Shown here in pieces: positions 1 through 44,149 of a DNA stretch of 44,149 bases. This stretch comes from Candidatus Zixiibacteriota bacterium (GTDB lineage Bacteria; Zixibacteria; MSB-5A5; UBA10806). The DNA lies in assembly GCA_020348065.1 (NCBI GenBank), contig CP070742.1, forward strand, positions 3,322,345 to 3,366,493. The letters are read 5' to 3'. The position numbers and the translations under genes are program-made. Positions within the stretch are counted from its first letter, which is position 1; the number at the start of each line of letters is the position of its first letter. Under the pieces are notes generated by a model, which was not told where the DNA came from, searched no databases, and saw only the letters and a list, made by a program, of their open reading frames with translations.

Positions 1-188
1 TCGATATCTTCGATATAGGGGGAAGGCTGGTCAAGAAATTGGCGTCACAACATTACCCGGCGGGAGAAAACAGTATCGTCTGGAACGGCAAAAACAAGTA
101 TAATGAAAATGCCGCCAGCGGAATATACCTGTTCAGGTTCTCTTCCGGAAATAACGTCGAAGTAAAACAGATGACATTATTGAAGTAA
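1..188 (+). CDS. C-terminal end of a T9SS type A sorting-domain protein (5' truncated)
   Basis: The open frame starting at base 3 encodes about 61 residues ending at TAA (186-188). It reads as a type IX secretion C-terminal sorting domain: an Asp-Ile-Phe-Asp-Ile-Gly-Gly-Arg strand, the PAGENSIVWNGKN turn, ASGIYLFRF and a terminal KQMTLLK. In this family the domain directs a periplasmic cargo across the outer membrane and is then usually cleaved. The passenger domain lies outside the window, so its function is unknown. It is convergent with the minus-strand glycosyltransferase that ends at 245. Confidence 0.85.
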   Translation, partial: DIFDIGGRLVKKLASQHYPAGENSIVWNGKNKYNENAASGIYLFRFSSGNNVEVKQMTLLK

Positions 189-203
189 TTATATCCCTCA
201 AAA

Positions 204-251
204 GATCCCGTCCCCTTATTAAGCACTACAGGGGGCGGGATTATTTATTTT
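204..251 (+). terminator. Rho-independent terminator, probably bidirectional
   Basis: An inverted repeat (arms at about 205-215 and 231-241, one G-T wobble) is followed by a T-rich stretch (241-251) on the plus strand. An AAAA run before the left arm gives TTTT in the other direction. It sits between two convergent genes (stops at 188 and 245), so it can serve both. Confidence 0.7.
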
Positions 252-1420
252 CCCGTCTTCAAGATATCTCCGAAAAACCTGTCGAATTTGTCGGCGATTA
301 TATCCCAGCTGTAGTGGTCTACAATCCTCTTTCGGGCTTGCCTGCCCAAATCGTCCGAAAGCCCATCATCCGCGAACAGTCTTTTTAAACCGCCGGCAAG
401 GCTTTTGGAGTTCTGGTTCACAATAAGGCCGGTCTCGCCGTCGACCACAAGTTCGCCTGTACCACCCAGACCAAAGGTGATGGTCGGGACTCCGCAGGAC
501 GCCGCTTCAGCAACGGACATCCCAAAACCCTCCCCGATCAACGAGGGCAGCGCCAATATCCTGGCGCTTCGGTATTTTTCAATCAGCTTATCGTGCCCCA
601 CAGCGTCGTAAAATGTTATTTTCTTCGATAAATCCAGAGACTCGACAATTTCAAGAAGAGGCGTTTTCTCCGGTCCGCAACCGATTATCTCCAGTTCGGC
701 CTCCGGAAACGAATCTCTTACCTGCCTGTATGCCTCCAGCAAGATACCAGCCCCTTTCTGCTTTATAAGTCTGCCGATAAAGAGAATTTTGTTCGATTTT
801 GACGGTTTCGTATCGCCCGGTTTGAATTTCTCCGTATCGATCCCCATTGGAATAATTTCAATTTTATCCGGCCGACCCCGTCCTCCTAAAATCCGCAACA
901 TGTAATTGCTGTTTAGAGTCAGGCCCGAAGCGATTTTCAAAGCGGAATCCGCGAATTTATTAAAAGGATATTTCCGCGCCAAATGCACGTCGGTTCCATG
1001 CCCGGTGAAGATAATTTTCGAGGCGCTTTTTTTGTATAATCTCCGCGCCCAGAACGCGGATGGAAACAGCCAGTGCACATTTACTATATCAAATTCCTCT
1101 TCCTTTAATGTCCTCAATACTTTTCGATACATGGCGTTTATGAATAACGCAAAGCCGAAAATTCTAAAAGGGTTATTTTTTAATCCCGGCAGGAGCCCGC
1201 CGGAATAGGCGAAGTTTTCCATTCTTTCGGGCAGATATTTAAATCGTTTAATCTTTATTCCCGCCCACTGTTCCTCCGTTCTTATCCCCTTATGATGAGG
1301 AACAACAACTGTTACATCCCAGCCGCGTTCCTGCAAACGCAGGCAAAACTCCCATAAAAAAGGCGAAAGGCTGTCTCCGGGCTTCAACGGAAAACTGGTC
1401 GATACAATTAGTATTCTCAT
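245..1420 (-). CDS. Glycosyltransferase family 4 (GT-B fold)
   Basis: This 391-residue cytoplasmic enzyme should move a sugar from a nucleotide donor onto a lipid-linked glycan. The N-terminal Rossmann half starts MRILIVSTSFPLKPGD and carries a GHGTD acceptor-side motif (140-144). The C-terminal half has the FIGRLIKQKG segment (about 214-223) and an EX7E pattern (E297, E305) typical of retaining GT4 enzymes. The ATG is preceded by GGAG at good spacing. It is the last gene of the surface-glycan module, about 20 bases after the GT-C gene. Sugar and linkage cannot be predicted. Confidence 0.88.
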   Translation of the reverse strand: MRILIVSTSFPLKPGDSLSPFLWEFCLRLQERGWDVTVVVPHHKGIRTEEQWAGIKIKRFKYLPERMENFAYSGGLLPGLKNNPFRIFGFALFINAMYRKVLRTLKEEEFDIVNVHWLFPSAFWARRLYKKSASKIIFTGHGTDVHLARKYPFNKFADSALKIASGLTLNSNYMLRILGGRGRPDKIEIIPMGIDTEKFKPGDTKPSKSNKILFIGRLIKQKGAGILLEAYRQVRDSFPEAELEIIGCGPEKTPLLEIVESLDLSKKITFYDAVGHDKLIEKYRSARILALPSLIGEGFGMSVAEAASCGVPTITFGLGGTGELVVDGETGLIVNQNSKSLAGGLKRLFADDGLSDDLGRQARKRIVDHYSWDIIADKFDRFFGDILKTGK

Positions 1421-1439
1421 CGCGCGTCTCCAACTTACT

Positions 1440-2939
1440 CTATCGGATTATTCTGTAAAGGCTCCAGCCGAAAGGGGTTCCGTCAACGATCGAGGAAATC
1501 GTCAGGAAATCAACAAGTTCGTCGTTTTCAAGACGTCCCAGATAATCGGAACTGTTTTCAAAATAAATATAATCCGCTTTCTGAATCTCCAGCAGCTTCG
1601 TAAAATCGCTGTAAAGTACCGGTATCCAGATGGAAGGCCTGTCGCAATACCACCACACGGCGTCGGAAGCGTCGGATACAATCACCGCGCCCGGTTCGGT
1701 TTTTTCCGCTATTATCCGATAAACGTCCTTATTTTTTTCAATTCTGCCCGCATAACCCTTAAGCTCTATTTCGAGGTAGGGGAAACGCAACGGCAGCAAC
1801 AACAATAATATCGCCACAACCCATAAATACCTTTTTCTGAAAATGGGCAAATGTTTTCTAAATTGGATTAATCCCAGAATTGCTAAAACGATTATAACGC
1901 CCTGGATATTCACCAGATGCCGGAGATGAATCCCGTTGAATGAAGACAGCGCTATTAATAGTATTAATGATGTTATACCGAACCCGAGAAATCTCCTTTG
2001 AAGATTGTCGAAATATTTCCTCCTCATAACCGCGAATACAAATGGTATCGCGCCCAAGAAATTAAGTACGATTATCGTCCACCAAGAGAAGAATAATGTA
2101 CCGGCGACGAACTTTTTTAAGACGTAAAACGGGAAATGCGAAACAGCATAAAAGAATGACATAGGGGTAAAAGACCTGTAGGTGTAATAGTAATAGTCGA
2201 GATGTCCCATGCCCTTGGTAAATTCTCCGTAAGCCTGAAGGGTGAAAATCGGATTTCCGAGAACAACATAATTTCTTATAAGCCAGGGCGACAGGACCAA
2301 TATCATTACCGCCGACCATAAAATTATGGTTCGCAATTTTCTGCCGGTAAGAAAAAACAAGACCGGAATCGCCAGCGCAATCATCTGATACCGGGCCAAT
2401 ACCGCTAATCCGAACAGAGATGCCGATACGACTATTCTCACTCCGGTTGTTTTAGATATCAGGAGATAGATGGAAAACAGAAGCAACGCCGCCGTGAGAG
2501 GTTCCGGCGATCCTTCCAGGGCCGTCGAGAGCGTGCTCTGACTCAAACCCATTAAAGCCGCCCCCATTACCGCCCATTCACTTCCCGCTATTTTCCCTGC
2601 GACTATAAATACCCCCAGAATTAGAAGCCATATTGAGACTATTATCGCCGCAAGAATCGTCGAGTCGTTCATGCCGAATATCGTAAACCAGATAGCCAGA
2701 TAAACCGGGTAAGCCGGGGCCCAGAGGTTATTCGGTCGGGGAATATCGGGGCCAAATGAAAAGGCGAGCGGATACAGATGGCCGAGACTGAAACCCTCTC
2801 CCCTGATTATACTCCTGCCCAGCCCGGCATAATCGTTGCCGTCGGACAAACCCAGATAACCATTAAAAAAGTACCAACAGTATAACCCGGAAGCAATCAA
2901 TATAACAATTAATAGAATATATTTTTTATAAGCCGCCAT
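1440..2939 (-). CDS. Multi-pass membrane glycosyltransferase, GT-C (PMT/ArnT-like)
   Basis: This 499-residue protein has about 11-12 hydrophobic segments and an early extracytoplasmic loop with acidic residues (D33, D36 followed by Tyr), where GT-C enzymes place their catalytic Asp. A soluble C-terminal part of about 90 residues follows the last membrane segment. The family (GT39/ArnT/PMT_2) transfers sugars from polyprenyl-phosphate donors on the periplasmic face. Its ATG overlaps the stop of the upstream GT2 gene by one base (TAATG), so translation is probably coupled. A lipid-donor glycosyltransferase for surface glycan or glycoprotein is the best reading; the acceptor is unknown. Confidence 0.75.
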   Translation of the reverse strand: MAAYKKYILLIVILIASGLYCWYFFNGYLGLSDGNDYAGLGRSIIRGEGFSLGHLYPLAFSFGPDIPRPNNLWAPAYPVYLAIWFTIFGMNDSTILAAIIVSIWLLILGVFIVAGKIAGSEWAVMGAALMGLSQSTLSTALEGSPEPLTAALLLFSIYLLISKTTGVRIVVSASLFGLAVLARYQMIALAIPVLFFLTGRKLRTIILWSAVMILVLSPWLIRNYVVLGNPIFTLQAYGEFTKGMGHLDYYYYTYRSFTPMSFFYAVSHFPFYVLKKFVAGTLFFSWWTIIVLNFLGAIPFVFAVMRRKYFDNLQRRFLGFGITSLILLIALSSFNGIHLRHLVNIQGVIIVLAILGLIQFRKHLPIFRKRYLWVVAILLLLLPLRFPYLEIELKGYAGRIEKNKDVYRIIAEKTEPGAVIVSDASDAVWWYCDRPSIWIPVLYSDFTKLLEIQKADYIYFENSSDYLGRLENDELVDFLTISSIVDGTPFGWSLYRIIR

Positions 2940-3871
2940 TATTTCGGTTTTCTAAAACTCTGAACCATACAGCTGTATAACAGCCAGCCGTAACAGAAAT
3001 CAAAATGAAATTTCCCGCCCTGCATTTTTGCCAGGGATTTTAAAATTACGATAGCCGGTCTCGATCTGAACGGTGATACCGTCCAGGCGATTGTCTTTTT
3101 AAAAATATCGGCATCGGGATCCGGCAACCCCAGTAACCACCCGTTTTTAAAAATCCTGGAAGCCTTATGTTTTTTCAGCAATACCCTGTAACTGGTTCTG
3201 CCGAAACGTTCATATTCGGATATCGTCTCCTCAAGAGTTTTCGAATGATAATGATACGACACCGCCTCCGGATTGTATCGTATCGGAATCGATTCTTTTT
3301 CCAGACGAATTCCGAAATCGGTATCCTCCCCCTTCCAGCCTTCGAAATCGAGGTCGAAGCCCGACAGCCGGGCGAAAATATCTTTTCTTATGGAAAAATT
3401 TCCGCTGTTAAACCAGCTTCCGGGAATCTCTCTCCCTTTTATAATACGGAAACGCCCCCTGGACATGATAAATTTCATGACCCTGTCATAATTAAAATCC
3501 GGGGGTTTTTTCCAGGAGCCGACTATGACCGAATCGGGATATCTTCCCCACGAAGACAAATAAGCCGCCATCATTTCGGGTGATGGTTCCATATCTCCGT
3601 CCAGGAAAAGAACCTGCCCACCGGAGGTCTTTTCAAATCCCATGTTTCTGATAATCGAACGCCCCACGTTTTTTTCGGACCTGATATATTTCAGAAATAT
3701 GGGCAACCTCTGTCTTTTGACGAAATCATCGGTCCCATCGGTCGAGCAGTCATCGGCGATGACTATTTCGAAAACCTTCGGATTTTTTATCTGCGCCGCC
3801 AGGCTGCGTAATGTCCTGGAAAGAATGTCTTTCTGGTTGTATGTAATAATCAAAATGGAATATTTAATCAT
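2939..3871 (-). CDS. Glycosyltransferase family 2 (GT-A fold)
   Basis: This 310-residue enzyme has classic GT2 landmarks: the YSILIITYNQ N-terminus, the ADDCSTDGT nucleotide-binding turn (D40, D41), the metal-binding DGD (91-93), and a GWKGEDTDFGIRL segment (E182, D183) that supplies the catalytic acid region and resembles the galactosyltransferase 7 C-terminal family. It overlaps the upstream GT4 gene by 8 bases and the downstream GT-C gene by 1 base, which places it firmly in the glycan operon. It probably adds one sugar to a growing surface polysaccharide on the cytoplasmic face. Confidence 0.9.
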   Translation of the reverse strand: MIKYSILIITYNQKDILSRTLRSLAAQIKNPKVFEIVIADDCSTDGTDDFVKRQRLPIFLKYIRSEKNVGRSIIRNMGFEKTSGGQVLFLDGDMEPSPEMMAAYLSSWGRYPDSVIVGSWKKPPDFNYDRVMKFIMSRGRFRIIKGREIPGSWFNSGNFSIRKDIFARLSGFDLDFEGWKGEDTDFGIRLEKESIPIRYNPEAVSYHYHSKTLEETISEYERFGRTSYRVLLKKHKASRIFKNGWLLGLPDPDADIFKKTIAWTVSPFRSRPAIVILKSLAKMQGGKFHFDFCYGWLLYSCMVQSFRKPK

Positions 3872-4988
3872 TGCCCGCTTCCAATTCCCGGTAGATTTGT
3901 ATCAGTTTCTCAGATTCGTTTTCCCAGTTATTCTTTCTCGCGGATATCCGGCAATTTTCCTTAACTTCATCATATCGACGCTTATCGTTCAAAAATCGCG
4001 ATATCTCCTCGGCCGCCTCCCGCGGTCGGCCTAACGGGATCACTATTCCGGTATCTTCATTTTTCGCAAACCGGGATATCTCCGGCATAGGCGAGACTAT
4101 CTGCGGGATTCCCGCCACCAGATACTGGAACAGTTTTTGCGGCAGGGCCAGTCTGTTATTCAACGCTGCGTCCTCCATTAAAAGCAACCCCGCGTCCGCG
4201 GAGACAGTGTAATTCAAAAGCTCATCAGGCGATACCCGTCCGGCGAGGATAACTTTATCTTTTATCCCGTATTCCGCCGACCTTTTTCCGATCTCATCTT
4301 CGATCGGCCCCCGGCCCAGAAATATCATTACAGTATTATTAAGATACTTCATAATTTCCATCTGGTAAAGTAGTCCCTGGCCATTTCTCAATACCCCCTG
4401 ATACAAAATTATTTTATAATTCTCTGGAATATTGAATTTCCTGTGTAAATCGACAGGCTTTAAATTAGATATGAGCATGGCCGCGTTTCTTATTATCGCT
4501 GGTTTTTCAATTCCGTATCTTTTACATAGTTCCTCGGCAATAGACTCGTTTATCGTAATAACCTTATTCGCCTTTCCAATCAGTTGCTTTTCCAGCCCCC
4601 GCCAGATCGCCTTAAGGGTATTGCGTCCCTGCAGGGGCTCGAGCTCCGTGTAAAGCTCCCGCGCTTCATATATAAGTTTCCCGCCGGCCTTCCTGGCCGC
4701 ACGATAAGCCCCGGATAAAACATCGAGATCAACCGCGTGATATATGTCCGCTTTAATCCTGGCCCCCATCAATCCGGCTAATAAATTGAATTGTAAAAAT
4801 CTGATTTTTCTCGTGGGCCAGGTATATTGCCTGACTCTATGTATGGGATGTCCATTGTAATTATTCGGTTTTGCCCCCACGGTGCAGATTATCTCGACAT
4901 CATGCCCCATTCCCCCTATGACATCGATCTCCAGCCTGGCCCGGGAGTCGAATTCGAGACTGTTTAGAATCAAATAGACTACTTTCAA
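3864..4988 (-). CDS. Glycosyltransferase family 4-like (GT-B fold)
   Basis: This 374-residue enzyme begins VVYLILNSLEFDSRARLEI and has the C-terminal GT-B half with KIILYQGVLRNGQG, VIFLGRGP and LALPQKLFQYLVAG. The usual second Glu of the EX7E motif is Gln in that last segment, as in several GT4 subgroups. The start is TTG and shares TTGA with the TGA stop of the upstream deacetylase gene, which indicates coupled translation. It overlaps the following GT2 gene by 8 bases. The substrate is unknown; it is clearly part of the same surface-glycan module. Confidence 0.85.
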   Translation of the reverse strand: MKVVYLILNSLEFDSRARLEIDVIGGMGHDVEIICTVGAKPNNYNGHPIHRVRQYTWPTRKIRFLQFNLLAGLMGARIKADIYHAVDLDVLSGAYRAARKAGGKLIYEARELYTELEPLQGRNTLKAIWRGLEKQLIGKANKVITINESIAEELCKRYGIEKPAIIRNAAMLISNLKPVDLHRKFNIPENYKIILYQGVLRNGQGLLYQMEIMKYLNNTVMIFLGRGPIEDEIGKRSAEYGIKDKVILAGRVSPDELLNYTVSADAGLLLMEDAALNNRLALPQKLFQYLVAGIPQIVSPMPEISRFAKNEDTGIVIPLGRPREAAEEISRFLNDKRRYDEVKENCRISARKNNWENESEKLIQIYRELEAGND

Positions 4989-6298
4989 TCATTAACCGCC
5001 ATTTTACTTTTCAAATGCCGTGCCGTCTCTCCCGGGGAAATAAAATAAGCCGCTTCATTTCGAGCATAATCAATTAAATCAAAAAAAATCTCCGCCCAGC
5101 CCGGGTAATCGACATTATACATGGTCCTCTGGTGCCAATCCAACACCAAAATCCCCCGGGCGTCCTTGACTCTATTTATCAGCTTTTTCGCATGCCCCGA
5201 CAATTCCGCATAATTTAAAGGGTCATTTTCAATAAGTCCGCAATCCATGATCGCTATAGGAATCTCGACAATGCCCAATCCTGCGTTATTATCTTTGTCA
5301 AAAGGCATAAAGGGCAGGTCTATACCTTGATAAAAACCGATCTCCTCGTCAAAACCGAGGCAGGATGAATATTCAAATCCGTTTTCGGCGGCCGCCCGCC
5401 AGTACTCCGGCAAAGAGGCCGATAGATAATGAGGTCTGATCCCTGATATTGAAATTCTCGTTGATTGACTTAATATTTCTTTGGATTCCGTAATGCTATC
5501 ACCTTTGTAACATTCGATGCCGGAATGAAGCCCCAGCTCAAAACCGCTTTTCTTAATATCTTCAATTGATTTCTTCAATTGATTAATTTTATATTTCGGA
5601 TCGTTTTTATTATTCCTGTTTCCGGGGAAAACGAAAAATGTCGATTTCAGCCCGATTCTTTTCTCATGATCTATCCAGTCGGTAATTCCATCATAGGGAT
5701 TCCCGGCTAAACCTAAAAAGGACTTAACGGAATCAAGCAGGCCCTTAAATCCGCCCGGAACATCCCTCTTGAATAATAATCTAACGCTGCCGAGAACCGA
5801 ACGCCGTATCATATCAACATCGTGAGTAACAGCCAGCGCGAAACTATATCCCCTCGGCCAAAGCGAAAAATCGCCCTCGCTCGATTGAATAATATCATTT
5901 TCTTTTAAGTGATTGAAAAAGCTCTTTATCATCCCGCCCAGAGATTCCTCCGGAAAGTCATCGGGTCTATGTTCCGAATCGGAATACGGGCCCACGGTCG
6001 TTTTTATCGATATCTTCTCGAAAATTCTCTCTATAGGATCGGGTGATATATACAAACAATTACCATTATCGCCCGCCGGGGCATTCAATGAATCCCCTTT
6101 CTCTATTTCGTTCGATAAAATTACCCTCGCGGAGGCGGGAGCTTTGCTTTCGGTATCTCGCCAGATAACGGGAGTGTCTTTATCCTCGACAAATTTATAA
6201 TCGCTGAATGCTGATAAGTAGCGGAAAACATGATCGGATGCCGCCCCGGTCAATTTCTCGTTTTTATACCAGTATTTTATTATAAAATTCTCAGGCAT
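4985..6298 (-). CDS. Polysaccharide deacetylase-like protein (NodB/CE4 fold)
   Basis: This 437-residue protein has an N-terminal region of about 150 residues without clear motifs, then a NodB-like barrel with FALAVTHDVD (catalytic and metal-binding D160/D162), a GFELGLHSG segment (metal His region) and a late VLDWHQRTM strand. There is no signal peptide, so it is expected in the cytoplasm or at the inner face. CE4 relatives in exopolysaccharide clusters remove N-acetyl groups from glycans; some may be inactive. Its ATG lies in an 8-base overlap with the upstream acyltransferase gene, and its TGA overlaps the TTG start of the next glycosyltransferase. Confidence 0.82.
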   Translation of the reverse strand: MPENFIIKYWYKNEKLTGAASDHVFRYLSAFSDYKFVEDKDTPVIWRDTESKAPASARVILSNEIEKGDSLNAPAGDNGNCLYISPDPIERIFEKISIKTTVGPYSDSEHRPDDFPEESLGGMIKSFFNHLKENDIIQSSEGDFSLWPRGYSFALAVTHDVDMIRRSVLGSVRLLFKRDVPGGFKGLLDSVKSFLGLAGNPYDGITDWIDHEKRIGLKSTFFVFPGNRNNKNDPKYKINQLKKSIEDIKKSGFELGLHSGIECYKGDSITESKEILSQSTRISISGIRPHYLSASLPEYWRAAAENGFEYSSCLGFDEEIGFYQGIDLPFMPFDKDNNAGLGIVEIPIAIMDCGLIENDPLNYAELSGHAKKLINRVKDARGILVLDWHQRTMYNVDYPGWAEIFFDLIDYARNEAAYFISPGETARHLKSKMAVND

Positions 6299-7241
6299 TT
6301 TTCAATCTTCGCAGCGCCCCGAATAACTTCCCCTTTATATTGATAGCCTTATATACCTGCCAATGATGATATTCCACGGCGCCAAACGATTTTTTAAATT
6401 CGCCTATGCCTTTTATGCTGCCGTCCACAAGATCCCATATGGCCACTTCCTTTTTCCTCAGCTCCGAGCCGATCTCGGCCATGAGAAGCTGATTTATTCC
6501 CAGGTGGTGATATTCGGGATCGGAACCCGCAATCCAGTCATAGGCGAATCGTCCATATATCAATTGTCCCCGGAACGCCACCTCCCTGCCACCCGCGACT
6601 GCGGAATAAATGTGAAGCATGGAGTCATTCAAAAGCTCCGAACACCACTTATTAAGGTCCGACGGTTTTATGGGCGGTTTCATTCCTTTGCGCGCAAAGG
6701 ATAGTTCCCACAGATGCTCATTGAAAGCGTCGGATCGCATGACTTGGATCTTTTCGCGATTCGCCTTATTTATTTTATTCTTAACGTCGTCACGGAAATT
6801 ATTCCCCCAGGAACTTAATTCGGAATCGGTTATCGCCAGGGTCGAGGACCTGTGAATTTTCCAGCCGTTCTTTAATTCCCCGATGGAATTAAATTCAGGA
6901 GTGAAAGAAAGATAAATAAAATCACAGGTTTCCATATAATGATCTATAACAGATTTTAAAAAATTCTCCTCATAAATAGAATTGTAAAAAACCGGTCCGA
7001 AATACTGGAAAAGAAGAGGAATAGTGGCTACCTTAATTCCCGGTCTTTTTCGAAACAGCATATTCGAAATTCCGATTTTGTTACCGTCATGCTCGATAGT
7101 CTTCGCGCTTCCTTCCAGGCCCAGATATTTCGCGCCGTTTTTGACGAACAATGGATGAAAAAAAGCGCCGCCCCATATTGACGAAAGATGACTGTCCTCG
7201 GGAACGGCTTCGGAGATCGTTATTTTATTTGATAATCGCAA
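6291..7241 (-). CDS. FemAB/BioF2-like (GNAT-fold) acyltransferase
   Basis: This 316-residue protein resembles the FemAB-type acetyltransferases found in exopolysaccharide and capsule operons. Recognisable pieces are the SIWGGAFFHPLFV N-terminus, the central FRDDVKNKINKANREKIQV segment, and the GNAT-like pair VAFRGQLIYGRFAYDWIAGSDP ... GINQLLMAEIGSELRKKEV with a late FKKSFGA. Such enzymes acylate amino sugars or peptides. The only upstream start is a TTG lying inside the last codons of the propeller gene (17-base overlap), so the exact N-terminus is uncertain. It is co-transcribed with the deacetylase that follows; substrate and acyl donor are unknown. Confidence 0.72.
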   Translation of the reverse strand: MRLSNKITISEAVPEDSHLSSIWGGAFFHPLFVKNGAKYLGLEGSAKTIEHDGNKIGISNMLFRKRPGIKVATIPLLFQYFGPVFYNSIYEENFLKSVIDHYMETCDFIYLSFTPEFNSIGELKNGWKIHRSSTLAITDSELSSWGNNFRDDVKNKINKANREKIQVMRSDAFNEHLWELSFARKGMKPPIKPSDLNKWCSELLNDSMLHIYSAVAGGREVAFRGQLIYGRFAYDWIAGSDPEYHHLGINQLLMAEIGSELRKKEVAIWDLVDGSIKGIGEFKKSFGAVEYHHWQVYKAINIKGKLFGALRRLKNA

Positions 7242-9417
7242 ATTTCCCTGTGCCGGTTTTCCCCTGGTAATCGACGACGAAGAAATATACCCCGCCGGCG
7301 ACCGGCTCGTCGTTCGAATTTTCGAGATCCCATTCCGGCATCTGGCTCAACCTGAAGGATATTACCCGATCCCCGGATACGGTATAGATGGAGATAACCG
7401 CATTCGTGGGTACCCTTTTGAAGGAAACCGCTCTGTGTCCCTGCTGCACCAGCACTGGATTGGGGAATGCCTCGACATCCGAAAGGTCCTCCGATGGTTG
7501 TTCCACCCCGGAATCGAAAATCGAAAGACCTCCCGAGGTGCCCAGATATATCAGACCGGTTTCCAGGTTTATCTCGATATCCGAAATCTCGTTATTCAGA
7601 AGCGGGCTGTTGTCCGTTGTATAAGTCGCTTTCCAGGTAATTTTATCCGGGCGAAGTACTCCCGCGCCCGTTACAGTCCCTACCCAGATATCCCCGACGC
7701 CATCTGATGCTACCGACTGCACGCTGCCGGAAATCTCCAGCGGCAACTCGACCTGCCGGACGATATTTGTCGCGTTTTCTACATAATAGAGACCTGTCGG
7801 CGCGCCCAGCCATAGGTTGCCGAATGGATCCAGGGCAATATCGGCCACGAATTCCCGAATAACATAATTCAGCCAGGAATCGTCACCCTCGTTAAACGGC
7901 GTGCCCGCGTGATTTAGCTTATGAAGTCCCTGGGTTGTCCCGATCCATAATGAATTTCCCTGCGAAAGCAATGCCCCCACGGTATTCTCCTGAATGGTAA
8001 TCGGTCCTTCGTAATAAACGTGCCAGATGGAATCAACCGGATTAAAAGCTCCCATTACCAATCCCGAATCCGCGTCCAGGGATGAAACCCATACATTTCC
8101 GGCCTGGTCTATCTCGACCGCCGCCGCCGCCCAATAATAAAGGGCGCTGGGAACCCCGAACATGGGGCTGTTATCCGAGGTCCAGTGATCCCATAGTCCT
8201 TCGGCATATCGATATAATCCGCCTCCCCAGGAGCCGACCCAGATAGCACCGTCACCTGCGACCGCAATGCTGTGCGCACTATTATCATTCAGATTGGAGT
8301 TCGAGCTGTTATAAATGGTCCAATCATCATCCCCGAACTTGCTCAAACCCTTTGAATCATGCGTCATCCATAACGCTCCGGTTGAATCAATAGCCATTCT
8401 AGTGATAAAATTCGACGCCGGACCGGGAATAGAATATAGAACCCATAATGAATCCTTAAAACCCGCAAGCCCCGATCCCAGGGTGGCCGCCCAGAGATCG
8501 CCGGTATCATCAAAAGTTATATCGCCGATCCCGGATATCAATCCGTCATTAGTAATGCTCGACCAGGTCGTTCCATCGAAAATCCTTATTCCGGCATTGG
8601 TCGATACATATAAATCGTCCTCGTAGAATAATATCTTCCTTACGCGAAGATTTGAAAAATCCCCCATCTCCACCCAGCTGGTATCGGGAACGGTCTGCAA
8701 TTTAAACAGGCCGCTGTCGACCCCCACCACAACCGTATCATAATAAGCCGCTATTGTTTTTATGTCGGCCCGCCCCATGGGAAAATCACTTTCGTCGAAC
8801 GATCTCCATGTATTGGGATCCTGGATATTCGGATTTGTCTTTTCCGTAAACGCGATACCGCGATCGCAGCCCGCCCAGATATGATCCCCTATTACCGCGA
8901 TACTTTTGATGTCCTCTTCGTCTTCAAGATTTCCCAGCCTTTTGGCCGTATCCTTGATTTCACCGTCATTGGAATATATCAGGAATTTACTGACTCCCAT
9001 ATCGTTGGCCATCCACAAGATGTCACCGTCAATTGAAAGATCGTAAATTGTAATTCTCCTGTCAAAATAACCGCCTTCGCTTTCGACTACGGGATAATTG
9101 ATTATATCGCCATTAAGACTTATCCTGCTCAGCCATCCATCCATCGCCCCGAACCACAACTCTCCCGCTGTATCAACGCCGGCGCAATTATAATCGATTC
9201 CGCCAAGTCCATCCGTATTCGTCAGCTTATTAATTTCTTCGTTGATTATCGAGTAATTTATTATTCCTCCGGATGTGGCACCCCAGACCAGGTCGGAATC
9301 AAATACGATCTGGCGTATATTATTCGAATTCGTATAACTGAACCAATCCTGCGATCGGCCGCCAGAAAACAACACGACTATAATAAGCTGAATTAAAAAA
9401 AACTTCCTGATTACCAT
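7225..9417 (-). CDS. Beta-propeller protein with T9SS sorting domain, PorZ-like architecture
   Basis: This 730-residue exported protein has a signal peptide (residues 1-22, ending GGRSQ) followed by many repeats of the two-component-regulator propeller type (such as GELWFGAMDGWLSRI, DLWAATLGSGLAGF, GNLWLGAPTGLYYV), enough for about two propellers. It ends with an incomplete-looking type A sorting domain (EAFPNPV ... GGVYFFVVDYQGKTGTGKFAIIK). The order of two propellers plus sorting domain and the total length resemble PorZ, the Bacteroidota protein that presents anionic LPS to the PorU sortase. The gene lies between lnt (7-base overlap) and the glycan genes (17-base overlap), which fits a role in surface attachment. 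The PorZ assignment is inference; an ordinary T9SS cargo is the alternative. Confidence 0.78.
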   Translation of the reverse strand: MVIRKFFLIQLIIVVLFSGGRSQDWFSYTNSNNIRQIVFDSDLVWGATSGGIINYSIINEEINKLTNTDGLGGIDYNCAGVDTAGELWFGAMDGWLSRISLNGDIINYPVVESEGGYFDRRITIYDLSIDGDILWMANDMGVSKFLIYSNDGEIKDTAKRLGNLEDEEDIKSIAVIGDHIWAGCDRGIAFTEKTNPNIQDPNTWRSFDESDFPMGRADIKTIAAYYDTVVVGVDSGLFKLQTVPDTSWVEMGDFSNLRVRKILFYEDDLYVSTNAGIRIFDGTTWSSITNDGLISGIGDITFDDTGDLWAATLGSGLAGFKDSLWVLYSIPGPASNFITRMAIDSTGALWMTHDSKGLSKFGDDDWTIYNSSNSNLNDNSAHSIAVAGDGAIWVGSWGGGLYRYAEGLWDHWTSDNSPMFGVPSALYYWAAAAVEIDQAGNVWVSSLDADSGLVMGAFNPVDSIWHVYYEGPITIQENTVGALLSQGNSLWIGTTQGLHKLNHAGTPFNEGDDSWLNYVIREFVADIALDPFGNLWLGAPTGLYYVENATNIVRQVELPLEISGSVQSVASDGVGDIWVGTVTGAGVLRPDKITWKATYTTDNSPLLNNEISDIEINLETGLIYLGTSGGLSIFDSGVEQPSEDLSDVEAFPNPVLVQQGHRAVSFKRVPTNAVISIYTVSGDRVISFRLSQMPEWDLENSNDEPVAGGVYFFVVDYQGKTGTGKFAIIK

Positions 9418-10922
9418 GACTTCGAATTATAGCGTTTTCGTTTTACAAAGGCAATTACTAAGGATATAAATACAAACGCCAGCAACACCCTGGGGATTAT
9501 ATCGCCGATACTCCCGTAAACGCTGTTTGACTCCTCCGGATAAATCCTCGAAATCAGGTATTCAACCGTAAATATATCCGATTTCTCCACAATTCTTCCC
9601 CATTTATCTATCGACATCGATATTCCCGTATTTGCCGCTCGAACAACAGGTATTCTGTTCTCTACGGCCCTGAACACGGACATCATGGCGTGTTGTTCCA
9701 GAAGCGACGTCCGGCCGAACCACATGTCGTTTGTGATTACAACCAGAAATTCCGCGTCCCGCTGCGCAAATTCGCGGCAGTAACCGGGATAAACCGATTC
9801 GATACAGATCACCGTCGCAAATTTATACCCGTCCAGATCGAAAATTGTTCGCTCGGATCCCGATGACCAGTCCGCCTGGCCGAGCCTGATCTCTTTTAAG
9901 ACCTTAAACCGTCCCGAAAGCGGTATTTTCTCGCTCATCGGGACAAGATGGATCTTTTTATAGATTTCATACCCTTCCTTGCCCGGTTCAGCCAGGATCG
10001 CTGAATTAAAATAAACGTACTCGCCCGGCCCGACGGATTCATAGAAGGGCGTTCCGGTTAGAATCGGAACGCCAAGCGAATCGGCGAAATTCTTAAATCT
10101 ATTGAAATGGGTACTATATTGAACGAGATATGTGGGGGTAGCGGTCTCCGGCCAGATTATCAGGTCGGCGCCGGCATTCGCCGCCTTTCTTGACATGTCG
10201 AAATACCTTTCGAAATTCTCCTGCAGATATTCCGGCTTCCACTTGACATCGCGGGTCATATTCCCCTGAATCAAACCGATCGACAATCCATCTTTCTCAT
10301 GTTGCGGGGGAATATTGCTCAGACGCCAGTAACCGTATAAGAATAGCGCACTGATCAAAACTACGAAAACAAAACGAAGAGTCGTTCTGTTGCGTGGACC
10401 GAGATGAAATTTCTCCGAAATGGAAGCATACAAACAGGTATTAACAACTAAAATCACCAGTGAGATTAAATACACGCCCCCGATTTCGGCGGCCTGAATA
10501 AAAGGCACATAATATCCCAGGGCGTAGCCGATATCCATCCAGGGATAGTTGAAATCCGACATGGTGAATAGCCAGTTCCAGACGATAAAATACGACGGCA
10601 GAAAGACCAGCGCCATACCCGGGCTTTTCTGCAGAAGACGTACATAAACCCAGAAAGCGGTCGCTGGTATTAATGACATTATAAGTACAGCCGCGAGCAT
10701 CCCCGGAATCGTCACCCAGGCGATATAGTATATATATCCAAGGTAAAAGATAAATCCCCAGATAAAACCATATTTAAACGCCTTCGAGGGAGAAAGACCT
10801 TCGATCGCCAGAAATAAAGGGACCAACGTGATAAAAATCATAGGACCGAATTTAAAGGGGGGAAAACAAAAGACTGAGATAAAGGCAGAGAGAATTACTA
10901 AATACGGTCGAGCTTTTTCCAT
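9411..10922 (-). CDS. lnt: Apolipoprotein N-acyltransferase
   Basis: This 503-residue inner-membrane enzyme adds the third acyl chain to the N-terminal cysteine of lipoproteins. About six N-terminal membrane segments (residues 5-200) precede a periplasmic nitrilase-fold domain with the expected triad: E259 in IIWPETATP, K323 in YKKIHLVPMSE, and nucleophile C373 in VICIESVYPG, with supporting E331 and E375. A last membrane helix lies near residue 480. The length matches the family (about 510). The gene follows gpmI by 40 bases and overlaps the PorZ-like gene by 7 bases. A TPR lipoprotein elsewhere in the window is a possible client. Confidence 0.95.
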   Translation of the reverse strand: MEKARPYLVILSAFISVFCFPPFKFGPMIFITLVPLFLAIEGLSPSKAFKYGFIWGFIFYLGYIYYIAWVTIPGMLAAVLIMSLIPATAFWVYVRLLQKSPGMALVFLPSYFIVWNWLFTMSDFNYPWMDIGYALGYYVPFIQAAEIGGVYLISLVILVVNTCLYASISEKFHLGPRNRTTLRFVFVVLISALFLYGYWRLSNIPPQHEKDGLSIGLIQGNMTRDVKWKPEYLQENFERYFDMSRKAANAGADLIIWPETATPTYLVQYSTHFNRFKNFADSLGVPILTGTPFYESVGPGEYVYFNSAILAEPGKEGYEIYKKIHLVPMSEKIPLSGRFKVLKEIRLGQADWSSGSERTIFDLDGYKFATVICIESVYPGYCREFAQRDAEFLVVITNDMWFGRTSLLEQHAMMSVFRAVENRIPVVRAANTGISMSIDKWGRIVEKSDIFTVEYLISRIYPEESNSVYGSIGDIIPRVLLAFVFISLVIAFVKRKRYNSKSW

Positions 10923-10962
10923 TATAAATTCATAATAGTAACATTGGAGGTTAAAAGATCCA

Positions 10963-12501
10963 TCAAGAGCCTTTCACGATAAGGCTTTCTCCGGTCATAT
11001 CGTCGGGTTTTGGCAAATTAAGATAATCCAGAATCGTCGGAGCGACGTCCGCCAGCCTGCCGCCTTCTCGTACGGAACCGCGGAACTCATCGTCAACAAT
11101 TATAAACGGCACCGGAAAAGTGGTATGAGCCGTAAATGGGCTCCCATCAGCATCAACCATCTTTTCCGCATTTCCATGATCGGCCGTTACCAGCGCAACG
11201 CCGCCCGCTTCATGGATCGCTTTAACCACCCTTCCGACGCATTTATCTACGGTCTCGACAGCTTTTATCGCCGCATCAAAAATACCGGTATGCCCCACCA
11301 TATCGCAATTGGCATAATTCAAAACTATAAAATCGTATATATTCTCATTAATTTTGTTGACCGTCGAGTCAGTCACCTCAAAGGCCGACATCTCCGGCTT
11401 TAAATCGTAGGTCGCTACCCTGGGAGAGTGAATCATGGCCCAGTTTTCGCCATCCTGACGTTTCTCTACTCCCCCGTTGAAAAAGAAGGTTACATGAGGA
11501 TATTTTTCTGTCTCTGCGGTTCGAAGTTGTTGTAGTCCGTGATTGCCGATTATTTCTCCCAGAATTTTTTCGAGAGCCTGTTGCGGAAAGGCGACTTTCG
11601 ATTCCAGATCCTGATCGTGTAATGTCATACTGACCAGAGGAATTATGGCGCATCCGTTTCTGTCAAAATGATCGAATTCTTTATCCGCTATGGCATGGCT
11701 TAATTGCCGCGCCCTGTCGGCCCTGAAATTGAAAAAAATGGCGCCGTCATTATCCGAGAAAGTATGATCAAAACCTTCCACCGATATCGGCTCCATAAAT
11801 TCGTCGGTAATATTTTTTTTATAATTTTCTTTGATACTGCCGACCGGATCTGATGAAATCGGTCCAATTCCTTTCACCACCAGATCATACGCTTTTTTAA
11901 TCCTATCCCACCTTTTATCCCGGTCCATAGCGTAATAACGTCCTATTATGGTTCCGACTTTTCCAATACCGATCTTATCAGTTTCGGCGATTATCCGCTT
12001 AACATAGGCGGCGCCGCCTGTTGGAGAGGTATCTCTGCCGTCAAGAAAGGCATGTATGATCACATCTTTGAGTCCTTTTTGTTTGCTCAATTTCAGCAAA
12101 GCATAAAGGTGTTCCAATGACGAATGAACCAGTCCGTCGGAAGCAAGACCCAGAAGGTGAAGCTTGCCGGATCGGTTTCTTATCTCCTCTATTTGTTGTA
12201 TTAAAATCCCATTATCAAAAAAGTCGCCGTCGTTGATAGACCTATCTATTCTGGTAACTTCCTGGTACACCACCCGTCCGGCGCCGAAATTCAGATGGCC
12301 CACTTCGGAATTGCCCATCTGTCCTTCCGGCAAACCGACGTCCAGTCCTGACGCCCCCAGAGCCGTGTGCGGATATTTAGAGATTAGACTGTCATAGTTC
12401 GGTTTATTCGCCGCGTAAACGGCATTGCCCCGCGTATCGGGATTCAACCCGAAACCATCCATAATTATAAGCGCCAGCGGTCGAGGGATTTTTTTATTCA
12501 T
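10963..12501 (-). CDS. gpmI: 2,3-bisphosphoglycerate-independent phosphoglycerate mutase
   Basis: This 512-residue cytosolic enzyme interconverts 3- and 2-phosphoglycerate in glycolysis and gluconeogenesis, using two Mn ions and a phospho-serine. The alkaline-phosphatase-like core shows LIIMDGFGLN (metal ligand D15), the catalytic serine in QMGNSEVGHLN (S65), the inserted domain segment HAFLDGRDTSP, and the late metal motifs NYANCDMVGHTG and VTADHGNAEKM. The length is normal. Its ATG lies 8 bases inside the end of purM, so the two are probably translated together, although the pathways are unrelated. Confidence 0.97.
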   Translation of the reverse strand: MNKKIPRPLALIIMDGFGLNPDTRGNAVYAANKPNYDSLISKYPHTALGASGLDVGLPEGQMGNSEVGHLNFGAGRVVYQEVTRIDRSINDGDFFDNGILIQQIEEIRNRSGKLHLLGLASDGLVHSSLEHLYALLKLSKQKGLKDVIIHAFLDGRDTSPTGGAAYVKRIIAETDKIGIGKVGTIIGRYYAMDRDKRWDRIKKAYDLVVKGIGPISSDPVGSIKENYKKNITDEFMEPISVEGFDHTFSDNDGAIFFNFRADRARQLSHAIADKEFDHFDRNGCAIIPLVSMTLHDQDLESKVAFPQQALEKILGEIIGNHGLQQLRTAETEKYPHVTFFFNGGVEKRQDGENWAMIHSPRVATYDLKPEMSAFEVTDSTVNKINENIYDFIVLNYANCDMVGHTGIFDAAIKAVETVDKCVGRVVKAIHEAGGVALVTADHGNAEKMVDADGSPFTAHTTFPVPFIIVDDEFRGSVREGGRLADVAPTILDYLNLPKPDDMTGESLIVKGS

Positions 12502-13534
12502 ACTGGAGAATAACTTTTCCGGTGCCCTTCCTCAATACACCAACAGGAATGACTTCACAGTCGCCTGCATCCAGGTATTTTCTGAGTCTCGGTATATCAT
12601 TTTCGCCGACTATCGTTACAAATCCAATACCCATATTGAAAACCCTGTACATTTCCTCTACCCCGACCTTTGCCAGTCTTATAATAGACTTGAAAATCCC
12701 GGGAGTGAACCAGTGATAGGTATTTATAACGGCGTCCACGCGGGGGGATAAGATTCTCGAAATATTGCCCTCAAAACCGCCCCCGGTAATATGCGCGGCC
12801 GCTTTGATCAGTTTCTTTTTCATTAACGGGTAAATAATATCAAAATATGAAAAATGGATTTTTAAGAGCTCGTCCCTGAGTCTGGTTCCGGTCTCGGGAA
12901 CAATATCATCGAGTTTCATTTTTCCGATCTCAAAAAACGCTTTTCTCGCCAGGGTATATCCGTTGGTGTGAAGTCCGCTGGAGGAAAATCCCAGTATTAG
13001 GTCCCCGGGTTTTAAGGCTCCCTTACCGGGTAAAATACCTTTATCGGCAATCCCGGCCATAAAACCGGCGATATCATATTCACCCTCCGAATAGAATCCC
13101 GGCATCTCCGCTGTTTCGCCGCCCAGCAACGCGCAACCGTTTTCTTTACAACCCTCGGCGATTCCCTTGACTATATCCAAAACGATATCCTCATTCATTT
13201 TCCCCAGACCGATATAATCCATAAAAAAGATCGGCCTGGCGCCAAGGCAAAGTATATCGTTAACCAGATGATTGACCAGATCATGACCCACCGTATCATG
13301 ATGGCTGGCCATGAACGCTATTTTGAGCTTTGTGCCGACTCCGTCAACTGATGAGACCAGGTATTTCTCTTTTCCACCGTAACTCTTTAAAGAAAACGCC
13401 GAACCGAAATCCCCGAAATCCCCGGCGACTTTTCCCGAAAATGTCCCCCGGACCAGTTCACCCAGGCGAGATTTGGCTCTATCGGCGGATTCCAGATCTA
13501 CACCCGCTTCCCTATAACGTTTCGCTTCTTTCAT
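12494..13534 (-). CDS. purM: Phosphoribosylformylglycinamidine cyclo-ligase (AIR synthetase)
   Basis: This 346-residue ATP-dependent enzyme closes the imidazole ring in purine synthesis (FGAM to AIR). Diagnostic pieces: the YREAGVDLESADRAK N-terminus, the SSVDGVGTKLKIA ATP/metal motif, GARPIFFMDYI, CALLGGETAEMPGFY, FSSSGLHTNGYTLARK, and AAHITGGGFEGNISRIL. The length is typical. It starts 7 bases after the HD hydrolase gene stops and overlaps gpmI by 8 bases. No other purine genes are in the window, so it is separated from a pur cluster. Confidence 0.97.
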   Translation of the reverse strand: MKEAKRYREAGVDLESADRAKSRLGELVRGTFSGKVAGDFGDFGSAFSLKSYGGKEKYLVSSVDGVGTKLKIAFMASHHDTVGHDLVNHLVNDILCLGARPIFFMDYIGLGKMNEDIVLDIVKGIAEGCKENGCALLGGETAEMPGFYSEGEYDIAGFMAGIADKGILPGKGALKPGDLILGFSSSGLHTNGYTLARKAFFEIGKMKLDDIVPETGTRLRDELLKIHFSYFDIIYPLMKKKLIKAAAHITGGGFEGNISRILSPRVDAVINTYHWFTPGIFKSIIRLAKVGVEEMYRVFNMGIGFVTIVGENDIPRLRKYLDAGDCEVIPVGVLRKGTGKVILQYE

Positions 13535-13541
13535 TATATCA

Positions 13542-14201
13542 TTATAAGAGTTTATTGTCGTTTATAACAAGCTCGAATTTCAATCCCAGATACTCGGCGG
13601 CCCTTTTGCAAACCAGCATGCGGGATAAAAATATCTCGAAATACTCCATAACCTGGGAGATCGAAGTATCGATCTTCAACTCCAGCCTGGCGACTTTTTC
13701 CCTCTCTTCGATCTTGAGAAAAGAGGATTCGGCCGCGTAATTGACCCTATCGTGAATATCGACTTTAATCTGATCGGTATTGCGAACCCGAGACCGGTGA
13801 ACATCGGATTTATCCGCCAGTACCACCGCAGCGGAAATATCGGAAACCGGAAAACCGTCTTTTTCATCGTGGTTTCCTATGGCGGCGATGACCTCGGATA
13901 TGTCCGCCATATCCATTCCCATCTCTGTAAGGATGGAAAATGCCATAACAGACGCGGTCTGGGCGTGATAATCCCTGTTGATGAGGTTGCCGATATCATG
14001 CATGTAGCCTGCAATGGCGGCCAGCTGAGCTTTTCTCTCACCCTTTCCCAGACGGATCATTATGTTGTATGCTATCTTTGCCGCCAGGGAACTATGCCTT
14101 TTGCCATGCTCGGTATAACCTATCTCGCCCAATACGTTATCCGCTTTTTCCACCAGCGCCGTGACGGAAGGGTTTTTTTTCACGTCGTCTATTGTAATCA
14201 T
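13542..14201 (-). CDS. HD-domain metal-dependent phosphohydrolase
   Basis: This 219-residue protein is built around an HD fold: H32/H36 in EHGKRHSSLAAK, the HD pair H68-D69 in GYMHDIGN, H79 in DYHAQTA, and H111-D112 in GNHDEKDG. HD proteins hydrolyse nucleotides or cyclic nucleotides; the substrate cannot be named from the sequence. After the HD core, residues 120-219 form an alpha-beta extension ending in MLVCKRAAEYLGLKFELVI. It lies between priA and purM, about 65 bases after priA, in the same transcription direction. Confidence 0.82.
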   Translation of the reverse strand: MITIDDVKKNPSVTALVEKADNVLGEIGYTEHGKRHSSLAAKIAYNIMIRLGKGERKAQLAAIAGYMHDIGNLINRDYHAQTASVMAFSILTEMGMDMADISEVIAAIGNHDEKDGFPVSDISAAVVLADKSDVHRSRVRNTDQIKVDIHDRVNYAAESSFLKIEEREKVARLELKIDTSISQVMEYFEIFLSRMLVCKRAAEYLGLKFELVINDNKLL

Positions 14202-14266
14202 CTATTGTTTCGCAATCACTATCTCAAAAATCCTAATTTATACATTCGCGCTCCCGCGGTCAAGAA

Positions 14267-16708
14267 TCAAAGAAAGTTCATGGGATCGACATCAAGCGTA
14301 ACCGTTATCCCTTTGGTTTTCTTCGCAAATTTATTAATACTTTCAAAAACAGTATCCGGTTCCGAATGGATATCCGTTTTTAGGAGAAACTGGTAACGGT
14401 ACAATTTCCCCCTTTTGAAAACGGGAGCCTCTGCCGGTCCCAGGGTTTTTATCTTTTTTTCGATAATAATTCCCGCGATGTGATCCTTCAATCTCAAAGC
14501 CCCGTTCTTCGCTTTTGTTTTATCTTTCGAAGAAACAATAATCAGTATGATTCTCTTGAATGGAGGGTATTCCAGTTCCTCTCTAATCTTCAGTTCGCTT
14601 TCCAGAAACCCGGTATAATCTTCTTTCTGTAGATATTTAAAAATCGGGTTGTCCGGCGAAAAAGTCTGCACCATGACCAGCCCGGGGTCTTTTTTGATAA
14701 AGGATCTCCCGGCCCTGCCGGCGGCCTGAATAAGAAGTTGCAGGACCTTCTCGGAAGCCCGAAAATCCGGAAGAGAAATCCCGATATCCGCCCCGATTAC
14801 CGCCGATAAACCGACCCCGGGGAAATGATGCCCCTTGGCGACCATCTGGGTCCCCAGCAAAATCTGAAAATCGCCTCCACCGAATCTCTCCAGAATTTTC
14901 TGCGATTCCCTGCGTTTCGAGGCAATATCTGAATCGAGCCTTTCCATATCTGTCCGCGGAAATATGGTTTTTAAAGTTTCCTCAAGGCGCTGAGTCCCTG
15001 CTCCTCTATAACTCAACCTTGTAGATCCACAATTTTCGCATACAGATAATCCTCTTTTCTCTTTTCCGCAAAAATGACAGACCAGCTTATTGCCGGTTCT
15101 ATGGTATGTCCATCCGATGTCGCAATCAGGACATTTCCCGATCCACCCGCATTCGAAACATACCACCGCGGATGAATATCCGCGGCGATTTAATAACATT
15201 ATAACCTGCTCACGATTTTTTAACCTGATGGAAAGCTCTTCATATACGGGAATCGAAATCGGCCAGAATCCCTTTGGAAATATCGAAAACGGCCCCCTTT
15301 CAGAATCGATCCTCGTCGATATAATCCGCACTTCAGGTTTGGGACCTCCGGTGACCCGCTGGGGCAGATTCAATAATTCGAGGCTGTTTTCACGGGCGGC
15401 GTAATACGATTCGGCTGACGGTGTGGCTGAACCCAGAATCACTGCCGCATTATTTATCTTTGCCCTTATCAGGGCCAGGTCGCGGGCGTTGTACCTGGGA
15501 GCCGGGTCGTCCTGCTTATAGGAATGATCCTGCTCCTCATCGACCACGATCAATCCCAGGTCCTGAAGCGGACAGAAAACCGCGGATCTCGCTCCAATTA
15601 TAAGTCGGGATTTACCGGTCCCGGCCGCCCTGTAAATTATGTATTTCTCCGACGGTGTCAGGCCGGAATGCCAGACCAGCGGCTTCAACTCTAAAAATCT
15701 CTCGAATCGTTCAATTATTTGTGGGGTAAGCGAAATCTCCGGCACCATCACAAGCGCCGACCTACCCTGATTTAAGGCAATCTTGGCCGCCTCAAGATAT
15801 ACCTGAGTTTTTCCCGATGACGTGACCCCGTAAAGCAGGAATCCGGAATATGTGTTTGTACCCAAAGCGGCTTCAATTTTCCCCAACGCCGATCTCTGCC
15901 ACAAAGTCAATTCCATTACTTTTTCTTTTTCGAGGGATTTTAATCCGGCCATATCGGGCAGATCCTTTTCCCTGTATTCATATTCAATCAAGTCCTTGCG
16001 ATAGAGAGTATTTGCCGCCGACGGTGAGAATCCCGAGGTTTTCAAATCGGAAAACCTGATTCCGCTTTTACAACCGATTAGAAACTCCAGAAGTTTTATT
16101 GATTTCTCGCTCAAAGGTATCGACTCCGGTACGTGAGCAACAGACGCTTTCAGCCACCTTTCCTGTCCTTTTCTTTCAGATCTTTTTGACGGCATAAAAC
16201 GCGATAAAGATATAACGCCATCATTAATCATCTCCTCGACCGCCGGGCGGCTGATTCCGTCAAAACGCTTTAAATCCTCAAAGGTTACTTTGCCCCTAAA
16301 AGACCGGATATACTCGAGGAAATTGCTTACGTCATCCGGGAATTTTCTTTTCCCTATCATGGGACCCGGATGGAAATACCCTTTTTTCATTTGGAGAGAA
16401 CGGGGGGGAAGCGCCGATTTGAAAACAAGTCCCGGGGTTGTTCCGTAGCGCCCGGCAGCCAGGCGTACGAGAGCCATAATATCGGGGGCCACCGTTAAAT
16501 CGGGATCGCCGAATCCGGTTATCTCTCTCAATTCCTTTTCCGGCAAATCACAATCTTCGGTGATTTCCAGAATTACCCCCGCCGCCGACTGATTTCTGAA
16601 TGGAGCCAGTATCAGCATTCCGGGTCTTGCCGACTCGGCTAAATCGGCCCTCATCTTATAGGTGAAATGCTCGACATACGGAATTGGAAATGCTACTTTG
16701 ACGAACAT
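14267..16708 (-). CDS. priA: Primosomal protein N' (replication restart helicase)
   Basis: This 813-residue protein is the DNA helicase that rebuilds the replisome at stalled forks. In order: the 3'-end-binding N-terminal domain (residues 1-110), a winged-helix region (about 125-260), Walker A GVTSSGKT (294-301), the motif II box reading DEEQ (390-393) followed by DHSYKQ, eight zinc-ligand cysteines in four pairs (CFEC, CPDC, CHFC, CENC) with the diagnostic RGAGTQRLEE after them, and motifs V-VI with LIQAAGRAGR. Motif II is DEEQ where E. coli PriA has DEEH, a conservative change at a residue that couples ATP hydrolysis to unwinding. Length is slightly above average. Confidence 0.96.
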   Translation of the reverse strand: MFVKVAFPIPYVEHFTYKMRADLAESARPGMLILAPFRNQSAAGVILEITEDCDLPEKELREITGFGDPDLTVAPDIMALVRLAAGRYGTTPGLVFKSALPPRSLQMKKGYFHPGPMIGKRKFPDDVSNFLEYIRSFRGKVTFEDLKRFDGISRPAVEEMINDGVISLSRFMPSKRSERKGQERWLKASVAHVPESIPLSEKSIKLLEFLIGCKSGIRFSDLKTSGFSPSAANTLYRKDLIEYEYREKDLPDMAGLKSLEKEKVMELTLWQRSALGKIEAALGTNTYSGFLLYGVTSSGKTQVYLEAAKIALNQGRSALVMVPEISLTPQIIERFERFLELKPLVWHSGLTPSEKYIIYRAAGTGKSRLIIGARSAVFCPLQDLGLIVVDEEQDHSYKQDDPAPRYNARDLALIRAKINNAAVILGSATPSAESYYAARENSLELLNLPQRVTGGPKPEVRIISTRIDSERGPFSIFPKGFWPISIPVYEELSIRLKNREQVIMLLNRRGYSSAVVCFECGWIGKCPDCDIGWTYHRTGNKLVCHFCGKEKRGLSVCENCGSTRLSYRGAGTQRLEETLKTIFPRTDMERLDSDIASKRRESQKILERFGGGDFQILLGTQMVAKGHHFPGVGLSAVIGADIGISLPDFRASEKVLQLLIQAAGRAGRSFIKKDPGLVMVQTFSPDNPIFKYLQKEDYTGFLESELKIREELEYPPFKRIILIIVSSKDKTKAKNGALRLKDHIAGIIIEKKIKTLGPAEAPVFKRGKLYRYQFLLKTDIHSEPDTVFESINKFAKKTKGITVTLDVDPMNFL

Positions 16709-16731
16709 AATTCTTACAATGCCCCGGAAAT

Positions 16732-16770
16732 TAAAGGCAGCCCATACCGTCAGATCGCACAGGCTGCCTT
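16732..16770 (-). terminator. Rho-independent terminator after the TPR lipoprotein gene
   Basis: A 9-bp perfect stem (AAGGCAGCC at 16734-16742 with GGCTGCCTT at 16762-16770, loop of 19) lies just downstream of the TPR gene stop. In the minus direction it is followed by a short T/A-rich run. It separates the valS-DUF4139-TPR unit from priA. Confidence 0.65.
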
Positions 16771-16792
16771 ATTCACAGTTTATTAGATATTA

Positions 16793-17812
16793 TTACTTAT
16801 TCGAGCACTCTTCGTACTTCTTATTTGCCTCCAGCGCCTGTTTTCTCATTCCCTTTCGAAGAAGCGCCTGGCTGTAGAGATCCCAGCCGGTGCAATCGTC
16901 AGGATTATCTTCGACGTAGACCGATAGTTTATCCGCCGCTTCGTCATAGCGGCCGGCCATTATCATAGCTATCGCGAGATTTATGAAGGCATCTAAATCT
17001 TCGGGATTCAATTCCACAGCCCTTGTAAAAGCGTTAATGGCATTTTCATTATCTTTCATCCGCTGGAAATAAAGAACCCCCAGATTAAACCAGAGGTTGC
17101 CGTTATCCTGCTCCAACTCCAACGCCCGGTTGTAGTAATCCACCGCGTTTTGAAATTCCTTTTTCTCGCCATAGATATCTCCGAGCCTGGCCATCGCGTT
17201 CGCGTTATTGGGATCTTTCTCAAGCAGTTTCAAATACAATTCTTTAGCCTGATCGAACTTTCCGATATTGAAACAGAAATTAGCGTAATTTTCCAATACA
17301 ATCATCTCGTCGGGCGCAATCTCATATGCTCTGGAATAATAAAAATACGCGGAATCGTTTTCGTTGAGCTGCTGCCAGACATAACCTAAATAGCTATACG
17401 ATTGATACTTGTCGGGCAAAAACTCGGCGGCCAATAAGAAATCGTCGCGGGATTCCTCCCAACTTTGTTCCTCCGCCTTATTTTTCCCTGATTCGAAAAG
17501 TTCCGTCCAGGCCTCCTGCCGCAATTCTTTTACATCTTCGGCTTTCTTGGGGTACAGCGTTTCCGCGGATTCCAGATGCGTCTGCATTTCCCCGTAGTCT
17601 TCCTTCTCTTTGTAACAAATGGCGAGATAGTAATGGGCTTCCCCGTTTTGGGGATTTTCTTCCAGCGCTTTTTTAAAATCTGCAATAGCTTTATCGTAGT
17701 TCTTCCCGTTCATCGCGATCTTTCCGGATGTTACCCATTTATTCGCGCATCCGGAAAGAGCAAAGACGACGATAATTAAGATTACGGCTATTCCAAGCCA
17801 TCCTCTCCTCAT
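16793..17812 (-). CDS. TPR-repeat lipoprotein
   Basis: This 339-residue protein has a lipoprotein signal (hydrophobic residues 6-20, lipobox LSGC with the acylated Cys at about 22). About eight tetratricopeptide repeats follow, for example KNYDKAIADFKKALEENPQN, FDQAKELYLKLLEKDPNN, FQNAVDYYNRALELEQDN and NAINAFTRAVELNPED. TPR lipoproteins act as protein-protein scaffolds in the periplasm or at the outer membrane; the partner here is not evident. GGAGG sits just upstream of the ATG. It follows the DUF4139 gene by 12 bases and is closed by a hairpin terminator. Confidence 0.88.
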   Translation of the reverse strand: MRRGWLGIAVILIIVVFALSGCANKWVTSGKIAMNGKNYDKAIADFKKALEENPQNGEAHYYLAICYKEKEDYGEMQTHLESAETLYPKKAEDVKELRQEAWTELFESGKNKAEEQSWEESRDDFLLAAEFLPDKYQSYSYLGYVWQQLNENDSAYFYYSRAYEIAPDEMIVLENYANFCFNIGKFDQAKELYLKLLEKDPNNANAMARLGDIYGEKKEFQNAVDYYNRALELEQDNGNLWFNLGVLYFQRMKDNENAINAFTRAVELNPEDLDAFINLAIAMIMAGRYDEAADKLSVYVEDNPDDCTGWDLYSQALLRKGMRKQALEANKKYEECSNK

Positions 17813-17824
17813 CTTTCCTCCATC

Positions 17825-19195
17825 TTAGTATTCTATTGTATAAGTTAAAACCGTTTCTCCATCAGACTTAACCGGAACCTGGAATTCAACCCTGTAAGCG
17901 CTGACTTTCTTAAACTCGAAGTTCGATCTGGTGATACGCCACTCAAGCCACCCCGGGGTCGATTCTATTACGGTAACGACAATATCTTCATCCTTATGAT
18001 TCTTAATCTTGATTTCATATGTCTCGCGTTTATGCCAATCGCCGAGATCAACCACATCCGTCTTTTTCCTTTCGCCGGTAATATCGAACGCTTCACCGAG
18101 AAATACCCTCACTTTCTCGTCTTTGGGCGTATGATCGATGAGATCCTCGCCGATAAACTGCAGCTGGCCCCTGCTGTCGGCTTTGTAGACCCTTAACTTG
18201 CCCTTCGGCAGAGGCATTCCCAGACCGCGTTCTTCGGAGTTTACAAATTGCAGATTCACTTTAATCTTTGATTTTCCCTGCTGAGATCTCCAGCGGGATA
18301 ATTGGCCTTCAAAAGTATATACCTTTTCCGCGGCCGTTTTCGTCTCCGGGAAAAGCGAAATCTGTTTTGTCTCATTGTCCGCAACCGTCGCCGGCCTGGT
18401 TAGCGAGTACAGATGATATTCAAAAAACGCTTCTTCTTCAAACTGAGGGGCGCGAGCCTTATCCGCAGCATATAAAAGCTCCTCCCTTCCGCCTCTGGCT
18501 ATCGGCCTCTCAATAACTCTATGAACATCGCCTGCCACAAGCTTCAGGGCGGCGTTTTTATATGTCGCGCCGCTTCTATTGTCAATGGAAACCCAGCCCG
18601 AAAGATCGAGGTTCTTATCGTCCTTGTCCACAACCGCTACATATTCGGCATGCCAGTTCAAACCGTCCGTTAAATAGCTTACCTCACAATCAGTTTTCTG
18701 CTTCTTGCCGGATTCAGCCAGCCAGACCAGGGTCGGCTTTAAAATCAATCCCTCCGGCACCGAACCGAACCGGTAATCGACAACCTGCTCGGCGTTGGTA
18801 ACGGTAATCTCGCCGGATGATCCTTTAAGCATGATATATTTGCCGTCAAAAGATAATAGATTTCCTCGATGCAGGTCCCCATTTTCGGTCAGAAGGCTGA
18901 TCTCCTCGCCCAGATATCTCTGCATCATCTTCTGGGTGCTGATAAGATCATACTGGTAATTTTGTTCGAGAATTTCTATACCGGAAGACGAGGGATTGAT
19001 ATGCACCGAGGTGGGATCGATCAAGGCCGCCACATCGTCAAACCTGACAAAGCTAATTCCCTTATCGAACTCCAGGGATCTGGTCTGTTTTACCAGCCCG
19101 AGATTATTGTTGTAAATGGTCAGCGAGACATCCTCGGCATGGATATGCCAGGAAAATATTAAAATTGCCGTTAACGCCAGAACAAACTTTTTCAT
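17825..19195 (-). CDS. Exported DUF4139 domain protein
   Basis: The ATG at 19195 is chosen over the longer frame (to 19264) because it has a strong GGGAGG ribosome site upstream and begins a clean signal peptide (MKKFVLALTAILIFSWHIHA). The 456-residue mature-side sequence matches the DUF4139 family style: DVSLTIYNNNLGLVKQTR, a YLTDGLNWHAEYVAVVD strand, SGWVSIDNRSGATYKNAALKLVAGDV, and a C-terminal beta-rich half ending WRITRSNFEFKKVSAYRVEFQVPV. The function of the family is not established. It lies about 140 bases after valS and 12 bases before the TPR lipoprotein gene. Confidence 0.85.
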   Translation of the reverse strand: MKKFVLALTAILIFSWHIHAEDVSLTIYNNNLGLVKQTRSLEFDKGISFVRFDDVAALIDPTSVHINPSSSGIEILEQNYQYDLISTQKMMQRYLGEEISLLTENGDLHRGNLLSFDGKYIMLKGSSGEITVTNAEQVVDYRFGSVPEGLILKPTLVWLAESGKKQKTDCEVSYLTDGLNWHAEYVAVVDKDDKNLDLSGWVSIDNRSGATYKNAALKLVAGDVHRVIERPIARGGREELLYAADKARAPQFEEEAFFEYHLYSLTRPATVADNETKQISLFPETKTAAEKVYTFEGQLSRWRSQQGKSKIKVNLQFVNSEERGLGMPLPKGKLRVYKADSRGQLQFIGEDLIDHTPKDEKVRVFLGEAFDITGERKKTDVVDLGDWHKRETYEIKIKNHKDEDIVVTVIESTPGWLEWRITRSNFEFKKVSAYRVEFQVPVKSDGETVLTYTIEY

Positions 19196-19335
19196 TTTAA
19201 CCTCCCGGTTAGAGCGTTTATTATATATACGCCCCAACCTGCAACGTATTCCAACATATCGCAAATTTTTATATGGGGCAAGTTATTTTTGGGGGAATAT
19301 GCTTAAACGCCTGCAGATATATAGCAGATTTATCA

Positions 19336-22008
19336 CTACCATCCGGCAAGAGATTCCAGGTTTTTGTTCAGGCGGCCGATGCTTTCCTCGGCGAGAACCT
19401 TTTTATCTTTCTCCGCTTCTATCACTTCCGAGGGAGCCCGGTTCAGAAAATCTGTATTGGCCAGCTTCTTTTTAATCCTTTCCAGATACTGCCTCTGTTT
19501 TTGAAGTTCTTTTTCGAGTCTGGCCCGCTCGCTTTCGAGATCTATTAAACCCTCCAACGGAATATAGATTTCCCCTACCGGGATAACAGACGATGCCGAA
19601 AGAGGCGGCTTCTTAACATCCGCGCCGATTGTAAGATCCTCGATTTTCCCGAGAGTAATAAGCTGGTTTTTTTGATTTTCCAGAATGATGGCTATTTTTT
19701 TATCGGAAGTCTTTATTATGACATCCGCCTTTTTGCCGGGCGGAACATCCATCTCTGACCTGATATTGCGGATCGCCCCAATCACAATCTGAATAACTTC
19801 AAAATCCTTCTCTATATTATCATTTATATATTTCAAGGGCGGTTTCGGCCAGCCCAGATTATTGAGGAATTCATCCTCGCCAACTTCGGGCAAAATATGA
19901 TAAACTTCTTCGGTAACATACGGCATAAACGGATGCAGCAATCTCAAAATCTGAACAAGCACGTATCCGGAAACCAGACGCGCCTTATTTTTGACATCTT
20001 CGGCCTGGTTTTTCGCGAGACGCGGTTTTATCATCTCTAAATACCAGTCGCAATAATCCTTCCAGATAAAATCATACGCCGTCTTGGCCGCGGTATTGAA
20101 TCGGTACCCCGATAGATAATTATTCACCTGACCAATGGATTTGGCCAACCTCGATAAAATCCAGATATCGGGAAGCTCGAGCTCTTCGGGATCGGTATCC
20201 ATTGACAACCTGTAATCATAACCGTTCATATTCGTAACTACAAATCTGGCGGCGTTCCAGATTTTGTTCGCGAAATTTCTGCCGATCTCGAAGCTTTTCT
20301 CATTGATAAGCGGGTCCTGCCCTTCGGGAGTGGCGAGGATCATGGATACCCTGAGAGCGTCGGCGCCGAATTTGTCAATTATATCAATGGGATCGATCCC
20401 GTTACCCTTGGATTTTGACATTTTCTCGCCGTTCTCATCACGCACAGTGCCATGTATATAAACGTCGTTGAAAGGGAGTTTACCGGTGAATTCATATGAG
20501 GCCATAATCATTCGGGCGACCCAGAGATAGATTATATCCGATGCGGTGAACAATGCCTTCGTGGGGAAAAACTTCATTAATTCAGGCGAATCTTCCGGCC
20601 AGCCGAATGTCGAAAAAGGCCAGAGCCATGATGAAAACCAGGTATCGAGAACGTCGGGATCCTGCTCGATTTTTGAGGATTTGCATTTCGTGCATTCTCT
20701 CGGAGCATCCCTGGCAACCATAATCTCGCCGCATCCCTTACAATGATAAGCCGGAATTCTATGGCCCCACCAGAGCTGCCGCGATATACACCAATCCCGA
20801 ATATTTTCCATCCAGTAAAGATAGGTTTTCGACCAGTGAGCGGGATGGAACTTGAGCTCACCGGATTTTAGAGCCTCGATGGCAGGCTTCGCCAGAGGCT
20901 CCATCTTAACAAACCATTGAATCGAAAGATACGGCTCCACCACCGTTTCACATCGATAACAGGTTGCCACCGCCAGTTTGTGATCTTCTATTTTGTCCAG
21001 ATAGCCATGTTCTTTTAACTCTTCGATCAGCTTTTTTCTGGCGGTAAATCTATCCATACCGGAAAAATCGCCGGCGTTTTTATTTAAGGTGCCGTCGTCA
21101 TTCAGGATATTCAACTTTTCGAGGTTATGGCGATCACCGATCTCAAAATCATTGGGATCATGAGCGGGAGTCACCTTAACGGCGCCCGTGCCAAATTCCA
21201 TATCGACGTAATTATCGGCTATTATCGGAAGTTCGCGGTCCAGTATAGGAAGTATCGCCGATTTTCCCACAAGATCCTTATAACGCTTATCTTTGGGATT
21301 GACCGCCACGCCGGTATCGCCAAGCATAGTCTCGGGACGCGTGGTTGCGACCGTCAAATACCTGTCCGATCCCTTAATTTTATATTTTATATACCACAGG
21401 TGAGAATCGATATCCTCGCGCTCGAGCTCATCATCCGATAAAGTGGTCAAACAGCGCGGACACCAGTTAATAAGACGATTTCCCCTGTAAATCAGCCCTT
21501 TCTCATATAATCTTATAAAAACTTCCTTTACGGCGCGAGACAGGCCCTCGTCCATGGTAAATCGTTTTCTTTCCCAGTCGCAGCTGCATCCGATTCTTTT
21601 CAATTGATTGAGGATTACATCGAATTTTTCCTCTTTCCAATCCCATACTTTTTTCAGAAATTTCTCGCGACCCAATTCTTGACGAGATTTGCCTTCTTTT
21701 GTAAGGTTTTTTTCAACGACAACTTGCGTCGCTATACCGGCATGGTCCACACCGGGCATCCATTCCACCTCGAAATCCATCAAACGTTTCCAGCGAATCA
21801 ATATATCCTGAAGGGTGTTATTGAGGGCATGGCCGAGATGCAGAATATCCGTAACATTCGGGGGAGGGATAACTATAGAAAACGGTTTTTTATCGGAATT
21901 CGGGTCTCCGTGAAACATACCCGATTTTTCCCATCGCGGATACCATAATCCTTCCGCTTTATGAGGATCGTACGTCTTGGGAATTTTCCTGATCATAACT
22001 TCTGCCAA
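19336..22008 (-). CDS. valS: Valyl-tRNA synthetase
   Basis: This 890-residue class I synthetase charges tRNA-Val. Signatures: PPPNVTDILHLGH (HIGH box at 57-60), the CP1 editing domain with TTRPETMLGDTGVAV, GTGAVKVTPAHDPNDF and zinc-type CKGCGEI...CTKCKSS, the EKMSKSKGN box (about 529), an anticodon-binding domain, and the C-terminal coiled coil (LIDLESERARLEKELQKQRQ onward) typical of ValRS. The frame starts with TTG at 22008; an in-frame ATG at 21996 is the alternative, and neither has an ideal ribosome site. A weak 4-5 bp GC hairpin followed by T residues lies just upstream (22025-22045), but no T-box features are visible. Confidence 0.97.
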   Translation of the reverse strand: MAEVMIRKIPKTYDPHKAEGLWYPRWEKSGMFHGDPNSDKKPFSIVIPPPNVTDILHLGHALNNTLQDILIRWKRLMDFEVEWMPGVDHAGIATQVVVEKNLTKEGKSRQELGREKFLKKVWDWKEEKFDVILNQLKRIGCSCDWERKRFTMDEGLSRAVKEVFIRLYEKGLIYRGNRLINWCPRCLTTLSDDELEREDIDSHLWYIKYKIKGSDRYLTVATTRPETMLGDTGVAVNPKDKRYKDLVGKSAILPILDRELPIIADNYVDMEFGTGAVKVTPAHDPNDFEIGDRHNLEKLNILNDDGTLNKNAGDFSGMDRFTARKKLIEELKEHGYLDKIEDHKLAVATCYRCETVVEPYLSIQWFVKMEPLAKPAIEALKSGELKFHPAHWSKTYLYWMENIRDWCISRQLWWGHRIPAYHCKGCGEIMVARDAPRECTKCKSSKIEQDPDVLDTWFSSWLWPFSTFGWPEDSPELMKFFPTKALFTASDIIYLWVARMIMASYEFTGKLPFNDVYIHGTVRDENGEKMSKSKGNGIDPIDIIDKFGADALRVSMILATPEGQDPLINEKSFEIGRNFANKIWNAARFVVTNMNGYDYRLSMDTDPEELELPDIWILSRLAKSIGQVNNYLSGYRFNTAAKTAYDFIWKDYCDWYLEMIKPRLAKNQAEDVKNKARLVSGYVLVQILRLLHPFMPYVTEEVYHILPEVGEDEFLNNLGWPKPPLKYINDNIEKDFEVIQIVIGAIRNIRSEMDVPPGKKADVIIKTSDKKIAIILENQKNQLITLGKIEDLTIGADVKKPPLSASSVIPVGEIYIPLEGLIDLESERARLEKELQKQRQYLERIKKKLANTDFLNRAPSEVIEAEKDKKVLAEESIGRLNKNLESLAGW

Positions 22009-22191
22009 TTTACCCTGCCTGTTTAAAATAAAAACGGGATAAACCCGCCTGCAAGACCAATTATTTGAAAAATATCAATCCTCTCTAAATACTATCGATC
22101 CCGGAATCTATTTATTTACTCCTCTTTTAAATATCCGGCATCATTTAAGACATTAAATCTACTCAATTTATTTCCAAAAACAAGCAATTTT

Positions 22192-22218
22192 TATAATATA
22201 GAGTGTCAATACTATAAT
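22192..22218 (+). promoter_or_regulatory. Candidate promoter for the DUF362/NapGH operon
   Basis: TATAAT occurs twice (22192-22197 and 22213-22218) in an AT-rich stretch. The second copy has no good -35 but lies 15 bases before the structured leader. The call rests on the -10 matches only. Confidence 0.35.
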
Positions 22219-22222
22219 GTCC

Positions 22223-22295
22223 TGGTGTATTCCCGACAGCGCACCATTCCCTTGCAAATTAACAAGACTGGTGCAATATTAATGCCTGTCGGAGG
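22223..22295 (+). promoter_or_regulatory. Structured 5' leader that can sequester the ribosome site (candidate RNA switch)
   Basis: Three nested stems can form: CCGACAG (22233-22239) with CTGTCGG (22286-22292), GCACCA (22241-22246) with TGGTGC (22269-22274), and CTTG (22251-22254) with CAAG (22263-22266). The outer stem contains the first two G of the GGAGG ribosome site (22291-22295) of the DUF362 gene. An upstream TGGTG (22223-22227) could compete for CACCA (22242-22246), giving an alternative fold. It does not match a riboswitch class I can recognise. Structure is seen; regulation is inferred. Confidence 0.45.
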
Positions 22296-22301
22296 ATTGA
22301 C

Positions 22302-23267
22302 ATGAGTGAAGACAAATTGAAACGCCGGGAATTCATCAAATTGGCGGGAAAAGCGTCGTTGCTGACAGCTGTTATGGGAACCGGCGGATATTTAATCTCG
22401 AAAAACGTTTACAGGCCATCGGGGGTAATTGCAATCAATATCGATTGTGATAAGTCCGTTCCTCCGGACCCCGAATATCCCGATCTTATAAGCATAAAAT
22501 CCGAAAACTACGATGACGCGATTGCCGCCGGCGTGGGATTGATCGGAGGAATCGGCAGATTCGTCACGCAGGGTGATATCGTAACTATAAAACCCAATAT
22601 AGGTTGGGATAGGACGCCGGAGCAGGGAGCTAATACCAATCCTGTCTTAATCGAGGCTGTGGCGAAGCTCTGTTTCGATGCGGGAGCGTCAAAAGTAATA
22701 ATAACCGATGCTCCCTGTAACGATTTTCGGCGGACCTTCCTTCGATCGGGAATAGGAGGGCTTTCAAAAAAAATCGGCGTAAACATAATCTATCCGGAAC
22801 AGCATCGGTTTGTAAATGTCGATCTGGGCGGCGAGATTCTTGGCAAGTGGCCGGTTCTAAGGCCGTTTCTTGAAACCGATAAACTGATAAACATGCCCGT
22901 CGTTAAACATCACAACTTGACGAGGATTACGGTGGGCATGAAAAACTGGTACGGGGTTCTTGGAGGACCCCGGGGTCGACTCCATCAGCAGATCGATACT
23001 TCTATCGCCGACCTGGCGGATTTTTTCAGACCCACCCTGATTATCGTAGATGCCACCCGTGTGCTTTTCCGTAACGGCCCTGTGGGGGGGTCCTTATCCG
23101 ATGTTGAAACTTATCATACTGTCATCGCCGCCACCGACCAGGTTGCCGCCGATTCCTATTCCTGCAGATTTCTGGATCTAAAGCCCGATTCCCTCATATT
23201 CCTGAAAATGGCGGAGTCGCGCGGATTGGGTAAAATCAAAGATTATAAACTTATCGAGAAGATATAA
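22302..23267 (+). CDS. DUF362 family protein with Tat signal
   Basis: This 321-residue protein begins with a twin-arginine signal (KRREFIKLAGKASLLTAVMG), so it should be exported folded, probably with a bound cofactor. The body fits the DUF362 family: VTIKPNIGWDRTPEQGANTNP, VLIEAVAKLCFDAGASKVIITDAP, KLINMPVVKHHNLTRITVGMKNWYG and LIIVDATRVLFRNGP. No CxxC cluster motif is present in this copy. DUF362 has no established reaction and is often encoded with 4Fe-4S proteins, as here: the polyferredoxin starts 5 bases after its stop. GGAGG lies 6 bases before the ATG, partly inside the predicted leader hairpin. Confidence 0.85.
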   Translation: MSEDKLKRREFIKLAGKASLLTAVMGTGGYLISKNVYRPSGVIAINIDCDKSVPPDPEYPDLISIKSENYDDAIAAGVGLIGGIGRFVTQGDIVTIKPNIGWDRTPEQGANTNPVLIEAVAKLCFDAGASKVIITDAPCNDFRRTFLRSGIGGLSKKIGVNIIYPEQHRFVNVDLGGEILGKWPVLRPFLETDKLINMPVVKHHNLTRITVGMKNWYGVLGGPRGRLHQQIDTSIADLADFFRPTLIIVDATRVLFRNGPVGGSLSDVETYHTVIAATDQVAADSYSCRFLDLKPDSLIFLKMAESRGLGKIKDYKLIEKI

Positions 23268-23272
23268 AATAA

Positions 23273-24934
23273 ATGGCCGAGATATACGATTTCACCCGAA
23301 GGATTAAAAGGATAAGAAACATCCGCAGGTCATCTCAGGTTTTTTTTCTGTTGCTTTTTATTGTTTTGCTGTACCTGGCGGAGTTTTCATTCACGTCGTC
23401 TGGAAATCCGGGGGAAATCAATCCACCCTCTCAGTGGCTGAACCTCTTTCTCTACACCGATCCCCTCTCCGGTTTCGCCACAGGCATTTCCGCCTGGGTA
23501 TTGCTGTCGACGCTTCTATTGGGTTTGATTACCATGGCAGGCACCATTTTCTTCGGACGTTTTTTTTGCGGATGGGTTTGCCCACTGGGTACGCTCAATC
23601 ACGCGATGTCCAGCTTTAAATCCGAAAGAAAAAGCAGGAAGGGCAAAAGCCTGATTGATTCGAACAGATACCATAGGTACCAGGGCTGGAAATATTATAT
23701 TCTTTTCGGTCTCATTGCACTTGCCATTGCCGGATCGGTTCAAACCGGGCTTTTCGACCCCATTACTATTGCGGCAAGATCTTTCGGTATGGTAATAATC
23801 CCGGCGTTAAATACCGCCGTAAACGATATGGCGGCCGCTCTTTCCGATTCTTCTTTTCCGATTTTCAGATTTTTCGGAGCGGCTATTTTTAAAATTTCTT
23901 CCGGGACGATTACCTATCTCAAGCAGCCCCGCTTCCACGGCATTTTCTGGCTGGCGCTTATATTTTTGCTTATACTGGTTGCCAACCGCCTATTCACCCG
24001 ATTCTGGTGCAGGGGATTATGCCCCCTGGGGGCTTTCCTGGGAATCCTGAGCCGTTATTCGATATTCGGATTGTATAAACATACGGAGAGGTGCAATGAT
24101 TGTGACCTGTGTCTCCTGCATTGCCAGGGGGGTGACGATCCTCACGGAGATATCCCCCACCGACGGCCGGAATGTCATTTATGTTTGAACTGTAAAGCGG
24201 CATGTCCCGAAAATGCCCTGTCTTTCAAATTCCAGCCCTATTTAAAACAATACAATCCCAGGCCCGATTTAACGACCCGGAGGACAATCCTGGCCGGTAT
24301 CGCGGGCCTCGCCGCCTTTCCGGTGATTCGAAGCGGCGATAAGTTTATAAATGAGCCTTCTTTTATTCGGCCGCCGGGATCTCTGATCGAGGAAGATTTT
24401 CTTAAACAATGTATACGCTGCGGCCAGTGTATGAAAATCTGCCCGACCAATGTCCTCCAACCAGCATTGCTCGAAACCGGTTGGGAGGGAATATTCAGCC
24501 CCGTCCTTATGGCGAGAATCGGGTATTGCGAACATTACTGCACGTTATGCGGTGAGATCTGCCCGACAGGTGCTATACGGAAACTAAAATCCGAGGAAAA
24601 ATTTGGCCAGACGGGACCCCCGCCCATTAAAATCGGTACGGCCTTTTTCGACAAAGGACGATGTCTCCCCTGGGCTTTCGGAACAACATGCATTGTATGC
24701 GAGGAGTGGTGCCCAACGTCCCCCAAAGCGATCTGGCTGGAAGACGCGGAGGTAATCGACAGACAGGGCAGCAAGAAAATAGTCCGTTTGCCTCATGTCG
24801 ATATAGATAAGTGCACGGGATGCGGCGCCTGCGAATACGCTTGCCCGATCTCGGGTAAACCGGGCGTCTATATCACCTCGGCGGGCGAAACCCGCGATCC
24901 CAACAGGTCACTTCTTTTAGGAAAAAGAAAATAA
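23273..24934 (+). CDS. Membrane polyferredoxin, NapH-type domain fused to a NapG-type domain
   Basis: This 553-residue protein has two parts. The first (about 1-325) is NapH-like: four or more membrane segments, two CX3CP motifs after helices (FCGWVCPLG and WCRGLCPLG) and two 4Fe-4S motifs (CNDCDLCLLHC, CHLCLNCKAACP). A twin-arginine-like TTRRTILAGIAGLAAFP follows at about 334-350. The second part is NapG-like with four cluster motifs (CIRCGQCMKICP, CEHYCTLCGEICP, CIVCEEWCP with an upstream Cys, CTGCGACEYACP). NapGH moves electrons from quinol to periplasmic reductases, but no nap or nos reductase is encoded nearby, so the acceptor is unknown. It is co-transcribed with the DUF362 gene. Confidence 0.85.
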   Translation: MAEIYDFTRRIKRIRNIRRSSQVFFLLLFIVLLYLAEFSFTSSGNPGEINPPSQWLNLFLYTDPLSGFATGISAWVLLSTLLLGLITMAGTIFFGRFFCGWVCPLGTLNHAMSSFKSERKSRKGKSLIDSNRYHRYQGWKYYILFGLIALAIAGSVQTGLFDPITIAARSFGMVIIPALNTAVNDMAAALSDSSFPIFRFFGAAIFKISSGTITYLKQPRFHGIFWLALIFLLILVANRLFTRFWCRGLCPLGAFLGILSRYSIFGLYKHTERCNDCDLCLLHCQGGDDPHGDIPHRRPECHLCLNCKAACPENALSFKFQPYLKQYNPRPDLTTRRTILAGIAGLAAFPVIRSGDKFINEPSFIRPPGSLIEEDFLKQCIRCGQCMKICPTNVLQPALLETGWEGIFSPVLMARIGYCEHYCTLCGEICPTGAIRKLKSEEKFGQTGPPPIKIGTAFFDKGRCLPWAFGTTCIVCEEWCPTSPKAIWLEDAEVIDRQGSKKIVRLPHVDIDKCTGCGACEYACPISGKPGVYITSAGETRDPNRSLLLGKRK

Positions 24935-25010
24935 TACAAAAACCTATCGGGCTATAATACTTATAGAGTACCTCCGAAAGATATTTAACTTTATACAACC
25001 GCGAGTAACT

Positions 25011-25036
25011 AACCCCCCTGCCGAAGCAGGGGGGTT
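25011..25036. repeat. Perfect 11-bp palindrome with CGAA loop
   Basis: AACCCCCCTGC (25011-25021) pairs perfectly with GCAGGGGGGTT (25026-25036) around CGAA. There is no T run after it on either strand, so it is not a textbook terminator. It may still end the NapGH transcript about 80 bases upstream, or belong to a dispersed palindromic repeat family. Confidence 0.6.
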
Positions 25037-25081
25037 GACCAGTACATCAGAAACCCAATCACCACCTACCACACCATGTCT

Positions 25082-25130
25082 GGTTTTCGCTATTGATTGT
25101 GATAATTTTCACAATCTCCTAACGAAAACC
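25082..25130. repeat. Nested inverted repeat (two 8-bp stems)
   Basis: GGTTTTCG (25082-25089) pairs with CGAAAACC (25123-25130), and inside it GATTGTGA (25095-25102) pairs with TCACAATC (25109-25116). The internal loop is CTATT against TCCTAA and the apical loop is TAATTT. All 16 pairs are perfect. No recognised RNA class matches. Confidence 0.6.
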
Positions 25131-25190
25131 ATCCTATTAAATAATAAATTTAGCCTTATATCTTGTCAAGTAAAAAATGTGTCATTTCAA

Positions 25191-25221
25191 TAAAAAATGC
25201 CTCGCGATATGCGAGGCATTT
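25191..25221 (-). terminator. Rho-independent terminator of the PorV/PorQ-SPOR gene
   Basis: AAATGCCTCGC (25195-25205) and GCGAGGCATTT (25211-25221) form a perfect 11-bp stem with a 5-base loop. Read on the minus strand it is followed by a T run (complement of the A run at 25192-25197). It lies about 30 bases after the gene's stop. Confidence 0.85.
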
Positions 25222-25252
25222 GCGACCTTACTAAAACAAGGAGAAAGTCAGG

Positions 25253-26524
25253 CTACATTTCCTGTATAAAACAAAATATCCCGTCTTTTTCAAAATTGGC
25301 TTTTTTCTTCTCGGCTTTGGATTTGTTATCCGTTTCGTCCAGCACAATTCTATATTCCTTCTGTCCATCATAGTATAGATTCGCTCTCACACCCAATTTT
25401 TTTAACATCTCGATATGTTTCTGAGCCGACGCTTCGTTATGATATCTGGCGGCGCAGATCTGATAGATTTTTCCCCGATCTTTCGAGTTATCGCTCAATG
25501 GTTTGGGCTGGATATTCTGTATTGGTACATTTTCTTCATCGTTATCGGTGTAGAAATCCTGTACCGAAGCTTCGCTTTTCTGCATGATTTCTGATTTTTC
25601 ATTCTTTTTTATCGATCTGGTTTTGCCGAATTTAAATACAAACGATACTTGATGGGTACCGCCCATTATGTCGTTTACGTTATAGGCATAATCGAGATTG
25701 TGATTGGATATGTTGATTCCCGCCCCGAAAGATATACCGCTTTTACTATCATAGTTCCGCCTGGTATCGTATCCGCCTCTGATCATGAAAACGTTGTCAT
25801 AAGAATATTCGAGCCCCGTCTTGAACGAAAAATCCCCGTGAAGCGGCATAGAGCCGCCAATCATAAGTGAAAGCTCCGGTCCGAAAGGTTCGTAAGATAC
25901 GCCGGCGTTGAAAGTCGTCGGCAAGGGTGATGAGGCCGTTTCATACTTCAAATTCGGTCCGAAGTTCATAACCGATAATCCAGCCGTATATTTGTATGCT
26001 CTGTATTGCAAACCGAAATCCCCGGCGAATCCCTTAACGCTTACGTCATCCAGCTTCTCCGTGACGCCTTTAATTCCCAATCCCACAAGAAATTTATCAG
26101 TAATCCTGTGACCGTATGACACATTCAACGCCATGTCATAGGCCTCTATGTTTCCCAAAGGAGCGCCAGTTTCAGAATAGCTTTTTATCGATCCGTAGGT
26201 AAGATATGAGAATGACAATCCGAATCCGCCGAAACTGCCAATCGGCATCCCGCATCCAAGATATTCATATCTGAGATCCTGATACCATTCGGTATGCATC
26301 CCGGCTATCTGGTAGTTCTCAATGGAAGCAAGCCCGGCTGGATTATAGAACGATGATACCGGGCCATCAGCTATCGCAGAAAAAGCGCCACCCGTAGCCG
26401 ATGATTTTGCGCTTACTCCGATATTCAAAAAATCCATCGCCGCCGATCCCGCTCCCTGCGCCAGACCGTCGGCCGTTACAAACAACAGCATGAACGTGCT
26501 AAATATTGCCGTTAAAACTCTCAT
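25253..26524 (-). CDS. PorV/PorQ-family outer-membrane barrel with C-terminal SPOR domain
   Basis: The ATG at 26524 is chosen because GGAGG sits 4 bases upstream; the frame also has a TTG one codon earlier. A signal peptide (to about residue 23, LAQG) precedes the family hallmark AAMDFLNIGVSAKSSATGGAFSAIADGPVSSFYNPAGLASI, seen in PorV/PorQ-like barrels of T9SS organisms. Beta-strand repeats follow to about residue 310, then a polar linker and a SPOR-like domain (about 345-423: IYQICAARYHNEASAQKHIEM ... KEYRIVLDETDNKSKAEKKK). SPOR domains bind denuded peptidoglycan, so the protein could tie the barrel to the cell wall. It may shuttle T9SS cargo, but barrel function is not shown by sequence alone. 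Confidence 0.82.
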   Translation of the reverse strand: MRVLTAIFSTFMLLFVTADGLAQGAGSAAMDFLNIGVSAKSSATGGAFSAIADGPVSSFYNPAGLASIENYQIAGMHTEWYQDLRYEYLGCGMPIGSFGGFGLSFSYLTYGSIKSYSETGAPLGNIEAYDMALNVSYGHRITDKFLVGLGIKGVTEKLDDVSVKGFAGDFGLQYRAYKYTAGLSVMNFGPNLKYETASSPLPTTFNAGVSYEPFGPELSLMIGGSMPLHGDFSFKTGLEYSYDNVFMIRGGYDTRRNYDSKSGISFGAGINISNHNLDYAYNVNDIMGGTHQVSFVFKFGKTRSIKKNEKSEIMQKSEASVQDFYTDNDEENVPIQNIQPKPLSDNSKDRGKIYQICAARYHNEASAQKHIEMLKKLGVRANLYYDGQKEYRIVLDETDNKSKAEKKKANFEKDGIFCFIQEM

Positions 26525-26868
26525 CAATCCTCCAGGATTAATATTTCAGGCCATTAAGAAGGCAAATGGCATGCCCTGCGGATCAATCCGGCTTAAAAAT
26601 CATAAGTATTATTATTTCAATAAGTTAGATCGGCGCATGAGACCCGGAAAATTAACCGATACGTTCAGATTATGATAATAAATATGGCAGCAAATCCGGA
26701 TCGATGAGAAATTTTCAATTATTAAATGACCGCTTATTCATTAAGGTAATTTAAGTGATTTTAAGTTAACGGATTACGGAGTATCGACCGGAATGATATT
26801 AAAATGCTCAATATTAAATCAAAATAAAAGTAATGATCATTTCAAAATGAAACAGCCGAGATCTATCT
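26525..26868. other. AT-rich intergenic region, no gene seen
   Basis: About 340 bases lie between the TIGR00300 gene's stop and the PorV/PorQ-SPOR start, both on the minus strand. It contains the GGAGGAT ribosome site of the barrel gene and probably its promoter, though no convincing -35/-10 pair was found. No long inverted repeat or coding frame stands out. Confidence 0.6.
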
Positions 26869-28083
26869 TTATCTTCTGAGTTTCCTGGCCAGCAGGTTCA
26901 AAAACAGGCCGACATCGGTAACTATCCCCACCGCCTGCGCAGAACCCCGATCCGCGAGTTTGGTAACCACCGATGGATTTATATCCACGCAGATAGTCCG
27001 TACTTTGGAAGGCAGCATATTGCCGGTAGCGATGGAATGGAGCATGGTGGAAAGCATTATGACCATATCCGCTTTTCTCAAAATCCTCGCGTAAGCTGCC
27101 TGCGCTTCCACCATATCGTTGATCGTCTCCGGCAGCGGCCCGTCATCGCGCAAGGACCCGGCCAGGACAAAAGGAATCCTCTTCCGGCAAAGAGTAAACA
27201 TTATTCCACTTGTAAGTGCGTTTTTCGCGATCATGTTTTTGATATTACCATATTTAAAAACCTCGTTAATGGCCCGCATGTGGTTTTTATGCCCTTCTTC
27301 CACCGGCCTGCCGGTCTTGGTGTTAATTCCAAGAGACGTCCCGTACAATGCCTGCTCAATATCATGAACTGCCAGGGCGTTCCCGGATAGAAGTCCCTGC
27401 ACACAATCATTTTCAATTAAATAGCATAATGAATCACTCCCTCCGGTATGGACAACCACCGGCCCGGCGACTATGACGGTTCTATATTTTTTCGATTCCA
27501 GCATCGCGGCAACTTCACCCACGGCTAATTCAACCTTCTTTTCAGACGACACGTCGCCCGACATGAATTCAAAAACCGATCTGTTTCGCTCCTTGAATTC
27601 CGGGATAACTCTTATACCCGATATACCAGTTACTACAGGCATCCCTTTTTGCAGATCCCGGATCTTGACACATCGTGGCTTGCCGTTATCCATCATAATT
27701 ACGGCGTCCATACGCTGGTTCCTCACGCGATGCCATCCCCCGTTCAGCCTGATTTCAGTGGTGTGATTGGTGGTGGAATAAAAATCGTCCGGGGCCACCG
27801 AATTTCTCGGGGCCGGCTTCAATGATACCGCAACGTCCTCCTTTATCATGCATCCGTGGAGATGAAGCTGCGAAATTATGTGTTCAAGCAGCATGGGCGT
27901 GGAAGCTGAAATCTCTATGGTGGTTCGGGTTTTATCGACGTTGGTATGCCCCATCTCGAACGATTTGATGTTGAACTGACCGCCGGACCGGATAATCAGG
28001 TCCAGGATCGTCGACATCACGCCTGAATCGACCAGATGCCCTTCGGCATAAACTTCCTGGCTATATAGCGCCTTATTCGCCAT
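26869..28083 (-). CDS. TIGR00300 family protein (LOR/SDH-type, ornithine cyclodeaminase-like)
   Basis: This 404-residue protein matches the TIGR00300 style: an N-terminal domain (residues 1-100: SQEVYAEGHLVDSGVMSTILDLI, NIKSFEMGHTNVDKTRTTIEI) and a C-terminal Rossmann-like domain with TVIVAGPVVVHTGGSDSLCYLI, GNALAVHDIEQALYGTSLG, GHKNHMRAINEV and TICVDINPSVVTKLADRGSAQ. Relatives are the C-terminal module of cyanobacterial AgrE/ArgZ and an archaeal ornithine cyclodeaminase, which turn ornithine into proline; older databases name the domain LOR/SDH after lysine catabolism. Ornithine to proline is the best guess. No arginine or proline genes flank it. The ATG lacks an obvious ribosome site. Confidence 0.75.
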   Translation of the reverse strand: MANKALYSQEVYAEGHLVDSGVMSTILDLIIRSGGQFNIKSFEMGHTNVDKTRTTIEISASTPMLLEHIISQLHLHGCMIKEDVAVSLKPAPRNSVAPDDFYSTTNHTTEIRLNGGWHRVRNQRMDAVIMMDNGKPRCVKIRDLQKGMPVVTGISGIRVIPEFKERNRSVFEFMSGDVSSEKKVELAVGEVAAMLESKKYRTVIVAGPVVVHTGGSDSLCYLIENDCVQGLLSGNALAVHDIEQALYGTSLGINTKTGRPVEEGHKNHMRAINEVFKYGNIKNMIAKNALTSGIMFTLCRKRIPFVLAGSLRDDGPLPETINDMVEAQAAYARILRKADMVIMLSTMLHSIATGNMLPSKVRTICVDINPSVVTKLADRGSAQAVGIVTDVGLFLNLLARKLRR

Positions 28084-28263
28084 ATTACGATTATCGTCAA
28101 AATCAGTTGAAATTAAAACCGATTTATATAGCGATGTTTAAACGTTTTATAATGTAGATTTGAATTAACATTAACAGGCGAAATGTCCCGGAACTTATCT
28201 GCGACTATTATCGTTTAAATTTATGAAAATGAAAGTCAATACCAAAAAGTGCCGGGAGGAGCG

Positions 28264-28677
28264 ATGATTACGAGAATAATAGGCATTTTAATTGTAATAG
28301 CGGTCGTATTCGGAGCATTGATTATCGCCGGCGCGCAGCAGACTATGGCTGAAGGCAAACATGCCTCTTTCGAAGGTAAACTGGTATGCTTGGGATGCAC
28401 TCTTAAAGACGAGGAGGGCGCCCGGGCGGAATGCAAGGTTTACGGGCACAAGCACGCCCTGCAAACGGAAGACGGCAAATACATTACTTTTCTTGAAAAT
28501 AAATATTCCGAAGACCTTTTTAAGGGCGAAAAATACGACGACAAAGAGGTATCCGTGCACGGCGTCTATTACGCCGGCGCCAACCAACTGGACGTGGAAT
28601 CGTATACAATCGATAACGTAACCATAACCTGGTGCAAAACCCACAACGCGATGGACGGGTGTAATTCACATAAATAA
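28264..28677 (+). CDS. Small exported Cys/His-rich protein of unknown function
   Basis: The ATG at 28264 is preferred because GGGAGGA lies just before it; a GTG at 28249 would sit upstream of that site. The 137-residue product has an N-terminal hydrophobic segment (ITRIIGILIVIAVVFGALII) ending near AEG, a signal peptide or anchor. The exported part has VCLGC, a third Cys in AECKVYGHKH, and a final CKTHNAMDGC with His following, a set of Cys/His residues suited to binding metal or haem. The middle (YITFLENKYSEDLFKG, KEVSVHGVYYAG) looks like a small beta domain. I do not recognise a named family. A hairpin terminator follows. Confidence 0.7.
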   Translation: MITRIIGILIVIAVVFGALIIAGAQQTMAEGKHASFEGKLVCLGCTLKDEEGARAECKVYGHKHALQTEDGKYITFLENKYSEDLFKGEKYDDKEVSVHGVYYAGANQLDVESYTIDNVTITWCKTHNAMDGCNSHK

Positions 28678-28723
28678 AATTTAGTGCCAGAAACCCAATT
28701 ATTGGTTTACCTCCTTAAGAAGA

Positions 28724-28756
28724 GCCGTCGGACAGCGATGTCCGGCGGTTTTTAAT
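28724..28756 (+). terminator. Rho-independent terminator after the Cys/His protein gene
   Basis: GCCGTCGGACA (28724-28734) pairs with TGTCCGGCGGT (28739-28749), with two G-T wobbles and a GCGA loop, followed by TTTTAATTT. It lies about 47 bases after the stop codon. Confidence 0.85.
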
Positions 28757-28774
28757 TTATCTTATTTTGGTTTG

Positions 28775-28942
28775 TAGGTACAGAACATCGTTCTGTCCTC
28801 GTAGTCTATTAGTAAGCCGCCACCTTATCATTCCGGACTCGATCCGGCATCCATATTTCAGGACAACTGTAGACGGGGAGCTTGTCTCCCCGCAGAATGG
28901 ACACCTGTCGGTAGACCCCGCGTTTCGCGGGACCGACCTACA
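28775..28942. repeat. Cluster of three hairpin repeats between the Cys/His gene and threonine dehydrogenase
   Basis: Hairpins: ACAGAAC/GTTCTGT (28780-28796), CGGGGAG/CTCCCCG (28874-28892), and a two-part stem GTCGGT...ACCGAC (28907-28912, 28932-28937) enclosing CCCGCG/CGCGGG with a 4-base AGAC bulge on one side only. Flanks repeat GTAG or CTAC. They belong to the same style as the clusters near 30.0, 31.8 and 32.5 kb. No coding frame of this stretch looks real. Confidence 0.6.
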
Positions 28943-28955
28943 ATATCCTGCTACC

Positions 28956-29936
28956 CTACCTGTAAAGCGTTCCCTTATCCTTGCGCGCTTTGAGGTGCTT
29001 GAGCATATCGGCCGTCATGGAGGCCAGGTCCCACGCCGGTTTCCAGCCCCATTCTTCCCGGGCGGCGGAATCGTCGATGGAGTTGGGCCAGGAATCGGCT
29101 ATGGCCTGACGGAAATCGGGCTCATATGTAACTTTGAAATCCGGTATATGCTTCTTTATCTCGGCCGCCAGCTCGCCGGCGGTGAAGCTCATTGCCGCAT
29201 GATTGAAGTCGGAATGATGTTTCAGCGTGCCGAAATCGGCCTCCGCCAGCATAATGGTCCCGTTGATGGCGTCCGGCATGTACATCATGGGCAAACGGGT
29301 ATCCTCACGCACGAAGCAGGTGTAACTGCCCTTGTCGACTGCCTCGTAGTAGATGGCCACGGCGTAATCGGTGGTGCCGCCGCCGGGCAGGGTCTCGTAG
29401 GAGATGATCCCCGGATAGCGCAGCCCCCGGATATCCAAACCAAAACGCTTTACGTAGTAATCGCACAGTAGCTCACCGCAGACCTTGGTGACCCCGTACA
29501 TGGTGGTCGGCTTTAATATCGATTCCTGCGGGGTGTTATCCAGCGCCACGAAATCGCCCCAGACCGCGATGGAGCTGGGGATTATGATCCGCGCCATCTC
29601 GTATTTCAGCCCCAGTTCGAGGATATTGATGGTGCCGTTCATGTTGACGTCCCAGCAGAGCTGCGGGTTTTTCTCCCCCACGGCAGACAGGATGGCCGCC
29701 ATATGATAGACCGTGTCGATATCGTATTTCTTGACTATCTCCTCCACCGTGTCGATCTTGTTGACGTTGATAAAATGGAACGGCCCCGATTCTTTTAGCT
29801 CTTTCGACGGCTCGGTTTTGCGGCCGGTGGCTATCACGTTTTCCGCGCCGTAACGTTTCCGCAGTTCCATGGTCAGTTCCGACCCGATCTGCCCCACCGC
29901 CCCGGTCACCAGTATCTTCTTCATCTCTTTTTTCAT
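28956..29936 (-). CDS. L-threonine 3-dehydrogenase, short-chain (epimerase-like) type
   Basis: This 326-residue NAD-dependent enzyme oxidises threonine to 2-amino-3-ketobutyrate. It has the extended-SDR layout: GAVGQIGSEL nucleotide loop (residues 12-21), AAILSAVGEKNP, a Ser in IIIPSSIAVWG, and the YxxxK pair in TMYGVTKVCGELL. The diagnostic stretch RYPGIISYETLPGGGTTDYAV is shared with the Flavobacterium and animal type of threonine dehydrogenase, and separates it from UDP-sugar epimerases. The ATG at 29936 has AGGA at 8 bases. The expected partner, 2-amino-3-ketobutyrate CoA ligase (kbl), is absent from the window. Composition is GC-richer than most neighbours. Confidence 0.9.
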   Translation of the reverse strand: MKKEMKKILVTGAVGQIGSELTMELRKRYGAENVIATGRKTEPSKELKESGPFHFINVNKIDTVEEIVKKYDIDTVYHMAAILSAVGEKNPQLCWDVNMNGTINILELGLKYEMARIIIPSSIAVWGDFVALDNTPQESILKPTTMYGVTKVCGELLCDYYVKRFGLDIRGLRYPGIISYETLPGGGTTDYAVAIYYEAVDKGSYTCFVREDTRLPMMYMPDAINGTIMLAEADFGTLKHHSDFNHAAMSFTAGELAAEIKKHIPDFKVTYEPDFRQAIADSWPNSIDDSAAREEWGWKPAWDLASMTADMLKHLKARKDKGTLYR

Positions 29937-30306
29937 CTTCCCATTCCTATCATCAAAGGTTCATCATAATTTCAATTTGTGTCCCTGTTCGGTCAGGTCG
30001 TAGGCCGCAGGCCGTGATCTGACCGTTTAAGCCGTCGGATCACGTTCCGCCAAAAGCGGAACTACGATCCGACGGAACATTGATAATTCGCGCCTGTGTG
30101 GCATCAGGTCTCCGCACCTGACGCTTACCCGAGCCGTAGGTCGGGTTTGATTACTTCACAAACCCGACGCACCCGGAAAACCGGTCGGCGGAATTTAAAA
30201 AGACAGACCGTTTTAAGCAAGGGGAATAAAACCACCCCCCAACGCAACATTTTCCGCCCATAACCTGTATCTAATAACGGGAATCATTAGGAGAAGGAGA
30301 CTCAAA
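29937..30306. repeat. Hairpin-repeat cluster between threonine dehydrogenase and the VCBS protein gene
   Basis: Divergent promoter region with five palindromes. 29991-30024: 8-bp outer stem (GGTCAGGT, one wobble), inner GGCC/GGCC. 30034-30073: GTCGGATC/GATCCGAC outside, TTCCGC/GCGGAA inside. 30101-30124: GCATCAGGT/ACCTGACGC. 30140-30168: GTCGGGTTTG/CAAACCCGAC. 30173-30184: CCGG/CCGG. The first two share the linkers CACG and CTACG between outer and inner stems (first one read on the minus strand). A GGAGAAGGAGA ribosome site (from about 30291) precedes the VCBS gene. No gene is visible. Confidence 0.75.
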
Positions 30307-31749
30307 ATGGCCGCCTTTAATAAGGTTTTTTCAATAATAGTATTCTATTTAATATTCATAGCCGCATCGGCTTACGGAAATGTTATTTTCGTCGAGCACC
30401 TGATCGACGGCCATTCCTACGGCAACCCCAGCCTCGTTGCCTGCGATATTGATAACGACGGCGATAAGGACGTGGTGGGGGCGGTGATGGAATCCGGGAA
30501 CGTGGTCTGGTGGCGTAACGACGGAGGTTACCCGATTTCGTGGGAGAAGTTTGTTATCGATTACAATGTCCCGGTCACGTTTTCCGTATATACCGAGGAT
30601 ATAAATGGCGATGGGCACAAGGATGTTCTGGCCACCGCCTATTACGCCGGCCTGGTACTCTGGTGGAAAAGCAGCGGACAGGCCCCATATACCTGGACGC
30701 GTTATGTCATTTCAGATAATTTCGACGAGGCCCACGAGGTCTACGCCTGCGATATCGACGACGACGGCGATAACGACGTGCTGGGAGCGTCATCGGCGCT
30801 AAGCCGCATAACTCTCTGGCTTAATGAGGGCGGCGACCCGATCCAGTGGACTGAGTACGCTATCGACAATTACTTCGATACCGCCAAGTCGGTACGGGCC
30901 GCCGATATCAACGGCGACAGCATTAAGGATATCATAGGCGCAGCCATATACGGTCATGATGTCGCCTGGTGGCATAATGACGGCGGAAACCCGATTACCT
31001 GGACGAAGTATTTCATCGATGGCAATTTCATCGGGGCGCACCGGGTGGAGGCGGTCGATCTCGATTTCGACGGCGACAACGACATCGTCGGCGCCGGCTG
31101 CATTGGCCATGAAATCGCCTGGTGGCGAAATAACGGCGGCGATCCCATCACCTGGACCGAGCAGCTCCTTGAAACAGGTTTCATCAACGCCTGCGTCGCC
31201 ATGCCCGGCGATCTCGACGGCGACGGCGATATCGACGTGGCGGCCACGGCGCAGGGCGCAAACCAGGTGGCCTGGTGGGAAAACGACGGCAACGAGCCCA
31301 TATCCTGGACCAAGCATATGATTGACGACGTCCTCGTAAGGCCCTGGGGGCTGGATCTGGCCGATTTCGACGGGGACCTCGATCTCGATATCGTCTCCGG
31401 CAGCAGCCATATGGGCTGCAACCAGGTGAAATGGTACGAGAATACCGGAACAACTGGTTTAAAAGACGGAAACAGCTTAATCCCCGCAAAATCGATTACT
31501 TCTTATAACAGCCCCAATCCCTTCAACCAATCCACGAATATAATTTTCTCCCTGCCTGCGGAAGCTGGTGTAAAGATCAACATCTATAACCTGGCCGGGG
31601 GCCTGGTTTCATCTATGGATATAGGAATCTTAAGCGCCGGATCACACAAATTTTCCTGGAATGCGGGCGACCTGCCTACCGGCATCTATTTTTACAGCAT
31701 AAAGGGAGCCGATTTCAGCGGTAGCGGGAAAATGCTGCTTTTGAAATAG
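30307..31749 (+). CDS. VCBS/FG-GAP repeat protein with T9SS type A sorting domain
   Basis: This 480-residue secreted protein has a signal peptide (residues 1-23, ending AYG) and seven repeats of about 50 residues. Each opens with a calcium-loop-like DxDxDGDxD (for example DIDNDGDKDVVGA, DLDGDGDIDVAAT) and closes with a Trp-rich strand such as VVWWRNDGG; the fourth and seventh loops are degenerate. Such repeats build a beta-propeller. The last 80 residues are a sorting domain (NSPNPFNQSTNIIFSLP ... GIYFYSIKGADFSGSGKMLLLK). A surface or released adhesin-like protein is likely; the ligand is unknown. It stands alone between two hairpin-repeat clusters and is GC-richer than most of the window. 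Confidence 0.88.
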   Translation: MAAFNKVFSIIVFYLIFIAASAYGNVIFVEHLIDGHSYGNPSLVACDIDNDGDKDVVGAVMESGNVVWWRNDGGYPISWEKFVIDYNVPVTFSVYTEDINGDGHKDVLATAYYAGLVLWWKSSGQAPYTWTRYVISDNFDEAHEVYACDIDDDGDNDVLGASSALSRITLWLNEGGDPIQWTEYAIDNYFDTAKSVRAADINGDSIKDIIGAAIYGHDVAWWHNDGGNPITWTKYFIDGNFIGAHRVEAVDLDFDGDNDIVGAGCIGHEIAWWRNNGGDPITWTEQLLETGFINACVAMPGDLDGDGDIDVAATAQGANQVAWWENDGNEPISWTKHMIDDVLVRPWGLDLADFDGDLDLDIVSGSSHMGCNQVKWYENTGTTGLKDGNSLIPAKSITSYNSPNPFNQSTNIIFSLPAEAGVKINIYNLAGGLVSSMDIGILSAGSHKFSWNAGDLPTGIYFYSIKGADFSGSGKMLLLK

Positions 31750-31777
31750 AAAGTATATTTCCGGTAACTTCCCGTTC

Positions 31778-31963
31778 GGTCAGGTCGTAGGCCGAAGGCC
31801 GTGACCTGACCGTCGGATCACGTCCCGCCAGCATCGGGACTACGATCCGACGGAACTTTCTGATTATGCGTCAGGATGGAATGAAATGACATCCTGACGC
31901 TACCACGAAAGACAATATGCCCTCAGGATGTCTCCCGCCTTCGGCGTGACTCCATCCTGAGGG
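31778..31963. repeat. Hairpin-repeat cluster after the VCBS gene
   Basis: Four palindromes in 186 bases. 31778-31811: GGTCAGGT/ACCTGACC outside, GGCC/GGCC inside, a near copy of 29991-30024. 31812-31851: GTCGGATC/GATCCGAC outside, TCCCG/CGGGA inside, same architecture as 30034-30073 with a different inner stem. 31868-31900: GCGTCAGGATG/CATCCTGACGC. 31920-31963: CCCTCAGGATG/CATCCTGAGGG outside, CGCC/GGCG inside. The last may terminate both convergent genes, though no clear T run follows. Confidence 0.75.
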
Positions 31964-31975
31964 ATAGGTCAAAAA

Positions 31976-32446
31976 CTATACCCTCGGCAGCCACTTCCCG
32001 GTTTTCTGCCGGTATGATATATACTCCTCGCCGAATTTCATCTCCATCAGCTTCTCCTCGTAGCCCGCGATATAGTTATAGAAGATAAATATCGCCACCC
32101 AGAATACGAAGGAGATTATCGAGAGTGTCAAGACAATCAATGCCACGTAAAACAGGATGGCGCTCATATACAGAGGATGCCTTATATATTTGAACACGCC
32201 GCCCGATATTACTTTTACGGGACGATTCTCGCCGGCGATCACCTTATGACTCGCTGCCAGGAGGTAAAGCGAAACCGCGAAAATCACCATGGCGATAATC
32301 GATCGCACATATAACGGCACATATTCGGTCAGGCCGGTGGAGATATCCAGGAAAATCGAATCCGCGACCCATACAATCGCGAACAATCCGAACGCGATCA
32401 ACTGCCCGGCGTCGCCGAAGGGGTGTTCCCCCTGTTTTTCTTTCAT
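31976..32446 (-). CDS. ICMT/PEMT-family membrane methyltransferase
   Basis: This 156-residue protein has four to five hydrophobic segments and the family C-terminus: GGVFKYIRHPLYMSAIL (the RHPxY motif, about residues 88-93), then a helix pair, then EEKLMEMKFGEEYISYRQKTGKWLP. These residues bind S-adenosylmethionine in isoprenylcysteine carboxyl methyltransferase relatives. Bacterial members methylate varied or unknown substrates, so only a membrane methyltransferase can be claimed. Palindrome clusters lie on both sides, and it shares direction with the TatD gene about 100 bases upstream. Confidence 0.82.
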   Translation of the reverse strand: MKEKQGEHPFGDAGQLIAFGLFAIVWVADSIFLDISTGLTEYVPLYVRSIIAMVIFAVSLYLLAASHKVIAGENRPVKVISGGVFKYIRHPLYMSAILFYVALIVLTLSIISFVFWVAIFIFYNYIAGYEEKLMEMKFGEEYISYRQKTGKWLPRV

Positions 32447-32485
32447 ATTAACTTTTCGCCTTTAAATAAAATTGTTCTCTGTGGC

Positions 32486-32549
32486 GTCGGGTCACCCGAC
32501 CCGACACCTTTTCTTAATGAAGAGGTGTCAGGTGAGGCCACCTGACACC
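32486..32549. repeat. Two hairpin repeats between the TatD and ICMT-like genes
   Basis: GTCGGGT (32486-32492) pairs with ACCCGAC (32499-32505), and GGTGTCAGGTG (32524-32534) pairs perfectly with CACCTGACACC (32539-32549). An intervening ACACCT/AGGTGT pairing links the two units. The stem cores GTCGGGT and GTCAGGT match those of the clusters at 30.1 and 31.8 kb. They may act as the transcript end of the TatD gene. Confidence 0.7.
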
Positions 32550-32553
32550 ACCG

Positions 32554-33336
32554 TTAATTATTATTTTTGGCCTTTTTATAATAATCCCTAACCGTCTTAT
32601 CCCCCTCAATCAGCCTCTCGAAATTCCTCTGTATCATATTCACGCACTCCTCGTACTCGATTTTGCGCATCCGGGCCAGTTCCAGTACAACCTCCTGCAA
32701 TACCCCCGGCATACCTGACGTGCCGGCCAGCCATTCGTAACCGCCGGGATTGTCGGTCTCGGTCAAAAGCAAATCGTCGGGTATATTACGGGCGATCTTC
32801 CTGATATGTTCGGTAAAAAGTATCTCAACGCCGACCGTGAAATAATATCCTCTGTCTATAGACTTTTTCAGAATATTCAACGGCCCCGAATACCAATGTA
32901 TTATGGCGCGCCTGATATTATGTGTTTCCAGAAACCTGAGCGTATCCTCCTCCGCGCCCTTGGTGTGGAGATTGACGATCTTATTCTGCTCTGAGGCCTT
33001 CCGAAGAAAATATTCAAACACCTTTTTTTGGGCGGGATATAATGACGAGTCTTTCACAAAATGGTAATCCAGCCCCAGCTCCCCCAGCATGGGGCACTCT
33101 TCGATATATTCATCAAACTCTATGAGCTTGTGCTGATACTCGTGGGCAACCCAGGGATGAATTCCAAACGTCGGCAAAACATATTTGCTCTTTTCCCCGA
33201 TTTCCAGGTTCTCCTTATAAGACTGCATATCCATGGAATTGCTTATGGTGAAAATCCTGTAATTTTCGACTTCATCCAGCGCCCCGTCGGTCAAATTGTC
33301 ATACCTGTTCAAATGCGCGTGCGCGTCGATAAGCAT
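32554..33336 (-). CDS. TatD-family metal-dependent hydrolase
   Basis: The ATG at 33336 is chosen: AAGGA lies 6 bases upstream and the product opens with the metal motif MLIDAHAHLNR. The longer frame (to 33405) would run into the upstream gene. The 260-residue barrel has the family ligands in order: HAHL, the Glu of MLGELGLDYHF, a His in KIVNLHTKG, a His in RRAIIHWYSG, and the Asp in LLTETDNPGG. TatD proteins are DNases or related hydrolases; the substrate of this branch is uncertain. It follows the small membrane protein gene by 17 bases and is probably co-transcribed with it. Confidence 0.86.
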   Translation of the reverse strand: MLIDAHAHLNRYDNLTDGALDEVENYRIFTISNSMDMQSYKENLEIGEKSKYVLPTFGIHPWVAHEYQHKLIEFDEYIEECPMLGELGLDYHFVKDSSLYPAQKKVFEYFLRKASEQNKIVNLHTKGAEEDTLRFLETHNIRRAIIHWYSGPLNILKKSIDRGYYFTVGVEILFTEHIRKIARNIPDDLLLTETDNPGGYEWLAGTSGMPGVLQEVVLELARMRKIEYEECVNMIQRNFERLIEGDKTVRDYYKKAKNNN

Positions 33337-33353
33337 ATATAATCCTTCAATGG

Positions 33354-33668
33354 TTATTGTACCGCAGATTTTTCCTCCAATTCGATCTCCAATCCCCCCA
33401 CCCATCTGGCGGTGATATTATAAATGCCGGCCGTAACAATTCCTCCGATAAATCCCATAACGCCATACAGAATTGGGAAAAGCACCACCGAGCCGATACC
33501 GAAAACCATCCCCACCAGAGGTCCGGGAGAATCCTCCAGCACGCTTCCCAGAAACGCGCCCATCAACGCAAAGAACGAAAAAAACAATCCTGCGATAAAT
33601 CCGAAGAAGGCGTAGATGATACCCATAATCTTCGCCAGCGAAAAAAGACCCAAGCTTTTTACTACCAT
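33354..33668 (-). CDS. Small membrane protein of unknown function (about 104 aa)
   Basis: The ATG at 33668 is preferred because GGAGG lies 5 bases before it; the in-frame ATG at 33680 overlaps that ribosome site. The product has two strong hydrophobic stretches (about 9-38 and 55-85), rich in Gly and Phe, and the recognisable C-terminal pattern GIYNITARWVGGLEIELE. Similar two- or three-helix proteins beginning VKSLG..S.AKIMG occur widely without known function; a relation to the DUF3566 transmembrane family is possible but unproven. A good promoter lies just upstream. Confidence 0.72.
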   Translation of the reverse strand: MVVKSLGLFSLAKIMGIIYAFFGFIAGLFFSFFALMGAFLGSVLEDSPGPLVGMVFGIGSVVLFPILYGVMGFIGGIVTAGIYNITARWVGGLEIELEEKSAVQ

Positions 33669-33692
33669 CGATGCCTCCATAGCTTTTAACTA

Positions 33693-33721
33693 TATATACA
33701 CTTTAAATTATCTTTATTCAA
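33693..33721 (-). promoter_or_regulatory. Promoter of the small membrane protein-TatD unit
   Basis: On the minus strand TTGAAT (33716-33721) is followed after exactly 17 bases by TATATA (33693-33698). This sigma-70-like pair would start transcription near 33686, about 18 bases before the ATG at 33668. Confidence 0.5.
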
Positions 33722-33822
33722 TTCATAATGGACGGGAATGCAAAAAGAATGGGGAATGGATTTAACCTTTTATCCGAACTCAATTTGCAGCAATGGGTTA
33801 TTTGTCAAGAAAAGATGTTTTA

Positions 33823-35769
33823 TTAATAATAAAACCAGATGGTCCGGTAATCGCGAATATTCTCCCCCAGAGCGGCGAGTTCCTCAAGGTAATCGTAAAT
33901 CGGAACATCCATGTAATTGTATGGCGGCACGGGAGTTATATTCTTCTCCCAGGGATGGAACTCATACACCCGCGAACCGTCGGGGAGCACCATCACCAAC
34001 CGATGATCCTGTTGAGCCTGCAGATGATTTTTACCCAACTTGGGCACATTGAAAACCGGTTCGTCGGTACGATCGAGTCCCGGCAAAAGACGGGCTTCTT
34101 CTTTCCTTTCCTGCAGTATCCGTGCTATGGGGACCATGAAACTGCGGGTCTCCTCTTTGCCTTTCAAATTGAATGTATAATAGGGATCGACTCCGATAAG
34201 CCTGAGATCTCTGCGAAGCTTGGCGGTTTCAAATCTTCTGGAGTTAAAGACCGTGTACACCTGCTGGTTGTAAACCCCGATCCCCAACCTCTTGATTTTT
34301 TGAACCGCCTCCATGGATTCAGGAGTAATTTCATAAGAATGCTCATAATGAGTCACGACCGAGATTTCCCGTTTCCCGGGAACCTGAAATTCAGAAAGGA
34401 TATCAATCAGAGAATCACTCCATCTCATGGGAAGCACCACCGGAGTCCGGGTACCGATCCTTATGCGGTAGATATGATCGAGTTTGGAAAGCGATTCCAT
34501 AATCCAACGTATGAAATCATCTTTCATTATGCATGGATCGCCGCCGGTAATTAAAACGTCACCGATACTTCTATGATCGTTCAGCCAATTTATGGCCTCT
34601 TCAATTTGCTTCCGTGACGCCATAGCCTTCGGATCAAGAACCTCGTCAATTTCCCAGTTGCGCTGGCAGTAAACGCAAATCTGAGAGCAGGTATTGAACG
34701 GTTTTAATATGGCGATTCCGGGGTAACGCCTGGTTATGAGATCCACCGGTGATGTATCCTGTTCCCCCATGAAATCAAATATGGCGTCTCTTTCGGTCCT
34801 GTGCTTGACCATCAAGTCCACATAATCCGGCGGGGGAATGACCTGTGCCCGCACCGCATGATCATACCCGACAGACAAATTACGATCCATGAGGCTAAGG
34901 TAATATGGGGTTATGCCGAAGGGGATACTATTCTCGGTGGCTTTTTGTACCGCTTTCTTCTGTTCGTCGGTCAATTCTATTAAATGGAGAAGCGGTTCGG
35001 CTTTCCTGATAACATTCTTTATATGCCACTTATAATCGTTCCAATCGGATTCATCGGCTTTAAAGTAATGAAGAATCCTTTCGCGATTTTCTTTTCGCCA
35101 GCTTATAACATCGTTATCCAGCCCCGAGGGATACTTTTTAAAATATTTCTGAATTGTTCCTCCCATATCGTCAAGTATCTCGGTCCTGGTGAGCGCTGCC
35201 TCGCGTCCTTCCAACTTGAGAAAATCCGGTATACCCTTCTTTGCGTCCTTCGATTCAAAGTAGATATTGGGTTTTCCCCCCACACTTCGGAACAGGTTTA
35301 TGAACTCCATTAAGAACCCGACAGAAACCTCCTGAGTCAGTTCATCAAATCGTTCCTGAGCGAGTTTCCAGAGTGAATCCAACGCCGAGAACCCGGTCCG
35401 GAATTCATTGACGGGACCTATGATACTTTTAAAAACCTTTATACTGTCGCGGACTATCGCTTTTTCAAGAATATGAAGGTCGTTATCAACCCCGAATATC
35501 TCTCTCTCCGAACGTTCAAGATAAGTATACAATAATTCCCGGGAGCTTTCCAGATCATCTGTACCTTTAAGCAAATTATAAATATCCGGATTTGCTTCCC
35601 ACAGACGATGAAGATATGCTTCATAATCGACCTCGAATCGAGGCTTTATTCTCTCGACAGCGTCGGTGAAAATATCATCGATTATTTTTGTCTGGATCTT
35701 TTTGGTCTCGTCATCAGGATATGATTTTCGCATAATCGATAACCCCTGATATTTAGAATTAAATTTCAT
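33823..35769 (-). CDS. KamA-family radical SAM protein (lysine/glutamate 2,3-aminomutase-like), long form
   Basis: This 648-residue protein has a KamA-like core from about residue 300: ILKPFNTCSQICVYCQRNWE (CX3CX2C for the 4Fe-4S cluster, about 360-367), DVLITGGDPCIM, IRIGTRTPVVLPMRW, SVVTHYEHSYEITPE, YNQQVYTVFNS and PYYTFNLKGKEET. KamA enzymes use S-adenosylmethionine and PLP to shift an amino group from C2 to C3. Classical lysine 2,3-aminomutase has about 415 residues, so some 230 extra N-terminal residues are present, mostly helical and without recognised motifs. The substrate is uncertain; osmolyte beta-lysine or beta-glutamate are possibilities. AAGGA lies 9 bases before the ATG. Encoded alone. 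Confidence 0.88.
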   Translation of the reverse strand: MKFNSKYQGLSIMRKSYPDDETKKIQTKIIDDIFTDAVERIKPRFEVDYEAYLHRLWEANPDIYNLLKGTDDLESSRELLYTYLERSEREIFGVDNDLHILEKAIVRDSIKVFKSIIGPVNEFRTGFSALDSLWKLAQERFDELTQEVSVGFLMEFINLFRSVGGKPNIYFESKDAKKGIPDFLKLEGREAALTRTEILDDMGGTIQKYFKKYPSGLDNDVISWRKENRERILHYFKADESDWNDYKWHIKNVIRKAEPLLHLIELTDEQKKAVQKATENSIPFGITPYYLSLMDRNLSVGYDHAVRAQVIPPPDYVDLMVKHRTERDAIFDFMGEQDTSPVDLITRRYPGIAILKPFNTCSQICVYCQRNWEIDEVLDPKAMASRKQIEEAINWLNDHRSIGDVLITGGDPCIMKDDFIRWIMESLSKLDHIYRIRIGTRTPVVLPMRWSDSLIDILSEFQVPGKREISVVTHYEHSYEITPESMEAVQKIKRLGIGVYNQQVYTVFNSRRFETAKLRRDLRLIGVDPYYTFNLKGKEETRSFMVPIARILQERKEEARLLPGLDRTDEPVFNVPKLGKNHLQAQQDHRLVMVLPDGSRVYEFHPWEKNITPVPPYNYMDVPIYDYLEELAALGENIRDYRTIWFYY

Positions 35770-35922
35770 ATTTTCAAATCCTTAAATCAAGCAGATTTTG
35801 CCTGTAATATTATGTCGGACGAATGGCGCCGCAGTATAATCAATCCTTGTATTCAGTTGGCAAATTTCTAATACTTTACAAAAAACGCCCTATATTTCTT
35901 TTTATAATTTCCGGACATTAAC

Positions 35923-35951
35923 AAAAAAGGGAGCCATAATCGACTCCCCTT
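35923..35951 (-). terminator. Rho-independent terminator after the beta-helix T9SS gene
   Basis: On the minus strand AAGGGGAG...CTCCCTT forms a 7-bp stem (35944-35951 with 35929-35934) followed by a six-T run. It lies about 20 bases after the stop at 35972. Confidence 0.8.
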
Positions 35952-35971
35952 CAATTCCAACTGAAGAACAT

Positions 35972-37291
35972 TTATTTCAGATACAGCATCTTGCCGGTCT
36001 GCGAATACCCCCCGGCTTCAATTCTATAAAAGTAAAATCCAGATCGGTATTTATTGGCGTCCCAGGCCATCTGATGGCTGCCGGCCAGTCTGTAACCTTC
36101 TGAAATAGTCTCAACCTTGCGCCCGAGAAGATCATAGATATCTATGCCTACATCCGACGGTTCGGGCAGGCTGAAGCGGATTGTAGTGGTTGAATTGAAT
36201 GGATTGGGATAATTTGATACTGAAAAATATATACTCGGATTATTAAAGCTTATTATATTCGTCAACTGATCGTAATAGAAAGCCCCTATATCGGCGACGG
36301 TGCTGTCGGGATCATACGGGGATAAAGGATCGCCGGCGTCGACACAGGGCGAACCGCCATTAAGGCGGCAGTCGCCGTTAGCATGATCGACAAACATGGG
36401 ATCAAGGGAAATGTTTCCATTTACGCCAAGCAGATCCGCGATAGGACCGAACCAATCACCGCCCGTATTGCCGTAAAAATCCGAATAAGATATCGATATA
36501 TTGTTATTACCCCTGAAGCTGACGGATCCGCCCTGGCCGCTGAAGGTTATAATAGTGTTGCGAATCGCAAGATCGCCCTGGCGGAAATCTATACCGCCGC
36601 CCTCCGGCGAACTGTTGTCCGAAAAAGTGCAGTTGACAATTGTAGCCGCGACCATCGCCTCCGAGAAAAACCCTCCGCCACCCTCCACAGCGGTGTTCCC
36701 GTGTATTAAAGACCTGCTAATATAAGGCTCCGCGCCGTTATTAAAGAACATACCACCGCCATAGTCGGCGACGTTATCGATAAATCGGCAGCTGTCGATG
36801 ATGGGGTTTCCGCGATCGGCCATCACGCCGCCGCCCGCGAGAGCGTAGTTATTATAAAAAATTACGTTGATTATCGACGGTGACGTTGTGTCGCAGTAGA
36901 CCCCTGCGCCGTTGCATTCCGGTCAGGGAGCGTCGGCCACCCCGTTCATTATGGTTATATCGCGGATAACCGTCTGGTTGCCCTCATAGTTGGATAAATA
37001 AAATCCCCTCTGGGCGACCCCGTTATGCTGCCCCTGAACGTCGATAACGCAATTTTCGGGATTTCCGCTCTGAGATCGAACGGTTATGACTTTACCGAGT
37101 ATATCGATATTGTAATTTCCCTCCCCCGAATAAGTCCCGTCGGCCAGAACAACCTCGTCGCCGTATACGGCGGCTTCAACAGCTGCCTGGATGGTAGCAT
37201 AATCGCCGGGGACATTGATGACGGTGGCATATGAATTATATGAAATGATACTTATCAGGCAAATCTGGGCGAAAACGAATCTGGCCATCAT
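35972..37291 (-). pseudogene. Parallel beta-helix T9SS cargo gene interrupted by an in-frame TGA
   Basis: Two frames, 36923-37291 (122 residues) and the one ending at 35972, are in the same register and separated by a single TGA at 36923-36925. Translation across it is continuous: NGVADAP, stop, PECNGAGVYCDTTSPS, then GGGVMADRGNPIIDSC. The first part has a signal peptide and a pectin-lyase-like opening (VINVPGDYATIQAAVEAA ... GTYSGEGNYN). The second continues the right-handed beta-helix (YGGGMFFNNG, GGGGFFSEA) and ends in a sorting domain (NYPNPFNSTTTIRFSLPEP ... SGFYFYRIEAG, KMLYLK). A recent nonsense mutation or sequencing error is likely. The intact protein would be about 440 residues and secreted. 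Confidence 0.75.
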
Positions 37292-37425
37292 GATTTTACT
37301 ACGATTACGCGTCCTTAAAGATGCGGTTTATATTTTCTATCGGTTTCATACTACTGTTAATACAAAGCAATTTCGATATTATTCCGCCCGGATGAAATAT
37401 TCCACCCTGTAGCTGAAAATTGAAT

Positions 37426-38946
37426 CTATTTTAAAAACAGCATTTTTTTAGAAAACGAATCTCCGTCCGTATTGATTCGATAAAAATAAACGCCCGAAGT
37501 CTGATCCGAGGCGTCCCAGCGGACAACGTGCTTTCCTGAATTAAGCGGTTCGTTTAGAAGATCAGCAACCCTCTCGCCGAGGACATTGAAAACGTCGACC
37601 GAAACGTTAGAATTTTTACGGAGATAAAATTCAATATTTGTCTCGGTATTAAAGGGATTTGGATAATTTTGCAAAAGTTTGAATTTGCCGGGAATAAAAT
37701 CGACCATTTCATCTTCCACATCTACCAGGCCGGAATTTATTTTCATCATGAAGGCGTCAAAGATGTAATCTAATGAGAAGGCGGATCCGGCGATAACGAA
37801 GTTACCGTCATCTGTCTGCCTCACGCAATAGCCTATGTCAGCATCATTAATACTCATCGTACCGAACCACTGCAGATCTCCATTGTCGTCTGTCTTTACA
37901 ACATAGATGTCGCAACCGCCCTGCATAGGCGTTTCCATCAGCCCGGCGGCAATAAACCCGCCATCCGAGATTTCTCTGACGGAATTCGCGCAGTCAGATA
38001 CGCTTTCCCCGTAGGTTCTTTCCCACTGAACTGTCCCGTCCGACGACGTTTTTACCAGATACAAATCGTGATGATAGGGCGCTATGAGAATAGTTTTATA
38101 ACCTGAGACAATATAGCCGCCATCACTCGTCTGATCCACCGAGTACCCGGCATCGTAACCGTCGCCTCCGTAGGTACGATTCCATTCGACATTGCCACCC
38201 GAATCCATTTTTATCAGCCAGACGTCGAAGGCAGTTCCGATTCCGCCTCTGACACCGCAAATAATATAGCCGCCGTCCGAGGTCTGGAGGACGGATTTGG
38301 CATGATCTGCAAATAAAGGCGTGCCGTATTCCCGTGACCACATTACTTCGCCGACGCTGTCTGTCTTGACTACATAAACATCGGTATGATACTCGTCCGG
38401 TTCCGTTTTATAACCGGCCGCAATATACCCGCCGTCGGAAGTTTGAGTGATTTCCGCGAACGATTCGCCGCCGGAATCGCCATATTTCCTCGTCCAGACC
38501 GTGTCTCCTGAAGCGTCCGTTTTGATGATATACCCGTCAGATGTGGATCTGTCCCCGTCTGTAAAAAAACCGCATACGATGAAGCCGCTATCAGACGTGG
38601 GCTTAACACAGAAACCAGCATCGTTGTCCGAGTCTCCATACGTCCTTGCCCATTCGGTATTTCCGTCGCCGTCGGTTTTTATCAGCAATACATCGTTATG
38701 CACTTGCCCATACGATTTCCTACATCCGGCCAATATAAAACCGGGTAAGTCCGGATAATTGCCCTGCCCGACTTGCTCAACCCAATAAACGCAGTTGAAT
38801 TCGCCTTCTCCAAATATCTGCATCCAGATGATGTTCGGATTCTGAGCAGGGAGAATCGGAGCCGCAATAAAGATTATGAAGGAAATAGCCAGAAGATAAT
38901 TTTCGTTAAACATCTTGCGCCCCGCCTTTAGAGTTAATTCCTTCAT
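37426..38946 (-). CDS. Repeat beta-propeller protein with T9SS type A sorting domain (paralogue A)
   Basis: This 506-residue secreted protein has a signal peptide (hydrophobic LLAISFIIFIAAP, ending PAQ), about seven repeats of roughly 50 residues built on the pattern DGGYI-G-(10-15)-D-Y-VKTD--G-W-R-YG, and a C-terminal sorting domain (QNYPNPFNTETNIEFYL ... SGVYFYRINTDG, KKMLFLK). The Trp and Asp spacing suggests a propeller. The start may be ATG 38946 (GGGGAG 10 bases upstream) or ATG 38913, the position conserved with the paralogue at 39060-40568. The two are tandem duplicates with a shared upstream element. Function is unknown. Confidence 0.85.
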   Translation of the reverse strand: MKELTLKAGRKMFNENYLLAISFIIFIAAPILPAQNPNIIWMQIFGEGEFNCVYWVEQVGQGNYPDLPGFILAGCRKSYGQVHNDVLLIKTDGDGNTEWARTYGDSDNDAGFCVKPTSDSGFIVCGFFTDGDRSTSDGYIIKTDASGDTVWTRKYGDSGGESFAEITQTSDGGYIAAGYKTEPDEYHTDVYVVKTDSVGEVMWSREYGTPLFADHAKSVLQTSDGGYIICGVRGGIGTAFDVWLIKMDSGGNVEWNRTYGGDGYDAGYSVDQTSDGGYIVSGYKTILIAPYHHDLYLVKTSSDGTVQWERTYGESVSDCANSVREISDGGFIAAGLMETPMQGGCDIYVVKTDDNGDLQWFGTMSINDADIGYCVRQTDDGNFVIAGSAFSLDYIFDAFMMKINSGLVDVEDEMVDFIPGKFKLLQNYPNPFNTETNIEFYLRKNSNVSVDVFNVLGERVADLLNEPLNSGKHVVRWDASDQTSGVYFYRINTDGDSFSKKMLFLK

Positions 38947-38996
38947 GATGCAAGCTCTCCCCGGGATGTCTTTCTGTAAAGTATAATAAAGAATCC

Positions 38997-39012
38997 TGGT
39001 TATTTGGTTCCA
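38997..39012 (-). promoter_or_regulatory. Conserved upstream element of paralogue A
   Basis: TGGAACCAAATAACCA (minus strand) matches 15 of 16 bases of the element at 40635-40650 and lies 84 bases before the conserved ATG at 38913. A TATTATA box follows about 8 bases further downstream. It may be an activator site or part of the promoter. Confidence 0.45.
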
Positions 39013-39059
39013 TTTTTTCAGATAACATTCCGGCCTTCGCAGATATTCCTGCCAATCAT

Positions 39060-40568
39060 CTACCTCAACAATATCATTTTCGTTGTCTCGGAAGACCGAT
39101 CCGTTTCGATTTTATAGAAGTAATTGCCGGATTTTAAGTCACCAGGGTTCCATACAACCTGATGACGGCCGGCCGGTCTATAACCCCTAGAGAGAGTTTC
39201 GACCTCACGACCGAGAAGATCATAGATAATTATGGTAACATCAGATGGCTCATGCAGGTTATAACGTATTTTGGTGGTTGAATTGAATGGATTGGGATAA
39301 TTTTGTTGCGTTATAAACGTTTGCGGGGCGACCTCACTCAGTTCTTCCTCTATACCGACTTGCCCCGGCCTTATTTTCATCAGAAAAGCGTCATGATACG
39401 CGCCGCCGAAATCTTCCGTATGTCCCGTCACAACGTAATTTCCGTCGAAAACCTGCCTGATGCACTCTCCGATATCGTCGTCATGTCCGCCGAAAATATC
39501 ATGCCATTCCAGGTTGCCGGAGTCATCCGTTTTTACGACATAAATATCGTTTCCTTCCTGGCCGAAAGATGTGGAGTGCCCTGTCATAATATAGCCGCCG
39601 TCCACGGTTTGCCTGACAGATAATGCGCGATCGCTTCTAGCTCCGCCATAAGTCCGCTCCCATTCGACAAAACCCTCATCGGAGATTTTGATCAAATAAA
39701 ATTCGCAGTGGCAGTTTCTGTCAGACACTGTTTTATACCCTGCGATTACATAACCGCCGTCGCTGGCTCGAGCCACCGAAAAGCCTTTATCATAGCGATC
39801 GCCGCCGTAATGCCGGGTCCATTCAATATCTCCGCCGGCATTCACTTTTGTAAGCTGAACGTCGCAGTCGACACCACCCGGCGACTCCATCCATCCGCAA
39901 AAAACAAAACCGCCGTCGTTTGACGGCTGTATAGATACGGCGCGATCAATAGAATCCGCCGGTCCATGCTCCCGGGACCAGAGAAGCTGACCGGTTGTAT
40001 TTGTTCTAACCAAGTATATATCGGTATGATAGCCGTCGGATTCAGCTATATAACCGACGGCTATATAGCCGCCATCAGATAATTGGCAGACTTCATAAAA
40101 CCGCGCGCTGCGGGAACCGCCATATTTCTTTGTCCAGACCGTATCGCCGTAAGCATCGGTTTTTAGCATATAGGCGTCAGACTTATAGGCATCTATATCC
40201 CGGGTAGCCCCACACACGATATACCCGCCATCCATCGTCGGCTTGACGCAATATCCTATGTCAGGACCATCACCGCCGTAAATCCGCTCCCATTCGACAA
40301 ATCCATCCGCGTCGGTTTTTATCAAATAGATATCCTCATAACCCATTACGAACTGTTGAGTAGATCCAACCATGATGAAACCTGGTGCCCCGCGATCATC
40401 CCGCCTCCCCGCCTCCTCAACCCATTTCGCGCCAGCCCAACCCTCCCCGCTGTAGGTTTGAAACCAGATAATACTCGGATTCTGGGCGCTGAGGTTAAAA
40501 GCCGTCATAATAATTATGAAGCAAATAACCGGAAAATGATTCTTAATATGCATTTTACACCCCGCCAT
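39060..40568 (-). CDS. Repeat beta-propeller protein with T9SS type A sorting domain (paralogue B)
   Basis: This protein of about 502 residues has the same plan as its neighbour: signal peptide (hydrophobic FPVICFIIIMTAF, ending LSAQ), about seven repeats such as DGGYIAVGYIAESDGYHTD and DGGYVIAGYKTVSD with YLVRTNTTGQLLWSREHG strands, and a sorting domain (QQNYPNPFNSTTKIRYNLHEP ... SGNYFYKIETD, KMILLR). The sorting domain resembles that of the beta-helix gene more than that of paralogue A. ATG 40568 and ATG 40553 are both possible starts; the frame also has a TTG at 40577. Tandem duplication is evident from the repeats and the shared upstream DNA. Confidence 0.85.
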   Translation of the reverse strand: MAGCKMHIKNHFPVICFIIIMTAFNLSAQNPSIIWFQTYSGEGWAGAKWVEEAGRRDDRGAPGFIMVGSTQQFVMGYEDIYLIKTDADGFVEWERIYGGDGPDIGYCVKPTMDGGYIVCGATRDIDAYKSDAYMLKTDAYGDTVWTKKYGGSRSARFYEVCQLSDGGYIAVGYIAESDGYHTDIYLVRTNTTGQLLWSREHGPADSIDRAVSIQPSNDGGFVFCGWMESPGGVDCDVQLTKVNAGGDIEWTRHYGGDRYDKGFSVARASDGGYVIAGYKTVSDRNCHCEFYLIKISDEGFVEWERTYGGARSDRALSVRQTVDGGYIMTGHSTSFGQEGNDIYVVKTDDSGNLEWHDIFGGHDDDIGECIRQVFDGNYVVTGHTEDFGGAYHDAFLMKIRPGQVGIEEELSEVAPQTFITQQNYPNPFNSTTKIRYNLHEPSDVTIIIYDLLGREVETLSRGYRPAGRHQVVWNPGDLKSGNYFYKIETDRSSETTKMILLR

Positions 40569-40634
40569 CAAATACAATACCTCGCCACGCTATCTCTCCC
40601 CGTAGATGTTTTCCTATACTAAAATACAGAAATT

Positions 40635-40650
40635 TGGTTAATTGGTTCCA
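40635..40650 (-). promoter_or_regulatory. Conserved upstream element of paralogue B
   Basis: TGGAACCAATTAACCA (minus strand) is nearly identical to the element of paralogue A and lies 82 bases before ATG 40553. A partial copy, GGTTATTTGG, occurs at 40731-40740 in the same intergenic region. Confidence 0.45.
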
Positions 40651-40967
40651 CTTTCTTTAAAATATTCCTTAGAAATCATAATACAAACAAAGCGGAAATT
40701 ATATCGCTGATCGAAAAGCGGGTTATTTGGAAAGACCGGCTATATATGGAAGATTTAATATCCGGCAATTCGAAATAGAATAATACTATAATTTACACAA
40801 TCTATTTAAAATCTGTACCATTAAAAAATTCGCCTGACTAATCCGATCTATGTTCAGTGATTAAATAATCAATTATAAAACAAACAGATAGTTCATTTAA
40901 TAATAATTATTATCATATATAGAAGAAGAAAAAAGCCAAAAAGTATGTGAATTTTTTAACAATTATA

Positions 40968-40996
40968 TTGACACTTCCAGGATTTGCGTTTAGCTT
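40968..40996 (+). promoter_or_regulatory. Candidate promoter of the kinase-CBS-receiver/transporter operon
   Basis: A perfect TTGACA (40968-40973) is followed after 17 bases by TAGCTT (40991-40996), which matches TATAAT at only three positions. The start would fall near 41003, about 50 bases before the ATG. Confidence 0.4.
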
Positions 40997-41055
40997 ATAT
41001 TTAGCCTTTAAATAGGGTGAGCAGATGGTGAAGGGTTAATAGGGAAAGTGTCGGA

Positions 41056-42744
41056 ATGCCCGGGACAGCTTCAAACGGCTTGAGTCCTTCATTTGATTTT
41101 TTGCACCTGGATAAAAAGCATTATAGGGATTTCAGACGACGTAATTTCATTCGTCTTATCTTTACCTATCTGGCTCCCCTTATATTAATATCGGTTTATT
41201 TTTACTTCCAGCACGGTGTAATGATATCCGAGGGCAGGCAATTAAGGTTGAAGGCCATCGCCGAGAACCAGTCTAACATGTTCGATCTTTTTCTCACCGA
41301 AAGGCTTAATAATCTTCGTAATATTGTAAACGATCCGAGACTGGAGTCGCGGCCGACCCAGGTTCAGATTGACTCTTATCTGGGTAGATTGAAAAACAGT
41401 AGCGAGACCTTTGTCGATCTCGGTTATTTCGACGAAACTGGCGTTCAAAAAATATATAGCGGTCCATATCCATCGCTTGAAAAGATAGATTACAGCAACG
41501 AATCATGGTATATATCGCTTATTGACGGCAACGATGACTTTATAATCACCGATATCTATCTCGGTTTCAGGCAAAAACCTCATTTCACAATAGCGGTCCG
41601 AAAAAATACGAACGATGAGTTCACCGTCCTGAGGGCAACCCTGGATCCCGGGAAAATTTACGAATACATAAGATCTCTGGAGGGCGCCAACGAGGTTATT
41701 TCCTACATAGTAAACCAGGAGGGTTACTATCAGATTGTTACATCTCACCTGGGAACGGCGCTGGAAACCTCCTCGATTGTCCCCCCTCGTGATGTCAGAC
41801 TGGGAATAGAAAATATCGAACTTAACGATAAGAGTATTACTTTCGCTTACTCCTGGCTTCAGAATGCTGATTGGGCCTTGATTGTGCAGCAGGCCGATGA
41901 TGCGGTCTCGTTTTTTTCAGGTTCGGGAATCAGGATAATAAGCGTTTCCGCCATTTTCATTATCATATCGCTTATAATCATCTGTGTTAGAACGCAAAAA
42001 CTTGTTGAAATACAAATTGAATCCGATAAAACCAAGGCACAACTCGAGCATGCCGCCAAGCTGGCTTCCGTGGGAGAACTTGCGGCCGGAATAGCGCACG
42101 AGATAAACAATCCCCTGGCCGCCATCAACGAAGAAGCCGGGTTAATGAAAGACCTGTTAAGCCCGGAATACGGGAATCCTGTCCAATGCAAAGAAATAAT
42201 TCCCCATCTTGATTCCATCCATGACCTGGTCTTCAGATGCAGAGATATCACCCGAAAACTGATGGGATTCGTGCGGAAAACCGATTTCGACATTAAAAAA
42301 CATAACATCAATAAGCTCATTGACGAGGTCGTGGATGGTTTATTCTCTCATGAAATGATGGTCAGCAATATCGAGCTGGTAAAAAATTACTCGAATGATA
42401 TTCCCGAATTAAAGACCGATGGCCATCAACTGCAGCAGGTATTTTTAAATGTAATAAATAACGCCGTTGACGCCATTGAAAACAGAAGAGGCACGATAAC
42501 AATTTCAACTTCGAAAAACGAGAAATCGATAGAAATAAAAATCTCTGATTCCGGAAAAGGGATTGAGCCGGATTCTATGGGAAAAATATTTATGCCCTTC
42601 TACACTACGAAAGAGGTGGGTAAAGGCACCGGGCTCGGTTTATCCGTCAGCTATGGTATTATAAAAAACCTCGGCGGGAAGATAGAGGTGAAAAGCGAAA
42701 TGGGTAAGGGAACTACATTTACCCTGAAGTTGCCGTTAATCTGA
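41056..42744 (+). CDS. Membrane sensor histidine kinase with extracytoplasmic Cache-like domain
   Basis: This 562-residue kinase has a membrane helix (about 31-51), a periplasmic sensor region (52-290) with Cache-style segments (SSETFVDLGYFDETGVQKIYSGPYP, NESWYISLIDGNDDFIITDIYLG, HFTIAVRK), a second helix (about 293-313) and a short coiled linker. The H-box is LASVGELAAGIAHEINNPLA with phospho-accepting H348. Catalytic boxes follow: N (QQVFLNVINNAVDAIE), G1 (DSGKGIEPDS), F and G2 (FMPFYTTKEVGKGTGLGLS). No HAMP or PAS domain is obvious. Cache domains bind small organic ligands. It starts a three-gene operon with a CBS protein and a receiver-transporter fusion, its likely phosphorylation target. 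Confidence 0.92.
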   Translation: MPGTASNGLSPSFDFLHLDKKHYRDFRRRNFIRLIFTYLAPLILISVYFYFQHGVMISEGRQLRLKAIAENQSNMFDLFLTERLNNLRNIVNDPRLESRPTQVQIDSYLGRLKNSSETFVDLGYFDETGVQKIYSGPYPSLEKIDYSNESWYISLIDGNDDFIITDIYLGFRQKPHFTIAVRKNTNDEFTVLRATLDPGKIYEYIRSLEGANEVISYIVNQEGYYQIVTSHLGTALETSSIVPPRDVRLGIENIELNDKSITFAYSWLQNADWALIVQQADDAVSFFSGSGIRIISVSAIFIIISLIIICVRTQKLVEIQIESDKTKAQLEHAAKLASVGELAAGIAHEINNPLAAINEEAGLMKDLLSPEYGNPVQCKEIIPHLDSIHDLVFRCRDITRKLMGFVRKTDFDIKKHNINKLIDEVVDGLFSHEMMVSNIELVKNYSNDIPELKTDGHQLQQVFLNVINNAVDAIENRRGTITISTSKNEKSIEIKISDSGKGIEPDSMGKIFMPFYTTKEVGKGTGLGLSVSYGIIKNLGGKIEVKSEMGKGTTFTLKLPLI

Positions 42745-42764
42745 ATATTCTGAGAGAACGTATT

Positions 42765-43313
42765 ATGGAAGAAAAAAAAGTAAAGGATTTGATGATAAAG
42801 CTGGACGATTACGCGGTTGTGGATATTGACGCCACCCTTCGCGACGCGATTCTGGCTCTTGAAGAGGCTCAAAAAAAAATAGAACCGGACCGCCAACCCC
42901 ACAGGGCGGTTCTGGTTGTGAATAAAAACAAGCGGATTGTCGGAAAAGTGGGGCATCTCGCTTTTTTGAAAGCCCTGGAGCCGAAATACGAGGTTATAAA
43001 GGATATTGACAAACTTTCGCGAGCCGGAGTAAGTGATGAATTCATCTCCACCATGATGGACCATTACAAGTTATTCAGGGCCGATTTCCAGGACTTGTGC
43101 CGCAAGGCTATGGGGATTAAAGTGATGGACGTTATGCATTCCGTGGGAGAAAGCGTCGACGAGGAAGCTCCTCTTGCGGAAGCGTTAAATCAATTAATCG
43201 TTCAACAGACATTATCAATACTGGTAACAAGAGACGGTAAGGTTGTGGGTTTATTAAGACTGTCGGATATCTTTGATGAGATTTCCGGCTGTATTAAAAA
43301 TATATCCGATTAA
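42765..43313 (+). CDS. CBS-domain pair protein
   Basis: This 182-residue cytoplasmic protein has two CBS motifs: residues 5-70 (KVKDLMIKLDDYAVVDIDATLRDAI ... HRAVLVVNKNKRIVGKVGHLAFLKAL) and 127-180 (IKVMDVMHSVGESVDEEAPLAEAL ... LSILVTRDGKVVGLLRLSDIFDEI), separated by a helical segment of about 50 residues. CBS pairs bind adenine nucleotides and often gate transporters or channels. It lies 20 bases after the kinase gene and 25 bases before the receiver-transporter gene, so it may give that transporter an energy-status input. Direct binding is inference. Confidence 0.88.
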   Translation: MEEKKVKDLMIKLDDYAVVDIDATLRDAILALEEAQKKIEPDRQPHRAVLVVNKNKRIVGKVGHLAFLKALEPKYEVIKDIDKLSRAGVSDEFISTMMDHYKLFRADFQDLCRKAMGIKVMDVMHSVGESVDEEAPLAEALNQLIVQQTLSILVTRDGKVVGLLRLSDIFDEISGCIKNISD

Positions 43314-43338
43314 ATGAGACGGGAGAAGAGGTTAATTT

Positions 43339-44149
43339 ATGCCCAGAGTATTGCTTGTGGACGACGAGGATTCCTTCAGGCTCCCTTTAACCCGAAGGCT
43401 TAATGTCAGGCATATCGATACAATTGAAGTTGGCAGCGGTGAAGATGCTATAAAACTTGTCAGAAGCGATTCTGATATAGATATAGTGGTTCTGGATCTC
43501 AAAATGCCGGGGATGAACGGCGAACAGGTTTTACAGGAATTAAAAAATTTCCGGCCCGAAATACAGGTCATAATGTTGACCGGGCACGGATCTTTGAATT
43601 CGGCGGTTAAAACCGGCAAACTCGACGCTTACTCCTATCTTGAAAAACCATGTGATCTTGAAAAACTGATCGGCGAAATAGAGTCGGCCCGAGAGGAAAA
43701 AATATATGCCCTGACAAGACATGAAATTCCCCACGTCGAAAAAGGATCTCTCTGGAAGTGGCTGGTCGGGACCCATAACTCAAGACCGGGAATTATCCTG
43801 CTGGGAATAATACTGTTCGCCTCCATTTTACTTCTCCCGACTCCGGACCGGCTATATAATCTGATATCATCAAAAAAAGCCGGCGCTCTCGCGGATAAAA
43901 ATATGGGATATGCGGATTACAGGAAAATGAAGGCGGGCGATTCGATCGCGTCATATTACGGAGCCAAATATAAAATAGGTAAGAATATAAAAGATGAAGA
44001 CGGCAAAAACTCATTTCAGCCATATGGCCCGGAAAAAATGGCGACAAAAGCGAAAGTGATGCTCGGCATCCTTGTCATCGCGGCCCTGTTCTGGGCGTCA
44101 GGAGCTGTCCCGGTTGGAATTACGGCTTTATTGGTAGGCGTTATAATGT
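43339..44149 (+). CDS. CheY-like receiver domain fused to an SLC13/DASS-type transporter (3' truncated)
   Basis: The frame from ATG 43339 (GAAGAGG 8 bases upstream) stays open to the window edge, giving 270 residues so far. Residues 1-120 are a receiver domain with the full active site: acidic D8/D9, phospho-accepting D53 in VVLDLKMPG, T81 in MLTGHG and K103 in YLEKP. After a linker comes a membrane helix (about 150-168: GIILLGIILFASILLLPTPD), a soluble segment (170-237), then AKVMLGILVIAALFWASGAVPVGITALLVGVIM, which follows the first conserved helices of SLC13/DASS anion symporters. The kinase upstream would phosphorylate D53, so a transporter, not DNA binding, appears to be the output. The transported anion and the rest of the protein are unseen. 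Confidence 0.82.
   Translation, partial: MPRVLLVDDEDSFRLPLTRRLNVRHIDTIEVGSGEDAIKLVRSDSDIDIVVLDLKMPGMNGEQVLQELKNFRPEIQVIMLTGHGSLNSAVKTGKLDAYSYLEKPCDLEKLIGEIESAREEKIYALTRHEIPHVEKGSLWKWLVGTHNSRPGIILLGIILFASILLLPTPDRLYNLISSKKAGALADKNMGYADYRKMKAGDSIASYYGAKYKIGKNIKDEDGKNSFQPYGPEKMATKAKVMLGILVIAALFWASGAVPVGITALLVGVIM

Follow-up and report, generated by a model that had tools for sequence, protein, structure and literature searches.

GTT-footed nested hairpins in Zixibacteria as probable ends of a RAYT-driven single-strand DNA element

Why do the hairpins that fill the non-coding gaps at positions 28774-32552 of the window (the whole 44,149-nucleotide stretch of DNA analysed here) change their stems and keep their linkers? 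A sequence-only reading had reported about a dozen palindromes in these gaps, treated them as one family and compared them with REP/RAYT elements maintained for a folded shape. We find 13 hairpins in the gaps, in agreement with that count. The single family holds for the four two-part units, while the hairpins of the interval taken together represent four or more REP families. The comparison with REP/RAYT elements is supported by the copies, their location and an associated RAYT clade: the two-part units are very probably the hairpins at the ends of a single-strand DNA element driven by a RAYT, with convergent pairs as its gene-less copies (REPINs). REPINs of a RAYT system thus occur in the phylum Zixibacteria. 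Their general type is known; what is new is the non-GTAG foot with matching changes of RAYT residues, and the unlike halves that are predicted to favour two local hairpins.

The first REPIN is composed of a nested REP half of type I at 29987..30028 (+ strand, 65.4 bits with model R1, DNA fold z -4.7), with a GTT foot, the outer stem CGGTCAGGTC, the loop GTA/GT and the inner hairpin GGCC-GCA-GGCC, and a half of type II at 30029..30078 (- strand, 59 bits, z -7.3), with a GTT foot, the outer stem CCGTCGGATC and the inner stem GTTCCGC/GCGGAAC; both halves have orthologous copies in the sister species G001. The second REPIN comprises a type I half at 31774..31815 (+ strand, 66.7 bits, z -6.2) and a type II half at 31807..31856 (- strand, 61.1 bits, z -6.2). 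The z values, from -4.7 to -7.3, refer to folding as single-stranded DNA against dinucleotide shuffles. Read on the proper strand, the four units have a common layout, i.e. GTT, a 10-bp outer arm, GTA, the inner hairpin, GT and the returning outer arm, and the constant linkers CACG and CTACG pointed out earlier prove in each of them to be the internal loop plus its closing pair. The foot of the nested units is GTT, and the GTAG inside them is an internal-loop linker, not a RAYT foot. The nested family has no GT[AG]G tetranucleotide as its 5' foot, in contrast to the family of the hairpin at 30136, which has one. GTT is found in 54-55 of 56 copies per foot position and is not absolute (L148 has GTA-G, L143 has GTG, and L146 has lost GTT).

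The model search of the genome returned 57 matches, i.e. about 57 copies, of which 56 were scored, and the existence of further copies is thereby confirmed. The expectation that they would be only intergenic holds for the majority: 50 of the 56 have less than half of their length in crude ORFs (the loci are 85% coding), and the other 6 have half or more of it there. Forty-two of the 56 halves form 21 pairs within 60 bp, all in the order + then - (convergent, with the feet outward), and other neighbours within 200 bp include only one -/+ pair. The halves of a pair differ from each other, and because of this difference the predicted folding prefers two local hairpins to one long hairpin in 19 of the 21 pairs (local versus long energy: -9.0 kcal/mol in natural pairs, -1.2 upon random re-pairing). 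In G001, both flanks of locus L246 are present without an R1 match, i.e. one orthologous gap lacks the pair; for L256 the right flank alone was recovered, with no R1 match in L311, and no syntenic pair of flanks was found for L262. A search of G001 for an empty site of the second window pair met a break of synteny, with no ICMT or TatD homologue downstream in the stretch examined.

The anticipated RAYT gene was found as a clade flanked by nested hairpins. All 15 loci of this GTT clade have a nested-hairpin match near the gene, 11 of them on both sides (by reading of coordinates), while none of 30 GTAG-clade loci has a nested hairpin beside its own gene; the one weak match there lies at a neighbouring GTG-clade RAYT. 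The 15 members all match NF047646, the REP-associated tyrosine transposase family, and all exhibit the H-x-H motif. The profile match to 4ER8 (TnpA-REP, E 3.4e-12), the sole PDB relative, settles the fold of the clade. On a tree of 69 RAYTs the foot labels require 7 changes versus 20.5 in shuffles, none of 200 being as low. The nearest relatives of the clade outside Zixibacteria are largely from Bacteroidetes, and a scan of 36 loci of RAYT relatives, mostly beyond the phylum (few Zixibacteria), revealed 18 with a hairpin on both sides, mostly one-storey. The clade member in the window's own genome (2861530-2862002) lies between nested hairpins at 2861482-2861523 (+) and 2862007-2862046 (-) and is split over two frames. 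Since it is the only RAYT of the clade found in this genome, the nested family may be immobile there now. Or perhaps the frame break is a sequencing indel or a programmed frameshift?

These loci also bear on the suggestion that the foot is after all the GTAG within the two-part units and that the GTAG-reading RAYT at genome positions 2152827-2153306 moves all these repeats. Such a reading would be in line with the position of GTAG directly before the inner stem in the genome's own genus, and with the GTCRGG common to the outer stems of the nested and GTAG-foot families. We find it hardly tenable, as in the clade's other genomes the linker varies (TTAG, CTAA, CTTA, TTG or CTG) whereas GTT and the outer stem are retained, and as RAYT loci of the L015 type lack nested hairpins next to the gene. 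The hairpins that flank the clade elsewhere, with their constant GTT and variable linker, do not fit GTAG as a foot shared by all hairpins.

The proteins differ along the same line. For the E. coli RAYT, PMC8266576 describes GTAG contacts, a C-terminal G160/E161, a required bulge and a loop that is only structural. The GTAG clade has Q95 (30/30), D/E100 (30/30), H101 (29/30), R104 (30/30) and the GE tail (30/30), whereas in the GTT clade Q95 occurs in 2/15 and the GE tail in 1/15, position 100 is R in 14/15, and H101 and R104 are found in 0/15 (the latter read from alignment A2). Judging from the aligned sequences, the GTT clade carries other residues at the positions with which the E. coli protein reads GTAG, a change that matches the clade's non-GTAG foot.

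Several of the remaining hairpins can be attributed to other RAYTs. The GTAG-foot REP at 30136..30168 (+ strand, GTAGGTCGGGTTT...AAACCCGAC) is assigned to the family of the RAYT at 2152827-2153306; its foot and outer stem are found on both sides of that gene and also with its clade in other genomes. The GTG-foot REP at 32481..32508 (+ strand) belongs to the family of the RAYTs at genome positions 2151501-2151899 and 2161929-2162378, which have GTG hairpins of the CTGTCGGGT type on their flanks. Two more hairpins exhibit a GTG foot, namely the REP at 32524..32552 (- strand, GGTGTCAGGTGAGGCCACCTGACACC) and GTG-GCATCAGGT...ACCTGACGC at 30098..30124 (+ strand), the stem of which is perfect in G001. 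The hairpin GCGTCAGGATG...CATCCTGACGC at 31868..31903, with GTAG on the - strand, is possibly related, by its sequence and by a similar stem adjoining L102_2212/L131_3749, to the hairpin beside a long RAYT in genome G007. Grouped with it is CCCTCAGGATG...CATCCTGAGGG at 31920..31963 (no strand assigned), which contains an inner hairpin and has the stem CCTCAGGATG in common with the hairpin adjoining L102_2212. GTAG-foot hairpins at 28774..28798 (+ strand) and 28869..28892 (+ strand, GTAGACGGGGAG..CTCCCCG) and a two-part one at 28907..28941 (- strand, GTAGGTCGGTCCCGCG...) carry no RAYT assignment.

Could the hairpins act in RNA instead, as terminators or stabilisers of mRNA 3' ends, kept by selection on the transcript and not spread by a transposase? 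Of 31 non-coding clusters, 10 are convergent, 15 codirectional and 6 divergent, while convergent gaps make up 4,022 of 40,453 sampled intergenic bases, and T-rich tails accompany the hairpins at 32486-32505 (within the GTG-foot REP 32481..32508) and 32524-32549, as such a role would have it. However, the seven terminator-like sites include no nested unit, the genes on either side of the first window pair diverge (29936 and 30307), the Rfam search of the window matched no family, and in many genomes the copies lie right beside RAYTs of one clade. We consider a function at the RNA level very improbable.

The earlier claim that the arms change together with pairing preserved is borne out. A seed of 8 sequences has 14 double-change cells, where shuffles have 5.6 and slid controls 0; a larger alignment (83 matches, 75 distinct rows), built with a sequence-only model that gives no credit for pairing, has 96.6% of its cells paired and 104 double-change cells versus 33.0 shuffled and at most 9 in slid versions, although the copies are kin by descent and such shuffle and permutation counts do not represent independent events. 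Template-switch correction could be a mutational route to paired change, and it may be asked whether self-correction of palindromes at replication, by template switching between the arms, accounts for the joint change in place of selection for pairing. At the orthologous window site of the GTAGGTCGGGTT element, G001 has a long inner hairpin and G000 has none, i.e. inner hairpins are swapped wholesale while the outer arms stay, and the inner parts of left and right ends are no more alike than shuffled ones, both of which agree with self-correction. The inner sequence is nearly free and must only pair, but the class as a whole retains the foot, the outer stem and the internal loop, the last of which stays unpaired and uncorrected, and self-correction leaves the link with one RAYT clade unexplained. 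We regard it as rather unlikely, yet as the more serious of the alternatives.

For the preferred RAYT-driven element, one can propose a mechanism like that of E. coli TnpA-REP. The Y1 HUH RAYT would bind the folded single strand via the foot, for which the 5' GTT is the candidate guide, the lower stem and the mid-stem irregularity, would cut beside the hairpin through its tyrosine and would rejoin the strand elsewhere, thereby moving the element. The internal loop would be read by the transposase and the stem above it would be only structural, hence constant linkers with changing stems. The unlike halves would hold the element in the two-hairpin form. Tentatively, and with less than even confidence, we suggest that foot codes (GTAG, GTT, GTG) differ between RAYT clades and are determined by a short motif of the protein after W94, and that the GTT-clade ends are kept unlike by selection, yielding two transposase-readable hairpins and not one long silent hairpin ('clover-locked' REPINs). 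Work on RAYT specificity has so far dealt mainly with GTAG feet; in Zixibacteria, clades that differ in their feet and, correspondingly, in their proteins occur side by side, which makes the recognition code testable by swapping. The unlike halves also offer a natural test of the proposal, made in the legend of Fig. S11 of PMC3116915, that the two-hairpin ('clover') form of a REPIN is the mobile one and the long hairpin is silent.

In the open-access literature we found no paper linking Zixibacteria with a tyrosine transposase or extragenic palindromes. Among known systems, the nested family resembles the REP-RAYT of E. coli and Pseudomonas (REPtron, BIME, REPIN) in its intergenic palindromes flanking a RAYT gene, its inverted doublets, its irregularity in mid-stem and its free upper stem, but differs in the GTT foot and in the replaced GTAG-reading residues and GE tail. 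Like a REPtron, it has numerous and mostly intergenic copies of a short palindrome, and its own HUH RAYT is flanked by the same element; of the features of a REPIN it has the inverted doublets (21 pairs) and, by predicted folding, mostly lacks ends that pair into one long hairpin. The Pseudomonas GI REPINs, as portrayed in PMC3116915, have two invariant identical ends pairing into a long hairpin, whereas the halves of the nested family differ. TIRYT/TIRtron elements, in the account of them in Di Nocera 2013 (PMC3733652), are RAYT-like genes flanked by non-GTAG terminal repeats, some being double palindromic with dispersed copies, and the nested family likewise has a RAYT between non-GTAG terminal repeats and dispersed copies; the GGGGWSAS shared by some TIRYT/TIRtrons is absent from its consensus, in a comparison with their description. 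Also by description, it resembles TnpA-Y1 subclass 2.6 (Quentin 2018, PMC6006769), with non-GT[AG]G flanking structures, a guide region that is not conserved and, outside Zixibacteria, nearest relatives largely from Bacteroidetes, although the secondary structure, described there as weaker, is strong in the nested family. The GTAG-3 and GTAG-14 REP families share the non-complementary bases between the stem and the self-complementary loop, but have a GTAG foot where the nested family has GTT. Both the two-storey hairpin and the GTT recognition foot are unusual among RAYT elements, and they come from a poorly studied phylum.

In the gaps between 28774 and 32552 of the window we counted 13 hairpins, in agreement with the dozen or so palindromes proposed by the sequence-only reading, and the four two-part units singled out there, which alternate in strand, proved to share a single structure, GTT-[10]-GTA-[inner hairpin]-GT-[10]. 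In the seed set of these nested hairpins, 16/16 pairs are kept in 7/7 distinct sequences, and 6 pairs are changed on both sides. The earlier claim that both arms change together with pairing preserved was borne out by an alignment of nested units, built by a model without base pairs, in which 96.6% of cells are paired and double-change cells number 104 vs 33.0 +/- 3.9 in shuffles (at most 9 with the partner slid); the model-fitted alignment agrees with it. The VCBS-type gene at window 30307-31749 is made of 153-bp (51-residue) repeats.

The family recurs across the genome: a covariance model of 8 nested units identified 57 matches (E <= 1) on the 3.74-Mb chromosome, and 56 copies were scored in the fetched loci after removal of one antisense duplicate. 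Their outer arms form 521 Watson-Crick and 15 G-T pairs in 560 cells and are perfect in 35/56 copies, and the inner parts comprise 41 different sequences, with stems of at least 4 bp in 36/56 copies vs ~3.6/56 expected from shuffled inner parts. The sequence-only reading asked whether copies are only intergenic, and this holds for most but not all 56: in loci with 85% coding sequence, 50 have less than half of their length within crude ORFs. Clusters lie in convergent gaps in 10/31 cases, above the length-based expectation (convergent gaps supply 4,022 of 40,453 sampled intergenic bases). T is enriched 5' of the GTT foot (-5 in 40/56 copies, -6 in 33/56) and positions +1 to +4 past the hairpin are AT-rich, a bias which possibly reflects an insertion or cutting preference. 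The sister species G001 has ~20 nested copies. At the site there orthologous to the first window pair, the pair is likewise found, an additional GTG-foot hairpin adjoins it (L273:3720-3770 vs window 30080-30098), and the inner hairpin of the GTAG element is longer; for the pair at 182139-182220 the corresponding G001 gap is without a nested hairpin, its flanks being 83% and 81% identical.

Convergent pairs with feet outermost number 21 and take in 42/56 copies. None of the 21 has identical outer arms (random re-pairing: 3.2, with 86/5000 as low) and none shares an inner part. Predicted ssDNA folding favors two local hairpins over the cross-paired form in 19/21 pairs; the mean advantage is -8.6 kcal/mol when the natural spacers are kept and -9.0 when the spacer is fixed, vs -1.2 for randomly re-paired halves (0/300 permutations as low as the natural pairs, a test weakened by the kinship of copies). 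With natural spacers, cross pairs are absent from the unconstrained predicted fold of 14/21 pairs. In the fixed-spacer comparison, the energy sign is the same in 7/10 RAYT-flanking pairs of the GTT clade.

The RAYT gene that the sequence-only reading proposed to look for was found as one clade. Nested hairpins were first sighted directly on both sides of a RAYT in two relatives, and a protein search with the RAYT from these in 78 related genomes, the source genome included, revealed 15 loci of this GTT clade, all with R1 matches (to the nested-hairpin model) near the gene and 11/15 with matches on both sides (coordinates read by eye). Among GTAG-clade loci only 1/30 has such a match, and it adjoins a neighboring GTG-clade RAYT. 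Every one of the 15 members is recognized by the model for REP-associated tyrosine transposases, and their sole solved relative is E. coli TnpA-REP. The source-genome member (2861530-2862002) is flanked by nested hairpins and split over two frames; it may be a genuine pseudogene, be expressed by frameshifting or look broken through a sequencing indel. Its best match in G001 (L153/L134) is flanked by GTG-foot hairpins instead. Among the best 80 of 551 named RAYT relatives, a set from which records of or near the source genome are possibly absent, those at least 45% identical over the full length are three (L165/L138, L166/L148, L167/L146); these named contigs, which overlap class-level relatives, are from MAGs of Candidatus Zixiibacteriota or candidate division GN15, and on this basis the window very probably belongs to the same phylum. 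RAYT relatives in other phyla (L169, L171, L173, L175, L178, L189, L191, L195) have one-storey hairpins on their flanks; the core is GTCAGG or GTCA(C/T)GG in several of them, which suggests a wide non-GTAG RAYT group.

The source genome also harbors other hairpin families, and its Y1 transposases number 8 by Pfam matches and 11-12 by protein search. GTAG feet on strong hairpins occur 33 times in the sampled stretches vs 1.0 expected from 4-mer frequency, and GTAGGTCRGGW occurs 94 times vs 7 for the reversed pattern. On either side of the RAYT at genome 2152827-2153306 lie GTAGGTCGGGTT hairpins that resemble the one at window 30136-30168; at the 30 loci of its clade, GTRG-foot hairpins occupy both flanks in 23 and any flank in 26. 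The GTG-foot hairpins at window 32481-32552 match those flanking two further RAYTs. Arrays of alternating GTAGCCGGGGTC hairpins flank the RAYT at ~1105960-1106860 (L009:3961-4853), and the RAYT at 2593088-2593645 (L010:4088-4645) has a GTAG hairpin within its reading frame (L010:4352), resembling a case reported in subclass 2.4, where a REP is inserted in frame.

As described for E. coli TnpA-REP, GTAG is contacted by Q95, E100, H101, R104 and the C-terminal G160/E161 (PMC8266576). Judged from the alignments, the corresponding residues are kept in the GTAG clade (Q95, R104 and D/E at 100 in 30/30, H101 in 29/30, GE-like tail in 30/30), and the GTT clade has others in their place (Q95 in 2/15, R at 100 in 14/15, H101 in 0/15, R104 in 0/15 from alignment A2, GE-like tail in 1/15 by a loose pattern). 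Mapped onto a 69-RAYT tree, the foot labels require 7 changes vs 20.5 in shuffles; exceptions within the GTT clade are L148, whose foot reads GTAG, and L143, which reads GTG.

As to the constancy of linkers amid changing stems, the same description of E. coli REPs holds that the protein requires and contacts a mid-stem bulge, the upper loop having a structural role only (PMC8266576), and the GTA/GT internal loop of the nested units lies in the same place as this bulge. Between the two ends of nine GTT-clade loci, outer arms are 91% identical and inner parts 55%, close to the 50% seen in shuffles; in the GTAG-GTCGGGT clade, the same comparison over 11 loci gives 100% and 54% (shuffled 52%), with L109 as the lone exception (inner parts 94% alike). 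REP, BIME, REPIN and RAYT are already known, as are RAYTs with non-GTAG terminal repeats, some of them described as 'double palindromic' (PMC3733652). What is new is the Zixibacteria family with a GTT foot and a two-storey hairpin, the guide-residue change matching this foot and, in predicted folds, the energetic preference for two hairpins.

Follow-up and report, generated by a model that had tools for sequence, protein, structure and literature searches.

A receiver–transporter fusion within a conserved kinase–CBS module of predicted sulfate-reducing bacteria

Microbial sulfate respiration begins with the uptake of sulfate, a step whose control is poorly understood. In Desulfobacteraceae and other sulfate-reducing bacteria (SRB), genes for DASS carriers, cache kinases, receivers and CBS proteins have been found clustered; sulfate was proposed as the signal, the same sensors were noted at SulP clusters and the model put forward was transcriptional (PMC11887813; Sci Adv 2025). 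CBS or two-component genes are not mentioned by Marietou et al. 2018 (PMC5840216). Transporters and two-component domains also share one polypeptide in the SLC5-STAC kinases CbrA and CrbS, in which the kinase is the fused part and the output is transcription via CbrB or CrbR, while MgtE ties a CBS pair to a transporter. The module described here likewise unites a DASS carrier, a cache kinase, receivers and a CBS protein, as does a second module, of type B, in the same genome. The combination had been thought uncharacterised when first annotated, a view that the related kinase/CBS/DASS clusters of sulfate reducers overturn. Its distinguishing features lie elsewhere: the text of PMC11887813 mentions neither receiver-transporter or receiver-CBS fusions nor altered SNT motifs. 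Unlike CbrA and CrbS, the fusion joins a receiver alone to a transporter, which is of the DASS rather than the SLC5 type, and the kinase is encoded by a separate gene; the module differs from MgtE in its separate CBS protein and its additional receiver. A literature search for receiver-transporter fusions found no match, with subscription journals thinly covered.

The window, a stretch of 44,149 nucleotides from a Candidatus Zixiibacteriota bacterium, ends with three plus-strand ORFs that are spaced 20 and 25 bases apart, as the initial annotation reported (Table 1). A run of exactly 100 N terminates the window inside the fusion gene, and runs of this length recur elsewhere in the scaffold. 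We found that the window's final 140 bases recur exactly at one end of a contig that the scaffold places at ~2.684 Mb on the opposite strand. On this contig the fusion frame runs on to complete a DASS carrier, and a receiver-only gene comes next. Because the overlap puts the remainder of the fusion on a contig scaffolded elsewhere, the scaffold order at the window end appears to be wrong; the sites concerned lie at window position 44149 (L009:8150-8249) and at L021:8025-8124. The actual module comprises four genes, HK–CBS–REC·DASS–REC. It had been described as having three, the receiver-only gene beyond the 100-N gap having been missed. Several simpler accounts of the locus were set aside. A fusion gene ending at 312 aa was ruled out since the frame runs through the 100 N, and an assembly artefact since full-length relatives, mostly 677-699 aa, occupy a single uninterrupted frame on many gap-free contigs. 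Chance adjacency was ruled out by conservation of the arrangement in 48 other loci.

Table 1 Coordinates of the module in the window and on the contig carrying its remainder (L021).
Feature	Position	Strand	Basis or content
Kinase ORF, 562 aa	41056..42744	+	TM, periplasmic dCache_1, TM, HisKA (H348), HATPase_c
Predicted dCache_1 sensor domain, residues 65-277	41248..41886	+	Pfam, AF2 model
Kinase–CBS spacer, 20 bases	42745..42764	.	ORF coordinates
CBS-pair ORF, stand-alone, 182 aa	42765..43313	+	Pfam CBS 2.7e-13, two stretches
CBS–fusion spacer, 25 bases	43314..43338	.	ORF coordinates
5' part of receiver-DASS fusion gene, 270 aa, frame open	43339..44149	+	140-base exact overlap
Receiver domain of fusion (phospho-acceptor D53, codon 43495-43497)	43348..43680	+	Pfam Response_reg 4e-24
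TM1, ~65-aa extracytoplasmic insertion and start of SLC13/DASS core	43786..44149	+	AF2 model of homologue L023
Remainder of fusion gene	L021:6662-7996	minus	Other contig, joined by 140-base overlap
Receiver-only gene, 162 aa, after fusion gene	L021:6158-6646	minus	Same contig as fusion remainder

A scan of GTDB contigs, plus relatives, yielded 49 loci with the fusion, including the window. The other 48 span several phyla, and fusion loci fall mainly in Zixiibacteriota; the remaining MAGs are labelled Myxococcota/Deltaproteobacteria, Electryoneota, Calditrichota, Fibrobacterota, Kapabacteria, Planctomycetota and Acidobacteriota, although binning errors may account for some of these labels. A full-length kinase lies upstream of the fusion in 40 of the 49 loci, a CBS gene is adjacent in 37 (with at least two more within longer frames) and a receiver gene follows directly downstream in 44; many loci without an expected neighbour are contig ends or gaps. 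Median spacers are ~18-21 bases where the CBS gene intervenes. The genes make up a conserved operon-like module, and the co-occurrence that a neighbourhood check had been expected to reveal is indeed present.

The kinase matched dCache_1 (2.5e-18; PF02743 score of 67 bits against a cut-off of 45), HATPase_c (1.4e-26) and, just below the Pfam cut-off, HisKA (8.8e-6). Its phospho-acceptor, H348, is invariant in all 42 aligned kinases. An AF2 model of the sensor (residues 50-300, pLDDT 90.7) matched dCache chains at a VIA Z of ~20, and we assign it a predicted tandem Cache fold. The invariant candidate pocket residues are Y134, Y146, W151, D166, R172, H176, R193 and Q226. These are common to kinases linked to DASS-A, DASS-B and SulP, the one exception being D166, which is N in a single SulP-linked copy (genome G087). 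In a profile alignment with PctA, W151 fits the aromatic residue shared with the dCache_1AA motif, T195 falls at the Asp region of the amino-acid motif and R193 is new.

Judged from their sequences, the two-component phospho-residues are intact in the kinase and in both kinds of receiver: D8, D9, D53, T81 and K103 of the fused receiver are invariant (47/47 fusions), as are D11, D12, D55, T83 and K105 of the stand-alone receiver (45/45). Pfam found no known output domain on the stand-alone receiver. This protein and its orthologues end in a conserved ~45-residue tail with a consensus near LATGxSALxILRELRKLDD. None of the module receivers tested by Pfam had a DNA-binding domain; they contained Response_reg together with Na_sulph_symp/CitMHS or CBS only, and so are not predicted to be transcriptional response regulators, which carry a DNA-binding output domain. 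This bears on whether the locus is an ordinary transcriptional two-component system, with control over expression and the fused receiver a passive tether. Promoter control is assumed in the published model of Desulfobacteraceae DASS clusters (PMC11887813), but a system of that kind sits poorly with the lack of DNA-binding domains in the tested receivers, and invariance of the fused-receiver phospho-residues in 47 sequences is unlike a decaying tether. We give this explanation only a slim chance. Control without transcription, as the initial annotation had proposed, fits the Pfam-checked receivers, whereas gating by phosphorylation itself is a step that we infer.

The transporter portion inside the window is too short for Pfam scoring, and its 138-aa membrane fragment retrieved nothing from the PDB, whereas the full domain did match. 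On contig L021 the remainder of the transporter was identified by PF00939 and PF03600. Its 444-aa C-terminal part matched PF00939 (Na_sulph_symp) at 1.6e-39 and scored 183.4 bits against the NCBIfam TIGR00785 cut-off of 198.6, on a fragment that lacks TM1. Pfam domains thus uphold the identities first given to the Cache kinase, CBS pair and receiver-transporter, the DASS part by way of L021. We modelled the whole fusion with AF2 on a homologue, L023, using 47 sequences (pLDDT 86.3, pTM 0.77). Residues 1-123 of the model align to receivers at Z ~20 and residues 136-677 to NaCT, NaDC3, NaS1 and VcINDY at Z mostly 33-40, and the transporter half is modelled as a complete SLC13/DASS (INDY) fold. 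Likeness to VcINDY, NaS1 and NaCT thus extends over the whole membrane part and includes PF00939; unlike them, the fusion has an N-terminal receiver, a ~65-aa insertion after TM1 and replaced SNT motifs.

SNT motifs hold substrate and Na+ in VcINDY-type carriers. Where VcINDY has SNT/SNT, nearly all fusions have SEH in place of SNT1 and SDG in place of SNT2, and the sites of L072 and the partial L071 diverge further still. The fusion consequently lacks the two SNT motifs of DASS/SLC13 (TC 2.A.47), and because both are replaced, the coupling ion, and even transport, cannot be assumed. Loss or reduction of transport would leave the DASS part as a membrane sulfate sensor, with the fused receiver tuning or draining kinase phosphate and the stand-alone receiver serving as the output. 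In keeping with such a transceptor or phosphate sink, SEH/SDG replaces SNT1/SNT2 in nearly all fusions, a second receiver lies downstream in 44 of 49 loci and transporter-sensors are known (CbrA). However, SNT is also missing in other CBS-linked DASS types: type B carriers have SDH/ADG, type C carriers AHT/MNV or close variants, and the Kapabacteria fusions HDA/SNS, whereas canonical DASS genes in the same set have SNA/SNT. Moreover, the kinase already owns an extracytoplasmic sensor, the stand-alone receiver has no visible output domain and Desulfosarcina DASS proteins, probable relatives, are reported to be abundant and were assigned to sulfate import (PMC11887813). We consider the sensor reading unlikely.

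For a working permease, the genomic context points to sulfate. We surveyed 132 genomes of the class, 34 with the fusion and 98 without. The sulfite reductase marker dsrA was present in 33/34 fusion genomes compared with 20/98 others (p=4e-16), and aprA in 32/34 compared with 18/98. The presence of dsrA is phylogenetically clustered; by genus, dsrA was found in 24/25 with the fusion and 16/60 without (p=1.3e-9). Of 29 genomes reached via a locus that bears the fusion, or via one closely related to it, 26 carried dsrA over the cut-off. The CBS protein was likewise associated with dsrA: 49 of 52 genomes with the module-type CBS family were dsrA-positive, compared with 4/80 without it (p=1.2e-27), and a DASS match adjoins 75 of the 93 CBS-family matches. 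Genomes with PF00939 but without module-type CBS were dsrA-positive in only 3 of 28 cases, and CBS-linked DASS genes may be usable as a genomic marker of sulfate reducers. The genome containing the window itself carries sat, aprA, qmoC, dsrA, a dsrB-type second match, dsrC and dsrM. By themselves, dsr genes can also work in the oxidative direction. An 81-aa ORF after dsrB sits where DsrD would be expected; none of the models supported this identity, and DsrD was dropped as proof of the reductive direction. Taken together, the fusion genomes are, by gene content, almost all putative dissimilatory sulfate or sulfite reducers.

Neighbouring genes tell a similar story. The same genome holds a third CBS-DASS pair, with kinase and receiver, downstream of sat-aprA (L109:5603 to L123:6159, ~63-76 kb), and genome G102 has a CBS-DASS pair not far from dsrA. 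At the sat-aprA locus, the gene order is an 848-aa PPDK_N/PEP-utilizer protein, then kinase, receiver, CBS and type C DASS. In several relatives, comparably large proteins (841-859 aa) precede CBS or the kinase/receiver genes that accompany it. The CBS ORF adjoins a SulP permease in G088 and G090, and in G087 a CBS-family match lies just upstream of one, SulP identity resting on Pfam for G088 and on similarity for G087 and G090. Kinases near these SulP permeases share Y134, Y146, W151, R172, H176, R193, N220 and Q226. Beside the SulP-CBS modules we also noted receiver-containing proteins (L136:6712-8214, L138:6440-7654 and L137:1276-2526), the first of which pairs, unusually, a cytidylate kinase-like domain with a receiver (Pfam). 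Because two unrelated carrier superfamilies, DASS and SulP, share the sensor and the CBS partner, their shared substrate would be sulfate.

This evidence constitutes a strong inference, short of proof, that the fusion carries sulfate. Dicarboxylates, citrate or another organic anion would be the obvious competitors: DASS members commonly carry dicarboxylates, NaCT and NaDC3 are among the closest folds and the dCache fold is common to the organic-acid sensors KinD and DctB. Such a system is hard to reconcile with the tight dsrA/aprA association, with CBS-DASS pairs that adjoin sat-aprA or lie near dsrA, and with the same sensor and CBS beside SulP, and we hold it to be very improbable. Sulfate is accordingly a likelier substrate than the C4-dicarboxylates or citrate suggested at the outset.

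The CBS protein, which the initial annotation linked to adenylate charge, is the candidate source of an internal signal. Its CBS2 retains R165 and the ribose-type Asp, D168, the latter kept in 35/37 CBS proteins; CBS1 has A66 and lacks such an Asp. Comparison with PDB sequences, as a source of clues to the ligand, gave weak matches only. Some eight of the fusion loci are without a CBS gene in the vicinity. Several of these genomes encode one elsewhere; its neighbour is a type C DASS in two cases and a second DASS copy in one. In two genomes no family member was found at the threshold used. Since ~8 loci lack a local CBS gene and two genomes have no family match, CBS is not obligatory to the module.

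Relatives of the fusion show that its parts have been joined in more than one way. A quick tree of DASS sequences placed all fusions except Kapabacteria L078 and L080 in one clade, with unfused Desulfobacterium copies nearest and type B next. In the Kapabacteria modules (L078:5941-7770 and L080:3035-4804), the CBS, receiver and kinase are those of the other modules, but the receiver is followed by a distantly related DASS, the outcome either of an independent fusion or of an exchange of transporters. Type B (L058 and L110, the latter from the same genome as the window) has an unfused DASS and a receiver attached to the CBS pair: the second module of this genome (L110:3924-9303, ~1.044-1.049 Mb) consists of a dCache kinase, a double receiver, an unfused SDH/ADG-type DASS and a receiver-CBS fusion. 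Hdr-like genes come after it. At L029:1974-3796 a type C DASS has a receiver as its C-terminal part; the N-terminal part of this protein is in a different frame, reflecting a frameshift or sequencing error. Receivers are thus fused to the N end of two DASS types, to the DASS C end and to CBS, and the joining of receiver, CBS and DASS in several different ways argues that they act together. The initial annotation had held that kinase and CBS genes without the transporter fusion would speak against the module. Some relatives do show this arrangement, with the receiver fused to the CBS protein or stand-alone, but a gene for the transporter remains next to them; because it is kept there, the receiver–CBS–transporter association is wider than that annotation held. 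Unfused type B modules, with a 616-aa DASS and a receiver-CBS fusion, are probably relatives of the clusters in PMC11887813.

We surmise that, in a dissimilatory sulfate reducer, the module probably acts on the permease itself to control the uptake of sulfate. The dCache domain of the kinase would read external sulfate or a closely tied oxyanion, as its sensor residues and context suggest. Both receivers, the stand-alone one and the one joined to the cytoplasmic N-terminus of the permease, would then be phosphorylated by the kinase, and the phosphorylated fused receiver may alter permease activity, coupling or oligomeric state. Through the CBS protein the same permease would also receive an internal cue, in the simplest case an adenine nucleotide. 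Before sulfate respiration yields any energy, the cell must spend ion gradient and ATP on importing and activating sulfate, and permease-level control may be worthwhile for this reason. The broader proposition is that phosphorylation gates an SLC13-fold carrier directly as the regulator output, with CBS adding energy state, and that the problem of sulfate uptake has been solved several times by receiver fusion to different partners; we regard it as about evenly balanced. To our knowledge, no post-translational two-component control of a secondary carrier has been described, and this is what the fused receiver would mean. The recurrent swapping of partners, receivers with either DASS end or CBS and CBS plus sensor with DASS or SulP, lends itself to testable predictions.

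Elsewhere in the window, on the strand opposite to the module, two related, secreted-looking proteins of ~505 aa are encoded at positions 37426-38946 and 39060-40577. Both contain repeated TSDGGYI-like units and a C-terminal sorting motif of the NYPNPFN type.

Follow-up and report, generated by a model that had tools for sequence, protein, structure and literature searches.

The receiver-transporter gene and its neighbourhood

The whole stretch of DNA analysed here (the window; 44,149 nucleotides, G000:C1:3322345-3366493, from a genome represented as one pseudo-contig with 100-N gaps) belongs to a member of Candidatus Zixiibacteriota and ends inside a gene that joins a response-regulator receiver to a membrane transporter of the DASS (SLC13) type. 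The gene occupies a fixed place in an operon whose order is Cache histidine kinase, CBS-pair protein, receiver-DASS fusion and stand-alone receiver. Within the window the fusion appears as an open frame of 270 amino acids on the forward strand (43339..44148), its 3' side open at the window end; this is the 5' part (43339..44149, 270 codons) of a protein of 677 amino acids, the remainder of which lies on another contig, from G000:C1:2684023 downwards (locus L004, 9024..7662, minus strand). The frame is cut at 44149 because the assembly has a 100-N scaffold gap at exactly that point. The final 140 bases of the window (44010..44149) have one further copy in the genome, at 100% identity, which forms the very start of the contig carrying the gene remainder (L004 9024..8885, minus strand) and is itself bordered by a gap. 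Exact end overlaps of 140 or 141 bases are most plausibly the traces left by a de Bruijn assembler between neighbouring contigs. When the two contigs are joined through the overlap, the frame remains open and gives a single protein that spans the whole DASS domain (PF00939); in a genome of the same genus (G001) the fusion runs unbroken over the junction (query 1-534, single frame, 78% identity). The exact overlap and the relatives together point to continuity of the window's own gap-split gene.

The original prediction, made from the letters of the window, had proposed a single frame leading from a receiver into the opening part of a transporter of the DASS type, and had named a stop or frameshift just past the window, an unrelated downstream sequence, or the mistaken assembly of two genes as grounds for abandoning it. 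None of these was encountered. The LLLPTPD helix and ALFWASGAVPVGITALL lie in the same frame, the sequence obtained past 44149 matches PF00939, and the genome check rules out an artefact at the window end, where the gap splits the gene and does not create the fusion. Gaps of 100 Ns are also found at L004 1331-1430, 9025-9124 and 12400-12499, and at L003 8495-8594. The contig order of the pseudo-chromosome is wrong, at least at the window end, and in view of this and of the exact 140- or 141-base shared ends, gene neighbourhoods that span gaps are unreliable. The contig at L004 9125-12399 (3,275 bases) begins and ends with the same 141 bases in direct orientation, an exact overlap such as a circular or tandem-repeated element would leave.

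Domain architecture and predicted structure

The receiver (REC; residues 4-114, 43348..43680, forward strand) has the receiver fold by its match to PF00072 (4e-24; 85.4 bits against a gathering score of 30.2) and displays D8, D9, D53, T81 and K103 at their predicted positions, so that the proposal of a complete CheY-like receiver is borne out. Across the fusions, these residues are retained in 59/59 (D8), 57/59 (D9), 58/59 (D53), 58/59 (T81) and 59/59 (K103) sequences, and the full pocket (acidic pair, phospho-Asp, Thr/Ser and Lys) is kept in 56 of 60. Both PF00072 and PF00939 were matched in all 21 members scanned with Pfam. The same scan of 21 members revealed no kinase domain in the fusion protein, the kinase being a separate gene, which sets the family apart from SLC5/STAC-type proteins; nor was an SPX domain matched, the N-terminal domain being PF00072, and the protein is thus not an SPX-DASS carrier of the Pho90 type.

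A cytoplasmic helix and linker of near-constant length (residues 115-149, 43681..43785, forward strand) connect the receiver to the first transmembrane helix. Measured from residue 104 to residue 150, this region is 47 residues long in 56 of 61 sequences, and W141, G144, R149 and P150 are each at least 98% conserved, features that favour mechanical coupling over a loose tether. The helix that follows (RPGIILLGIILFASILLLPTPD; residues 150-171, 43786..43851, forward strand) aligns with TM1 of the unfused DASS relatives L017-L020, L022, L053 and L054 (e.g. L020 RRLSFILLGVTLFTVVYLSPAWPDA, L053 NKMFWLTVGVMLFVTIGFLLPVPQSL) and is helical at residues 150-165 in the structural model. The original prediction had placed the LLLPTPD helix as an additional element ahead of the helix pair that opens the transporter; the shared frame and the DASS start stand, but the separate preceding helix was rejected, since the unfused relatives have the same segment as their canonical TM1. 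By the established topology of DASS carriers, the N-terminal tail is short and cytoplasmic. As TM1 of the fusion is an ordinary DASS TM1, the receiver takes the place of this tail, and the receiver side would be cytoplasmic, as two-component chemistry demands. An enlarged TM1-TM2 loop (residues 172-228, 43852..44022, forward strand) is the least conserved part of the protein, and is predicted to be extracytoplasmic from the cytoplasmic receiver and one membrane crossing. The window then enters TM2 (44023..44149, forward strand), assigned by alignment with VcINDY and by the PF00939 match in the continuation, before the contig end truncates it. Conservation is highest in the transporter core, where 223 of 449 columns reach 90% or above.

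An AF2 model of the orthologue L006, computed from a 21-row alignment (mean pLDDT 81), contains both folds. Foldseek searches with this model recovered the DASS carriers NaS1, NaCT, NaDC3, VcINDY and Pho90, at target TM-scores of 0.65-0.79 for most, as well as receivers at 0.79-0.89.

A non-canonical branch of the DASS family

Membership in the DASS/SLC13 family is evident from the PF00939 (Na_sulph_symp) match of the transporter part (L004 7662-8996; 1.6e-39, 136.6 bits against a cut-off of 27). Scores against TIGR00785, which describes the sodium-coupled DASS subfamily, were 183.4 and 162.2 bits, below its cut-off of 198.6. Alignment with VcINDY shows that the first SNT motif is replaced by SEH, the first SPPN loop by GGRN and the second SNT motif by SDG, invariantly in 59/59 fusions, none of which therefore has the two SNT motifs by which Na+/carboxylate binding is recognised. 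The assignment to SLC13/DASS accordingly holds by profile and fold; its further specification as a sodium-anion symporter engaged in uptake does not follow from them, both SNT motifs being replaced. With these replacements, the DASS domain may have an unusual substrate, or its role may lie in sensing and not in transport. Unfused relatives have SDH/GARN/ADG or SAH/GGRN/SDA at the same positions, and this partial sharing argues for a wider non-canonical DASS clade rather than for loss of transport. No constant catabolic neighbour that might hint at a substrate was seen in the gene neighbourhoods of the fusion loci.

Distribution and origin of the fusion

A survey of genomes for the same fusion, as the original prediction had proposed, established that it is conserved over several phyla. 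Sixty distinct intact fusions were collected from Zixibacteria, Electryonea-type bacteria, Acidobacteriota and Gemmatimonadota. In Candidatus Zixiibacteriota, matches with E up to 1e-100 came from 35 of 132 genomes; 29 genomes contain 32 copies that span all 677 positions without a stop. The fusion is present in 16 of 39 genomes of the phylum of Ca. Electryonea and Tariuqbacter, in 8 of the 297 Acidobacteriota sampled and in 4 of the 298 Gemmatimonadota sampled; an additional record is labelled Phycisphaerales. In a tree of the transporter domain, all fusions fall on one side of a single branch (support 98/94), with unfused relatives outside, which implies a single origin of the fusion, within the sampling, and its retention afterwards. 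Acidobacteriota sequences occur at several places in this tree, suggesting horizontal transfer.

Operon partners

The likely phosphodonor is the sensor histidine kinase of 562 amino acids encoded at 41056..42744 (forward strand), which combines dCache_1 (PF02743, 2.5e-18), HisKA (PF00512, 8.8e-6; at 26.1 bits just below the 26.9 cut-off) and HATPase_c (PF02518, 1.4e-26). A linked homologue lies upstream of 50 of the 54 fusions with enough flanking sequence. Between kinase and fusion, a protein of 182 amino acids (42765..43313, forward strand) with a CBS pair (PF00571, two stretches, 2.7e-13) is a likely nucleotide-sensing partner of the transporter. Homologues of this protein are encoded upstream of 48/57 fusions, and the gene is retained even where the kinase and stand-alone receiver have been lost. 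Two tandem CBS-pair genes are found between kinase and receiver-DASS at L048 (4153-5263), L040, L039 and L076, and none at L055, L056 and L060.

Downstream of the fusion is a stand-alone receiver of 162 amino acids with an intact pocket (RR162), detected at 53 of 58 loci by ORF search and at 55 of 58 with tblastn. The Gemmatimonadota loci L047 and L109 had been candidates for lacking RR162, and were rejected as such when tblastn searches detected it at identities of 64% and 62%; neither locus, therefore, separates the role of RR162 from that of the fused receiver. RR162 occurs wherever the kinase occurs. Scans of representative proteins from the operon recognised no DNA-binding domain, and thus no transcriptional output is encoded among them.

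The same genome contains a paralogous operon (L050 3924-9303; G000:C1 about 1,043.9-1,049.3 kb) encoding a Cache histidine kinase, a REC-REC protein, an unfused DASS protein of 615 amino acids and a REC-CBS protein. It comprises the same four kinds of part, with a DASS protein about 35% identical, and differs in that this DASS has no fused receiver, CBS being fused to a receiver instead. The recurrence of these parts in other covalent combinations is domain-fusion evidence that REC, CBS and DASS form what looks like one functional module. HdrC/HdrB/HdrA-like genes, recognised by eye, lie 3' of the L050 operon, possibly reflecting sulfur or electron-transfer metabolism. Elsewhere in the window, 37426-38946 and 39060-40577 (minus strand) encode tandem paralogous secreted repeat proteins with an apparent Por-type C-terminal sorting signal.

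Integrity of the receiver pocket follows the linked kinase

The kinase adjoins the fusion in 53 of the 60 distinct copies, and in all 53 the D-D-D-T-K pocket is intact. Four copies (L058, L112, L113 and L114) have no linked kinase, although their upstream sequence extends to 5 kb or more, and the pocket is altered in each; in the three others the upstream sequence is too short to judge linkage. L058, L112 and L113, all from one genus, represent a second receiver-DASS copy in which D9 is replaced by Q, and which lacks RR162 and is linked only to CBS. L114 carries the substitutions D9P, D53A and T81S. As the former three are orthologues, and group apart from L114 in the tree, the association rests on two independent events, and its probability by chance from simple counting is 1/395,010 if the four copies are taken as independent or 1/1,485 for two events. 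In genomes G045, G102 and G103 the kinase stays beside their other, intact fusion copy; in G132 the best kinase homologue is 34% identical and lies on another contig. Maintenance of the pocket with the kinase and its decay without it are as predicted for a receiver that is phosphorylated. On this comparative evidence, the fused receiver is very likely to be phosphorylated, in a manner that depends on the kinase.

Discussion

We propose that the phosphorylated receiver sets transport by the DASS-fold domain post-translationally, within a circuit that includes the kinase, the CBS protein and RR162, a reading to which we would assign a probability of about two in three. It is built on the fusion itself, its conservation, the operon, the intact chemistry of the fused receiver, and the loss of the pocket where no kinase is linked; from these we infer co-transcription, phosphotransfer from the linked kinase, an effect on transport, and the parts played by CBS and RR162. 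The protein would be an elevator-type DASS-fold transporter in which a two-component receiver has been put in place of the short N-terminal tail on the cytoplasmic side. A co-transcribed Cache histidine kinase would sense a signal outside the membrane and phosphorylate Asp53 of the fused receiver, and the resulting change, passed through the conserved linker of near-constant length to TM1, would alter the transport cycle, so that transport could be set fast, with no transcriptional step. A cytoplasmic nucleotide or energy signal is probably brought onto the transporter by the CBS-pair protein, and RR162 may also be phosphorylated by this kinase, serving as a phosphate sink or diffusible partner. 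The more general notion of a class of two-component systems with a secondary transporter as encoded output, with Asp phosphorylation gating the elevator, CBS as a second input and no gene-expression step, seems to us slightly better than an even bet. The constant occurrence of RR162 with the kinase weighs against the proposal, in that the principal output could be RR162, with the fused receiver in a secondary role.

That consideration leads to the main rival explanation, an unlikely one in our estimate, under which the protein is a transceptor: DASS would act mainly as a sensor whose substrate occupancy alters the uptake or loss of phosphate by the fused receiver, with feedback to the kinase and to RR162, the latter carrying the output elsewhere. 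The receiver would then report on transport and not control it. Replacement of the SNT motifs in all members and the fixed companionship of RR162 are in keeping with this, and transporter-coupled signalling already exists in SLC5-kinase fusions such as CbrA (PMC7918813). However, neither a DNA-binding nor an enzymatic output was recognised in the operon, the odd motifs extend in part to unfused relatives and so characterise a wider transporter clade, and it is the transporter core that is most conserved. Still less probable is that the receiver leaves transport unchanged and only holds kinase and transporter together or drains phosphate. Stand-alone receivers often act as sinks, and the operon has two receivers per kinase, but a passive tether would have no need of a near-invariant linker length and conserved residues, and a single ancestral fusion has been retained across phyla. 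Wrong joining of two separate genes by assembly or gene calling, which the scaffold gap and misplaced contig at the window end might suggest, is refuted for the family by intact fusions in many independent assemblies, including the unbroken G001 copy, and we give it next to no weight.

Several known systems share single aspects of the receiver-DASS proteins. In the low-affinity phosphate carriers Pho87, Pho90 and Pho91 of yeast (SPX-DASS), a cytoplasmic regulatory domain is likewise N-terminal to a DASS carrier; structures of Pho90 are among the Foldseek matches of the fusion model. Pho87 and Pho90 offer a precedent for the proposed control: they are restrained by their SPX domain, removal of which raises flux up to eightfold (PMC7381174). 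SPX binds inositol pyrophosphates, however, whereas the bacterial fusion has a receiver of the aspartate-phosphorylated type with a linked kinase. In the SLC5-STAC histidine kinases CbrA and CrbS (MxtR), a secondary transporter is also covalently attached to two-component parts (PMC7918813), but there an SLC5 transporter is placed on the kinase, at the input, and the output is transcriptional, in contrast to a DASS transporter on a receiver, at the output side. The lactose transporter LacS resembles the proposed mechanism in that transport is modulated via phosphorylation of a fused, EIIA-like domain (PMC10710835); it belongs to another carrier family and is phosphorylated by HPr of the PTS, not through a two-component receiver. 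Canonical DASS proteins (VcINDY; TIGR00785/PF00939) share the PF00939 match, the fold and the TM1-TM2 start, and differ from the fusion, which has replaced SNT motifs, an enlarged TM1-TM2 loop, an N-terminal receiver and a TIGR00785 score below cut-off. The combination of a receiver with a transporter as its output is in none of SPX-DASS, LacS or CbrA/CrbS.

Receivers usually end in DNA-binding, enzymatic or protein-binding domains, or in no output domain, and a covalent secondary transporter would be a new class of output, represented by a conserved family in several phyla and not by a one-off. A literature search, confined to open-access papers, found no description of a receiver-transporter fusion, a result that does not prove priority. 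The terms response regulator, receiver and two-component do not occur in a review from 2023 on how bacterial transporters are modulated (PMC10710835). The fusion also offers a fixed system for asking by what means an elevator transporter could be controlled through phosphorylation, which is a question shared with the SPX-DASS carriers, and the naturally occurring decay of the phospho-pocket in copies with no linked kinase supplies a ready prediction. Receiver-DASS proteins are a real and conserved variant on the two-component theme, whose function is suggested by their architecture and genomic company. If the proposal is true, phosphorylation may directly switch a nutrient gate, with no detour through gene expression.
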